A stretch of 61,062 nucleotides of DNA. It comes from Chloroflexota bacterium (lineage in GTDB: Bacteria; Chloroflexota; Dehalococcoidia; DSTF01; RBG-16-68-14). The stretch is taken from assembly GCA_022565155.1 (NCBI GenBank), contig JADFKB010000007.1:1-61062 (forward strand), given 5' to 3'. The translations under genes and the position numbers were made by a program. Below, piece after piece: positions 1 to 61,062 of this stretch (position 1 is its first letter; each line of letters starts with the position of its first letter). The notes below the pieces were generated by a model. It was not told the origin of the DNA. It ran no database searches and saw only the letters and a program-made list of their open reading frames with translations.

Positions 1-923
1 GCGAGGACGCCTTTAGCATCCTTGCCCGTTGCCCCGACGACGGCGGTGTCGCCGCTGATCGCCACGCTGCCGCCGAACTGGTCGAATGCCTGGCCGTCGG
101 AAGCCGTGAGCTTCTTCACCTCGCCCCAGGTGTCTGCGCCGCCCTCGTTACGCTGGAAGACATATGCCGCGCCGGCGTCGCTACCCCCGGCATCATCGCG
201 GGATGCGCCTACGACAGCGGTATCGCCGCTGACCGCCACGCTGATGCCGAACTCATCGCCGAGCTTGGCACCGAATGCGGTGAGTCTCTTCACCTCGCCC
301 CAGTTGTCCGTACCACCCTCGTCGCGCCGGAAGACATATGCCGCGCCTGCGTCGTTGCCCCCGGCAACCTCACGGTATATCCCGATGACAGCGATGTCAC
401 CGCTAATCGCCACGCTCCAGCCGAACTGGTCGTCGAGCAGGGCGTCAGAGGCAGTGAGCTTCGCCACCTGGCCCCAGTTGTCCGCACCACCCTCGTTGCG
501 CTGGAAGATATATGCCGCGCCGAAATCATCGAATTGGCTGCCTCCGACATCCTCGCGCGGGGATCCTACTACGACGGTATCGCTACTGATCGCCACACTC
601 AAGCCGAAGTTGTCGCCGGCCTGGGCGTCGGAGGCAGTGAGCTTCTTGACCTCGCCCCAGTTACTCGCGGCTCCCTCGTTGCGCTCGAACACATATGCCG
701 CGCCGGAGCTAATGCCTCCGGCATCCTCGCCGTCTGCTCCGACGACCGTGGTGTCGCCGCTAATCGCCACGCTTTCGCCGAACTGGTCGTCCTGCTGGGC
801 GTCGGAGGCGATGAGCTTCTTGACTTCGTTGAACGATGCTGCCTCGGTGCTGCCTGGGAATGCGAGCGCAGCGAATACCATTAGCCCCAAAGCCAATAAG
901 ATACGAAGCGGGCTAACCCCCAT
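1..923 (-). CDS. FG-GAP repeat (integrin alpha-like beta-propeller) secreted protein, C-terminus beyond window start
   Basis: Reverse-strand translation MGVSPLRILLALGLMVFAALAFPGSTEAASFNEVKKLIASDAQQDDQFGESVAISGDTTVVGADGEDAGG...GAAYVFERNEGAASNWGEVKKLTASDAQAGDNFGLSVAIS; four or more ~55-aa repeats, signal peptide. Absent from ORF track because it is open at the window edge; alternative GTG start at 935. Confidence 0.88.
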   Translation of the reverse strand, partial: MGVSPLRILLALGLMVFAALAFPGSTEAASFNEVKKLIASDAQQDDQFGESVAISGDTTVVGADGEDAGGISSGAAYVFERNEGAASNWGEVKKLTASDAQAGDNFGLSVAISSDTVVVGSPREDVGGSQFDDFGAAYIFQRNEGGADNWGQVAKLTASDALLDDQFGWSVAISGDIAVIGIYREVAGGNDAGAAYVFRRDEGGTDNWGEVKRLTAFGAKLGDEFGISVAVSGDTAVVGASRDDAGGSDAGAAYVFQRNEGGADTWGEVKKLTASDGQAFDQFGGSVAISGDTAVVGATGKDAKGVL

Positions 924-1093
924 CACTAAGGACACAGCTATCGCTCCTCTCAGGACGCCAAGAGTAGGCGGGGCAGGCTTGGCGAGATGCTTGGCCTTAT
1001 GCGGCCACCAGTCATCACTAGTGTACATCTTGGGAACTGATTGTCAAGAAGGACGTTGTTTCGCCAGGCGCTCGTCTCGCGCTACGATGAGAC

Positions 1094-2083
1094 ATGACCA
1101 GTACGAACGGAAACAAGGCCCAGACGCCTGCACTGGCTGTCCGCGACCTAAGCGTCGCCTACGGCGAGCGGCTGGCGCTGGACGGCGTCACCCTCTCCAT
1201 CGCCCACAATACGGTCGCGGGGCTGCTCGGCCCGAACGGCTCGGGCAAGAGCACGCTCCTCTCTGTCGTCGCCGGGCTGCGCACACCCCGGAGCGGCGAG
1301 GTGCGCATCTTCGGAGAGGCGCCAGAGCCTGCCCGCCGCAGGCGGGTCGGCGTCGTCTTCCAGGAGCAGGCTCTCGACCCGGTGATGACGCTCTGGGAGA
1401 CGCTCGTGCTGCACGGCCGGCTGTTCGGCCTGGGCGGCAACACGCTCAGGCGGCGCGCCGAAGCGCTGCTCGAGCGCTTCGGCCTGGCGTCGCGCCAGCG
1501 CGACGCCGTCCGCACGCTTTCGGGCGGACTGCGCCGCCGCCTGGAGCTGGCGAGAGCGCTCTTGCCATCGCCGGAGCTGCTGCTGCTGGACGAGCCGACG
1601 GCCGGCCTCGACCCCGACGCCCGCCGCTCGTTCTGGCAGCTGCTGCGCTCCGTGCGCGAGGAGGGCCTCACGCTGCTGCTGGCGACGAACGATGTGCTGG
1701 AGGCCGAGCGCGAGTGCGGCACTGTCGCTTTTTTGCACGACGGGCGGTTGGTGGCGCAGGGTACGCCCGCAGAGCTGAAACGCGGGCTGAAGCACGACTC
1801 TGTCCGTATCGAATGCGTCGATTCGGACGGAGACGGCGGCCGGGCAAACGCCCTGGCCCAGTCGATCGCTAGCTGGCCTGGCGTCGGCGGCGTCACTTCG
1901 GCCGGCCCCGTGCTGCACGTGACCGTCGACGACGTATCGACGTTTGTCCCGCGGCTGTTTCAGACCGACGCCGACGCCATTCGCGACCTGCGCATCCAAC
2001 CCTCGACGCTGGAGGACGCCTACTTCCAGATCGCCGGCGCGTCGCTGCAGGCAGAGCGGGCGCAGGAGGCGACGACGGCATGA
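1094..2083 (+). CDS. ABC transporter ATP-binding protein (ABC-2 exporter type, CcmA/DrrA-like)
   Basis: Walker A GPNGSGKST, signature LSGGLRRRLELARALL, Walker B LLLLDEPTAGLD. Confidence 0.93.
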   Translation: MTSTNGNKAQTPALAVRDLSVAYGERLALDGVTLSIAHNTVAGLLGPNGSGKSTLLSVVAGLRTPRSGEVRIFGEAPEPARRRRVGVVFQEQALDPVMTLWETLVLHGRLFGLGGNTLRRRAEALLERFGLASRQRDAVRTLSGGLRRRLELARALLPSPELLLLDEPTAGLDPDARRSFWQLLRSVREEGLTLLLATNDVLEAERECGTVAFLHDGRLVAQGTPAELKRGLKHDSVRIECVDSDGDGGRANALAQSIASWPGVGGVTSAGPVLHVTVDDVSTFVPRLFQTDADAIRDLRIQPSTLEDAYFQIAGASLQAERAQEATTA

Positions 2084-2874
2084 CGAGCGCGGCCCGCACA
2101 GTGAACGCCTGGGGCGCGCTGCTCACGCGCGACCTGCGAGCGTTCTTCCGCTCGCGATCGCAGCTCACGTCGTCGCTGCTGCTGCCGCTGATGCTGCTGG
2201 CGATCTTGGGCATCGGCGTGACGGAGGGTCTGGAGCCCACGCGCGTCCGCGACGGCGACTACGTTTCATTCCTGGTCTCCGGCATGATCGTGATGACAGC
2301 GCTCTTCTCGTCGACGTTCTCCAGCGCCTCGTTCTACCAAGACCGTGACAGCGGCATGCTGAAGGTGCTGCTGGTATCGCCGCACTCGCCGGCGGTGATC
2401 CTGCTGGGCAAGTCGCTCGGCGCGATCGTTATCGGCAGCGCGCAGGCGCTCATCGTCCTCGCCGTCGCGGCGGCGATACCCGCGATCGAACTCGAGTGGC
2501 AGTACGGAGTCGTCGTCAGCCTGGCGCTCGCCGTCACGACCGTCATCGGCCTGAACGTGCTGCTGAGCGGCCTGGCCCAGGTGCTGGCGTCGCGCATCCG
2601 CACCATGCAGGGCTTCCACCTGGTGATGAACCTGGTGCTCTTCCCGATGCTCTTCTTCTCCGGCGCCTTCTTCCCCCTGGCCAACTTGCCGGGCTGGCTC
2701 TACGGCCTGGCGCTGGCGAACCCGCTCACCTACGCCGTCGATCTGCTCCAGCTCGCCCTCTACGCCGACGGCAGCGACGGCTACCTCGGCGTCGGCGTCG
2801 ATCTCGCTGTGCTCGGTACGCTGGCGCTGGCGCTCTTCGTCTGGGGGATGCGCCGCCACCCGCTGGTAGACTAA
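2080..2874 (+). CDS. ABC-2 type transporter permease
   Basis: Hydrophobic 264 aa, overlaps the ATPase stop (ATGA), ABC-2 membrane pattern. Confidence 0.88.
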   Translation: MTSAARTVNAWGALLTRDLRAFFRSRSQLTSSLLLPLMLLAILGIGVTEGLEPTRVRDGDYVSFLVSGMIVMTALFSSTFSSASFYQDRDSGMLKVLLVSPHSPAVILLGKSLGAIVIGSAQALIVLAVAAAIPAIELEWQYGVVVSLALAVTTVIGLNVLLSGLAQVLASRIRTMQGFHLVMNLVLFPMLFFSGAFFPLANLPGWLYGLALANPLTYAVDLLQLALYADGSDGYLGVGVDLAVLGTLALALFVWGMRRHPLVD

Positions 2875-2893
2875 CGTAATGAGGACTAACATC

Positions 2894-3811
2894 ATGCGAA
2901 GGAGCTTCACCATGCCACGCTTCCTCATCCTCGCCGCCATGCTCACGGCCACGGCCCTCATCGCAATCGCCTGTAGCGGCGCCGACGATAGCAACGGCGG
3001 CGACAACAACGGCGCGGGCATCGCGGCCAGCCCGGGCAACTCGGAGTTGGTCGTCGGTCCGAACCGCTTTGCCTTCGGGCTGGCCGACGAAAACAACGAG
3101 CCGATCCATGCCACAGACGGCGTCAGCGTCTCTCTGCGATTCTTTTTCGGGGACGAGCTGAAGAGCGAGCAGGAGGCCGGCTTCATCTGGGCGATACCGG
3201 ACGTCACCGGCTTCTTCGTCGCCAACGTCGACTTCGACCAGCCAGGCACCTGGAAGGTAGAGGCGACGGTGGTGCGCGATGGCAGCGAAACTCTGGTCGA
3301 ATTCCCGTTCCCTGTCGTCGAACGCGGCGCAGCTCCGATCATCGGCGATCGGGCGCCCGCCACCGGCAACCTGACATTATCGCAGGAGCCCAACATCCTG
3401 CGCATCAGCACCGACCAGGAGCCGGACCTGTCGTACTACGAGCTGACGATTGCCGAGGCGTTGGATAGCGACCGGCCGTTTGTGGTCATATTCGCGACGC
3501 CGGCGTTCTGCGCCACCAGGTTCTGCGGGCCGGTCGTCGATAATGTGAAGGAGATCAGCCCCGCATTCGCCGGCCGTGTCGACTTCATCCACATCGAGCC
3601 GTTCGAACTAGACGAGGAGGGGCTGCTCGTCACTGCGGAAGGGCCTGCCGGCGGAACGGATCGAGTGGCGGTGCAGGCGGTAGTGGACTGGAACTTGCAG
3701 ACAGAACCGTGGATCTTCATCGTGGACGGCAGCGGCATCATCGCCAATCGATTCGAAGGCAGTGCCAGCCCGGAGGAGCTGCGCGACGCGATCGAGGCGG
3801 TGCTGAACTAG
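2894..3811 (+). CDS. Lipoprotein with thioredoxin-like C-terminal domain (CxxxxC)
   Basis: Lipobox ALIAIACSG; ...FVVIFATPAFCATRFCGPVVDNVKEI...PWIFIVDGSGIIANRFEG, thioredoxin-fold pattern. ORF track start 2879; ATG at 2894 also possible. Confidence 0.75.
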   Translation: MRRSFTMPRFLILAAMLTATALIAIACSGADDSNGGDNNGAGIAASPGNSELVVGPNRFAFGLADENNEPIHATDGVSVSLRFFFGDELKSEQEAGFIWAIPDVTGFFVANVDFDQPGTWKVEATVVRDGSETLVEFPFPVVERGAAPIIGDRAPATGNLTLSQEPNILRISTDQEPDLSYYELTIAEALDSDRPFVVIFATPAFCATRFCGPVVDNVKEISPAFAGRVDFIHIEPFELDEEGLLVTAEGPAGGTDRVAVQAVVDWNLQTEPWIFIVDGSGIIANRFEGSASPEELRDAIEAVLN

Positions 3812-3843
3812 CGATCACAGTAGGGGCGCTTGGCTAATCGCGC

Positions 3844-4173
3844 CTACTCGTGCTCTATCTTGAGCGCTAAGAACTCCCCGTCCTCCACCCGGTAGAAGAC
3901 CTTTACTTGTCCAACGGCGACGGCATGCTCGCGCAGGTGGCTGGGAACGAAGCCTTCTTCTAGGTCTTGTCTGGCGTCCGGCGCAATGCGAAACACGATG
4001 ATGTTGTTATCGTTGTCGCGCATCGTGAACGTCTCCACCTGCGTCAGGGATGCCACATCCACTTTTATAATAATGCCTTCGACCGAGCGTTCGCCGGCGC
4101 TGCAAGCGACCACAAGCATGACAAATAGCGCCACCAGGAGCCAGACGATGTGGCGGAGTTGGTATGAGCGCAT
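3844..4173 (-). CDS. Small lipoprotein of unknown function
   Basis: MRSYQLRHIVWLLVALFVMLVVACSAGERSVEG..., lipobox; start trimmed from the 4314 ORF start to the signal-peptide Met. Confidence 0.7.
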   Translation of the reverse strand: MRSYQLRHIVWLLVALFVMLVVACSAGERSVEGIIIKVDVASLTQVETFTMRDNDNNIIVFRIAPDARQDLEEGFVPSHLREHAVAVGQVKVFYRVEDGEFLALKIEHE

Positions 4174-4192
4174 AGCCGCTCTACGCCGGCTG

Positions 4193-5131
4193 TTAGCTCC
4201 TGATGAGCTGGTCGACGCCCGCCGCGACGAAGAGGATCGCCAGGTAAGGCAACGAGTAGAGGAAGAGCGCCATACTCGTCCGCTCATTGGGGACGCGCCA
4301 TACTCGATAGGCAAAGCTGATAAAGCCCGCGCCCAGCACCAGCGCCACCACTGGGTAGAGCCAGCCGGTGCCAGCCACCGGCCAAAGTAGCAGGCTGGTC
4401 GCGACGAGGGCGAAGCTGTAGAGGAGCATCTGACGGCCGGTCTCGGCCGCGCCGCTAACCACGGGCAGCATCGGCACGGAGGCGCGCTCGTAGTCCGTCT
4501 GGTAGCGGAGGGCGATCGCCCAGAAGTGCGGCGGCGTCCAAAAGAACACGATGCCGAAGAGAACGACGACTGGCCAGTCCAGGCCGCCCGTCACGGCCGC
4601 CCAGCCGATCAGCGGTGGCATCGCCCCTGCCGCACCGCCGATGACGATGTTCTGCGTGGTACTGCGCTTCAGCCAGATCGTGTAGACGAACACGTAGAAC
4701 GCGAGCGCCCCTGTCGCAAGCAGCGCGCTGGCGAAGTTCACCGTCGCCGCCAGCACGACGAAGCCGGCGATGCCGAGCGCGATTCCGAATATGAGCGCAA
4801 GCTGCGGTTCAATACGCCCGTCCGGCAGCGGGCGGTTTCGCGTGCGGGCCATCATGCCGTCGATATCGCGGTCGACGTAGCAGTTGATTGCGTTGGCGCC
4901 CGCAGCGGAGAGCGTGCCGCCGGCCAGCGTGAGCACCACCAGCCAAACGGAGGGCCAGCCTCCGTGCGCCATGATCATCGCCGGAATTGTGGTGATCAGG
5001 AGCAATCCGACGATGCGCGGCTTGGTCAGCGCCAGGTAGTCGCTAGCGATCGCGCGCAGGCTGCGCGCCGGCGCCGCGACTACCGCCTGCGGCACCTCGA
5101 CAGCCTGCTGGACAGCGTCTTGCCCCAGCAC
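4193..5131 (-). CDS. ctaB: Protoheme IX farnesyltransferase (heme O synthase)
   Basis: UbiA-type motifs NAINCYVDRDIDGMMARTRNRPLP and ALRYQTDYERASVPMLPVV; next to ctaA. Confidence 0.95.
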   Translation of the reverse strand: MLGQDAVQQAVEVPQAVVAAPARSLRAIASDYLALTKPRIVGLLLITTIPAMIMAHGGWPSVWLVVLTLAGGTLSAAGANAINCYVDRDIDGMMARTRNRPLPDGRIEPQLALIFGIALGIAGFVVLAATVNFASALLATGALAFYVFVYTIWLKRSTTQNIVIGGAAGAMPPLIGWAAVTGGLDWPVVVLFGIVFFWTPPHFWAIALRYQTDYERASVPMLPVVSGAAETGRQMLLYSFALVATSLLLWPVAGTGWLYPVVALVLGAGFISFAYRVWRVPNERTSMALFLYSLPYLAILFVAAGVDQLIRS

Positions 5132-5140
5132 ATCGATCTC

Positions 5141-6205
5141 CTACGTCGACTCCGGCGCCGGCAGCGGACCGGCTGCCGGTTCCGCTCTCGTCTGTGGTCC
5201 CGCTGCGCGGGCCGTCGGTTGCATTTCTCCCACACTTTGGGCAGTCCCGTGAGCAAACAGCGCCACGGCCACCAGCGTTGCCCAGAGCGCGACAGCCAGC
5301 GCCAGGTGTGTCGCGCTCGCCGCTGGCTGGAGCAGCGTCCAGATGTTCGCCGCGCCGGCCATCGCCTGCGCCACGTAGAGCGTAAGCGCGAACGCCGCTC
5401 CATACAAGACCGGCTTGTCGTCTCGTTGCGTTCGCCAGGCCTTCGCCGCGACGTGGGCGACGAACAACCCGACCAGCAGCGCGGCGAATCGATGCATCGC
5501 GTGAATCATCGCCAGCCGGCCGCCGTCCGGCATCAGTTGGCCATCGAACAGCGGCCAGTCGCGGTAAGCGAGACCGGCCCCGCTGCCGCTGACGTACGAG
5601 CCGGTGAGCATGAGCGCGAAGATCGCAATCGCTGCCAGCGCGGCCTGGTTGCGGAAGGCTATCGAACGCTCCGGCTGCGCAGTCGGCGTCTCCCGCCGGG
5701 GAACGGGCGCCTGCGGCCGGGGAACAAACGCAAGGAACGTGATCACGAGCAACGTCGCCAGCAGAATCGACGCCATCGCCAGGTGCGCCATCACTAAGCT
5801 GGACGGTAGATCGTTGAGGACGGTCAAGCCGCCAAGGACGATCTGGCCGATCACCATCGCGACGGCGGTGAGCGCGGCCCAGGCGATCACCGGGTAGTCT
5901 CTCCTGTGACGCCAGGCGACGATCGCGACAGCCAGTATCAGGAAGCCAACGACGGAGGCCAGCAAGCGATGCGAAAACTCGATGAGAACAGCGGTCTCGA
6001 ACGGCGGGATTAGCTCGCCGTGGCAGCGCGGCCAGTCCGGACAGGCGTCGCCGGAGTCCGTCGCGCGGACGACACCGCCCAGGACAACAAGTGCGTACGT
6101 CGTGGCCAGAGCGACCAGGCTCAGCCAGCAGAACCCCGCGCCGAGCGAACGCTGTTCCGCGACCGGCCCGTCCGCTCCGACTCTGTCTGCACGCGCGTTC
6201 GTCAC
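5141..6205 (-). CDS. ctaA: Heme A synthase (COX15/CtaA)
   Basis: GGVVRATDSGDACPDWPRCHGELIPPF, EFSHRLLAS, HAMHRFAALLVG; 8-TM-like. Confidence 0.94.
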   Translation of the reverse strand: MTNARADRVGADGPVAEQRSLGAGFCWLSLVALATTYALVVLGGVVRATDSGDACPDWPRCHGELIPPFETAVLIEFSHRLLASVVGFLILAVAIVAWRHRRDYPVIAWAALTAVAMVIGQIVLGGLTVLNDLPSSLVMAHLAMASILLATLLVITFLAFVPRPQAPVPRRETPTAQPERSIAFRNQAALAAIAIFALMLTGSYVSGSGAGLAYRDWPLFDGQLMPDGGRLAMIHAMHRFAALLVGLFVAHVAAKAWRTQRDDKPVLYGAAFALTLYVAQAMAGAANIWTLLQPAASATHLALAVALWATLVAVALFAHGTAQSVGEMQPTARAAGPQTRAEPAAGPLPAPEST

Positions 6206-6233
6206 CGCACTTACCTTTCGCCTGTGGTTTTGA

Positions 6234-6251
6234 TTGTGATAGAGGGTACAA
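6234..6251. promoter_or_regulatory. Putative operator copy 1, TTGTGATAgagGGTACAA, upstream of ctaA
   Basis: 15/15 match to the other two copies at the fixed positions; partial palindrome TTGT-N10-ACAA. Confidence 0.65.
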
Positions 6252-6314
6252 GAGGACTATAACAGGTGCGCCCGCGCAGCAAAAGAGATGCGAACTCTTG
6301 ACCGTATCAAGTCA

Positions 6315-6332
6315 TTGTGATACCTGGTACAA
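6315..6332. promoter_or_regulatory. Putative operator copy 2, TTGTGATAcctGGTACAA, just before the 6336 start codon
   Basis: Same 15 fixed positions as copies 1 and 3. Confidence 0.65.
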
Positions 6333-6335
6333 GTA

Positions 6336-7081
6336 ATGGCAGAAGGAGACAACCCCGAACAGGAGCACACCGGCGAGGTTCCCGAAGTACACGTGCGGCT
6401 GGTGCTACCCCTGCTGGTACCTATCATCGCCTTCCTCTTCGCCTTACTTCTCATCTACGGCCTTTCCCGCGTCTTCCTGGAGCTGAATGAGACGAGCATC
6501 GGCGACGTGACAATGGCGACGCCGGCGGCGCTGGGCGTATCGCTCTTCATCCTCTTCGCAGCCTGGCAGATGGCGAGCAACCGCACGATGCAGCAGTGGC
6601 AGGTGGCGATGATCGCCTCCGTCGCGGTCGCTGCGCTCACAGGCGGGGCGATCTGGGCCGCGGTACACGACGAGGGCGAGGCGGAGGTTCTGGCCAACGG
6701 CGACGCGCAGAGACGCCGACCGCAGGGACGCCGGTGGCTGCGGGCACAGTCTCCGTCAGCCTGATCGATCCCGATTGGGCGGTCGAAGTCACGCCCGCTT
6801 CCGCCGCCGACCCAACGACGTTCTCCATCAGTAACAACGGCTCGCTCGTTCACAACCTGCGCGTGATCAGGACCGACCTTGACCCTGATTCTCTTCCATC
6901 CGACTCCAGCGGTTTCCAGGTTGATGAAGACCAAGTAAACGTCGTCGCCTTCATCTCCGAGTTGACCAGCGGCGAATCAACCGAACTTGCTGTCGATCTG
7001 GAAACGGGCAGCTACGTTCTCATCTGCAACATCCCCGGCCACTACGACCAGGGCATGCGTACGGGCTTCACCGTCGAGTAA
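6336..7081 (+). pseudogene. Membrane-anchored cupredoxin-like protein, frameshifted near 6703-6710
   Basis: ORF 6336..6764 gives two TM helices; the 6596..7081 frame gives VSVSLIDPDWAVEVTPASAADPTTFSISNNGSLVHNLRVIRTDLDPDSLP...GSYVLICNIPGHYDQGMRTGFTVE. One missing base would join them; could be an assembly error. Confidence 0.7.
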
Positions 7082-7110
7082 GCCCCGAGTCCGCGCCGTA
7101 ACAATCAAAT

Positions 7111-7140
7111 AGCCCTCAGTGATGAGGGCTGCTCTGTTTT
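7111..7140 (+). terminator. Intrinsic terminator-like hairpin with T-tract
   Basis: AGCCCTCA-gtga-TGAGGGCT followed by gctctgtttt, between convergent genes. Confidence 0.75.
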
Positions 7141-7167
7141 CTCTCACGAGGAAATGCGCCGTGTTCG

Positions 7168-8031
7168 CTAGCGGCCTTCCAGCCCCAACTCTCGCAGCTC
7201 GGCCTCAACGTCGTCCCAGTCCGGCTCCTTCTCCTCCGCCTCCACCCGCGCGTACCAGCGGAAGAACACCACCGTCATGTACGACCAGAGGATGGTTGTG
7301 CCCATCAGCTTCATCAAGCCACCTGCGATCTGCTGGTCGTCCACAGCCGTCAGGTTCCAGATACGCGGCGCCTCCTCGTAGAAGGAGTAGGCGGCGCTCT
7401 CCGAGAAGGTGATGAACGACGCCATGATAGCAGGCAACAGCGATTGCAGAAACAGATAACCAATCTGCAACGGCTCCGAGAGACGCGGCAACTCCTTCAG
7501 CGGGCTTAGGATCGGCCACCACATCAGGAGCCCAGATGCGGTAAGCGCGCCGTGGGCGAACAAGTGGAAGCCGTGGACACGGAGCTGTAGATCAATAGTT
7601 GGCGGCAGGTGGAAGAGCAGCAGGGAGGCGTTGAAGACCGCAAAGGCGACCACAGGCCGCGTGACCACCCGCGCCACGGGCATCGCTCCCGGCGTCCGTA
7701 GTATCGCCTGCCAGAGCCAGCCCGGCACGCCGGCCAGCAGGAGCGGCGCGGCGACGAGCATCAGCAGCAGGTGCTGGAGCATATGGGCGGTAAGGAGGTA
7801 GGTCTCGGCCAGGTCGTGCAGCGGCGAGCCTGTCGCCGTGTAGAGCGTCAGCACGCCAAGCGTGAACAACGTGATCTGGCTGCGCTTCACCCGCCCGGCA
7901 TCGGAGAACCGCGGGCGCAGGTAGGTGACGGCGTACAGGTAGGCGGCCTCCAGCAGCACGCAGAGCGCGACCACTTCCAGGTGCGCGTTCCAGTCCAGCC
8001 ATTCGTAGCCGGCGATGTGGAGGATGGGCAT
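7168..8031 (-). CDS. ctaG: Cytochrome c oxidase assembly factor CtaG (caa3 type)
   Basis: Multi-TM; HDLAETYLLTAHMLQHLLLMLVAAPLLLAGVPGWLW typical of CtaG_caa3; downstream of COX genes. Confidence 0.92.
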   Translation of the reverse strand: MPILHIAGYEWLDWNAHLEVVALCVLLEAAYLYAVTYLRPRFSDAGRVKRSQITLFTLGVLTLYTATGSPLHDLAETYLLTAHMLQHLLLMLVAAPLLLAGVPGWLWQAILRTPGAMPVARVVTRPVVAFAVFNASLLLFHLPPTIDLQLRVHGFHLFAHGALTASGLLMWWPILSPLKELPRLSEPLQIGYLFLQSLLPAIMASFITFSESAAYSFYEEAPRIWNLTAVDDQQIAGGLMKLMGTTILWSYMTVVFFRWYARVEAEEKEPDWDDVEAELRELGLEGR

Positions 8032-8055
8032 CAGGAACCTCGAGGGCGCAGTATC

Positions 8056-8526
8056 TCAGACGAGGCTGGAGCCGAGGGTGGCAAGTACGATCGTAAACAG
8101 TCCGGCAACGAGCACTAAGCCGCCCGTAAACATGATTGAGAAGAGCTTGTTATCAAACTTCAGGTGCATGAACCACAAGACGACGATCACGAACTTCAGC
8201 GCGGAGAGTGCGAGCAGCATTCCCAGCAGCGCGCCATCGGCCAGGTCCATGTAGTAGAGCGCCACCTCGAGTGCCGTGACGGCAGCGAGGAAGATCCCTA
8301 CCTTGATGTACTCCGCAGCCTCCGGATGTCCTTCTGGCGGGTCCTCCAGCACGTCCAGGTCGGCTTCGTTGATCGGCTGCGGCCAACGCAGCTCGAACGG
8401 CGAAAGCGCGATCGCGAGGACGAGCGCGCCGAGCGCGACGAGCGGAACGCCGAGCAGGTAGGCCGGATTCTGGAAGACGGCCTTCGTGCCGGTCGCCAGC
8501 ACCAACGTCGCCAGGTCAACAATCAT
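8056..8526 (-). CDS. Cytochrome c oxidase subunit IV (bacterial)
   Basis: Three TM helices, KVGIFLAAVTALEVALYYM...KFVIVVLWFMHLKFD; position in COX operon. Confidence 0.88.
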   Translation of the reverse strand: MIVDLATLVLATGTKAVFQNPAYLLGVPLVALGALVLAIALSPFELRWPQPINEADLDVLEDPPEGHPEAAEYIKVGIFLAAVTALEVALYYMDLADGALLGMLLALSALKFVIVVLWFMHLKFDNKLFSIMFTGGLVLVAGLFTIVLATLGSSLV

Positions 8527-8537
8527 CGCTCCGCTCC

Positions 8538-9188
<651 letters not shown>

Positions 9189-9194
9189 GTCAGC

Positions 9195-11132
9195 TCACTC
9201 CGTTGCAGGTTCCAAGGCCCAACCGAAGACCCCTACCAGCGTGATTACTACCCCTACCGGAATCAGCGGAAGCAGCCATGGGTTGTCGTAGTAGATGAAT
9301 CCGGCGGCCATGATGGCCGGCCCCAGTGCCGCGATCAGCGGCAGGATCGAGGGCGAAGGCAGATGGATGCCGAGACCTTCACCGGAGTCGTGATCGTCGC
9401 CGTACGCGCCCCCGGCGACGACCGGTACCGGCACGCCGGTCTCGCTCTCGACGTACTTCGTGTGCCAGAAGTCGTCCAGCGCCTTCACCTGCGGGATCTC
9501 CGCAAAGTTGTAGGCGGGAGGCGGGGAGGGGATCGCCCACTCGAGCGTGCGGCCGTCCCAGGGGTCGGCGCCCGCCTTCTCCTTGCTGCGCAGGCTGATC
9601 ACAACGTTCACCATGAAGACGACGATCGAGAAGGCGATCAGGAAGGCGCCGGCCGTCGCCATCATGTTCCAGAGCCCCCAGCCCATGCCGTCCGAGTAGC
9701 TGGAGATGCGCCGCGGCATGCCGAGCAGGCCGAGGATCATCATCGGCTGGAAGGTGACGTTGAAGCCGATGAACATCGTCCAGAAGTGCAGTTGCCCCCA
9801 CTTCTCGTTGAGCAGCTTGCCGGAGAACTTGGGAAACCAGTAGTAGATGCCACCGAACAGGCCGAACAGCGCGCCGCCGATGAGCACCTGGTGGAGGTGC
9901 GCGACGACGAAGTAGGTGTCCTGCTGCTGGAAATCGGACGGGACCATCGAGTGCAGCATGCCCGTCAGCCCACCGATCGTGAACATGGCGATGAACCCCA
10001 GGGCGAAGAGCATCGGCGTATTGATCCTGATCGATCCGCCCCACATCGTGCCCAGCCAGTTAAATATCTTGATCCCCGTCGGCACGGCGATCAAGATCGT
10101 CGAGATGCCGAAGGCCGCGTTTGCCGTCGTGCCCAGGCCGGTCGTATACATGTGGTGCGCCCAGACGCCCCAACTCATGAAGGCGATCGCGATGCCGGAG
10201 AAGACGATGAAGGGATAGCCAAAGAGCGGCTTGCGCGAGAACGTCGGCAGGATCTCCGAAACGATGCCCATCGCGGGCAGGATCAGAATGTAGACCTCCG
10301 GGTGGCCGAAGAGCCAGAACATGTGCTGCCAAAGCAGCGGCGTTCCGCCGGCGGCGACGCTGAAGAAGACGCCGCCGAAGAGCCTATCGAAGAGGAGCTG
10401 GAAGAGCGCGACGGTGATCACCGGCATGGCGAAGATGATCAGGAAGGATGTGACCAGCGTCATCCAGACGAACAGGGGCATCTTGAACATCGTCATGCCC
10501 GGCGCGCGCATGTTGATGATCGTGACAACGAAGTTGAAGCCTCCCGCCATCGACGCGATGCCGAGGATGAGCAGCCCGAACGCCCAGTAATCGATGCCGG
10601 TGCCCGCTGAGAACTGGTTCAAGGTCAGCGGCGCATAGCCGAACCAACCACCGTCCGGCGCGCCTAGCTTGCCATCGAATATCGAGCCGCCGGGGTTGCC
10701 GGTAAAGAAGCTGGCGGTCATCAACAGGCCGCCGCTCAGGAACAGCCAGTAGCTGAAGGCGTTGAGCCGCGGAAACGCGACATCGCGCGCGCCGATCATC
10801 AGCGGAACCAGCAGGTTAAAGAACGCCACGGCGAGCGGCATGATCACCAGGAAGATCATCGTCGTACCGTGCATCGTGAAGAGGCGGTTGTACGCATCGG
10901 CATCGACGAAGCTGGATTCGGGGCGGGCGAGCTGGAGACGGATGATCAGCGCTTCCACGCCGCCGATGAGGAAGAAGACGAACGCCGTGGCGCCGTACAT
11001 CAGACCGATGCGCTTGTGATCGACTGTCGCGAGCCAGCTCCAAACGCCGTTATACGTAGCGGCCTCTTGCCGGATGCGGCGCAGCGCCTCCCCTATGGTT
11101 GGCGTCCTCTGCTCGATCACTGCTCCCGTCAT
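9195..11132 (-). CDS. ctaD: Cytochrome c oxidase subunit I
   Basis: WQHMFWLFGHPEVYILILPAMG, HHMYTTGLG, HSMVPSDFQQQDTYFVVAHLHQVLIGG. Confidence 0.98.
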   Translation of the reverse strand: MTGAVIEQRTPTIGEALRRIRQEAATYNGVWSWLATVDHKRIGLMYGATAFVFFLIGGVEALIIRLQLARPESSFVDADAYNRLFTMHGTTMIFLVIMPLAVAFFNLLVPLMIGARDVAFPRLNAFSYWLFLSGGLLMTASFFTGNPGGSIFDGKLGAPDGGWFGYAPLTLNQFSAGTGIDYWAFGLLILGIASMAGGFNFVVTIINMRAPGMTMFKMPLFVWMTLVTSFLIIFAMPVITVALFQLLFDRLFGGVFFSVAAGGTPLLWQHMFWLFGHPEVYILILPAMGIVSEILPTFSRKPLFGYPFIVFSGIAIAFMSWGVWAHHMYTTGLGTTANAAFGISTILIAVPTGIKIFNWLGTMWGGSIRINTPMLFALGFIAMFTIGGLTGMLHSMVPSDFQQQDTYFVVAHLHQVLIGGALFGLFGGIYYWFPKFSGKLLNEKWGQLHFWTMFIGFNVTFQPMMILGLLGMPRRISSYSDGMGWGLWNMMATAGAFLIAFSIVVFMVNVVISLRSKEKAGADPWDGRTLEWAIPSPPPAYNFAEIPQVKALDDFWHTKYVESETGVPVPVVAGGAYGDDHDSGEGLGIHLPSPSILPLIAALGPAIMAAGFIYYDNPWLLPLIPVGVVITLVGVFGWALEPATE

Positions 11133-11173
11133 TTGTGACTCCTCGTGCGGCGTACTGCCGCTCGACCCGGCCC

Positions 11174-11920
11174 TTACGGGCTGGCTAGCTGCTCTAGCGC
11201 CCAGGCATCGAACTCTGCCGGTTCGACCGCGATCACATCGAACTTCATCCCGGCATGACCGATGCCGCAGAACTCAGCGCACTGTCCTGGATAGACCCCG
11301 GCCTCCGTCGCGTTGAACCACATCCTGTTCGTTCTGCCCGGTATCACGTCTAGCTTGCCGGCCAGCTTCGGCACCCAGAAGCTATGAATCACATCGAGCG
11401 AGCTTAGCTCGATGCCTACCTCGCGGTCGACGGGGATGAACAGCTCTTCCGCCGTCATCGGATTGCCGTCGGCATCGGCGTACTCGGGATCGAGGTACTC
11501 GAACCGCCAATCCCACTGGAAGGCGACGACGCGCACATGCAGCGCATCGTCTCTCGCATCGCGGCCGAGATCGAAGATACCGTCGACGGTGGGAACGGCG
11601 ATGAAGGCGAGCAGGATCAGCGGCGCTATCGTCCAAGCGATCTCCAACCGCATGTTGCCATGCACCTGGACGGGCATCTCGTCATCGCTTCGCCGCCGAA
11701 AGCGGACGACGATATAGAGTATGGCCGCCGATACGAGAATCAGGATGACGGTTGCTGGTATCAACACAAGGATGAAGAGGTCCCGTTGCCGTTCCGCCAC
11801 ATCGCCGCCCGGGTTGAAGGTGTTTTGGTCTCCGCCAAAGGCTCCGCAGCCCGCAAGCAGCGCGGCGAAGGCGACCGCGATCGCGACCCCGGCAAGCTGT
11901 CTCACGCGGCGAACGTTCAT
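11174..11920 (-). CDS. ctaC: Cytochrome c oxidase subunit II, lipoprotein
   Basis: CuA site YPGQCAEFCGIGHAGMKFDV; lipobox ALLAGCGA; two TM helices. Confidence 0.97.
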   Translation of the reverse strand: MNVRRVRQLAGVAIAVAFAALLAGCGAFGGDQNTFNPGGDVAERQRDLFILVLIPATVILILVSAAILYIVVRFRRRSDDEMPVQVHGNMRLEIAWTIAPLILLAFIAVPTVDGIFDLGRDARDDALHVRVVAFQWDWRFEYLDPEYADADGNPMTAEELFIPVDREVGIELSSLDVIHSFWVPKLAGKLDVIPGRTNRMWFNATEAGVYPGQCAEFCGIGHAGMKFDVIAVEPAEFDAWALEQLASP

Positions 11921-12063
11921 CGGCTTCCTACCGTACTACGCGCGGCCGCCGACGCCTGCCAGGCTGCTGCTGGCCAGGGCGCTCGCATCCCGGACGTATC
12001 ACGTCCTGCATCGATGTCCAGATCATACGCTTACGAAGCTAGCGGCTAGCTGCCGTCAACCTC

Positions 12064-12081
12064 TTGTACCGTATATCACAA
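12064..12081. promoter_or_regulatory. Putative operator copy 3 (minus strand TTGTGATAtacGGTACAA), ~145 bp upstream of ctaC
   Basis: + strand TTGTACCGTATATCACAA; same 15 fixed positions as copies 1 and 2. Confidence 0.65.
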
Positions 12082-12214
12082 GCCCTGGTTCTGGTCAATG
12101 GAAAACAGGCCCCGGGGATACCAGCGAGAAGCGCCAATAGTAACAGACGGTGCCGCCATTCGCTGCTGCGGCTAGGGAGAGGGGAACACGAACCGTTCGG
12201 ATTCGGAGCTACTG

Positions 12215-12487
12215 CTAGGCGGCCTTGCCGCGATTCTTGCGTCTCAGCTTGCGGGCAGCCGCAAGGTCGATAGCTAACGGCGCGATCGGCGCCTCGCGCA
12301 AGTCCTCCAGGAAGACCGGGCCACCGCAGCGTTCGCATCGCAGACGCTTGCCAGGTTGCGGCTTCGGCCCCTTAAAGCCCGCGCGAGGCTTGAACGTCCT
12401 GATCACCAGCCGCTCTTCTTTCGTAGCCTCTATCTGGCCGCTGATGTGGCCGCAGTGGTAGCACTTGACATCGCCAACCATCAACAT
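12215..12487 (-). CDS. Zinc-ribbon protein
   Basis: MLMVGDVKCYHCGHISGQIEA...KRLRCERCGGPVFLEDL, two CxxC pairs; start trimmed. Confidence 0.7.
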   Translation of the reverse strand: MLMVGDVKCYHCGHISGQIEATKEERLVIRTFKPRAGFKGPKPQPGKRLRCERCGGPVFLEDLREAPIAPLAIDLAAARKLRRKNRGKAA

Positions 12488-12654
12488 TCTGCACCTCCGA
12501 TTCGGCTTCCGCTGCCAAGAGAGCAGCGAAACGAACCTCAGTCCGATCTTTCGGCCGATTGGCGAAAATCTGAAGCCGCCTCTCCCTGAATTTGCCGGGG
12601 AATAACTCCTAACGCCCACGTTAATAACAGGAATATCGAGATGAGGGCCTGTTG

Positions 12655-13458
12655 TCAGCCTTCGACGCTTTCAATGCGGAAGCGCAGCGTGCCGGACGGC
12701 GCCTCCACCTCCACCTCCGCGCCTACACGCTTCCGGAGGAGAGCGCGCCCGACCGGCGACTCGTAGGAGATGCGGCCCTGCGTGGCGTTCACTTCGCTCG
12801 GCCGCACCAGCGTAAAGGTTGATTTCGCGTCAGAGCTAAGGTTACGCAGAATCACTGTGCAGCCGACCTCGACGACGCTGCCATCGGGGGCCGGGCCGTC
12901 GGTAATAACGGTGGCGAGATCGAGCGTTATCTCGATCTTCTGGATCCGTCCTTCGATGTGGCCCTGGTGTTCGCGGGCAGCGTCCAGCGGCGCGTTCTCG
13001 CGAAAGTCTTTGTCCTCGCGTGCACGCTGGATATCGGCGATAATCTGCGGCCGTTGGGCTTTCAACGACTCGAGCTCCTTAGTAAGGGCACGCTTCTCGT
13101 CCTCGCTGATCTCCATGTCCTCGAACGCGATCGCCGGTTCGGCCGCGCGCGAGCCAGCGCCCCGCTTGACGCGCAGGTGGACGCCCAGGTTGGTCGGCGT
13201 ATGGCCCGCCTTCTTAGCGGCGGCGAGGAACTTCTTCACCGCGTTGGCGCGGGCCGTGGCATCGGTAACGGTGCCAGTGATGGTGTCAGCGTACGTTGCC
13301 ACCTCATGGCCGCGCAGCTCGGTCCAAGTGCGGTCGGCGCCGCACCAGCGGACGAATCGCTCCACCTCCGCCTGGTTGTCCATGCGCGCCGCATCGTCCA
13401 AGCTGGACAAGTAGCTGCGCGCCGCGTCCATGAGAGTCGCCGTTGGGCCGTCTGTCAT
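12655..13458 (-). CDS. greA: GreA/GreB-family transcription elongation factor with ~95-aa N-terminal extension
   Basis: C-terminal coiled coil plus PSEVNATQGRISYESPVGRALLRKRVGAEVEVEAPSGTLRFRIESV; N-terminus resembles a phage-integrase SAM-like core-binding domain. Confidence 0.85.
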   Translation of the reverse strand: MTDGPTATLMDAARSYLSSLDDAARMDNQAEVERFVRWCGADRTWTELRGHEVATYADTITGTVTDATARANAVKKFLAAAKKAGHTPTNLGVHLRVKRGAGSRAAEPAIAFEDMEISEDEKRALTKELESLKAQRPQIIADIQRAREDKDFRENAPLDAAREHQGHIEGRIQKIEITLDLATVITDGPAPDGSVVEVGCTVILRNLSSDAKSTFTLVRPSEVNATQGRISYESPVGRALLRKRVGAEVEVEAPSGTLRFRIESVEG

Positions 13459-13545
13459 ACTTCCTCCTGCTCGATTCTGGCACACAGCGGCGGGCCGGTC
13501 AACGACCAAGTGGTTCGGCGACGAGCGTTGCTCTGTAGCCGAGAG

Positions 13546-13776
13546 TTAGTTGGGATGCAACTCCCGCGCGATCTCTTCCGCCATCTCTTGCACCAGGCCG
13601 CCCTCCGTCGCGAACGCGCGGCAGAGGCGCAGGATATCGTCGCGCTGCTCGGGCCTGGGCCTGCTCACGCCGAGGATGGCCAACACGCGTTGGAGCAAGA
13701 TCGGTGCGTCGGAAGCGGAGGCGAAGCCGTTTACCTCGCGGAGGATGCTGGCGCGCGTCGATACCTGGACTGCCAT
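13546..13776 (-). CDS. Hypothetical protein (76 aa)
   Basis: Plausible composition MAVQVSTRASILREVNGFASASDAPILLQRVLAILGV...; an overlapping antisense ORF makes this uncertain. Confidence 0.5.
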   Translation of the reverse strand: MAVQVSTRASILREVNGFASASDAPILLQRVLAILGVSRPRPEQRDDILRLCRAFATEGGLVQEMAEEIARELHPN

Positions 13777-13793
13777 ACCTTGAGCCTAACAGC

Positions 13794-13817
13794 GCCCGAT
13801 GCGCTGCCGCATCGGGC
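13794..13817. other. Perfect 10-bp inverted repeat (hairpin) in divergent intergenic region
   Basis: GCCCGATGCG-ctgc-CGCATCGGGC. Confidence 0.6.
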
Positions 13818-13928
13818 CTCTCCTGAATGGCATACGGCGGAAACCCCTAGGCTGTATCTACCCACCCGGTTGCTCCAGCGTATCTACTTCCCTGTTGCTC
13901 CAGCAACAGTCGGCGGTACAATCACCCT

Positions 13929-15029
13929 GTGAAGCGCAACGCGCTCGTCCTCTGCATCGCCATTCTCGCCCTCGGACTAGCGATCGCTGCCTGCGGCGGC
14001 ACAGATGAATCTCCCCCGCCCACACCGACAGCCTCTGACCAGACACGCAGCTTTGCGATGGGCATTAGCTCGCTGCCACCGGAGCTGACGGAAGAGAGCT
14101 ACATCGAGACGTTCGAGCTGGCGGGCAGCGCCGGCGAGGTGATCCTGATCCAGCGAACGCCGCCCTGGGCCGAACTGCTGGCCGGCCGCATCTCCGAGGA
14201 CACAGTGCAAGCGACGCAGCGCGAGGTGAACCTCGCCGAGGAGAACGGGCTCGACCTCTTCATCGCGATCGACCCGACCGATGGCTCGAAGCGGCGGAGC
14301 CGCCTGGCCGGCCTGCCCGACGAGCTCGTCGGCGCCGGCTTCGCGAACGAGGACGTCCACCGCGCCTTCATCGCCTACGCCGAGTACATCGCGGAGAGCT
14401 ACCAACCGAAGTACCTGGCGCTCGGCGTCGAGATCAACAGCTACCAGCAACACCAGCCGGAGGACTTCGAGCGCTTCGTCGTCCTCTACCACGAGACCTA
14501 CGAGGCGGTGAAGGCGATCTCGCCGGATACGCTGATCTTCCCTACGTTCCAGTTAGAAGAGTTGCAAGGGCTGCTGCCGCTGGAAGAGCCGCTGCAATCG
14601 CAGTGGCACCTGATCAGCCGCTTCGAGCCGCGCCTGGACCTGCTGGCGGTGAGCAGCTTCCCCGGCCTCGTCTTCCCCACGGCTGACGAGATCCCCGACG
14701 CCTACTTCACCCAGATCGCCCTCTACTCCGAACGGCCGATCGCGATCACCGGCCTCGGCTACTCCTCCGCGCCGGCAGAGGATGGCACGCGCGCCGAGGC
14801 CGAGGCGGCGCAGGCGGCGTTCGTGCGGCGCACGCTCAACAACGCTGAGCAGATAGGGATGGCGCTGGTGATCTGGTTCGCCGGCCAGGACCCGACGTTC
14901 ACAGGAGAAGCGCCGCTCGACCTCTTACGCGACGCCGGCCTGGCGCGCCAGGACGGCACGGCCAAGCCAGCTTGGACGATCTGGTCGCAGACGGCGCGGC
15001 GGCCGCTGGCGGACACGGCAGATGAGTAG
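13929..15029 (+). CDS. Lipoprotein, glycoside-hydrolase-like TIM barrel
   Basis: Lipobox LGLAIAACGG; LDLFIAIDPTDGS...YQPKYLALGVEINSYQ...YEAVKAISPDTLIFPTFQLE pattern. Confidence 0.7.
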   Translation: MKRNALVLCIAILALGLAIAACGGTDESPPPTPTASDQTRSFAMGISSLPPELTEESYIETFELAGSAGEVILIQRTPPWAELLAGRISEDTVQATQREVNLAEENGLDLFIAIDPTDGSKRRSRLAGLPDELVGAGFANEDVHRAFIAYAEYIAESYQPKYLALGVEINSYQQHQPEDFERFVVLYHETYEAVKAISPDTLIFPTFQLEELQGLLPLEEPLQSQWHLISRFEPRLDLLAVSSFPGLVFPTADEIPDAYFTQIALYSERPIAITGLGYSSAPAEDGTRAEAEAAQAAFVRRTLNNAEQIGMALVIWFAGQDPTFTGEAPLDLLRDAGLARQDGTAKPAWTIWSQTARRPLADTADE

Positions 15030-15090
15030 CGCTCCAGCAGCGCCCGCACCGCTCCACAAACCGAGTCGAATAGTGTAGGATAGGGACGCT

Positions 15091-16152
15091 ATGGAGCCGC
15101 GTATCCAGTACGCCCAGACCATGGATGGCGTGAGCGCCACCCGCCACTTTGCAGGCCTGCTCATTGGCCCCGTGCTCATCATAGTGGGCCTAGTGGTGGA
15201 TAGTTCGTGGCACGCCACGGACCATGCGGCCCATCTGTTTGGTGAGGGGTACGTCCTCTTATTTCTCGGACTGGCCGTCATGATTTTTGCCAGCGTCCGC
15301 ATGTTCATGGCCCACATTGGTCTCGTGGGCAGGGCCTCGCTCGGTGGCCGACATCGCGCCAAGTCTATCCGCATGGCAACCTTCTCTCTCTATATTGTTA
15401 TCACTGGCGCCGGCCTGCTCCTCCTCGGTGGCTTTCTTGACACTTCGTGGCACCATGACCACCGCCAGGAGCTGGATGTCTTCTCCCCGCTTCACCCCTA
15501 TCATTCGCTGGTCTTTGTTGGCTTTGTAGCTATCGTCGTGGCCGGGGTGCGCATTTTTACTTCCAATGCTGAGCTCTCCATCGAAGTAGCCGAGGCGGAA
15601 TCGTCAAGGCCAGTGGCCACTGGTGTCACGCTTGCGCCTTCCGGCCCACTCACGATCCTGTTTACGGACATGGAGTCCTCCACAGCCCTCACACGACAGC
15701 TCGGGGATGCGGCAGCTCAGGAAGTCCGACGCACTCACAACGAGATCGTGCGGACGGCGCTCAGCGCGAACGACGGCACTGAAATCAAACACACGGGTGA
15801 TGGTATCATGGCCTCGTTCTCGACAGCATCATCCGCACTCAACTGCGCCATCGCCATCCAGCGAAGCGTCGCGGCGCACAAGGAGGAGCACTCCGACTCC
15901 CCACTGGGCATCTACATCGGGCTGAATGCCGGAGAACCGATCGCCGAAGACGACGACCTCTTCGGCACCTCGGTAGACCTGGCGGCGCGTATCTGCGACC
16001 ACGCAGAGCCGGGGCAGGTGTTGGTTTCCGATGTCGTGCGTCAGTTGGCGGCGGGGAAGGGCTTCATGTTCTCCGACATCGGCGACGTAGTGCCGAAGGG
16101 ATTCGAGGAGCCTGTGCGTCTGTACGAAGTGCGCTGGTGGGAGGAGGGCTGA
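15091..16152 (+). CDS. Adenylate/guanylate cyclase (class III) with N-terminal multi-TM domain
   Basis: LTILFTDMESSTALTRQLGD, IKHTGDGIMASF, GLNAGEPIAEDDDLFGTSVDLAARI. Confidence 0.9.
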   Translation: MEPRIQYAQTMDGVSATRHFAGLLIGPVLIIVGLVVDSSWHATDHAAHLFGEGYVLLFLGLAVMIFASVRMFMAHIGLVGRASLGGRHRAKSIRMATFSLYIVITGAGLLLLGGFLDTSWHHDHRQELDVFSPLHPYHSLVFVGFVAIVVAGVRIFTSNAELSIEVAEAESSRPVATGVTLAPSGPLTILFTDMESSTALTRQLGDAAAQEVRRTHNEIVRTALSANDGTEIKHTGDGIMASFSTASSALNCAIAIQRSVAAHKEEHSDSPLGIYIGLNAGEPIAEDDDLFGTSVDLAARICDHAEPGQVLVSDVVRQLAAGKGFMFSDIGDVVPKGFEEPVRLYEVRWWEEG

Positions 16153-16239
16153 TGGAGCCTCGCATCCAGTACCCGAAGACGAAAGACGGCGTAAGCATCG
16201 CCTATTGGACGCTAAGGGCGGGCGTGCCTCTCGTGTAGC
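16152..16239 (+). pseudogene. 5' remnant of an alpha/beta-hydrolase-cyclase family gene
   Basis: MEPRIQYPKTKDGVSIAYWTLRAGVPLV-stop; nearly identical to the N-terminus of the 15091 cyclase (MEPRIQYAQTMDGVS). Confidence 0.7.
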
Positions 16240-16411
16240 CTCCAATGGTACCGAGGTGCAATCAGCTCCAGCACCTCCCACCACCGGTTTTCGCTATAGA
16301 CATTGCCTCGCAGCAGCATCGCCCCTTCACCGTCTCTAACCGGTTGAATCAGAAGAGCGGGTGGCAACAGATACACTCGAAATGGCCATTGTAGGCGGTA
16401 CCTTCCGGAAA
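16236..16411 (-). pseudogene. Degenerate IS1380-like transposase fragment
   Basis: Reverse strand EGTAYNGHFECICCHPLF*FNR ... (frame change) EGAMLLRGNVYSENRWWEVLELIAP, matching the remembered IS1380 signature YNGHFxCxCxHPLFxFN...LRPGNVHSA. Confidence 0.7.
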
Positions 16412-16507
16412 TCCCAATTACGAGCGATGGCGGCTAGTGCTGCCAGGGGCTAACATGCGACTGAACGAAGCAGCGGACAGGAAGAGCTTGCCCATAGGAG
16501 GCTGAGC

Positions 16508-17608
16508 ATGGTGCCACTAGCCCGCCGCTACCTCTTTTCTGATAAGATCCGCCTTGCTATCGCCGCTGGTGGGGTCGCCTTTGCGGTGCTGTTGATTGTC
16601 CTAGTGCAGGCCTTCTTTCAGGGCATTATTGACCAGATTGGACGATTCGCGAGTGCGGCTCCGTCCGACCTGTGGGTGATGCAGGCAGGCACGCCTGATC
16701 CCTCTCACGGGGCCTCCATTCTTCCCAACTCAGTGCTGTCCGACCTTCAGGACGTGCCTGGGGTGGCCGCCGCTCAGCCCCTGTTGGGCAGAGCGATGCA
16801 GGTCGGCAGCGCGCGCTTCGGCTTCGTTATGGCCGTCCCCGAGGGCCCATTTCAGGCTCAGACCATCGAGGCGTTTGGCGCGCAGTCATCGCCCGAGAGG
16901 GGGCAGGTAATCCTCAGCGCCGTTTTGGCGAAGGATATCGGCGCTGGTCGAGGCGATGCCGTCGACATTGCCGCGTCTAGCTTTGAAGTTATCGACGTGT
17001 CCTCGTCGCTCGTCGGATCCTTCAGCGTGGGCGCGTTGCTTGACTCCCAGGATGCTGCCCAGCTCTTCGGCGATCCTGAAGCCTTCTCCTTCGCCCTGGT
17101 CTTCGTCTCGCAGGACGCCGATCCGGAACAAGTTGCCGCGGCTATCGAGGATCAGGTGCCGGGGACTGCTGCTCTTACCCCGCAGGAGTTTGCCGACGTG
17201 CTACGGCAGGAGATAGAGGATGGACTCCGTCCCATCGGGGCCGTACTCTTTGGGCTCGCCTTCGTCGTTGGCTTAGCAGTCATTGCCCTGACCATCTATA
17301 CCTCTACCGTGGAGCGCACTCGGGACTACGGCGTCCTCAAGGCAGTGGGGGCCTCGCCTGGGCAGTTGTTCGCCGTTGTGATTCGCCAGAGTCTGATAGT
17401 GGCCCTAGCCGGGTATGTGCTGGGATCCGCCCTGGGCATTGCCAGCGGTAGGCTGCTCCAGGACGCCGTCCCTCAGTTCGTCTTAGTCTTCCGCTGGCAG
17501 GACTTCCTGTTGGTATTGGCTGCCGTCCTGGTTATGAGCGCCGTGGCCACACTGGTGCCCGTCCGCCGCGTGGCGAGCATCGACCCTGCCATGGTGTTCA
17601 GAGCGTAG
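16508..17608 (+). CDS. FtsX/MacB-type ABC transporter permease
   Basis: N-terminal TM, large extracytoplasmic domain, three C-terminal TMs with TVERTRDYGVLKAVGASPGQLFAVVIRQSLIVALAGYVLGSALG. Confidence 0.9.
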   Translation: MVPLARRYLFSDKIRLAIAAGGVAFAVLLIVLVQAFFQGIIDQIGRFASAAPSDLWVMQAGTPDPSHGASILPNSVLSDLQDVPGVAAAQPLLGRAMQVGSARFGFVMAVPEGPFQAQTIEAFGAQSSPERGQVILSAVLAKDIGAGRGDAVDIAASSFEVIDVSSSLVGSFSVGALLDSQDAAQLFGDPEAFSFALVFVSQDADPEQVAAAIEDQVPGTAALTPQEFADVLRQEIEDGLRPIGAVLFGLAFVVGLAVIALTIYTSTVERTRDYGVLKAVGASPGQLFAVVIRQSLIVALAGYVLGSALGIASGRLLQDAVPQFVLVFRWQDFLLVLAAVLVMSAVATLVPVRRVASIDPAMVFRA

Positions 17609-17627
17609 CCGCCGGAGGGAGTGAAGG

Positions 17628-18380
17628 ATGGGAGCACAGGCCGTCAAAACCAGTGCCGATGATATTGTCCTGGAGCTTCGCGGTCTCACCAAGGTGTTCG
17701 GCAGCGGCGCCGCGGCGGTGAGGGCCGTAGACGGCATTGATCTCACTGTCCGCCGTGGAGAGCTCGTGATCATCATGGGGCCGTCAGGCTCCGGTAAGAC
17801 CACACTGCTCACGCTTATCGGCGGCCTCCTCAAGCCCACCTCCGGCACGGTGCACATCAACGGCATTGACATTACTGCGATGAAGGAGTCGGCCCTGACC
17901 CAGGTGCGTCGGCACAATGTGGGTTTCATCTTTCAGTCCTATAACCTGCTGGAGTCGTTGAGCGCCGTGGAGAATGTGGAGGTGGTGCTGGACCTGGCCG
18001 GCCGCGGCGGGCGCGGCGCTGCCGTCAAGGCGGAGCAGATCCTTGTTGACCTGGGGATGGGCCACCGTTTGCATTTCAAACCACGCGACCTCTCCGGTGG
18101 CGAGAAGCAGCGGGTGTCCGTCGCCCGCGCCATGATCAACGACCCTGACCTCATGCTGGCCGACGAGCCCACGGCCAACCTGGACTCCAAGCACGGTCCT
18201 GAGATCGTCCTCCTGTTACGCGCTGTCGCTAAGGAGCTAGGGCGCACGGCGGTCATCGTCTCCCACGATGTCCGCATCCAGGAGCTGGCTGACCGGATCC
18301 TCTGGTTTGAGGACGGTCGCTTCAAGGACAACCCCGAACCGGCCGTGGCCCCCGCCGAAGAGAAGACGACGGGGGTCTGA
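17628..18380 (+). CDS. LolD/MacB-type ABC transporter ATP-binding protein
   Basis: GPSGSGKTTLL, NVGFIFQSYNLLESLSAVENVE, LSGGEKQRVSVARAMINDPDLMLADEPTANLDS. Confidence 0.94.
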   Translation: MGAQAVKTSADDIVLELRGLTKVFGSGAAAVRAVDGIDLTVRRGELVIIMGPSGSGKTTLLTLIGGLLKPTSGTVHINGIDITAMKESALTQVRRHNVGFIFQSYNLLESLSAVENVEVVLDLAGRGGRGAAVKAEQILVDLGMGHRLHFKPRDLSGGEKQRVSVARAMINDPDLMLADEPTANLDSKHGPEIVLLLRAVAKELGRTAVIVSHDVRIQELADRILWFEDGRFKDNPEPAVAPAEEKTTGV

Positions 18381-18495
18381 CGTCGTGCGACAACTAGCTG
18401 CTGGCAAGGACTTCCTGTTCGCCGACCTCGGCGAGACCGAGCTACGCGGCTTCGAAGACCCCGTCAAGCTCTGGGAGTTGCGCTGGCAGGAGTAA
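18379..18495 (+). pseudogene. 3' remnant of a class III cyclase gene
   Basis: DVVRQLAAGKDFLFADLGETELRGFEDPVKLWELRWQE-stop, homologous to the 15091 cyclase C-terminus DVVRQLAAGKGFMFSDIGDVVPKGFEEPVRLYEVRWWEEG. Confidence 0.82.
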
Positions 18496-18498
18496 TCC

Positions 18499-19680
18499 CT
18501 ACGGGTAGACCAGCTCCCGCTCCAGCAGCGCCCGCGCGATGACGACGCGCTGAATCTGGGACGTGCCCTCCACGATCATGAGCTGGCGGGCGTCGCGGTA
18601 GTGGCGCTCCAGCGGGTGGTCCATCATGTAGCCCTGCGCGCCCAAGACCTGGAGCGCATCGGACGAGACCTTCACCGCCATCTCCGTCGCGAACGCCTTG
18701 GCGATCGAAAGCAGCGCCGCGTTCTCGCGCTGGTGCTTGCCCTGGTCGACGAGCCAGGCGGCTTGATAGACGAGCAGGCGGGCGGCCTCGATCTGGATCG
18801 CCATGTCGGCGAACATGAACTGGATCGCCTGCAGTTCGGCGATCGGCTTGCCGAAGGCCTTCCGCTCACGGGCGAACTCCAGAGCGTAGGTCATCGCCCC
18901 CTCGGCCAGACCGACGCCGCGCGCGCCGACGACCGGCCGCAGCGTGTTCAGCGTCAGCATGGCGTGGTTGAAGCCATGCCCTTCCTCGCCGCCGATGAGC
19001 TGTTCCGGGCCGACGCGCACGTCCTTGAATACGATGTTCGCTGTCGGCACGCCGCGCACGCCCATCTTCCGGTCCGTCCCCGCGACCGAGAAGCCGGGGC
19101 TGTCCGTTGGTACGATGAAGCCGGAGATGCCGCGCGTGCCGTTATCGGAGCCGGTCTTGGCAAAGGCGACGACGAAATCGGCGACGGTACCGCCAGAGAT
19201 GAACATCTTCTCGCCGTTGAGGATGTAGTCGTCGCCGTCGCGTACGGCGCGAGTCTCCAGCGCAGAGGCATCGGAGCCGGAGTTCGGCTCGGTCAGGCAG
19301 AAGGCGCCCTTCGCCTCGCCGCGGGCGGACTTCGGCAGCCAGGTCTGCTTCTGCTCTTCGCTGCCTCCGATCAGGATCGGCTGCGTCGGCAACGCCGATA
19401 GGAGCAGCACCAACCCCGAAGCGCAGCAGTACTTTGCGATCTCCTCGACGGCGAGCGCCAGAGGAAACACGCCCGCTCCGCTGCCGCCGTACGCCTCGGG
19501 AATCGTCAGGCCCAGCAGCCCGACTTCGCGGAACGCTTCGAAGATATCGTGCGGATACTCCTCCGACACGTCCATCTCCGCCGCGCGCGGCGCCACGCGT
19601 TCCTTCGCGATACGGCGGGCGGTCTCCTGAATCAGTCGCTGCTCTTCCGAGAGCTGAAACTGCATCGTCACACTCCTCAA
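18499..19680 (-). CDS. Acyl-CoA dehydrogenase
   Basis: GAFCLTEPNSGSDASALETRA, ERKAFGKPIAELQAIQF, AQGYMMDHPLERHYRDARQLMIVEGTSQIQR. Confidence 0.96.
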   Translation of the reverse strand: MRSVTMQFQLSEEQRLIQETARRIAKERVAPRAAEMDVSEEYPHDIFEAFREVGLLGLTIPEAYGGSGAGVFPLALAVEEIAKYCCASGLVLLLSALPTQPILIGGSEEQKQTWLPKSARGEAKGAFCLTEPNSGSDASALETRAVRDGDDYILNGEKMFISGGTVADFVVAFAKTGSDNGTRGISGFIVPTDSPGFSVAGTDRKMGVRGVPTANIVFKDVRVGPEQLIGGEEGHGFNHAMLTLNTLRPVVGARGVGLAEGAMTYALEFARERKAFGKPIAELQAIQFMFADMAIQIEAARLLVYQAAWLVDQGKHQRENAALLSIAKAFATEMAVKVSSDALQVLGAQGYMMDHPLERHYRDARQLMIVEGTSQIQRVVIARALLERELVYP

Positions 19681-19994
19681 AAGCGGTTCGTGCTAGATAT
19701 GGTCGATCGACGACAGCATATCGTATGGGAGATGCCAGAGCTACTGCGAGAGCCTATGTGGCCAGATTCGCGCAGATAGGCGAGATCCGGCGCTCATGGC
19801 CTTGCGAACGCTAGAATTACCTTGTATGCTAATACTAGTGCCAATCACCCATCTAGTTATAGTAAGTAAAGGGCGCGGCTAGACTGACCCCTTGGCTTCT
19901 ATCTCCCTGAGAGAACCCGAACGGAACCCTCCCGGATCGGCTGGGATGGGTTTGCTTTGTCTCCTCTTCAGTTCATAGTTAGGAGTGCGTAGCT

Positions 19995-22900
19995 ATGGTA
20001 ATGATCGCCGAATCGATCAGCGACGGTTCCCACGTCCCCAGCATGACCAAGTCGTACGCCAAGATCCCGCACGTGCTGGAGGTCCCCCACCTGGTACGCA
20101 TCCAGCTCGATTCGTACAAGTGGTTCACGAACGAAGGCCTGGCCGACCTCCTGAACGAGATCTCGCCGATCCAGGACTTCACCGGCAACCGCATGGAGAT
20201 GCGCTTCGCTCGCGAGGTCTCACCTAAAGACACGCACGAGAACCTGGAAGACTTCGTCGGCCTAATACCGCTGGAGGATGTAAAGAAGGACAAGAAGACG
20301 CTCGCCAAGAAGGGCGAACCGCTGACATTGGAGACGGCGCAAGCGCTGCGTAAGGCGCGCATCGCATCCTTAGCGGTACGCCCGTACTCCCTCGGCAAGC
20401 CGAAATACCCGGAGAACGAATGCCGCGAGCGCGACACCACCTACTCCGCGCCGCTCAAGGTCTGGGTGCAGCTCCTCGTGAAGGAGACCGGCGAAGTGAA
20501 GGAGCAGGAGCTGTTCATGGGCGATTTCCCGCTCATGACGCCAAACGGCACCTTCATCATCAACGGCGCCGAGCGCGTCGTCGTCGCGCAGCTTGTCCGA
20601 TCGCCGGGCTGCTACTTCTCGTTGAATCGGGACGCCACCAGCGGCCGCACGCTCTGCTCCGCGAAGCTGATCCCCAGCCGCGGCGCGTGGCTGGAGTTCG
20701 AGACCTCCAACAAGAACATCCTCTCGGTCAAAGTCGACCGCAAGCGCAAGATCCCGATCACGACGCTACTGCGCGCGATCGACGAGGACGACAAGCTCGA
20801 CGATGAGGAGCTAGGGACGGACGAGCGGATGCTGGCGACGTTTGCGTCGGTCGACACCAACCCGGACCACCCCTACATCCAGTCGACGCTGGAGAAGGAG
20901 CCGACCAAAAACAAGCAGGAGGCGCTGCTGGAGTTCTACCGCCGGCTACGCCCAGGCGATCCGCCCACGAAAGAGAACGCACGCGGGCTGATCAACTCGC
21001 TCTTCTTCAACCCGCGCCGCTACGACCTGGGCCGCGTCGGCCGCTACAAGGTGACGCAGCGGCTGGGCTCGAACTCCAAGAACGAGACGCGCACGCTGAC
21101 GCCGCAGGACCTGCTCGCCATCGTCCGCGAGATGATCGTGCTCAACAACGGCCAGGGCCACGCGGACGACATCGACCACCTTGGCAATCGCCGCGTCCGC
21201 GCCGTCGGCGAGCTGATCCAGAACCAGTTCCGCATCGGCCTGCTGCGCATGGAGCGTGTGGTGCGGGAGCGGATGACGATCACGGACGCCGACCAGGCGA
21301 CACCGAGCGCCCTGATAAACATCCGACCCGTTGTCGCCGCGATGAAGGAGTTCTTCGGCGGCTCGCAGCTCTCCCAGTTCATGGACCAGACGAACCCGCT
21401 AGCCGAACTGACGCACAAGCGCCGCCTCTCCGCACTTGGACCCGGCGGGCTCTCCCGCGACCGAGCCGGCTTCGACGTGCGCGACGTCCACCACAGCCAC
21501 TACGGGCGCATTTGCCCGATCGAAACGCCTGAGGGGCCGAACATCGGCCTGATCGGCAGCCTGGCGACGTACGGCATCATCAACCCGTACGGCTTCATCG
21601 AAACGCCGTACCGAAAGGTGATCCGCGAGCTGCCCGCCTCCGACCCGGCGCTGATCGGCCAAACGGTGCGCGAGACGGTCTCCGGGCCGCGCGGCGGTGT
21701 CATCGCGGAGGCCGGCCAGGAGGTCACGCCAGCGCTCGCCAAGCGGCTAGAGGAATCCGAGGAGGAGATGATCGGCGTCGTGCCCTACGTGACCGACGAG
21801 ATTAACTACCTCTCGGCAGACGTAGAGGAGCGCTACATCATCGCCCAGGCGAACGCGATTCTCGACAAGGACAACCGCTTCGTCGAAGCGCGCATCGAGG
21901 CGCGGCAGGGCGAGCGCTTCCACGTGGAGCTGCCCGAACACATCGACTACATGGACGTGACGCCGGAGCAGGTGCTGAGCGTAGCGACCTGCCTGATCCC
22001 ATTCCTGGAGCACGACGACGCTCCGCGCGCGCTCATGGGCGCCAATATGCAGCGCCAGGCCGTGCCGCTCCTGCGGCCCCAGGTGCCGCTGGTGACAACC
22101 GGCTTCGAACGGAGAGCGGCCGCCGACTCGGGCCAAGTCGTCCTCGCCGAACGCGCCGGCCACGTGACCAGTTCGACCGCCGATGTCGTCACCGTTAAGT
22201 ACGACGACGGCGACGAGGTGAGCTACCAGCTACAGAGCTTCATCCGCTCCAACCAGGGCACCTGTATGAACCAGCGCCCAGCGGTGACGGTAGGCCAGCG
22301 CGTCAAGGCCGGCGATACGCTCGCCGACAGCTCTTCGACCGACCACGGTGAACTGGCGTTGGGCCAGAACGTCCTCGTCGCTTTCTGTAGCTGGGAGGGC
22401 CATAACTTCGAGGACGCGATCATCCTCTCGGAGCGTATCGTCCAGGACGACCGCTTCACATCGATCCACATCGAGAAGCACGAGGTGGAGTCGCGCGATA
22501 CCAAGCTCGGCTCGGAAGAGATCACCCGTGACATCCCCAACGTCGGCGAGGAGAGCCTGCGTGACCTGGACGAAGACGGCATCATCCGTATCGGCGCCGA
22601 AGTCAGCTCCGGCGATATCCTCGTCGGCAAGATCACGCCGAAGGGCGAGACCGAGTTGACCGCGGAGGAGAAGCTGCTGCGGGCGATCTTCGGCGAAAAG
22701 GCGCGCGAGGTGAAAGACACCTCAATGCGCGTGCCCCACGGCGAACAGGGGAAGGTGATCGACGTCAAGGTCTTCTCACGTGGGGACAACGACGAGCTAC
22801 CCGCCGGCGTCAACCAGCTCGTGCGGGTTTCTATCGCTCAACGGCGTAAGATCGCCGCCGGCGATAAGATGGCCGGCCGGCACGGCAACAAGGGCGTCAT

Positions 22901-23904
22901 CGGCAGTATCCTTCCTAAGGAGGACATGCCGTACCTGGAAGACGGCACGCCCGTCGACATCATCCTCAACCCGATCGGCGTGCCCAGCCGCATGAACGTC
23001 GGCCAGATACTTGAGACCCATCTCGGCTGGGCTGTGCAGCAGCTCGGCTTCCGCGCCGTCTCACCCGTCTTCGACGGCGCGTCCGGCACCGCGATCGAGG
23101 ACGCGCTGGCGCGCGCCTGGCTCGTGAACGAGGCCGGCGCCTTCAATCCAGATGTCAACATCGATCACAGCCATCCGTACGGCGAGCACTTGGACCTGCC
23201 GGTGTTCGAGGCGTGGCTGAAGAAGCAGGGCTACGTGGCAGCCGACATCCTGGACGAGAACCAGGAGGGCGTCGCTAAGCGCGCCTGCCTGGAGCAGTGG
23301 CTGCAGAGCCTGGGCGTCCGCAAGCTGCGCAACCCGACGTTGGAGCGGTTGCATGAGCGCGCGGAAGAGATAGAGAAGGAGCGCAAGATCTCGCCGCCCA
23401 TCTTCGGCAAGCAGGCGCTGTACGACGGCCGCACCGGCGAGCTCTTCGACCAGCCGGTGACGATCGGCTACATCTACATGATGAAGCTGATCCACCTCGT
23501 CGAGGACAAGATCCACGCCCGTTCGACGGGCCCCTACTCGCTGATCACGCAGCAGCCGCTCGGCGGCAAGGCGCAGTTCGGCGGGCAGCGCTTCGGCGAG
23601 ATGGAGGTGTGGGCGCTGGAGGCGTACGGCGCAGCGCACGTTCTGCAGGAGCTGCTGACCGTGAAGAGCGACGACGTCGTCGGCCGCGTCAAGACCTACG
23701 AGGCGATCGTCAAGGGCGAAGACGTGCTGGAGCCGGGCATCCCGGAATCATTCAAGGTGCTGGTGAAGGAGCTCCAGAGCCTGGGCCTCTCCATAGAAGT
23801 GCTGAACGAAGACGAAGAGCAGGTCGCCCTCCCGGATGACGGCGTGGAGCCCCCGCGTTTGGGCATCAACCTACAGGGAATGGAGCGAGGGGAGGAGATC
23901 TTCA

Positions 23905-23921
<17 letters not shown>
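19995..23921 (+). CDS. rpoB: DNA-directed RNA polymerase subunit beta
   Basis: [58 protein letters not shown]. Confidence 0.99.
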
Positions 23922-28302
<4,381 letters not shown>

Positions 28303-28327
28303 GCCTCGCTGAAGAAGAAGCTGACGG

Positions 28328-28357
28328 CTGGGCCTCCCTCTCGTTAGGGAGGCCCAG
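28328..28357 (+). terminator. Hairpin after rpoC
   Basis: CTGGGCCTCCCT-ctcgtt-AGGGAGGCCCAG; weak T-tract (ttgcgttc). Confidence 0.7.
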
Positions 28358-28411
28358 TTGCGTTCAGCACACGCCGCCGGGACGAACTTGATATGATGGC
28401 GACGAACACAG

Positions 28412-29068
28412 ATGGACGACACTCCCGGCCCGGTTGCGGCAGCGCAAGAAGCGCTGGAAGCCGAAGCGCTGTTTGAGGCGTCCCGGCCTGCTCAGACGCG
28501 GGCGATGCGGCGCCTGGAGTACAGCCTGCTGGCGCTGGTGGCCGTCCTCACCAGCACGCTGGCCTTCGCCTTCTTTTTCTTCGATATCGACCTCGCCCAG
28601 CTGAACACGTACGGCTATTTCGGCCTTTTCGTCATCGCCTTGATCAGCGCGGCGTCTATCGTGCTGCCGATGCCGGGCGCAGCGGCGATCACCAGCGCCG
28701 GCGCCTTTCTCGATCCGCTGATCGGCATTCCAACGCCGATTCTCGTCGGTCTCGTCGCCGGGCCGGCGGAAGCGATAGGAGAGCTGACCGGCTACGCCGC
28801 CGGCTATGGCGGCAGCGTCCTCTTCAGGGAGCGGCCGTTCTACCCCAGAGTGAAGGCCTGGATGCAGCGGCGTGGCATCCTGACGATGTTCCTGCTCTCG
28901 ACCGTGCCAAACCCGCTGGTCGACGTCGCCGGCGTCGCTGCGGGCGCCGTGCGGATGAAGCTGCGCCACTTCTTCGTCGGCGTGCTGTTCGGCAAGATCG
29001 TCAAGAATATCTACCTGGCGACCGGCGGCCTCGTCGCCGCCGACCTGATTCGCCGGGTGCTGGAGTAG
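28412..29068 (+). CDS. VTT/DedA-like (YqaA-type) membrane protein
   Basis: Multi-TM with SIVLPMPGAAAITSAGAFLDP, GPAEAIGELTGYAAGYGG, FLLSTVPNPLVDVAGVAAGAVRM. Confidence 0.85.
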   Translation: MDDTPGPVAAAQEALEAEALFEASRPAQTRAMRRLEYSLLALVAVLTSTLAFAFFFFDIDLAQLNTYGYFGLFVIALISAASIVLPMPGAAAITSAGAFLDPLIGIPTPILVGLVAGPAEAIGELTGYAAGYGGSVLFRERPFYPRVKAWMQRRGILTMFLLSTVPNPLVDVAGVAAGAVRMKLRHFFVGVLFGKIVKNIYLATGGLVAADLIRRVLE

Positions 29069-29069
29069 C

Positions 29070-29777
29070 GTGCCTGCCGTGAGCAACGACAGTGACACGG
29101 GCGCAGTCATCGTCGCCGCCGGCCGCAGCCAGCGTATGGCCGGCCCGGACAAACTCTGGGTAGAACTAACAGGCCCGGACGGACGCGAGCGCCCGCTCCT
29201 CGCCTACGCCGTCGCGGCGTTCCAACGCTGTGATGCCATCAACCACATAATTCTCGTCGTCGCGGAAGACGCGGTCGAGCGCGCACGAGAGTTGGCGCAG
29301 CGGGAAGGGTTCGATAAGCTGTGCGCCGTCGTTGCGGGAGGCGCGCGCCGACAGGACTCCGTGCGCGCCGGCCTGGACGCGCTCGAACGCTGCGATTGGG
29401 TCGCGATCCACGACGGCGCACGGCCACTGGTAACACCGGAGCTGATCGAACGCGGGCTGGCGGAAGCGCAGGAGACCGGCGCGTCCTGCTGCGCCCTGCC
29501 CGTGCCGGACACGGTGAAGGAAGCCGGCGAAGGACGAACGATCATACGAACGCTGGACCGCACACACCTCTGGTTGGCGCAGACGCCGCAGGTCTTCCGC
29601 TACGATCTGCTAGCGAACGCCCACGCGACGTTCGAAGGTGACGCCACCGACGACGCGGCGATGATCGAGGCGCTGGGGGGACAGGTAACGCTTTACCCTG
29701 GCTCGCGGCGCAACCTGAAGGTGACGACCCAGGAAGACCTGGAACTGGTAAGAGCGTTGTTGAAGGAGACTTCGTGA
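29070..29777 (+). CDS. ispD: 2-C-methyl-D-erythritol 4-phosphate cytidylyltransferase
   Basis: AVIVAAGRSQRMAGPDKLWVEL, WVAIHDGARPLVTPELI, TQTPQVFR-like LAQTPQVFRYDLL; GTG start. Confidence 0.94.
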   Translation: MPAVSNDSDTGAVIVAAGRSQRMAGPDKLWVELTGPDGRERPLLAYAVAAFQRCDAINHIILVVAEDAVERARELAQREGFDKLCAVVAGGARRQDSVRAGLDALERCDWVAIHDGARPLVTPELIERGLAEAQETGASCCALPVPDTVKEAGEGRTIIRTLDRTHLWLAQTPQVFRYDLLANAHATFEGDATDDAAMIEALGGQVTLYPGSRRNLKVTTQEDLELVRALLKETS

Positions 29778-30817
29778 TCAAGACAGCGGAAGCTAAGCCG
29801 TTAGCTGCGCTGGGCCACTATCCGGTACAGGAGCCGATCATCCTCAACCGTGACGAGGTCGGGATCATCAACGACAACTGGCTGGTGGCCGACGGCACAG
29901 GGAACGAGCGGTACGTGCTGCGCGCCTACCGCCGCGTTCGCGACGCCGGGCGCATCGCCTTCCAGTTGGCATTTCAAGAGCACCTCCTCGCCGGCGGCTT
30001 CCCAACGGCACCCGTTGTCCGGACGCGGGATGGCGAGACATCCGCATTCGTCGAGGGTTTGCACTGGGCTCTGTTCGGATTCGTCGAGGGGCAGGAGTTC
30101 GATTTCACAAGCTCGGCACAGGCACGAGAAGCGGGGAAACGCTTGGCCGAGTTCGAGACGATTGCCGCTGGCTATCGGGGGCCTGTAGTAGGGCCGCCGG
30201 TAGGAGAGGTCGATTTCGAGAAGTGGCTGGCGCCGGTCTCGAGTCACGTCTGGCGCACGTCCGTGCTGGCAACGGAGCATGAAGAGCAGTTGGAGAAGCT
30301 CTTTGCTGGCCAAGGTTACGAGCAGGAGTTGGGCTTCTTCCGCCACTGGCGGCACGAGGCTGCAGAGGAGTGGCCGCGAGATCGACTGGCGGCGCTGCCG
30401 CAAGCGTGGCTGCACTGCGACTACCATGGCCGCAATATGGTCTTCCAGGGCGATGAACTGACCGGCCTGTTCGATTTCGACTTCGTGACACACGGGCCGC
30501 GCACGTTTGATGTGAGCCGCGCCATCTTCAACTTCGGGCGGGAGCGACGTGGTTCAACGGTCCTGCGTGAAGAGTTCTGCCGAGCGTTTCTTGAGGGATA
30601 CGAGTCGCTGCAACCGCTATCGGATGAGGAGCTTCAGGCGTTGCCGTTCATGGCAGCGCTGAACTGGGTCCCGGATGCCGGATTCTACGTGGCTCGACGG
30701 AAGGAGACCGGCGACCCTGGCATTGGCCAACGGCTGCAAATTGACGTGCGGATGATGGAGGCCATGCAGTTGGAGATGCGCCGTCTGGCGCCGCAGTTCG
30801 GGTGGAACGAGCGATGA
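29774..30817 (+). CDS. Phosphotransferase (APH / homoserine-kinase-II-like)
   Basis: QAWLHCDYHGRNMVF...LTGLFDFDFVTHGPRTFDVSRAI (HxDxxxxN and DFD motifs). Confidence 0.9.
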   Translation: MIKTAEAKPLAALGHYPVQEPIILNRDEVGIINDNWLVADGTGNERYVLRAYRRVRDAGRIAFQLAFQEHLLAGGFPTAPVVRTRDGETSAFVEGLHWALFGFVEGQEFDFTSSAQAREAGKRLAEFETIAAGYRGPVVGPPVGEVDFEKWLAPVSSHVWRTSVLATEHEEQLEKLFAGQGYEQELGFFRHWRHEAAEEWPRDRLAALPQAWLHCDYHGRNMVFQGDELTGLFDFDFVTHGPRTFDVSRAIFNFGRERRGSTVLREEFCRAFLEGYESLQPLSDEELQALPFMAALNWVPDAGFYVARRKETGDPGIGQRLQIDVRMMEAMQLEMRRLAPQFGWNER

Positions 30818-31287
30818 GAAACGGCATCGGCTACGACATTCATCCCTTGGTGCAGGGGCGACCTCTCGTCCTGGGCGGCATAGCGATCCCACATAGCGCC
30901 GGGCTCGCGGGCGACAGCGACGGCGATGTCCTCTGCCACGCGCTGATCGATGCGCTGCTGGGCGCCGCTGCCCTGGGCGACATCGGCAAGCACTTTCCGC
31001 CAGGCGATGAGCGCTATCGCGATGCCCGCAGCCTCGATCTGCTGCGGGAGGCCGTCGCGCTCGTCGCGAACGCCGGCTACGCCATCGTCAACGTCGATGC
31101 GACCGTGATCGCCGAGTCGCCGCGGCTCTTACCTCATATCGATGACATCCGCGCGAGCGTGGCCGGCGCGTTGGCGATCGATGCAGGCTCAGTCAGCGTC
31201 AAAGCAACAACAGCCGATGGTCTGGGCGCGCTTGGCCGAGGAGAAGGGATTGCGGCGCTGGCTATCGCCCTGTTAGACTCTACGTAA
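30814..31287 (+). CDS. ispF: 2-C-methyl-D-erythritol 2,4-cyclodiphosphate synthase
   Basis: RNGIGYDIHPL, LVLGGIAIPHSAGLAGDSDGDVLCHALIDALLGAAALGDIGKHFPP, KATTADGLGALGRGEGIAALA. Confidence 0.97.
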   Translation: MRNGIGYDIHPLVQGRPLVLGGIAIPHSAGLAGDSDGDVLCHALIDALLGAAALGDIGKHFPPGDERYRDARSLDLLREAVALVANAGYAIVNVDATVIAESPRLLPHIDDIRASVAGALAIDAGSVSVKATTADGLGALGRGEGIAALAIALLDST

Positions 31288-31306
31288 CCTTTTGACGAAA
31301 TCCGCT

Positions 31307-31384
31307 ATGCACGCCACAACGTCACCATCGCTGCAGCCGGACGGGCTGGCTCTTTCGCACACGTACTGTTGCGTCTGTCCTTAG
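31307..31384 (+). CDS. Putative Cys-rich leader peptide MHATTSPSLQPDGLALSHTYCCVCP
   Basis: 25 codons; TAC TGT TGC GTC TGT CCT TAG immediately abuts a hairpin; lies between ispF and cysE-cysS. SD is weak. Confidence 0.55.
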   Translation: MHATTSPSLQPDGLALSHTYCCVCP

Positions 31385-31410
31385 GGGCGCTCGGGTATCG
31401 AGAGCGCCCC
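31384..31410 (+). promoter_or_regulatory. Leader hairpin upstream of cysE (possible attenuator)
   Basis: GGGGCGCTC-gggtatcga-GAGCGCCCC, first base overlaps the leader stop codon; no U-tract. Confidence 0.6.
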
Positions 31411-31445
31411 GCTACAGGCGCCGCTGGCACTGTGCAGAAAGGAGC

Positions 31446-32165
31446 GTGAGCGTGTCGTTACTCGAACGCATCGGCAGAGATATCCAGGCCGCCAGGGATC
31501 GAGACCCTGCGGCCACCAACAGCCTAGAGGTGATCCTCTTCTACCCCGGGTTCCAGGCCAGGCAGTTGCACCGCCTCGCCTATACGCTGCATACCCGCCA
31601 CATTCCGATCTTGCCCCGGCTCATCTCGCACCTGAACAGGGCGATCACCGGCATCGAGATCCACCCGGGTGCCAAGATCGGCGAGGGTTTCTTCATCGAC
31701 CACGGCATGGGCGTCGTCATCGGCGAAACGGCAGAAATCGGCGATAACTGCCACCTCTACCAGGGTGTGACGCTGGGCGGCACGAGCACGCGGCGAGAGA
31801 AGCGCCACCCTACCCTGGAGGACAACGTGGTGGTGGGCGCCGGCGCAAAGCTGATCGGCGCGATCACCGTTGGCGAGAACGCATCCGTCGGCGCGGGTTC
31901 CGTCGTCGTCACCAACGTGCCGGCGAACGCGACGATCGTCGGCGTACCGGGCCATATCGTTGCCTATCGCGACCCCGGCTCGGACACGGTGCAACACCTG
32001 CCGGACCCGGAGTGGGATCGCATCACGGAGCTGGAGCAGCGCATCGATCAGCTAGCAGAGCAGATCCAACAGCTAGAGAAGCGAAAGACGAACCGGAAGC
32101 GCCCAAAACGACGGAGCGCGCCAGCCGCGCAGCCAACGAACGATGACCAAGGAGAAGGCCCGTGA
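31446..32165 (+). CDS. cysE: Serine O-acetyltransferase
   Basis: Hexapeptide repeats GIEIHPGAKIGEGFFIDHGMGVVIGETAEIGDNCHLYQGVTLGGTS; GTG start after AAAGGAG. Confidence 0.96.
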   Translation: MSVSLLERIGRDIQAARDRDPAATNSLEVILFYPGFQARQLHRLAYTLHTRHIPILPRLISHLNRAITGIEIHPGAKIGEGFFIDHGMGVVIGETAEIGDNCHLYQGVTLGGTSTRREKRHPTLEDNVVVGAGAKLIGAITVGENASVGAGSVVVTNVPANATIVGVPGHIVAYRDPGSDTVQHLPDPEWDRITELEQRIDQLAEQIQQLEKRKTNRKRPKRRSAPAAQPTNDDQGEGP

Positions 32166-33529
32166 CCCTAAAGCTCCGTAACACCGCCTCCGGCGAGCTG
32201 GAGGCGTTCAAGCCCATCGCCGACGTGGTCAAGCTCTACGTCTGCGGCGTCACGCCCTACGACGTTAGCCACGTGGGCCACGCGATGAGCTACGTCGTCT
32301 TCGACGTGCTGCGGCGTTATCTGGAGTTTCGGGGCTATCAGGTACGCCACGTCCAGAACTTCACCGATATTGACGACCGGATCATCACCCGCGCTGAGCG
32401 GCTGGGCATCGAGATCGGCGAGCTGACGAGCGATATGATCGAGCGCTACATGGAGGAGATGCGCTCGCTGAACGTCCTGCCTGCCCACGAGTACCCCTGC
32501 GCCACGAAAGAGATCCCGCAGATGATCGAGATGATCGAGGCGCTGGTCGAGAAGGGCTACGCCTACGAGGCCGGCGGCGATGTCTACTATCGCGTCAGGA
32601 GCAAAGAAGACTACGGCCGCTTCTCGCACCGTGACCTGGAATCGATGATGGCGGGCGCGCGCGTGGAGCCGAACGAACAGAAGGAGCATCCGGCCGACTT
32701 CGCGCTTTGGAAGGGGGCGAAGCCAGGCGAGCCGTCCTGGGAGAGTCCCTGGGGGCCGGGCCGGCCCGGCTGGCACATCGAATGCTCCGCAATGGCGCTG
32801 CGCTATCTGGGCGAGCAGATCGACATCCACGGCGGCGGCCAAGACCTGATCTTCCCTCACCACGAGAACGAGATCGCTCAGACGGAGGCGTACACAGGCA
32901 AGGCACCCTTCGTTCGCTACTGGCTGCACAACGCCTGGGTGAAGTCGGGTGAGGAGAAGATGAGCAAGTCGCTCGGGAACTTCATCCCGATCAGTGAAGC
33001 GCTGGAGCAGTACTCCGCGGACGCGATCCGGATGTGGGTGCTGTTCTCGCACTACCGAACGCCGCTCACCTTCACCAGCGAAGCGCTAAGCGCCGCCAAG
33101 CGCGGGGCGGAGCGGCTGCGCATCGCCGTTCGCACTCCATCAAACGGCGCGGACGGCGATGCGGTTGACGCCGCCCCCTGCCGTGAGCAATTCATCGCGG
33201 CGATGGACGACGACCTCAACACGTCGAAAGCCCTTGCCGCCCTCTTCGACCTGGCGCACGAGATCAACCGCCGCCGCGACGAGGGCCGCAAGGTAGCGGA
33301 CGCGCAAGCTGCGCTGCTGGAGTTAGCGGACGTCCTGGGCCTCACGCTGACCGAGCCGGAGGCCGACATCAGCGCCGCGCCCTTCATCGAGCTGTTGATC
33401 ACGATCCGCGAGGAGCTGCGCGGCGCGAAGCAGTTTGAGCTGGCCGACCGCGTCCGCGACGGCCTGGACGAGCTGGGCGTCACGCTGGAGGACGGGCCGG
33501 AGGGCACCACCTGGCGCCGCCGGGAGTAG
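32162..33529 (+). CDS. cysS: Cysteinyl-tRNA synthetase
   Basis: LYVCGVTPYDVSHVGHAMSYVVFDVLRRYLEFRGY, GWHIECSAMA, GGGQDLIFPHHENEIAQ, EEKMSKSLGNF. Confidence 0.98.
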   Translation: MTLKLRNTASGELEAFKPIADVVKLYVCGVTPYDVSHVGHAMSYVVFDVLRRYLEFRGYQVRHVQNFTDIDDRIITRAERLGIEIGELTSDMIERYMEEMRSLNVLPAHEYPCATKEIPQMIEMIEALVEKGYAYEAGGDVYYRVRSKEDYGRFSHRDLESMMAGARVEPNEQKEHPADFALWKGAKPGEPSWESPWGPGRPGWHIECSAMALRYLGEQIDIHGGGQDLIFPHHENEIAQTEAYTGKAPFVRYWLHNAWVKSGEEKMSKSLGNFIPISEALEQYSADAIRMWVLFSHYRTPLTFTSEALSAAKRGAERLRIAVRTPSNGADGDAVDAAPCREQFIAAMDDDLNTSKALAALFDLAHEINRRRDEGRKVADAQAALLELADVLGLTLTEPEADISAAPFIELLITIREELRGAKQFELADRVRDGLDELGVTLEDGPEGTTWRRRE

Positions 33530-33544
33530 GCCGCAGGCAGCACC

Positions 33545-34084
33545 ATGGCCCGTCCCCAGATCGACCTGAAGGCGCTGATTAGAGACGTGCCGGACTTCCC
33601 CCAGCCCGGCATCCTCTTCCGCGACATCACACCGCTGCTGCAAGACCCGGCCACCTATCGTTATGTCATCGATGAGCTGACGCGGCGAATCGAAGCGCTG
33701 GCGCCGGACGCCATCGTCGGCATCGAATCGCGCGGGTTCCTCTTCGGCGCGCCGGTGGCGTATCGGCTAGGCCTGCCGTTCGTGCCGGTGCGCAAGGCCG
33801 GCAAGCTGCCTTCGGAGCGGATGAGCGTAGAGTTCGCGCTGGAATACGGCGAAGGCCAGCTCGATATCCACACAGATGCTCTGGAGCGCGGCCAATCGGT
33901 TGTGATCATCGACGATCTGCTGGCGACGGGAGGCACCGCAGCCGCAGCCGCCGATCTGGTGGCGATGCTGGGCGCCTCCGTCGTCGCCGTCGCAGTCGTG
34001 GTGGAGCTCGCCGCGCTGGGCGGACGGGAGCGGCTGCATGGCATCCAGACCTCTTCGCTCGTCCGTTATGACAACGATTCGTAG
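33545..34084 (+). CDS. apt: Adenine phosphoribosyltransferase
   Basis: DFPQPGILFRDITPLLQD, VGIESRGFLFGAPVAYRLGLPFVPVRKAGKLP, VVIIDDLLATGGTAAA. Confidence 0.97.
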   Translation: MARPQIDLKALIRDVPDFPQPGILFRDITPLLQDPATYRYVIDELTRRIEALAPDAIVGIESRGFLFGAPVAYRLGLPFVPVRKAGKLPSERMSVEFALEYGEGQLDIHTDALERGQSVVIIDDLLATGGTAAAAADLVAMLGASVVAVAVVVELAALGGRERLHGIQTSSLVRYDNDS

Positions 34085-34229
34085 CGCGCTATGGACTTGA
34101 CACTACCATCAGCAAGGGCCAGACTTTAGCCGCAGGTACGGTGGTATTCCCTTTGGGAGTGCGCCCAGCGTGGTCGCACGGCTGCGGAACCTGCCGAAGT
34201 AAGGAAATGAGCGAAAGGGAGGGACACCC

Positions 34230-35351
34230 ATGCGCACACGATGGCTACTGATTGGGATCGGTCTGCTGGCGGCGATACTTGCCATTGCCGCCGTCGCCTG
34301 CGGCGACGACGACGATGATGACGACAACGGCGACACCCCCGCCAACGGAGAAGAACCGGCCAACGGGGCACAGGTTGGCGATACGTTGGGCGATGTCGTC
34401 GCTCGCGGCGAGCTCGTCTGCGGCGTGAACGACGCCGTGCCAGGCTTCGGATTCCTAGAAGCCGACGGTACGAGCTCCGGGTTTGACGTGGACTTCTGCC
34501 GGGCGCTAGCAGCGGCGGTGCTCGGCGATGCCGATGCTGTTGAGTATGTCATTCTGACGGCAGCCGCGAGATTCGAGGCCTTATCGTCCGGCCAGATCGA
34601 TGTGCTGATCCGCAACACCACATGGACGCTGAGCCGTGACGCAGACCTGAAGGCCACGTTCGCGACGACAACGTTCTACGACGGCCAGGGGATGATGGTA
34701 CGGGTAGCGGATGGCATCAGCTCCATCGACGATATGGCCGGCACCACGGTCTGTGTGCTCCAGGGCACCACGACAGAGTTGAACCTTGCAGACCGCTTCG
34801 CATCTGGAGGTCTGGACTACACGCCCCTGACCTTCGAGGAGAACGGGCCTCTGGAAGCAGCGTTTACCGCCGAGGCGTGCGACGGTTGGACTTCCGACAA
34901 GTCGCAACTAGCCGCCAGGCGTTTCGCCTATGCAGAGGCTGACGGCGGCCCCGAATCGTTGGTCATCCTCGATGAGACGTTCTCCAAGGAGCCGTTGGGT
35001 CCGGTGACCCGCGATGGCGACACTCAGTGGTCTGATATTGTCAACTGGGTGGTCATTGGCATGATCACAGCCGACGAGAAGGGCATCACGAGCCAGAACC
35101 TCGCTGACTTCGTCGCGGATCCTGGCAACGCCGAAACGGCCCGTCTGTTAGGGGTCAGCTTCGAGGGCGGGGAGATCTTCGACTCAAACCTGGGGATCGA
35201 CGCCGACTTCATGCAGGACGTGATCGGCCAGGTTGGCAACTACGATGAGGTCTATACGAAGAACATCGAGCCGCTGGGCATCCCGCGTGCAGGGACGCTG
35301 AACGCCTCGTGGCTCAATGGTGGATTGATCTACGCGCCGCCAACGCGTTAG
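34230..35351 (+). CDS. Amino-acid ABC transporter substrate-binding lipoprotein (AapJ-like)
   Basis: Lipobox; GELVCGVNDAVPGFGFLEADGTSSGFDVDFCRALAAAVLGD. Confidence 0.94.
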   Translation: MRTRWLLIGIGLLAAILAIAAVACGDDDDDDDNGDTPANGEEPANGAQVGDTLGDVVARGELVCGVNDAVPGFGFLEADGTSSGFDVDFCRALAAAVLGDADAVEYVILTAAARFEALSSGQIDVLIRNTTWTLSRDADLKATFATTTFYDGQGMMVRVADGISSIDDMAGTTVCVLQGTTTELNLADRFASGGLDYTPLTFEENGPLEAAFTAEACDGWTSDKSQLAARRFAYAEADGGPESLVILDETFSKEPLGPVTRDGDTQWSDIVNWVVIGMITADEKGITSQNLADFVADPGNAETARLLGVSFEGGEIFDSNLGIDADFMQDVIGQVGNYDEVYTKNIEPLGIPRAGTLNASWLNGGLIYAPPTR

Positions 35352-35363
35352 CATGCGGCGCTT

Positions 35364-35398
35364 GAAACGGCCCAGCCCGGCACCGGCTGGGCCGTTTC
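35364..35398 (+). terminator. Intercistronic hairpin between SBP and permease
   Basis: GAAACGGCCCAGCC-cggcacc-GGCTGGGCCGTTTC, 14-bp stem. Confidence 0.75.
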
Positions 35399-35416
35399 CA
35401 TGCCGGAGGTAGTGAG

Positions 35417-36625
35417 GTGGCCGGTACAACCATCGGCCGCCTCAGCCTCTGGCGTAACGTTCGCGTCCAGCGCTTCGTCATTCAGGCCGCCTTCGCCGGG
35501 GCGTTGGCGGCCTTCGGCTACTACCTCATCGACCAGGCGCGAGACTTGGAACTGGGCTTTGACTTCCTAGAAGGCCGCGCCGGCTTCGACATCAGCCACC
35601 AGTTCGGCACAAGCTACAACCGCAACGACAGCCGCCTCGACCTCTATATTGCCGGCATCGTTAACACGATCCGGCTCGCCGGGGTAGGGATCGTCCTGGC
35701 TACCCTGTTGGGGCTCGCGGCCGGCGTCGCCCGCCTTTCGGGAAACTGGCTGGTGTCGAGAGTGGCGACAGTATACGTAGAGACAGTCCGTAATACACCA
35801 CTGCTGGTCCAAATCCTTTTCTGGTATATTGCCGTCTTTCTTCAGCTACCCCGGATCAGCGAAAGCATCAATTTTCCCCCGGACAGGATCAGCTTTCTCC
35901 CATTCTTCGACGTTCCGTTCATCTCCTTCGATCTAGCCTTCCTCTCTGTCCGTGGGCTGGCCTTACCCTGGGCGACGACGAACGATGGATTTAGCCTCTG
36001 GTTGATCTTCCTGGCCGTAGCCGCCGCGGCATCAATCGCGGTACGATTCTGGCGCGGGCGACGGCAGGAACGTACCGGGCAGCCATCGTACCCCAACTGG
36101 TGGCTGCTGGGAACGTTCGCGGCCATCGCGCTGGTAGGGTTCGCCATCGCAGGAGGCCCTCTCGACCCGGAGCGGCCCGTAGTTGGGGAGCGGAGCTATG
36201 ACGGTGGGATTCGGCTAACGGCTGAGTTCACGGCGCTCCTGGTGGCGCTGGTCACCTACACGGGAGCGTTCATCGCTGAGATTGTGCGGGGCAGCCTCCA
36301 GGCCGTGCCTAAAGGCCAAACGGAAGCTTCGGCGGCCCTCGGCCTTAGCCCCTTCCAGCGGCTCGGTCTGGTGATTCTGCCGCAGGCGCTCCGGATCATG
36401 ATTCCGCCCCTCACCAGTCAGTACCTGAACCTGACGAAGAACTCCAGTCTTGCGGTCGCCATCGCGTTCCCTGAGCTCGTGGGCGTGAGCCGGACGATTA
36501 TCAACAACACCGGCCAGGCGATCCCGATGTTCGCCATCGTCATGGCCACCTACCTGCTGATGAGCCTCGCCATCTCCCTCGTGATGAACACGTTCCACTG
36601 GCGGCTGACGCGGGAGGGAGGCTGA
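35417..36625 (+). CDS. Amino-acid ABC transporter permease (AapQ/BztB-like)
   Basis: YVETVRNTPLLVQILFWY; YTGAFIAEIVRGSLQAVPKGQTEASAALGLSPFQ. Confidence 0.93.
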   Translation: MAGTTIGRLSLWRNVRVQRFVIQAAFAGALAAFGYYLIDQARDLELGFDFLEGRAGFDISHQFGTSYNRNDSRLDLYIAGIVNTIRLAGVGIVLATLLGLAAGVARLSGNWLVSRVATVYVETVRNTPLLVQILFWYIAVFLQLPRISESINFPPDRISFLPFFDVPFISFDLAFLSVRGLALPWATTNDGFSLWLIFLAVAAAASIAVRFWRGRRQERTGQPSYPNWWLLGTFAAIALVGFAIAGGPLDPERPVVGERSYDGGIRLTAEFTALLVALVTYTGAFIAEIVRGSLQAVPKGQTEASAALGLSPFQRLGLVILPQALRIMIPPLTSQYLNLTKNSSLAVAIAFPELVGVSRTIINNTGQAIPMFAIVMATYLLMSLAISLVMNTFHWRLTREGG

Positions 36626-36626
36626 C

Positions 36627-37892
36627 ATGAGAGGCACTACTCAGATCAAAGCGCCAGCGCCGTTCCCCCGTCAGGCCCGGCGCTGGGCCCACGACAACTT
36701 GTTCGGGGGCGTTGCGAACACACTGCTCACGGTGGTCACATCGCTGTTCCTGGTGTTCGCCCTGTATCAGATACTGCGATTCGTCTTCGTCACTGCCGAA
36801 TGGGAAGTAATCGAGGCCAACCGCCGGCTGTTCTTCCTAGGCCGCTTTCCGGTGGGAGAGGAGTGGAGGATCTGGCCGCCGATCCTGCTGGTCAGCGCGC
36901 TGGCCGGGCTCACCGTGGGGCTACGGACGAGGCTCGACCTACGGAGCACAATAATGATGGTGCTCTGGCTGGCCGTTGGACTAACTCCAGTGTTCCTCTT
37001 CTTCGCCCATGGCACGGTCGGGATTCTTACAGCCGCGGCGGTAGGCCTGGCCGCTCTCGGCTACATAGGCGCGCGCATCTGGCTACAGGACAGTCGCTAC
37101 GTGGCGCTCATTGGGCAACTCGTCTTGGCCAGCTGGCTGCTCACGTTCCCACTCGCTCTCGTGCTGCTGGTCGGCTTCGGTGGCGCGGATACTTCTCTAG
37201 GCATCGATGGCGTCGATCCTTCACGGTGGGGTGGCTTCCATCTGAACATCCTGCTGGCCGTTGTGGCAATCGTCGCCTCGTTCCCGCTGGGCGTGCTGCT
37301 CGCTCTGGGGCGCACCAGCTCCTTCCCCGTCTTCCGTGTCGCCAGCACTATCTACATCGAGCTGATCCGCGGCGTTCCCCTGATCACGATCCTGTTAATG
37401 GCCTGGCTAGTGCTGCCGGACTTTCTCCCCTCGTTTTCTGTACCGGTGTTGGCTCCCTCCGGCCTGGATGACATAGAGCTGGTATACCGGGTGATGGTGG
37501 CCCTGACGTTGTTCTCCGCCGCCTACGTTGCGGAGATAGTACGAGGCGGCCTCCAGGCGGTTCCCCGCGGCCAGATCGAAGCGGCGCAAGCACTGGGCAT
37601 GAGCACCGCTCGCATTCTGGCCCTGATCGTCCTGCCGCAAGCGCTGCGGGCGGTGATCCCAGCGTTGGTAGGACAGTTCATCAGTCTATTCAAGGACACT
37701 TCCCTCGTCTTCATCGTCGGGCTGACGGAGATGTTGAGGGCGGGCCGGGCCGTGGCGCAGGGCCAGATCGAGTTCTCTGGCCGGGAGATGGAGGTGTTGC
37801 TCTTCGTCGGTCTGGTATTCTGGATCGTGGCCTTCTCCATGTCACGGCTGAGCCAGCAGCTTGAGCGCAACCTGGGCGTCGGCGAGCGGTAG
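36627..37892 (+). CDS. Amino-acid ABC transporter permease (AapM/BztC-like)
   Basis: [47 protein letters not shown]. Confidence 0.93.
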
Positions 37893-37902
37893 GAGGAGAC
37901 GA

Positions 37903-38691
37903 ATGGCGAACACCAGCCAGACCCCCGCGAGCCAAGCAGACGCGACGCGCGTGGCGCGCTCGAACGACATCATCATCTGCGAAGGAGTGAAGAAGTGGTT
38001 CGGCGACTTCCAAGCGCTGCACGGCATTACCACCTCGGTACGTGAGGGCGAAGTCGTCGTCGTCTTCGGGCCGTCCGGCTCCGGCAAGTCGACGTTCATC
38101 CGCACGTTGAACCGGCTGGAGGAGCACGACGAGGGCACGATCATCATCGACGGCGTGGAGCTGAACAACGACCTGCGCAACCTGGAGAAGGTGCGCTCCG
38201 AGGTGGGCATGGTCTTCCAGCAGTTCAACCTCTTCCCCCACCTGACCGTCCGGCGCAACATCACGCTGGCGCTCAGCCACGTTCGCCACTTCCGCAAGGC
38301 GGAAGCGAACGAAACAGCCGAGCGGCTACTGGAGCGGGTAGGCATTCCGGAACAGATAGATAAGTATCCGGCGCAGCTCTCCGGCGGCCAGCAACAGCGC
38401 GTCGCCATCGCGCGGGCGCTGGCGATGCAGCCGAAGATCATGCTCTTCGACGAGCCAACCTCGGCGCTCGATCCGGAGATGATCAAGGAGGTGCTGGACG
38501 TGATCACGCAACTCGCCCAGTCCGGCATGACGATGATCGTCATCACGCACGAGATGGGCTTCGCGCGGGAGGTGGCGGACCGCTTCCTCTTCTTCGATGA
38601 GGGTCTCATTGTCGAAGAGGGCACGCCGCAGCACTTCTTCGAGAACCCGCAGGAGGAGCGCACCAAGCTCTTCCTCTCCCAGATCCTCTAG
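37903..38691 (+). CDS. Amino-acid ABC transporter ATP-binding protein (GlnQ/AapP-like)
   Basis: [57 protein letters not shown]. Confidence 0.96.
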
Positions 38692-38773
38692 CAACCTCTA
38701 TACTGAGCCTGCCGCGCCCCCTCGAACGAACGGGCTCCATCATGTACCCTCTCAGAAGGAAGGAGGGACTGTG

Positions 38774-39262
38774 ATGCGAAGGAAGTGGCTACTACTGGGC
38801 ATTGGAGCGCTGATGGCGGTACTCGCGATCGCCGCGGTCGCCTGCGGCGGCGACGACGACGACGACGACGATTCGGACGGTGGCAACGGCGACGCCGTTG
38901 GCTCCTCGGTCGTCAACGTCGACCTGTTCGAGTACCAGATCGTGCCGGATCTAGACGCGGTGGCGGCTGGCTCCGTAACGTTCAACGCCAGCAACGTCGG
39001 CGGCGCAACGCACGAACTGGTGATCATCCGGACTGACGTGGCTCCGGACGCCCTGCCAGTGATCGAGAACCACGTGGCCGACGAGAGCGCCGAGGAGATC
39101 GCTGTTATCGGCAGGATTGAAGAGTTCGCGGCACAAAGCGACGCATCGATCACCATCGATTTGGAGGCCGGATCGTACGTCCTGATCTGCAACATTGTGG
39201 AAGACACCGGCACCAGCCACTACGAAGAGGGTATGCATAGAGCGTTTACGATTAGCGAATAA
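38774..39262 (+). CDS. Cupredoxin-like lipoprotein
   Basis: Lipobox VLAIAAVACGG, poly-Asp linker; VNVDLFEYQIVPDLDAVAAGSVTFNASNVGGATHELVIIRTDVAPDALP...GSYVLICNIVEDTGTSHYEEGMHRAFTIS. Confidence 0.82.
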   Translation: MRRKWLLLGIGALMAVLAIAAVACGGDDDDDDDSDGGNGDAVGSSVVNVDLFEYQIVPDLDAVAAGSVTFNASNVGGATHELVIIRTDVAPDALPVIENHVADESAEEIAVIGRIEEFAAQSDASITIDLEAGSYVLICNIVEDTGTSHYEEGMHRAFTISE

Positions 39263-39319
39263 CCAGCCGGATGGGGCTGCTCGAAGGAGAGCAGCGCCGC
39301 TAGTAAGATGGAGGGAACC

Positions 39320-39796
39320 ATGCGAAGCAAGTGGCTACTAGCCGGATTAGGGCTGCTGATTGCGGTACTCGCAATCGGCGCGATCGCCTGCGACGACGAT
39401 GACGACATTTCGCAAGACGATATCGATGACCTGATCGATGACATAATCGATGACGACGGCGTGCTGCTGCTCACCGCGAGCCTGACGGAGGAGGACGGCT
39501 CCGGCGCGTCCGGAGAGGCCGACCTCTCTGTCGACGGCGAGGGGATCCTCGTCTCGCTCGTGATGCAGGGGCTGACCGAAGGGGCGCACGCCAACCACCT
39601 GCACCACGGAAGCTGCGCTGCGCAGGGAGAGATCCACATCACGCTGGACGACATCGTCGCCGACGACGCTGGCGACGGCATCCGGACCACCGCCAACGAC
39701 GAACAGCCGCTGAGCCACTTTGAGACCGGCCACTACCTGGCTGTCCACGCGGAAGACGGCACCGTCGTCGCTTGTGGAGACGTTGTCAGCGGGTAG
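39320..39796 (+). CDS. Small lipoprotein, possibly CHRD or Cu/Zn-SOD-like
   Basis: MRSKWLLAGLGLLIAVLAIGAIACDDDDD; GASGEADLSVDGEGILVSLVMQGLTEGAHANHLHHGSC. Confidence 0.7.
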   Translation: MRSKWLLAGLGLLIAVLAIGAIACDDDDDISQDDIDDLIDDIIDDDGVLLLTASLTEEDGSGASGEADLSVDGEGILVSLVMQGLTEGAHANHLHHGSCAAQGEIHITLDDIVADDAGDGIRTTANDEQPLSHFETGHYLAVHAEDGTVVACGDVVSG

Positions 39797-39829
39797 CGAA
39801 CTCTACACAATCTAGTATTGAGACAACAG

Positions 39830-39860
39830 CAGCACGCCTCGAGAGTTTCGAGGCGTGCTG
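39830..39860 (+). terminator. Terminator-like hairpin
   Basis: CAGCACGCCTCGA-gagtt-TCGAGGCGTGCTG, 13-bp stem followed by ttactc. Confidence 0.7.
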
Positions 39861-39946
39861 TTACTCACCCGAGTCTAATTGCCGGATAGGTGACGTTCAG
39901 TAGTACGCGAATGGACGCTCGTTAGCCGCGCTGGGCGTCCTGCCGT

Positions 39947-40201
39947 TTAGGCGGGCTGGGCAAACAACGCGTTTCGTGGCAACATCCCCTCTAGGATGTG
40001 CTCCAGCGCCATGGTATGGGCGCAGGCTCCCCAGCCTGCAAAGAACTCACAGTTGCAACGCCACGTTTCGTCATCGAGCGAGACCGCGTGGCGGTCGTTC
40101 TCTCCGTCAAAATCGACTTTCAGGCCTGAGACGTGAATCCTGCCTCGCTCCTCAGCGTAGCGCTTCGCCTTTTCGATCTTGCCGATGAGACCAGAGTTCA
40201 T
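39947..40201 (-). CDS. Small stand-alone SWIM zinc-finger protein
   Basis: WRCNCEFFAGWGACAHTMALEHIL, SWIM CxC...CxH pattern. Confidence 0.8.
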   Translation of the reverse strand: MNSGLIGKIEKAKRYAEERGRIHVSGLKVDFDGENDRHAVSLDDETWRCNCEFFAGWGACAHTMALEHILEGMLPRNALFAQPA

Positions 40202-40352
40202 CTGCTACCCCTTTCACTTCAGCATGAACACAAAAGGCACCGACAACAGCCGGTGCCTAGGTTCGGATCACATCCTGAAACTGAGCCATTCATCCAATCC
40301 CTTCTGCCCCGTATTCTACGCCCGCCGACCCCAGGCCGTCAAGAGGTTAGAC

Positions 40353-40946
40353 CTATTTTCCGGGTGGAAACGTCGCTAATTTGTGGTAGACGCTCCCTCC
40401 CGGCCCAAGAACGCTCTGGATCAGGCCAACGTTCGTTACGATCATCGACGGCAGAGGCGCCAATCTGTGATCCCGGACCAGCCCGGCCAGTCTTCCGCGC
40501 TCCGAAGCCGGCATCCTGTCCGGCACTCTCGCCAGCGTTAGGTGCGGGTCGAACGGCCGCCGCTCCGCCGGATAGCCGAGCGGCGTCAACGCCCGCTCGA
40601 CCTGCTGCGCAATCGCGGCGAGGCCGTCCGTATCGCCCTCCACGCCGACCCAAACGACGCGAATCCTCGCGCCACCGAAACCGCCCAGCCGCGCGGGCGC
40701 GAGGCGCAGCCGGAACGGCTCGATCGCCGAGACGAGGGCGGCCGTCATCTCGGGAACGCGCTCGCTCTCAACCTGGCCGAGAAACTTGAACGTGATGTGG
40801 ATGCCCTCCGGACGTACCCAGCGCAGCTTGCCCGCGCCAATCTGACGCAACTCTTCTTGAACGCGGGCAAGCGCGGCTCGAATCTCGTCCGATAGCTCGC
40901 AGGCGACGAAGAGCCGTAAAGATTCTGCCCGACCGGCCGCAGTCAC
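40353..40946 (-). CDS. thpR: RNA 2',3'-cyclic phosphodiesterase (2'-5' RNA ligase family)
   Basis: RLFVACELSDEIRAAL, EGIHITFKFLGQV, FDPHLTLARV. Confidence 0.94.
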   Translation of the reverse strand: MTAAGRAESLRLFVACELSDEIRAALARVQEELRQIGAGKLRWVRPEGIHITFKFLGQVESERVPEMTAALVSAIEPFRLRLAPARLGGFGGARIRVVWVGVEGDTDGLAAIAQQVERALTPLGYPAERRPFDPHLTLARVPDRMPASERGRLAGLVRDHRLAPLPSMIVTNVGLIQSVLGPGGSVYHKLATFPPGK

Positions 40947-41788
40947 GGCGCGGGAAGGCGGAGCAGGTCACGGACGTTCTCGCCTTCGATCAGCCGTCGC
41001 GCGGTTTCGTCGAGCGGAACGTCGCGCAGCTCCTTCAGGGCGCGCTCCTGGGGGATGAGCGGGAAGTCGCTGCCGAAGATGATCTTGTCCGCGCCGATGA
41101 GGTCGATGACACGAGCATAGATCTCCGGGCTGTAGATGAAGCCTGTCGCCGCTGTATCGAAGTAGGTGCGGTCGAGCGCCGAGCGCATCTCCGGCATCAG
41201 CGCGTAGAACGGCAGCCCGCCGCCCCAATGCGCGGCGATGACGGCAACGCCCGGGAAGTCGCTGACGAAGCGGCCAAGCTGGTCTACCGGCAGCCCGGTC
41301 TTGCCGGGATAGACGTGGCCCACGGGTTCGCTGGCGTGGAAGAGCACCGCTAGGTCGTAGGCGTCCGCGGCCCAGGCCAGCAGGTTAGCCTCGGGACTAT
41401 CGATCAGGCTGTAGCCCTGTTGCGCCGGCCGCAGCTCGCCCAGGCCGCGGGCGCCGCGAACGGCATAGCGCTTTAGATCGTCGCGCGCGTCGCCGTCCGC
41501 TGGCTGAATCGTGCAGAAGGGGATGATCCGGCCTCCGGATGCGCTCGCCACCTCCAGCAAGTACTCGCTGTGGCTACGGCAAAGCTCCGCGTCGCTCCAG
41601 CCGAAGCCGCAGGCGACGCTGGCATCGATACCCGCCCCGTCCATCGACGCCAGCAGTTCGTCTGCCGTCGCGATGCGCGCTTCGGGCCTGGAGTAGATCT
41701 CGCGGAAGCCGGCGTCGCGGCGCAGGTACTCGTCTCGCCGTTCGCCAACGTCTGGCGGAAAGATGTGGGTGTGGCCGTCGATGATCAC
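40943..41788 (-). CDS. Amidohydrolase family protein
   Basis: IIDGHTHIFPPDV, VIAAHWGGGLPFY, DKIIFGSDFPLIP; GTG start inferred. Confidence 0.88.
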   Translation of the reverse strand: MIIDGHTHIFPPDVGERRDEYLRRDAGFREIYSRPEARIATADELLASMDGAGIDASVACGFGWSDAELCRSHSEYLLEVASASGGRIIPFCTIQPADGDARDDLKRYAVRGARGLGELRPAQQGYSLIDSPEANLLAWAADAYDLAVLFHASEPVGHVYPGKTGLPVDQLGRFVSDFPGVAVIAAHWGGGLPFYALMPEMRSALDRTYFDTAATGFIYSPEIYARVIDLIGADKIIFGSDFPLIPQERALKELRDVPLDETARRLIEGENVRDLLRLPAP

Positions 41789-41880
41789 GGCGGTATGGTA
41801 ACGTATATCGCAGACTCTCCCCTCCCCGCCCGCCACAGGGTCGGGGGTGAAGGATCATGAGGCGGGAGAGCTGCTGACCA

Positions 41881-43101
41881 ATGGTAGAAGAGCGCAATTT
41901 GTTCTCTACTGCGACTACACATATCGTGCGAACCGGCCTCGTGCTGCTGGCGCTGGCGACCGCGATCGCTTGGCCAGACGAGAGTAGTCCAGCCGCAGCC
42001 AGCGCGCCCACCGCAACGACGCCGAACTTCAAGGTCGCGTTCATCGGCGATCAGAGCGTCGGCGCGAACGCCGCAGCGGTACTGAAGCTGATCGCAAACG
42101 AAGGCGCCGATATGGTGCTGCACCAGGGCGATCTGGGCTACGGCGACGAGACCGACCCCCAGCGCGCGATCGACTGGGACGCCCAGGTGACGGCTGCCCT
42201 GGGCGCGGACTTTCCCTACTTCGCCAGCATCGGCAACCATGATGTCGGCAACTGGTCTACGTACCAGCAGCTACTAGAAGACCGGCTGGCGCTCGTACTC
42301 GGCGCGAGTTGCACCGGCGACTACGGAGTAAAGGCCGCCTGCACCTATCAAGGCCTGTTCTTCATCCTCTCCGGCGTGGGTACTACGGGCACCGGCCACA
42401 CGACGTACATCACGGACGAACTGACGCAGGACACCTCGATCTGGCGCGTCTGCACCTGGCACAAGAACCAGAACGCGATGCAGGTGGGCTCCAAACCAGA
42501 CGAGGTCGGTTGGGACCCGTACGAGGCGTGCCGCGAAGGCGGCGCGATCGTCGCCACCGGCCACGAACACTCCTACTCGCGAACGAAGACGCTAACGAAC
42601 CTACAGTCGCAGTCTATCGACCAAGACTGGCCTTCCGCGAACACCTTGCGGGTTAGCAATGGCTCCACATTTGTGTTCGTCTCCGGCATCGCCGGCAGAA
42701 GCATCCGGGATCAGGATCGCTGCCTGCCGACGACGCCGCCCTACGGCTGCAACGGCGAGTGGGCGAGCATCGACACCTCCGATCAGGGTGCGACCTACGG
42801 CGCGCTCTTCATCGAGTTCAACGTCAACGGTGAACCCGATCTGGCGAACGGCTACTTCAAGAACATCTCCGGCGCCACCATCGATACGTTCACGGTACGG
42901 TCGCAGCTTGCAAAGCCGGTCGGCGGCGTGGCCGAGCAGCCTGGCGCCGCAGACGCGGACGCCGAGTTCGATGACGCTCGTTCTTCGGGCACGAATGCCG
43001 GCCCGCTGATCAGTATCGCCGCGGCAGCCTTGGCCGTCGCGCTGGGCGGAGCGGCGTGGCGTGTGCGGCGGCGGGCAGGGAGAAACAGCCATGAGGGCTA
43101 A
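41881..43101 (+). CDS. Metallophosphoesterase, secreted with C-terminal TM
   Basis: VAFIGDQSVGANA, LHQGDLGYGDE, FASIGNHDVGNW, VATGHEHSYSR; C-terminal hydrophobic anchor. Confidence 0.88.
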   Translation: MVEERNLFSTATTHIVRTGLVLLALATAIAWPDESSPAAASAPTATTPNFKVAFIGDQSVGANAAAVLKLIANEGADMVLHQGDLGYGDETDPQRAIDWDAQVTAALGADFPYFASIGNHDVGNWSTYQQLLEDRLALVLGASCTGDYGVKAACTYQGLFFILSGVGTTGTGHTTYITDELTQDTSIWRVCTWHKNQNAMQVGSKPDEVGWDPYEACREGGAIVATGHEHSYSRTKTLTNLQSQSIDQDWPSANTLRVSNGSTFVFVSGIAGRSIRDQDRCLPTTPPYGCNGEWASIDTSDQGATYGALFIEFNVNGEPDLANGYFKNISGATIDTFTVRSQLAKPVGGVAEQPGAADADAEFDDARSSGTNAGPLISIAAAALAVALGGAAWRVRRRAGRNSHEG

Positions 43102-43109
43102 AGCCCTCA
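43092..43109. repeat. Palindrome TGAGGGC-TAAA-GCCCTCA with the upstream stop codon in its loop
   Basis: Read directly; TAA 43099-43101 is the metallophosphoesterase stop. Confidence 0.7.
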
Positions 43110-43141
43110 GCTTCCCTTGACGAGGAACCGATCGCCGGAAG

Positions 43142-43161
43142 CTGCGGGTTTCAACCCGCAG
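43142..43161. repeat. Palindrome CTGCGGGT-ttca-ACCCGCAG
   Basis: Read directly; between convergent genes. Confidence 0.65.
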
Positions 43162-43170
43162 GTCGGGAAG

Positions 43171-44088
43171 TCACACCCCCGCGTAGGAATGGAGCCCACT
43201 CACCCAGAGGTTGACGGCGAAGTAGCTGAAGAGGACAGCGCCGAAGCCCGCGACGAGCAGCCACGCCGCACCGCGCCCCTTCCAGCCGCGCAAGTTGTGC
43301 GCGTGCAGATAGCCCGCGTAGATCAGCCAGGTCACCAGCGCCGACGTTTCTTTGGGGTCCCAGCCCCAGTAGCGGCCCCACGCCGAGTACGCCCAGTAGG
43401 CGCCCAGAGCGATACCTAAGGTCAGCATCGGGAAGCCAAGCAGGACGGAGCGGTTCGCCACCTCCTCCAACGTCTCGCCGGAGGGCAGCCGGGCGAAGCG
43501 CCGCTTACCGCCGCCCTGCACAAGATAGAGCACCGCCGCGCCGAACGAGACGGAGAGCGCCGCATACGAGAGCACCATCGTCGTCACGTGGGCGCCGAGA
43601 ATGCGGCTGGACTGGAGCGCCGGCACGAGCGGCTTCACGTCCGACGGAAAGTAGATCAGCGAGACGGCGAACATGCCCAACGCGACAGGCAGCACAACCG
43701 CGCCAATGACGCGGCCCGCAGGCCAGTCGTCGGCGTCTCGGCGGGTACGCAGCTCGAACAGCGCATAGAAGAGGATGATCGCCCAACCGAACGCGACCGT
43801 AAACTCCCACATGTTGGAGAGCGGCGGACGGCCACCGGCGACCCAGCGCGCAGCCAGCGATGCCGAGAGCGCGAGCAGCGCCAGCCAGGTGTTCGCGCTC
43901 GCGGCCGGACCGAGCCAACCCGGCGCTTGACTCGGCGCGGCAAGCGTCATCGTCGCGCCGGTATCCGTCGCTGCGGTGCGATACGCGAGGCGCGGCCAGA
44001 GCGGCAGCGCCAGGTAGCAGATCGAAGCGATCGCGGTGAGGGCGAAGCCGAGAATGAAGGCGCTGTACGAAAACTGCTCAGCGTCCAT
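43171..44088 (-). CDS. ccsB: Cytochrome c biogenesis protein CcsB/CcsA family
   Basis: WGRYWGWDPKETSALVTWLIYAGYLHAHNLRGWKGRGAAWL, WWD-type motif variant; multi-TM. Confidence 0.94.
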   Translation of the reverse strand: MDAEQFSYSAFILGFALTAIASICYLALPLWPRLAYRTAATDTGATMTLAAPSQAPGWLGPAASANTWLALLALSASLAARWVAGGRPPLSNMWEFTVAFGWAIILFYALFELRTRRDADDWPAGRVIGAVVLPVALGMFAVSLIYFPSDVKPLVPALQSSRILGAHVTTMVLSYAALSVSFGAAVLYLVQGGGKRRFARLPSGETLEEVANRSVLLGFPMLTLGIALGAYWAYSAWGRYWGWDPKETSALVTWLIYAGYLHAHNLRGWKGRGAAWLLVAGFGAVLFSYFAVNLWVSGLHSYAGV

Positions 44089-44903
44089 CAGCTCTGAGCA
44101 GACGTCGACTGTTCCGTCTTCTTCTCCGGCGGCTGTTGCGGGCGGTTAGATCGACGGATTGTGACGCGCTTGAACGATTCGACGATGCGTCCCCGCTGCG
44201 ACGCCTGCATGCGATCCATCCACCGCTTCTTGACTTCTTCCGGCGTGCCGCCGATCTGGCTGCGGTGGCAGAGGATCGCCTCCATCTTCGTGTCGACGTG
44301 GGCGCCGATGTCGACCTGATAGTCGGCGTCTTCCGCCCCGGCCAATAGCATCTCGTTCACCTGGTGCGCGTCCAGCCCTTCCTCTCTGTCCTGCGGGTAG
44401 TAGAGGTGGTCGCGCACAGCCGGGTAGACGGCATCGCGTACGGCGATGCCGACGGCGCGGTGGTCGGCGTGGTTGAAGCCGGCACGAAAGCCGTCCCAGG
44501 TGATGACCACGTCCGGCCGGTACTGGCGCAGCAGCCGGACAACCTCGCCACGCAGCTCAATGCTGGGCTGGAGGTACCCGTCCGGGTGGCCGAGGAAGAT
44601 CACCCGCTTCACGCCCAGCACCTCGCACGCCTCACGCTGCTCCTGCTCCCTGAGCGCGGCCAGCTCCTGCTGGCTGAGCGCCTCGTCGTGCGTGCCTTTG
44701 TCGCCGCTGGTGGCGAGGACGTAGTAGACCGTCCAGCCCTGCGCGCACCACTTGGCGACGGTACCGCCGCAGAGAAACTCGGCGTCGTCCGGGTGAGCGA
44801 CGATCACCATCGCCGTCAGCGGGCCGTCTTTCCCGATCTCTTCGCTGGGAGCGGGGCCGTTACTGAGGGGCCAGAGGTTGCGCAGGCGGTCGAGCACGGC
44901 CAT
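44088..44903 (-). CDS. PIG-L/LmbE family deacetylase
   Basis: MVIVAHPDDAEFLCGGTVAKW, LGHPDGYLQPS, HADHRAVG. Confidence 0.95.
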   Translation of the reverse strand: MAVLDRLRNLWPLSNGPAPSEEIGKDGPLTAMVIVAHPDDAEFLCGGTVAKWCAQGWTVYYVLATSGDKGTHDEALSQQELAALREQEQREACEVLGVKRVIFLGHPDGYLQPSIELRGEVVRLLRQYRPDVVITWDGFRAGFNHADHRAVGIAVRDAVYPAVRDHLYYPQDREEGLDAHQVNEMLLAGAEDADYQVDIGAHVDTKMEAILCHRSQIGGTPEEVKKRWMDRMQASQRGRIVESFKRVTIRRSNRPQQPPEKKTEQSTSAQS

Positions 44904-44905
44904 CG

Positions 44906-46174
44906 TTAGTTGCGGAAGGCGACCGCGCCGCGCGCCGGAGCGCCCTCGATTACTTCGCCGTAGATGCCGAGCACGGCTTCCGCAACGTTGCCCCAGCGGA
45001 AGCGCTCGACCTCCTTACGGGCAGTCTCGCCAAACGCACGGCGTAGCTCGTCGTTTCCCAACAGCAGCTCCAGCCGCTCGGCGAACGGCTCCGGGCAGCG
45101 CCAGGGGATGAGGTAGCCGGTCTCACCGTCGCGGACGGCGACCGAGAGGCCGCCAACACGCGAGGCGACGACGGGCGTGCCGCAGGCCATCGCTTCCAGC
45201 GCGACGAGCCCGAAGCTCTCGTAGAAGGACGGCACGACGCAGATGTCGGCGGCGCTGTAGAAGAGCGGCAGCCGCTCGTGATCGACAGCGCCCAGGAAGC
45301 TGACGCGCTCGGCGATGCCGAGCTCTGCCGCCAGGTCGCGCAGGTGCGCCATCTCGCCGGCGCGGGCGTTGCGGTCGCCGCCGATGACGAGGACGAAGCA
45401 GTCGGACTCGGACTCGAGCTGCGCGGCCGCGCCGAGCAGAATATCGACGCCCTTTAGCGGCTCGATCCGACCGACGAAGAGCAGGATCTGGTCGTCATCG
45501 CTGAGGCCGAGCTGCTTCCGCGCCTCGTCCTTGTCGATCGGCTGGAACATGCCGAGGTTAACGCCGCAGGGGACGACGGCGATGCGGTTCGCGTCCGCAT
45601 CGTAGTAGCGGACGAGCAGCTCCCGCTCGTTGCGGCTGGCGACGACGATACGATCGGCCTGGCGCGCGATCGCCCGCTCCGCCGCGATGCGCGGCTCCGG
45701 CTCCCGTTCGCTGATGCGGGAGCGCGCCTTCACTTCGCCGAGCGTGTGGAACATCGCGATGTGCGGCACACCCCAGCGCGCCTTCAACCGTTCGCCGGCG
45801 ACGCCGGAGAGCCAGTAGTGGCTATGCAGCACATCGTAGGTAGCGCCTTCCCGATCAGCGAAGGCGGCGACGCCCGCTTCGAAAGCATCGACGTGGGCCG
45901 CGAGCGCGTCCTTCTCCACATAGCGGGCCGGGCCGGCATCGATATGCACCACGCGCGCGCCCGAAGCCGCATCGTCGCCTGAAGGAGCATCGCTGATCGA
46001 TACCGTCTCGGGATCATCAGGGTTGGTACGCCGGGTGAAGATGTCGACGGTATGGCCGCGCTCCGCTAGCTCGCGGGCCAGCTCCAGTACGTAGACGTTG
46101 AGGCCGCCGGTCTCAGCGCCGCCCAGCGGCGCCAGCGGCGATGTGTGGTAGCTCAGGACTGCGATGCGGTACAT
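44906..46174 (-). CDS. GT4 glycosyltransferase (MshA-like)
   Basis: HTSPLAPLGGAETGGLNVYVLELARELAERGH; VVPSFYESFGLVALEAMACGTPVVASRVGG. Confidence 0.92.
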   Translation of the reverse strand: MYRIAVLSYHTSPLAPLGGAETGGLNVYVLELARELAERGHTVDIFTRRTNPDDPETVSISDAPSGDDAASGARVVHIDAGPARYVEKDALAAHVDAFEAGVAAFADREGATYDVLHSHYWLSGVAGERLKARWGVPHIAMFHTLGEVKARSRISEREPEPRIAAERAIARQADRIVVASRNERELLVRYYDADANRIAVVPCGVNLGMFQPIDKDEARKQLGLSDDDQILLFVGRIEPLKGVDILLGAAAQLESESDCFVLVIGGDRNARAGEMAHLRDLAAELGIAERVSFLGAVDHERLPLFYSAADICVVPSFYESFGLVALEAMACGTPVVASRVGGLSVAVRDGETGYLIPWRCPEPFAERLELLLGNDELRRAFGETARKEVERFRWGNVAEAVLGIYGEVIEGAPARGAVAFRN

Positions 46175-46191
46175 AGGCTGTGCAATAGAGA

Positions 46192-47169
46192 CTACGCGCG
46201 CGTGATGACGCAGCGGTAGATCGTCTGGTCTTGCCCCCCTAGCTTGTACTTGTAGGACTCATCCCCGCGTAGCATATCGACGCAGTGCCGCCCCGATTCG
46301 ATCGCGTCTTGCAGACAGAACGCCTTGGAGACGACGCCGGCCGACATGGCCGCGTACTCCGGATCGTAGCCGCTATTGTACATGAAGAGCTGCCCGCCCT
46401 GATCGAAGCAGAGCACCGACGCGACGGGCGTCGCGTCGAGTTCGAGCTCGTACAGTCTCACCAGGCCGTGGTGCGCCAGCGCCTGCGTCGCCTTATGAAA
46501 GAAGAGCCCCATCTGCTCCGAGAGAAAGTCGGCCTTGTCGGTACGACTCTCCACCATGAAGCGCAAGAGAATCGGCAGGTGCGCCTCCACGTCCTGCGGC
46601 GAGGTGTACGTGTGCAGCTCCAGTTCGCCGGCGCCCTGCATCTTGCGTATCTTGCGACGTAGTTCGTGGCGGTCCTTCTTGGACAAGCCGGAGAGAAAGC
46701 CTTCCCAGCTTGCCGGCAGCGTTATGCGCGGCGCGACGGCCTCGTCCTGCCGCTCGCACGAGAGGCCGGCGGCCTCAGCGGCCGCTGGTAGGTCTGCGAG
46801 CGTCGCTGACCCGTCGCGCAAGCCGCGCAGTTCGATCTTCGACCACTCTTCGTCAACCAACGTTGCCAGCAAGGCGGAGAAGACATCGCGTCCGCGGCCC
46901 GGCGCGACGATGAAGTCCATGTAATCGCAGATCGAGTAGTGGCCGATGAACGACAGCGTGTCGCCGTCTCGCAGCAGCGGCGCGACGCCGGTGAGCGTAT
47001 CGCCGTCGCGGACGGCGTAGAGGAGCAGGTCGCGATCGCCCTGGAACTCATCCAGCCAGACCTGCTGCCAGGCGGGGTGGAGGAACGGCACCGGCTCCGG
47101 CTGCTGTTCGAGTAGCTGCGCCCAGTCATCCTTGAGCGCGGCCATCTCTTCTCTGTGAACGGTATGCAC
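46192..47169 (-). CDS. GNAT/FemAB-like (BioF2-type) acyltransferase
   Basis: KKDRHELRRKIRKMQ...GLVRLYELELDATPVASVLCFDQGGQLFMYNSGYDPEYAAMSAG...CVDMLRGDESYKYKLG. Confidence 0.88.
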   Translation of the reverse strand: MHTVHREEMAALKDDWAQLLEQQPEPVPFLHPAWQQVWLDEFQGDRDLLLYAVRDGDTLTGVAPLLRDGDTLSFIGHYSICDYMDFIVAPGRGRDVFSALLATLVDEEWSKIELRGLRDGSATLADLPAAAEAAGLSCERQDEAVAPRITLPASWEGFLSGLSKKDRHELRRKIRKMQGAGELELHTYTSPQDVEAHLPILLRFMVESRTDKADFLSEQMGLFFHKATQALAHHGLVRLYELELDATPVASVLCFDQGGQLFMYNSGYDPEYAAMSAGVVSKAFCLQDAIESGRHCVDMLRGDESYKYKLGGQDQTIYRCVITRA

Positions 47170-47298
47170 GATCAGTTAGCTCCCCTACCGCTCCATCATC
47201 ATAGATTACCCCTGGCTGTTACGTAATGTCTGTCACCAAGACGTGATTACGATCAGTCTAGCAATCTGAGAGGAACGCGGGCAAGAACGGGTAGAGTA

Positions 47299-48864
47299 CT
47301 ACTCGTTTGCCGCCTCGCTGTGCTGTTTGCGCAGCTCCGTCTTCAGCAGCTTGCCCAGGGGACTACGCGGCAGCTCATCGACGTAGGCGACGTAGGCCGG
47401 CGCCTTGTAGCTGGCGAGCTGCTCCTTGCAGTGCGCGACGATCTCATCGAACGACGGCTTGGCGTCGCCGGCCGGCACGAGGATCGCCTTCACGACCTCG
47501 CCCCACTCGACGTCGGAGACGCCGATGACGGCGGCCTCCGCGATCTGCGGGTGCGCTTCCAGCACGTCCTCAATCTCGCCGGTGGAGATGTTCTCGCCGC
47601 CGCGGATGATCAGGTCCTTCTTGCGGCCGGTGATGAAGAGGTAGCCGTCCTCATCGAGATAGCCGATGTCGCCGGTGTGGAGCCAGCCGTCGACGATCGC
47701 CTCGGCGGTCTCGTCCGCCTGCTTGTGGTACTCGCGCATGATGCGCGAGCCGCTGACGCAGATCTCGCCCTCTTCGCCGGCGGCCAGCGCTTCGTTCTGC
47801 TCGTTCATGATCGCGACATCGATATCGTCCATCGCCCGGCCGACGGAGCGCAACCGGCGCAGCTTCGCCTCTCGTTCCGGCCCTTCCTCTTTCGGGATGT
47901 CATGGTCCTCCGGACCGAGATAGGTCAGCGTCGAAGTGCTCTCCGTCTGGCCATAGGCGTTCATCAGCCCGCAGTCGAAGGCGTCGACGGCGTTACTGAC
48001 CACCTCGTACGGCATCGGCGCGGCGCCGTAGGTGATCAGCTTCAGCGAGCTGAGATCGTACTGGTCGAATCGTTCGTGCTCCATGACACGCTTGAGCATC
48101 GTCGGCACGACGAAGCTGTGGGTGACGCCGTGGTCCTGGACGGCGTCCAGCCAGCCATCCGGGCTGAACTGGGGCAGGATCGACAGCGTGCGGCCGCCCC
48201 AGATGCTGGACATGATCGCCGTCGCGCCCGCGACGTGGTAGATCGGCACGGAGAGCAGCGTCACGTCCGGTTCGGTTGCGGGATCGGCCGGGTTCATCGT
48301 GTTCGTCACGTAGACGGAGAGCGTGAGGTAGGTGAGGACGACGCCCTTCGGCAGCGCCGTAGTGCCGCTGGTGTAGATCAAGATCGTCGGATCGTTATCG
48401 TCGATCTCGACGAACACCTCGTCCTCAGACGAGTCCGCCAGCAGCTTGCCGTAGTTACGCATGCCTTCCGGCTCGGACTCGTAGCAGACGTACTCCTTGA
48501 CGCCGCCAAACTTGGGGCGGAGGCCGGCGACGAGATCGAGGTAGCGTTCGCCGACGAAGAGCAGTTGCACCTCGGAGGCGTTGACCATGTGGTCGAGCTC
48601 TTCGTGCTTCGCGCGATAGTTGAGCGGCACGAACGTCGCGCCGACCTTGGCGCAGGCGTAGTACGTCTCGACGTACTCCGGCGAGTTCATCGCCATGACG
48701 CCGACCGCGCTGCCGCGCTGGACGCCGAGCGATTGCAGCCCGTTGGCGAGCCGATTCACCCGCGCGGCCATCTCCGCGTAGGTGCGGCGGGTATCGCCGC
48801 AGACCAGCGCCAGGCGGTCCGGCACCATCATGGAGCTAATCGTCAGGAACTCAGCAGTATTCAT
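47299..48864 (-). CDS. Acyl-CoA synthetase (AMP-dependent)
   Basis: ILIYTSGTTALPKGVVLTY, YGQTESTSTLTYLGP, GWLHTGDIGYLDEDGYLFITGRKKDLIIRGGENI. Confidence 0.97.
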   Translation of the reverse strand: MNTAEFLTISSMMVPDRLALVCGDTRRTYAEMAARVNRLANGLQSLGVQRGSAVGVMAMNSPEYVETYYACAKVGATFVPLNYRAKHEELDHMVNASEVQLLFVGERYLDLVAGLRPKFGGVKEYVCYESEPEGMRNYGKLLADSSEDEVFVEIDDNDPTILIYTSGTTALPKGVVLTYLTLSVYVTNTMNPADPATEPDVTLLSVPIYHVAGATAIMSSIWGGRTLSILPQFSPDGWLDAVQDHGVTHSFVVPTMLKRVMEHERFDQYDLSSLKLITYGAAPMPYEVVSNAVDAFDCGLMNAYGQTESTSTLTYLGPEDHDIPKEEGPEREAKLRRLRSVGRAMDDIDVAIMNEQNEALAAGEEGEICVSGSRIMREYHKQADETAEAIVDGWLHTGDIGYLDEDGYLFITGRKKDLIIRGGENISTGEIEDVLEAHPQIAEAAVIGVSDVEWGEVVKAILVPAGDAKPSFDEIVAHCKEQLASYKAPAYVAYVDELPRSPLGKLLKTELRKQHSEAANE

Positions 48865-48962
48865 ACACCACCCCTTACGACGTTACGAACGTATCGCGCC
48901 CTAATCTAGCGCATCGAGTGCCGGTGGGGCAACGAGACGCGACAATTGTTACCCTGCGATAT

Positions 48963-49838
48963 ATGAGAAAGACTACTCTGTTCGACCGCGGCGTCGAGGC
49001 TCTTCGACTAGCACGGCCTGCTGCGCCGGAGTGCTATCCCTGTCCAATCTGTCTTCGTGGCTTTCCCGCCCCTAGTGGCCTAACTATCGACCATTTTCCA
49101 CCGCGATCCCAAGGCGGAAAGAGCGTGGTGCTGACCTGCTCTGAATGCAACAGCCGAGCCGGCCACGAACTCGATGCAGACATGCAACCAGCAGAGTCGC
49201 TCTATGAGTTTGCTGCTGGGGTGATGTCCAATCCGGTTCGCGGTCAAATCACCATCGACGGTCATACACTGAACGCCGACATACTTGCCACCGGCGGAAA
49301 CATTACCGTCGGTGGGATATCTGAGTTGAATGATCCTGACGTGACGCGTGCCGTGACCGAAAGACTGGAGAATAGGAGCAGTGCAGGCACGTGGAACGAT
49401 TTCGAGATCAAACTGTCATTTGGGAAGCATAAGCGGGAAGACGCGCTTGCAGCCTGGCTACGTTCAGCCTACTTAGCCATCTTCTCCGCCTGGGGGTTCA
49501 CTTACATCCTCAGAACACAATTGGATGCGGTCCGAGAACAAATACGCGATCCGGATTCTCAAGCTCTTAGAGTGTTCGGATTCACCATGCAGAAGCCGGA
49601 ATATGATGAGCCCCACATCAGCTTGATCAAACGCCCAGAACCACTAGCCGGGCACCTGGCTGTCATTATGGGCCGACAGGTTGTCTATCTACCTGGTTTC
49701 CACAGTAATGATCTGTACCGTGAACTAGCTCGTGAAGCTGACACAGGGTTGGATGCACTAATGTCCGGAGACAAAGAGGTGATCTGGCCTAAACAGCCAC
49801 GATACGAGCTAGACTTTGCTCTGTCGCGCGGCGACTAG
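48963..49838 (+). CDS. HNH-type endonuclease-domain protein
   Basis: CYPCPICLRGFPAPSGLTIDHFPPRSQGGKSVVLTCSECNSRAG; start trimmed. Confidence 0.78.
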   Translation: MRKTTLFDRGVEALRLARPAAPECYPCPICLRGFPAPSGLTIDHFPPRSQGGKSVVLTCSECNSRAGHELDADMQPAESLYEFAAGVMSNPVRGQITIDGHTLNADILATGGNITVGGISELNDPDVTRAVTERLENRSSAGTWNDFEIKLSFGKHKREDALAAWLRSAYLAIFSAWGFTYILRTQLDAVREQIRDPDSQALRVFGFTMQKPEYDEPHISLIKRPEPLAGHLAVIMGRQVVYLPGFHSNDLYRELAREADTGLDALMSGDKEVIWPKQPRYELDFALSRGD

Positions 49839-50543
49839 CACTCTCGCCAGCCTGGCCTCCAGCGCCAGGCCGTCCGCGAGCGAGAGGTCCAGCCCCCGCA
49901 CGATCGCCTCCTTGGCGTAGGCGAGGACTCGCGGCTCCCGACCAGCCAGCGTCGCCGCCCACTCCGAGGCGGCGTCATCGAGATCGGCGCGCGGGACGAC
50001 GCGATGCACCAGCCCGAGCCGATACGCCTCGGCCGCATCGATAGGATCGCCCGAGAGGATCATGCTCATCGCAACGCCGGGCGGAATCATGCGCGGCAGC
50101 GTCTGGGTGCCACCCGCCGAGGGGATGTAGCCCAGGCTCACCTCCGGCAGGCCGAAGCGGGCGTCGTCCGCCGCGACGCGCAGGTCGCAGAGCAGGCTCA
50201 TCTCGCAGCCCGCGCCCAGGGCGTAGCCGTGGACGGCGGCGATCGTCGGCTTCGGCAGGTGGAGCAGCAGCCCCCAGAGGTCGCGCTCGCGGCGGGCGCG
50301 GCGGGCCTCGATGTACGACGGCGCGGTGCCGAAGTCGGAGATGTCAGCGCCGGCGGAGAAGGCGCGGCCTTCGCCCCGCAATACCAGCACGCGCGCGTCC
50401 GGGTCGTCGCGGAAGGCGTGAAAGGCGTCCCACAGATCGTCGCGCATCTGGAGGTTGACGGCGTTGAGCACGTCCGGCCGGTTGAGCGTGAGCCGAACGA
50501 TGCCGTTCTCTTTCTCGTAGCGAATCGTTTCAAAGCCGTTCAT
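49809..50543 (-). CDS. Enoyl-CoA hydratase/isomerase
   Basis: LNRPDVLNAVNLQM, GRAFSAGADISDFG, AAVHGYALGAGCEMSLLCDLRVAADDARFGLPEVSLGYIPSAGGTQTLPR. Confidence 0.96.
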   Translation of the reverse strand: MNGFETIRYEKENGIVRLTLNRPDVLNAVNLQMRDDLWDAFHAFRDDPDARVLVLRGEGRAFSAGADISDFGTAPSYIEARRARRERDLWGLLLHLPKPTIAAVHGYALGAGCEMSLLCDLRVAADDARFGLPEVSLGYIPSAGGTQTLPRMIPPGVAMSMILSGDPIDAAEAYRLGLVHRVVPRADLDDAASEWAATLAGREPRVLAYAKEAIVRGLDLSLADGLALEARLARVLVAARQSKV

Positions 50544-50578
50544 ATTTCGACGCTCATGCTAGGCGTACCCGTCAGCGG

Positions 50579-51346
50579 CTAGCGGCCCTTGAACTTGGGC
50601 TCGCGCTTCTCCAGGAACGCGCGCACGCCCTCGGCGCGGTCTTCCGTCGACTGCAAAATAATCGTCAGGTCGGTCTCGAACTGGAGCGCCTGGTCGAGCG
50701 GCTGCTCCAAGCCGCGCCTCACCGCCTCCTTCGCGTAGCGCAGCGCGATCGGCCCCCGCGACGCCATGCGCAGCGCCAGCGCCTCGGCTTCGGCGAGCAG
50801 GTCATCGACGGGATAGACCGCGCTGACGAGGCCGATGCGGTGCGCCTCGTCCGCGTCGATAACGTCGCCTAACAACACCAGCCGCAGCGCCTCGGCACGG
50901 CCGACCAGCCGGGCCAGCCGCTGGGTGCCGCCGGCCATCGGCAGCAGCCCCTGCGCCGTCTCCGGCAGCGAGAAGCGAGCGCCCTGGGCGGCCAGCCGCA
51001 CGTCGCAGGCGAGCGCCAGCTCCAGGCCGGCGCTGACGGCATCGCCGTTGAGGGCGCAAATGACGGGCTGGCCCATCGATTCCAGACAGGCGAACGGTCG
51101 CGTGGCATCGCGCCCGCCTACGGCGGGAGCTGACTCCAATACTTCCGCAGCCCAGCCCGTCGAAAAGACATCGCCGGCGGCGGTGAGCAACGCCACGCGC
51201 GCCTCCGAGTCATCGTTGATCGAAGCGCACGCCTCATCAAGCTCAGCCAAAAAGGAGCTGTCGATCTGGTTGCCGCGCTCGGGGCGAGCGAGGCTAATGA
51301 TGGCCAGCGGGCCTTTCGATTCCAGGCTGAGCGTTCGATAGGCCAT
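50579..51346 (-). CDS. Enoyl-CoA hydratase/isomerase
   Basis: ICALNGDAVSAGLELALACDVRLAAQGARFSLPETAQGLLPMAGGTQRLARLVG. Confidence 0.95.
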   Translation of the reverse strand: MAYRTLSLESKGPLAIISLARPERGNQIDSSFLAELDEACASINDDSEARVALLTAAGDVFSTGWAAEVLESAPAVGGRDATRPFACLESMGQPVICALNGDAVSAGLELALACDVRLAAQGARFSLPETAQGLLPMAGGTQRLARLVGRAEALRLVLLGDVIDADEAHRIGLVSAVYPVDDLLAEAEALALRMASRGPIALRYAKEAVRRGLEQPLDQALQFETDLTIILQSTEDRAEGVRAFLEKREPKFKGR

Positions 51347-51562
51347 GAGTGCTGTGCAGCGTAACAGCGGCGGATCGAGGTGTCAACGGGGAGAGTGGCG
51401 AAAGATGAGCACAGATAGAAGGCAGATTCGATACGTTCTGATGAGACGCTTATGCAATGGTTCCTCGATCCGCATGCTGCTGCCTTAGCCGCGCCGTTGC
51501 CTGTTCACCTAGTCATCCCCTATCCTGAACGGCGCTAGTCCGCGGAAGCTACGGAGGGCGTG

Positions 51563-51986
51563 ATGGCAATCAAACGAGTGAACGTCGGCAGCGTAGAGAT
51601 CGTCAGCGTCACCGACGGCGCGATGCGCGGCACGCCGGCCTACTTCTTCGCCGGCGTTACCCCCGATGTCTACACGCCCGCCCTCGGCAACGATCTGCGC
51701 GAGGACGGCACCTTCGCAATCGAGTTCGGCAGCTTTTTAGTCCGTTCGTCGGGCCGGACGATACTCGTCGACACCGGGCTGGGGAACAAACTCCCCGGCG
51801 GAACAGGAGGCATGCTGCTGGAGAACCTGAAGCAGATCGGGGTCGGGCCCGGCGATATCGATGTGGTGGTGAACACGCATCTGCACGTCGATCACGTCGG
51901 CTGGAACTGCACGGAGAGCGGCGGCGGTTACGTGCCCACCTTTCCCAACGCCGAGTACTGGATCTCCGAGCAGGAGTGGCAGTACT
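51563..51986 (+). pseudogene. MBL-fold metallohydrolase, 5' part (interrupted by insertion)
   Basis: NTHLHVDHVGWNCTESGGGYVPTFPNAEYWISEQEWQY, then element TIR. Confidence 0.9.
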
Positions 51987-52031
51987 CAGCCTTATTCAAA
52001 AATCCTTCAGTCACGTTTTCGTATCTGATTC

Positions 52032-52238
52032 CTACTCGCAGCTACCCTTTTCGTTGTAGCAACTCGCTCTCTGGCGGGCGATCTCCTCGACTTCCTGTCT
52101 ACTCAGCAGTGTGATGTGCCCGACCTTGTGCCCCGCCAAGCGACCCGATTTCACCCAGCGCTGGACAGTGAGCGGATTCACAGCCAGGATGGCAGCAGCC
52201 TGACCCGACGTAAGAAAAAGCTCCTCGATACACGACAT
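52032..52238 (-). CDS. Excisionase/MerR-like helix-turn-helix protein
   Basis: LFLTSGQAAAILAVNPLTVQRWVKSGRLAGHKVGHITLLSRQEVEEIA. Confidence 0.85.
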   Translation of the reverse strand: MSCIEELFLTSGQAAAILAVNPLTVQRWVKSGRLAGHKVGHITLLSRQEVEEIARQRASCYNEKGSCE

Positions 52239-52321
52239 CAGCAGCCTCCGGCCCTTGACTTCCGCGTGTTGTCCGGCCTACACTGAGGTGTGTTCGCACA
52301 GTGACAGTGGAGGCATTGAGA

Positions 52322-52840
52322 ATGAATGACAGAATAGACGAGCTTGTACAGGAGGTCATGCAGTTGGCCGCCGACCCCCACATCGAGCCAGAGGCCGTTC
52401 ACACGAAGGGGCTGGAAGCCAAGCAGGCTCTCTGGGACGAATTGGACATCCGTCAACTCGCAATCAACATTCTGGACGGGATCGTCCCGTATCGAGCGAA
52501 AGGGCTGCCGTGGGCTATCGGCTGGGTCAACCCCTCCGCGCCGCCACCTGGGCTGGCAGCCGCGTCCACAGCGATTGGGGTGCCAGCCTCCCGGCGTGCT
52601 GCGCCGCAGCCTAGCCGGTCGAAGAGGGTGCTGGAGATAGCCAAAAGCCTCATCGACGACGATGATGCCGATGAGACGGTCAAAACCGATTTCATCGCGA
52701 GCATGCTTCAGAGGGATGGTGACACTACGCCAGTGCGCTCCCTGACTACAGCTATCGGCAATATCCTGAACAGATCGGGCAACTGGCGTCGCGTTCGCCG
52801 TGGCGAATACGAACCGATTACAGCGGAGGGGGTGATGTAG
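52322..52840 (+). CDS. Hypothetical cargo protein with possible C-terminal winged helix
   Basis: MNDRIDELVQEVMQLAADPHIEPEA...PVRSLTTAIGNILNRSGNWRRVRRGEYEPI. Confidence 0.65.
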   Translation: MNDRIDELVQEVMQLAADPHIEPEAVHTKGLEAKQALWDELDIRQLAINILDGIVPYRAKGLPWAIGWVNPSAPPPGLAAASTAIGVPASRRAAPQPSRSKRVLEIAKSLIDDDDADETVKTDFIASMLQRDGDTTPVRSLTTAIGNILNRSGNWRRVRRGEYEPITAEGVM

Positions 52841-52906
52841 CAGGAAAGAAACAGATGAGGCAGGCCCCTCCTTGCGAGTCGAGTCCTGCCCCATCGCTCT
52901 ACCAGC

Positions 52907-52995
52907 GCCGGAATGGTGGAAATGGCAAACACAGCAGCCTGGAAAGCTGCCGTGGCGAGAGCCACTTGCGGGTTCGAATCCCGCTTCCGGCACCA
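52907..52995 (+). tRNA. Class II tRNA, anticodon GGA (Ser) on a Leu-like body, CCA encoded
   Basis: Acceptor GCCGGAA/TTCCGGC; D-stem GTG/CAC; anticodon arm GCAGC-CTGGAAA-GCTGC; variable arm GTGGC-gaga-GCCAC; T-arm GCGGG-TTCGAAT-CCCGC; A73 then CCA. Confidence 0.9.
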
Positions 52996-53065
52996 GATAG
53001 CCAGTTGATGGGGAGGGCAGTGATGAGACCGTCCCTCCCCTGCCAGACAAGGAGAGCTTACCTCC

Positions 53066-54099
53066 ATGTCCACGCAATCCATTGTACCACCACCGCCGAT
53101 AGTCGGCGAACTTCAAGCAATATTCGACGCTCTGCCAGACGATGAGCTGCTGGCGCAACTTGGGAGCGACTCTAAGCAGCTCGGCCGTCCTAAGTACCCG
53201 GTTGATGTCCTCTGGCGCTGCTACATCACCTACTACAGCCTCGGCCTCGATTCGATTTCGGCCTTGCTGCGTCTGTTGAGCGACAATCCGTTCATCGCCG
53301 GCGTCTGTGGCATTCCTGATGCTGAATCGATGCCTAGTCAACCGACCATGAGCCGCTTCGTTGCCAAGCTTGCCCAGCGACGTTTCCTTGTCACGCTGAG
53401 AGACGTTCAGCGCGCCTTGACTCAGATACTTTTCGACACGCTGCCGGGATTCGGTAAGTCGGTCGCGATCGACAGCACGCACATGAGGGCTGGAGCAACG
53501 CCAACAAGAAGGGCAAGCCACGGCGAGGCTCCGTCCGACGCCAACGACCTAAGATCGGCAAGGTGAGCGACCCCGACGCTGGCTGGTGCGTCAAGCGAAA
53601 CACCCACGGCAAGAACCAATACACATTTGGCTACAAGGCGCACCTTCTTGTCGATGCGATTTACGAACTGCCAGTCGCAATCGATGTCACCGCCGGCAAC
53701 GTCGCCGATGTGAAGATGGCTGCACCCCTGTTGAGGCAGGCGCGATTTGCTCACACGTTCATGCCTGATTACGTCCTTTGCGACGCCGGATACTCCAGTG
53801 AGAAGCTTCAGCGCGCGATCAAGAAACAGTACAGGGCCACGCCCATCATCGATCCCAATCCCACGCACAAGAAGGCGATTTTGCGGCAGGAGGCCATACC
53901 GGACTGGAAGGAGCTTTATGCTGATCGCGCTTCGGTCGAGCGGGTTAATGCCCGGATGAAGGGCCACTTCAAACTGGACGCGGTGCGCGTTCGGGGCCGC
54001 ACGAAGCTTCGAAGCCACGCTTTCATGTCCGCAATCGCGCTCTTGGGCCGCGCAGTAGCCTTCCCTGACCGGCCCCGTCAATGTGTTCGGGCACCCTAG
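53066..54099 (+). pseudogene. IS5/IS1182-like DDE transposase split by a -1 frameshift near 53489-53492
   Basis: SVAIDSTHMRA then, in the other frame, WSNANKKGKPRRGS...GKVSDPDAGWCVKRNTHGKNQYTFGYKAHLLVDA...YADRASVERVNARMKGHF; appears as ORFs 53066..53566 and 53563..54099. Confidence 0.9.
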
Positions 54100-54100
54100 A

Positions 54101-54853
54101 TCAACCCTCATCAAACTGCCGAACATTGTCATCCTCTTCGCCAGTGTCTTCGGTGTTAACGCGTTCCTTTCGCTCTGCGAGTTGCTGAGGAAGGACAAAG
54201 ACGTACCTAAAGAACCAAGACGCGAACTCAACAATCTCTTCGGCATCTAGCCGCGTGTTCCATTGCTTTTCCGTTCCACCGTGAGCACCCAACTTCCCGC
54301 CGAGACGGGCTTCGTGCGCCCAATTCCGTAGCTCTGGCGTGATCCGGTGTTCCGTGGCTAGGTGTTCAATTCGCTTGTAGAGAACTTTCTTGCTGTACTT
54401 GGCGCGTTCGTCTTCTGGTTCGATCTCCTCTCCGAGAATTCTGGTCGCCTCCTCCAAGGCCCTGCGGCACATCAGCACACACCCGTCCCATATGCCCTCG
54501 TTACGCGACTTGAGCGCCTGCCGAAAGGCGATTGTCACATCTGGGGGTAAGAGTTCATCTGGCTCTTCTTCCAACCCTGGATGGACCTCGATTTCTTTTC
54601 CCTCGTCATCGAAGATTACCGCCACGCTCCCGTTACAGTCCTCATTGCGGCATCTGTCGAAGCGAATGTTCAGGCCACTCGACTTGCCAAGGTTCAGGGT
54701 TCCTATGTTGGTTCCCGCCAATAACGTCGTGAGTGTGTCATAGGTCGATACTGCTTTGCAGTGCGGACACCTTCTTGATGGCATGACTACCTCCTCCGAT
54801 ATATCAGACTGGAGGCAATCTACCATTTCCGTGAAGTTTTCAGGCATTTTCAA
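54101..54853 (-). CDS. DUF4145 (HEPN-like) protein with N-terminal zinc ribbon
   Basis: RRCPHCKAVS...CRNEDCNGSV...CVLMCRRALEEATRILG...HRITPELRNWAHEARLGGKLGAHGG; Met at 54784 (MPSRRCPHC) also possible. Confidence 0.8.
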   Translation of the reverse strand: MKMPENFTEMVDCLQSDISEEVVMPSRRCPHCKAVSTYDTLTTLLAGTNIGTLNLGKSSGLNIRFDRCRNEDCNGSVAVIFDDEGKEIEVHPGLEEEPDELLPPDVTIAFRQALKSRNEGIWDGCVLMCRRALEEATRILGEEIEPEDERAKYSKKVLYKRIEHLATEHRITPELRNWAHEARLGGKLGAHGGTEKQWNTRLDAEEIVEFASWFFRYVFVLPQQLAERKERVNTEDTGEEDDNVRQFDEG

Positions 54854-54879
54854 CCTCTCTCGACTTTTGAATAAGGCTC

Positions 54880-55289
54880 TACTGGACCGACCCGCTGATC
54901 GTGGAGGAGGAGGGAGGGCATCTCCTCACCGACGTGCTGCCGCTCAAGGACAGCCCTCAGCTCAAGCTGGCCACGGCGAGGCCGCGATCACGCCGGAGCT
55001 TTCCCTGCTGCCGACGCCCGGCCATACGCCCGGCCATTGCTCAGTCGCCGTCGCGTCGGCGGGCGAGACGGCGATCATCTTAGGAGACGTCGCCCATCAT
55101 CCGCTGCACCTGGAATGTATCTGGATCGCCGCGGTCGACGAGCTGCCGAGAGTCTCGCGCAGAACGAAGCGGGCGCTAACGGAGCGGCTGATCGAGGAGC
55201 ACATGCTGGTCGCGGCCGGCCACTTCGCATCGGGAAGCTTCGGGCGCATGGTGCGAGCCGACGGACAGCGGCGCTGGCAGCCGCTCTAG
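54880..55289 (+). pseudogene. MBL-fold metallohydrolase, 3' part, with additional frameshift at ~54971-54976
   Basis: WTDPLIVEEEGGHLLTDVLPLKDSPQLKLA then, -1 frame, GEAAITPELSLLPTPGHTPGHCSVAVASAGETAIILGDVAHHPLHLE. Confidence 0.88.
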
Positions 55290-55292
55290 GCG

Positions 55293-56120
55293 CTACTCCA
55301 CCAGCGGCGGTTCGACCGATAGCGCTGGGTCGTTCGGGCGGGAGACATCGATGCGCAGCTCCCAGGTGGTCGGGGCCGGCAAACCCAGTTGCTCCAGAAT
55401 CTCCACCTCATCGACAACCGTGCCCGACATGAGCAGGCGCACCGGCCAGGACCCGTCTGTCGCCAGCCAGAGATCCCAGGCCAGGTCATCCACATCGTAC
55501 AGAGCCTGCTTGCCACCCAGGAACGACTGCATGAACGCCAACCCCTCGGCGCCCACTTGATAATGATTAGCACGCACCGCGTTGATGAACTCCTGCGTCG
55601 ATGGCAGGTTGAGCACGTTGGCGCGAACACGCTCAAACTCCGGCCCGCCGAGGAACTGCGGCTGGACCGACGTGAACGCGGTATCCAGCAGCGCCGCGAC
55701 GGCGAGATCATCCGGCGTCGTCTGCCGCCAGCCCTCGTCGGCGCGCCGATACCAGGCCTTCTCGCCGATGATCACCACCCTCTCGATCAGCACGCCGTCG
55801 CCTAGCTGTGTGGTATAGGTGAATGCATGGCGATCGGGCGACTGGAAGTCGCCCTCGGTCGAGACGAACAGCTCGTTCGGGTCGCCGCCGGACGCCGCGC
55901 CGCTCATCGTCAACGATGCGACGTAGTGGAAGCGCTCGAGCGGGATCGCTCCTGTACTAACAACGGTCGCCGTCGGTTTGGCGCCAATTGCCGTCGGCGC
56001 GGCGTCTGCGCCGCTTTCGCCGCCGCAAGCGGATACGAACGCCACCAGCAACAGGCCGCCAGCGACGGCGGCCTGCGTAGCGGCGAAGCGATACGCCCGA
56101 ACTCTCAACATCCCTCGCAT
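55293..56120 (-). CDS. Lipoprotein (LppX/LolA-like fold possible)
   Basis: Lipobox LLVAFVSACGG; FHYVASLTMSGAASGG...IGEKAWYRRADEGWRQTTPDD. Confidence 0.75.
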   Translation of the reverse strand: MRGMLRVRAYRFAATQAAVAGGLLLVAFVSACGGESGADAAPTAIGAKPTATVVSTGAIPLERFHYVASLTMSGAASGGDPNELFVSTEGDFQSPDRHAFTYTTQLGDGVLIERVVIIGEKAWYRRADEGWRQTTPDDLAVAALLDTAFTSVQPQFLGGPEFERVRANVLNLPSTQEFINAVRANHYQVGAEGLAFMQSFLGGKQALYDVDDLAWDLWLATDGSWPVRLLMSGTVVDEVEILEQLGLPAPTTWELRIDVSRPNDPALSVEPPLVE

Positions 56121-56123
56121 GGT

Positions 56124-56158
56124 AACGATGCCGCCCGCTTCGGGCGAGCCGCATCGTT
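56124..56158. other. Nested inverted repeat in divergent intergenic region
   Basis: AACGATGC ... GCCCG-ctt-CGGGC ... GCATCGTT. Confidence 0.55.
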
Positions 56159-56211
56159 GACCGACAGCGCCGCGCGAGGCTATGTTGGAGTCAGCAGTCA
56201 GAGGAGACTAC

Positions 56212-57069
56212 ATGCCCACACCCCTCACGCATCGACTAGGCAACCTCGATCTGCAGATCCTCAGCGACGGCACGCTCTACCAAGACGCCGGCGCGGTCTT
56301 CGGCGTGGTGCCGCGCATCATGTGGGAGCGCATCACCGGCCCGCCGAATGAACGGAACCAGATGCCGCTGGGCCTGAACTCACTGCTCGTTCGCTCTTAT
56401 GACAAGCTGATACTGATCGAGACCGGCGTTGGCGACAAGGAAGGCCATCGTCGCCAGGCCACGCCCGCGCAGGACGGCAACCTGCTCTCGGCCCTGGCGT
56501 CCATAGGCACGTCGCCGGACGACATCGACGTGGTGATCAACACCCACCTGCACTCCGACCACTGCGGCTGGAACACGCGCGAATCGGACGAGGGCCAATT
56601 GGTACCGACGTTCCCCAACGCCCGCTACCTGATCCAGCAAGGCGAGTGGCACGCGGCCACCCAGCCGAACGAGCGCACCCGCGCCACGTATCTGCAGGAG
56701 AACCTGCTGCCGCTGAAAGAGTCAGGGAGGCTGGAGCTGATCGACGGCGAGACCGCCGTCACGCCGGAGGTGACGATCATCCCAACGCGCGGCCACACCG
56801 AGGACCACGCATCCGTGGTGCTGACGTCCGGCGGCGAGACGGCGGTCTACATCGGCGATATCGTGCAACACCACGTCCAGTTGGAGCGCACGGCCTGGGT
56901 CTCGGCGTTCGACGTGATGCCACTCGTTTCAATGGAAACGAAGAAACGCATCGTCGACCAGGCGATCCGTGAGCGCCAGCTCGTCATCAGCGTCCACTGC
57001 CCGTTTCCCGGGCTGGGGCATATGACACGCAGCGAGGACGGGCGGCGGCATTGGGCGCCGATCGAATGA
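56212..57069 (+). CDS. MBL-fold metallohydrolase (paralog of the interrupted 51563 gene)
   Basis: VVINTHLHSDHCGWNTRESDEGQLVPTFPNARYLIQQGEW, GDIVQHHVQLE. Confidence 0.94.
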   Translation: MPTPLTHRLGNLDLQILSDGTLYQDAGAVFGVVPRIMWERITGPPNERNQMPLGLNSLLVRSYDKLILIETGVGDKEGHRRQATPAQDGNLLSALASIGTSPDDIDVVINTHLHSDHCGWNTRESDEGQLVPTFPNARYLIQQGEWHAATQPNERTRATYLQENLLPLKESGRLELIDGETAVTPEVTIIPTRGHTEDHASVVLTSGGETAVYIGDIVQHHVQLERTAWVSAFDVMPLVSMETKKRIVDQAIRERQLVISVHCPFPGLGHMTRSEDGRRHWAPIE

Positions 57070-58163
57070 GCGGCGACACCCTCCGCCAGCTCCCGCTCGC
57101 CGAACGGCACCGCGAACTTGGCGCGCGCTTCGCGCCCTTCGCCGGCTGGGCGATGCCCGTCCAGTACAGCGGCATCGTGAAAGAGCACCACGCCGTCCGC
57201 GAGCGCGCCGGTGTCTTCGACGTCTCGCACATGGGCAGGCTCTTCGTGAGCGGCGCACAGGCCGGCCGTGCGTTGCGCCGAGCCGTCACCTACAACGTCG
57301 AGGCGCTGGAGGAGGGCGAGGCGCACTACGCGCTGATGTGCAACGAGGACGGCGGCATCCTGGACGATCTCTTCGTCTACCGGCTCGCTTCCGAGCGCTA
57401 CCTCGTCGTCAACAACGCCGCCAACGCATCGCTAGGCCGGGAGCGCATCGCCTCGGTGCTCGAACCCGGCGTCGAGCTGGAAGATCGGCAGGAGTCGACA
57501 GTGATGCTAGCGCTTCAGGGCCCGCAGGCGATCGCAATCCTGTCACGCGTTATCGACGGCGAGCCGCCGGCGCGCCGGCGCTGCGTCGAGGTCGACTGGC
57601 TCGACTCGACGCTGTTCATCTGCCGCACCGGCTACACGGGCGAGGACGGCGTCGAACTGGTGGCGCCGGTCGAGGCCGGCGGCGCGCTGCTAGAGCGGCT
57701 GGTGGCGGAAGGGGTCGTCCCCTGCGGCCTGGGCGCGCGCGATACGCTGCGGCTGGAAGCGGCGCTGCCGCTCTACGGCAACGACATCGATACGGACACC
57801 AGCCCGTGGGAGGCCGGCCTCGGCTTCGCCGTCAGCCTGGACGACGGCGCCGAGTTCGCCGGCCGCGCCGCGCTGGCGACCGTGCACGAGTCGCCACCAG
57901 AGCGAAAGCTCGCCTGCCTACAGGCACAGGGGCGCGGGATCATGCGTGCGGGCTGCTCCATCTTGCACGGCGGCCGGACAGTGGCTAGCATGAGCAGCGG
58001 TGGCTTCTCGCCCACGCTCGGCGTCAGCATCGGCATGGCGTACCTGCCGGTCGAACTGGCGCAGAAAGGGACGGAGCTGGAGGTGGACGTACGAGGCAAA
58101 CCACTGGCCGTCGCAGTCGTCCCGCGACCGTTTTATCGGCGGAAGAGGGCCGGACAGACCTAA
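57066..58163 (+). CDS. gcvT: Glycine cleavage system T protein (aminomethyltransferase)
   Basis: LAERHRELGARFAPFAGWAMPVQYSGIVKEHHAVRERAGVFDVSHMGRL; YTGEDGVELV; GLGARDTLRLEAALPLYGNDID. Confidence 0.97.
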   Translation: MSGDTLRQLPLAERHRELGARFAPFAGWAMPVQYSGIVKEHHAVRERAGVFDVSHMGRLFVSGAQAGRALRRAVTYNVEALEEGEAHYALMCNEDGGILDDLFVYRLASERYLVVNNAANASLGRERIASVLEPGVELEDRQESTVMLALQGPQAIAILSRVIDGEPPARRRCVEVDWLDSTLFICRTGYTGEDGVELVAPVEAGGALLERLVAEGVVPCGLGARDTLRLEAALPLYGNDIDTDTSPWEAGLGFAVSLDDGAEFAGRAALATVHESPPERKLACLQAQGRGIMRAGCSILHGGRTVASMSSGGFSPTLGVSIGMAYLPVELAQKGTELEVDVRGKPLAVAVVPRPFYRRKRAGQT

Positions 58164-58173
58164 AGGTCTGTCC
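58152..58173. repeat. Palindrome GGACAGACC-TAAA-GGTCTGTCC with the gcvT stop codon in its loop
   Basis: Read directly; TAA 58161-58163 is the gcvT stop. Confidence 0.75.
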
Positions 58174-58301
58174 CTACGATGCAGGGCTCAGGGTAACCGG
58201 CCGATGCAACGTCATTCTGAGCAACGCGAAGAATCTAGGCCGAGAATTGAATCGATTCGATTGCAACCAATCAACTCCCAGGTTAAAGGGCTGAACAACA
58301 C

Positions 58302-58703
58302 ATGAACACCCCCACAGACCTCAGCTTCTCCAAAGAGCACGAATGGGTGCGGGCGGAAGGCGACATCGCCACGATCGGCGTCACCGACTACGCCCAGGAT
58401 CAGCTCGGCGACATCGTCTACCTCGACCTGCCGTCGCCCGGCGATAGCCTGTCGCAGGGCGCCAAGATGGGCGAGATCGAGTCGGTCAAGGCCGTCTCCG
58501 ACCTCTACGCTCCTGCCGGCGGCGAGGTGCTGGAGATGAACCAGGCCGCGATCGACGCACCGGAGCTGGTGAACGAGGAGCCGTACGGGCGCGGCTGGCT
58601 GGTCAAGCTCCGCCTGAGCGACCCAGCGCAGATGGACAGCCTCCTCTCCGCCGAAGCGTATGACGAGCTGATCACGCGCGAGATGGAGGAGAACACGGAC
58701 TAG
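58302..58703 (+). CDS. gcvH: Glycine cleavage system H protein
   Basis: SKEHEWVRAEGDIATIGVTDYAQDQLGDIVYLDLPSPGDSLSQGAKMGEIESVKAVSDLYAPAGG. Confidence 0.98.
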   Translation: MNTPTDLSFSKEHEWVRAEGDIATIGVTDYAQDQLGDIVYLDLPSPGDSLSQGAKMGEIESVKAVSDLYAPAGGEVLEMNQAAIDAPELVNEEPYGRGWLVKLRLSDPAQMDSLLSAEAYDELITREMEENTD

Positions 58704-58712
58704 GCGCGTCTA

Positions 58713-58762
58713 CCAGCACGCCGAGCCTGTCGAGGCGCTCAACCTCATGCCGGGCGTGCTGG
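58713..58762. repeat. Imperfect inverted repeat after gcvH
   Basis: CCAGCACGCC ... GGCGTGCTGG, enclosing GAGCCTGTCGAGGCGCTC. Confidence 0.6.
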
Positions 58763-58838
58763 CCCCCTTCGGCAAGCCCGCCTGCAGCGGGCAAGCACCG
58801 GGTAGCGATCGGCAACACCAGATAATATAGGAGCAAGG

Positions 58839-60158
58839 ATGGCCCACCCCTACATACCGCTCACCGACGACGACCGCCAGGCGATGCTGTCGACGATCGG
58901 CGTCGCTTCTACTGACGACCTCTTCACCGAAATCCCCGCCAAATACCGCGACCCGGTGTTCGACCTGCCCGCCGCGCTCTCCGAGGTCGAGCTGCTGCGC
59001 GAGATGTCGGCGCTGGCCGGCCGCTCGACCAGCGGTCTGCCTAGCTTTCTGGGCGCCGGCGCCTACCAGCACTTCATCCCCAGCACCGTCGCCCACATCA
59101 CCAGCCGCGGCGAGTACCTGACCGCCTACACTCCGTACCAGCCCGAGATTAGCCAGGGGACGCTGCAAACGGCCTTCGAGTTCCAGTCGCTCGTCTGCGA
59201 GCTGACCGGCATGGAGGTGGCGAACGCCGGCATGTACGACGGAGCGAGCGCGCTGGCCGAAGCCTGCCTGATGGCCTGCTCCGTTACCGGCTGCGACCGC
59301 ATCCTGCTGCTCGATACGATCCATCCGCACATCATCGAAACCGTACGTACCTATGCGGCCGGACGCGGGCATGAGGTGCAGGTCGTGCCGGCTACCGACG
59401 CTACGGTGAGCGACGGCGACGCCTGCCTGGCAGTCCAGCAGCCGAACTTCTTCGGCTACCTCGAAGATCTGCAGTCGCTCGGCGAGGCGGCGCACGAATC
59501 GGGCGCGCTCTTCATCGTCTCGGCCGATCCTGTCAGTCTCGGCCTGTACAAGCCGCCCGCGGAGTTCGGCGCGGACATCGTCGTCGGCGACGGCCAGCCG
59601 CTGGCGTCGCCGCCCAACTTCGGCGGGCCCTACGTCGGCCTCTTCGCCTGCCGGCAGCAGTACCAGCGCCACATGCCGGGCCGCATCGCCGGCCGCACGA
59701 CCGACCTGGACGGCCGTACCGGCTACGTACTGACGCTGCAGACTCGGGAGCAGCACATCCGCCGCGAGCGCGCGACCTCGAACATCTGCACGAGCACACA
59801 GCTCGTCGCGCTGGCGTTCACCGTCGCACTGAGCACGCTGGGCAAGCAGGGCCTGCGAGGCATGGCGGAGCTCTGCTACCAGAAGGCGCACTACGCGGCC
59901 GAGCGGATCGCCAGGCTGCCGGGGTATAAGCTAGCGAACCACCTTTCGACAGGCTCAGGGGAGGGGTTCTTCCAGGAGTTCGTCGTGCAGTGCCCGCTAT
60001 CGCCCGAAGAGGTGAACAAGCGGCTATTGAAGCAGGGCATGATCGGCGGCTACGACGTGTCGGACCGCGTCGATAACGGCCTGCTGCTCTGTTTCTCCGA
60101 ACTGCACAGGCGAGAAGAGATCGACCGGCTAGTGGAGGCGCTGGGAGCAATCACATGA
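58839..60158 (+). CDS. gcvPA: Glycine dehydrogenase (decarboxylating) subunit 1
   Basis: SFLGAGAYQHFIPSTVAHITSRGEYLTAYTPYQPEISQGTLQTAFEFQSLVCELTGMEVANAGMYDGASALAEA. Confidence 0.98.
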   Translation: MAHPYIPLTDDDRQAMLSTIGVASTDDLFTEIPAKYRDPVFDLPAALSEVELLREMSALAGRSTSGLPSFLGAGAYQHFIPSTVAHITSRGEYLTAYTPYQPEISQGTLQTAFEFQSLVCELTGMEVANAGMYDGASALAEACLMACSVTGCDRILLLDTIHPHIIETVRTYAAGRGHEVQVVPATDATVSDGDACLAVQQPNFFGYLEDLQSLGEAAHESGALFIVSADPVSLGLYKPPAEFGADIVVGDGQPLASPPNFGGPYVGLFACRQQYQRHMPGRIAGRTTDLDGRTGYVLTLQTREQHIRRERATSNICTSTQLVALAFTVALSTLGKQGLRGMAELCYQKAHYAAERIARLPGYKLANHLSTGSGEGFFQEFVVQCPLSPEEVNKRLLKQGMIGGYDVSDRVDNGLLLCFSELHRREEIDRLVEALGAIT

Positions 60159-61062
60159 ACGATGACTTCGGCGCGACGCTGACGTTCGACCTGAGCCGGC
60201 CAGGGCGTATCGGCTGCGCGCTGCCGGCGCTCGACGTCCCAGAATCGCCGCTGCCGCCGCCCGAGCTGCTGCGAGACGACCTGCCGCTGCCGGAGCTCTC
60301 GCAGCTCGATGTCGTGCGCTACTTCACCCGCCTCTCCCAGCGCAACTTCAGCATCGATACCGGCTTCTACCCACTCGGTAGCTGCTCGATGAAGTACAAC
60401 CCTAAAGTCCAGGAAGACATCGCCAGGCTGCCGGGCTTCGCCCAACTCCACCCGCTGCAGCCAAGCGATACAGCGCAAGGAGCGCTGGCGCTGATGCACG
60501 GCCTGCAGGGTCTGCTCGCCGAGATCACGGGCATGGACGACGTCTCGCTGGCGCCGGACGCCGGCGCACACGGAGAGCTGGCCGGCATCCTGATCGCCCG
60601 CGCGTACCACCACGCCAACGGGAACGGGCCTCGCCGCCGGGTGTTGGTACCCGACACCGCCCACGGCACGAACCCGGCGACGGCGGCGATGGCCGGCTTC
60701 GAAGTCGAGAGCATCGCCTCGGACGCTGATGGCAACCTCGACATCGCCGCGCTAGAAGCCGCTCTGAACGCCAATGGCGACTCCGTCGCTGCGCTGATGC
60801 TGACGCTGCCCAGCACGCTGGGCCTCTTCGAGCCGCAGATCCTGCGCATCGCCGAGCTGCTGCACAGCCACGGCGCGCTGCTCTACGGCGACGGCGCAAA
60901 TATGAACGCCATGCTCGGCCGGGTAAAGCCGGGCGACCTCGGCTTCGACATCATCCACCTCAACCTGCACAAGACGTTCAGCACGCCCCACGGCGGCGGC
61001 GGCCCCGGCGCCGGGCCGATCGCGGTGAAGTCGCATCTGGCGCCGTTCCTGCCCACGCCTCA
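60155..61062 (+). CDS. gcvPB: Glycine dehydrogenase (decarboxylating) subunit 2, truncated by window end
   Basis: FYPLGSCSMKYNPKVQEDIARLPGFAQLHPLQP; VPDTAHGTNPATAAMAGF; NLHKTFSTPHGGGGPGAGP; overlaps the gcvPA stop (ATGA); absent from ORF track. Confidence 0.97.
   Translation, partial: MNDDFGATLTFDLSRPGRIGCALPALDVPESPLPPPELLRDDLPLPELSQLDVVRYFTRLSQRNFSIDTGFYPLGSCSMKYNPKVQEDIARLPGFAQLHPLQPSDTAQGALALMHGLQGLLAEITGMDDVSLAPDAGAHGELAGILIARAYHHANGNGPRRRVLVPDTAHGTNPATAAMAGFEVESIASDADGNLDIAALEAALNANGDSVAALMLTLPSTLGLFEPQILRIAELLHSHGALLYGDGANMNAMLGRVKPGDLGFDIIHLNLHKTFSTPHGGGGPGAGPIAVKSHLAPFLPTP

Follow-up and report, generated by a model that had tools for sequence, protein, structure and literature searches.

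The window (the whole stretch of DNA analysed, 61,062 nucleotides) contains a complete IS1182-like transposable element of 2,893 bp at 51987..54879. The element is bounded by imperfect 18-bp terminal inverted repeats (TIRs), the left one (CAGCCTTATTCAAAAATC) at 51987..52004 on the plus strand and the right one at 54862..54879 on the minus strand, and is flanked by a TACT target-site duplication (51983-51986 and 54880-54883). It interrupts the gene of an MBL-fold metallo-hydrolase, whose reading frame becomes continuous across the site once the flanks are joined. Separately, the 3' remainder of that gene (54880-55289) has a further frame break, seen as a stop at amino acid 208 once the insertion is removed. 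The first-pass annotation had described an element-borne tRNA gene here. Consistent with this, the gene (52907..52995, plus strand) lies within the inverted repeats, with TACT on both sides and flanks that rejoin the interrupted frame. The tRNA is integral to an IS1182-like element bounded by TIRs.

As in IS1182 and IS5, the element combines a DDE transposase (DUF772 and DDE_Tnp_1) with terminal inverted repeats, a 4-bp target duplication and a hairpin at the transposase start; unlike them, it carries an upstream ORF and a tRNA, and it falls below the NCBIfam cut-offs. IS1182 is nevertheless the best-scoring NCBIfam family for the transposases of the window and of its closest relative, L326, at 106.6 bits for the window's C-terminal part and 144 bits for the intact L326 protein, both short of the 270-bit cut-off. 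These two elements, whose transposases are 63% identical, share the repeat end AGCCTTATTCA. Two other related elements, L331 and L349, end in another repeat, GTTGCGAAACT.

At the left end of the element, a small helix-turn-helix protein of 68 aa (HTH_17; Pfam PF12728, E=2.3e-9) is encoded on the minus strand at 52032..52238. A promoter-like site, TTGACT-18-TACACT (52255..52284, plus strand), then precedes an upstream ORF of 179 aa (52301..52840, plus strand; likelier start ATG 52322); it is the sole promoter-like match in the element, a count close to chance expectation. The upstream ORF is 41% identical to that of L326 (E=3e-29), before which a TTGACA..TACACT-like site can also be read from the sequence. 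It gave no significant match to a Pfam, NCBIfam or PADLOC family and none to a toxin, antitoxin or defence family, and no relatives were found in the phages or plasmids searched. The AlphaFold model of the L331 upstream ORF has a pLDDT of 39, too low to be informative.

Downstream of this ORF lie a hairpin (52854..52895, plus strand; z=-1.8), the tRNA gene and a leader with two further plus-strand hairpins. The first of these is GC-rich (GGGGAGGG...CCCTCCCC, 53010..53040; z=-3.2 for the downstream leader), while the second, GACA-A-GGAG..CTCC-A-TGTC (53046..53070), masks the ribosome-binding site, includes the transposase start codon and has similar counterparts in relatives. The transposase follows on the plus strand as an N-terminal part (DUF772, Pfam PF05598; 53066..53566) and a C-terminal part (DDE_Tnp_1, Pfam PF01609, E=7e-28; 53563..54099). 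Relative to the intact 344-aa L326 protein, its frame breaks near 53490 through a single-base difference, and a mutation or an assembly error is the likelier cause. A programmed frameshift was considered and rejected, as no slippery site is obvious and the relatives encode their transposases in one frame. A DUF4145 passenger protein (Pfam PF13643, E=4e-9) occupies 54101..54853 on the minus strand.

The tRNA gene forms the complete class II cloverleaf with encoded CCA that had been proposed from the first reading. ARAGORN reports a tRNA-Ser(gga) at exactly 52907-52995(+), and the match to the Rfam tRNA model reaches 58.9 bits, where the cut-off is 29. Compared with dinucleotide shuffles, the single-strand fold is more stable by 3.6 sd. 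The acceptor stem (GCCGGAA/TTCCGGC) is paired at 7/7 positions and the anticodon stem (GCAGC/GCTGC), the variable stem (GTGGC/GCCAC) and the T stem (GCGGG/CCCGC) at 5/5 each, with a D stem of GTG/CAC; the variable stem gives the long arm of a class II tRNA. The GGA anticodon is at 52941-52943, the discriminator A73 at 52992 and the CCA at 52993-52995. The gap to the transposase ATG on the same strand is 70 nt, matching the earlier estimate. A second ARAGORN call of tRNA-Ser(gga) in the window, at 55809-55901, is probably false, having no Rfam support and lying antisense to an ORF at 55293-56120.

The body of the window tRNA is of the leucine type, as first described. With the anticodon loop masked, a nearest-neighbour comparison gave scores of 94 for Leu and 65 for Ser, the closest Leu match being a UAA isoacceptor in L032; the reference set held about 100 tRNAs, and leave-one-out assignment was correct for 89/99, most misses being isotypes with one or two references. 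The bacterial Leu determinants A73, A14, A15-U48, G18G19 and A20a (PMC9976931) are all present together with the long variable arm, as is C2-G71, a pair that counters SerRS in E. coli (PMC9976931). Because these published determinants and C2-G71 are present, the window tRNA is predicted, from its sequence, to be charged with leucine, in line with the earlier proposal. Its anticodon does not belong to this body: leucine anticodons have A35 (NAG or YAA), whereas the window tRNA has GGA.

We considered whether the gene might simply supply an extra serine-charged tRNA that helps the host or the element decode Ser codons. Its CTGGAAA anticodon loop is of the serine type and identical to that of the host tRNA-Ser(GGA). 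However, a tRNA-Ser would have G73, G1-C72, G2-C71 and a Ser-type body, whereas the window tRNA has A73 and C2-G71 and a body far nearer to Leu. In the host genome, a draft in 185 contigs, other contigs encode tRNA-Leu with all five usual anticodons (CAG, CAA, GAG, TAG, TAA), all with A73, and tRNA-Ser for which GGA, CGA and GCT were found, all with G73, as the contrast of Leu and Ser discriminators drawn in the first-pass annotation had anticipated. Since the host has normal Leu and Ser tRNA genes, tRNA-Ser(GGA) among them, the window tRNA is an extra gene, and related elements carry other anticodons. A serine helper is thus very improbable.

Relatives were sought in 1,987 genome slots, many genomes being searched more than once, and 11 further members of the transposase family were found, a small set drawn from one class. 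Viral contigs, plasmids and a genome-contig scan gave either no transposase relatives or only distant ones (mostly 21-31% identity). Among the 12 members, ARAGORN and/or Rfam detects a tRNA 60-85 nt before the transposase start in five (window, L326, L331, L352, L358). The number with a tRNA or tRNA-like gene in this slot comes to 7/12 when we count L330, which starts at a contig edge inside the tRNA and shows only its 3' half, and L349 (G000:C148), a second family element in the window's own genome. The L349 cloverleaf, read by hand and by MFE folding and missed by ARAGORN and Rfam, has a 7-bp acceptor, a 5-bp T stem and CCA, with a shortened D-arm and a 6-nt anticodon loop. The remaining five members (L356, L355, L346, L348, L357) have no tRNA in the slot. 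Homologous elements thus conserve tRNA-like genes, a comparison that the first-pass annotation had proposed.

What is not conserved is the identity of the tRNA. The L326 element (2,891 bp, CGTT duplication) has a tRNA with C1-G72, A73, anticodon UAG and a Gln/Pro-like body, weakly assigned; the L331 tRNA has a Lys-like body, G3-U70 and anticodon UAA; the L352 and L358 tRNAs have Arg-like bodies with anticodons GGC (C33 and U37) and CAC (U37), respectively. L085 also came to light, through a Leu-type D-arm with a UGG anticodon; there a homologue of the L331 upstream ORF (E=5e-16), a hairpin and a Leu-body UGG tRNA stand together without a transposase; in L370, an upstream-type ORF stands alone. 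Body and anticodon disagree in every tRNA-bearing member with a readable anticodon arm, the L326 and L349 bodies being weakly assigned, as against about 1/99 of control tRNAs.

Such consistent disagreement raises the possibility of deliberate miscoding, in which each tRNA would be charged according to its body and read non-cognate codons, inserting Leu at UCC/UCU in the case of the window, and would act behind its hairpin, with the upstream ORF, as a conditional toxin, addiction factor or regulator. The Leu determinants and the anti-SerRS pair of the window tRNA fit this, as does G3-U70, an AlaRS determinant, alongside UAA in L331. Furthermore, U33 and a purine 37 suited to the new anticodon are kept in the window, L326, L331 and L085, the ORF-hairpin-tRNA cassette occurs by itself in L085, and allo-tRNAs and nev-tRNAs are precedents for non-cognate anticodons. 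On the other hand, no amino-acid swap is conserved, as the related bodies are Lys-, Arg-, Gln/Pro- and Leu-like with UAA, GGC, CAC, UAG and UGG anticodons. The anticodon loops of L352, L358 and L349 look poor for decoding, Arg bodies with GGC or CAC anticodons should charge poorly, and, as noted above, the upstream ORF gave no hit among toxin, antitoxin or defence families. A private genetic code within the element was also rejected, as the transposase codons matching each element's anticodon align with the standard amino acid in related transposases. Changing bodies and anticodons, three loops ill-suited to decoding and transposases that need the standard code thus leave the Ser-to-Leu missense purpose, suggested in the first reading, unsupported. 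Four loops that still seem able to decode, and an L085 cassette that lacks a transposase, lead us to rank miscoding second, as a rather unlikely reading but a serious contender. Its broader form, an IS family that carries mismatched tRNAs as functional miscoding agents (toxins, addiction factors or translation regulators) controlled by the adjacent ORF and hairpin, with identity swapped between lineages, is likewise unlikely in our judgement.

A different explanation of the changing identities is repeated chance capture of host tRNAs as passengers that now drift without function. Bodies do differ between close relatives (Leu in the window, Gln/Pro-like in L326), and on the transposase tree tRNA presence and absence are interleaved, with the state changing at least three times on well-supported branches; a single gain with two losses would fit these changes, as would several gains. 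Capture does not readily account for the fixed surroundings, as the slot and its neighbours are the same each time, in the order upstream ORF, hairpin, tRNA, leader, transposase. We estimate that chance proximity on the right strand would arise in about 0.1-0.2% of elements, taking about 50 tRNAs in a 2.8-Mb genome. Nor does drift sit well with stems that stay intact despite divergence: acceptor and T stems are paired in 72/72 cells, and both sides have changed in 10/12 pairs. This covariation argues for intact folds and not for one origin, since any set of real tRNAs would show the same. More telling on selection is the comparison of L330 with L331, in which identity is 44% at third codon positions of the transposase, 77% in the leader and 83% (20/24) in the shared 3' part of the tRNA, pointing to constraint. 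Capture without function is, on this evidence, improbable.

Taken with the fixed slot, these observations suggest a working role for the tRNA fold within the element. The reading we favour over miscoding, tentatively and with somewhat less than even confidence, is that the fold serves as an mRNA-processing or regulatory module. Its first place rests on the persistence of fold and slot through changes of identity, and on three loops that seem ill-suited to decoding. That the tRNA is cut from the transposase transcript, as the first-pass annotation had raised, is plausible because the only promoter-like site found precedes the upstream ORF. The tRNA would be made only within a read-through transcript, and its excision by RNase P and 3'-processing enzymes would part the upstream message from the transposase message. 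The upstream message would be left with a protective 3' hairpin, and the transposase message would receive 5' hairpins and a masked start site, such that excision could control the amount of transposase made. Under such a scheme the acceptor and T arms with CCA, above all, would be the selected feature. The anticodon would then be free to change, or might be kept non-cognate so that the by-product is no normal isoacceptor. Once excised, the window tRNA would probably carry leucine, with Leu at UCC/UCU as a possible side effect.

The evidence on this processing module lies on both sides. Pre-tRNA hairpins occur in the tRNA-bearing members examined, with z of -5.5 in L331, -6.5 in L352 and -3.1 in L358 and weaker values in the window and L326, and three of them are terminator-like. 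The start-masking hairpin (GACA-GGAG-loop-CTCC-ATGTC) shows paired changes between members. Together, the shared slot in 7/12 members, the paired stems, the L330/L331 constraint and this conserved hairpin suggest processing, as do the lack of a consistent anticodon identity and of any promoter-like site between hairpin and tRNA in the window element. However, fitting U33 and purine 37 residues in four tRNAs are not needed for mere processing, and L085 has the ORF, hairpin and tRNA without a transposase. In addition, five members have no tRNA, yet most of them retain a start-masking or leader hairpin, the former being similar in tRNA-bearing and tRNA-less members, and the stem covariation is expected of any captured working tRNAs.

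The fold might instead be a tRNA-shaped RNA or DNA with another role, bound by the ORF product, EF-Tu or the transposase, or forming a structural part of a leader riboswitch. The two leader hairpins carry mutually complementary GGGGAGG and CCTCC stretches, and a HARE-HTH domain makes the upstream protein look nucleic-acid-binding in one member, L349. Against this, no pairing common to the members could be seen by eye between the anticodon loop and either the leader or the hairpin loops, and we consider such a role quite improbable.

In the open-access literature we found no description of an IS family in which a tRNA gene recurs as an integral component; a search there on transposon-borne tRNAs gave no match, the nearest systems being allo-tRNAs and nev-tRNAs. 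Allo-tRNAs (Mukai 2017) are likewise bacterial tRNAs whose anticodon does not fit the body, some with G3-U70, and one pseudogene adjoins a transposon ORF (PMC7609411). They differ in having a 12-bp 8/4 or 9/3 acceptor/T domain and Ser identity, whereas the tRNAs of the family described here have a 7/5 arrangement and Leu-, Lys-, Arg- or Gln/Pro-like bodies, and occupy a set position in an IS operon; the window tRNA itself has a 7-bp acceptor, a 5-bp T stem and Leu identity. Nematode nev-tRNAs, which also join a V-arm to a non-Leu anticodon, are leucine-charged in vitro, and no mistranslation was detected in vivo (PMC4300185); they are eukaryotic nuclear genes with Gly/Ile anticodons and are not transposon-borne, and for the window tRNA leucylation is a prediction from sequence only. 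A fold used for mRNA cutting would correspond in nature to the tRNA spacers engineered for processing, and would be a new form of transposase control. If the mismatch is used, transposons would spread miscoding tRNAs through bacteria.

Phage-borne tRNAs are also tRNAs of mobile elements. Two strict patterns for GGA with a Leu-type acceptor and A73 found no match in 2.9 million viral contigs, and the ORF-hairpin-tRNA-transposase layout was seen in no phage record. Class II tRNAs that combine a Leu-type D-arm with a non-Leu anticodon are present in many viral contigs (L086-L324). In some of these tRNAs, A73 and Leu-like acceptors accompany stop-reading (CTA, TTA), Pro, Gly or Ala anticodons; in others, such as an Asn(GTT) tRNA with G73, the acceptor still matches the isotype of the anticodon. 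In L083 (G072), within a tRNA cluster that is elsewhere Arg-Leu-Val, the anticodon of the Leu(CAG) gene is CGG (Pro) and its T stem is damaged, consistent with a pseudogene or a sequence error. A perfect Leu-body tRNA with anticodon ACC (Gly) lies at 1494-1580 of L081 (G139), near an IS1595-like transposase and without the ORF-hairpin module.
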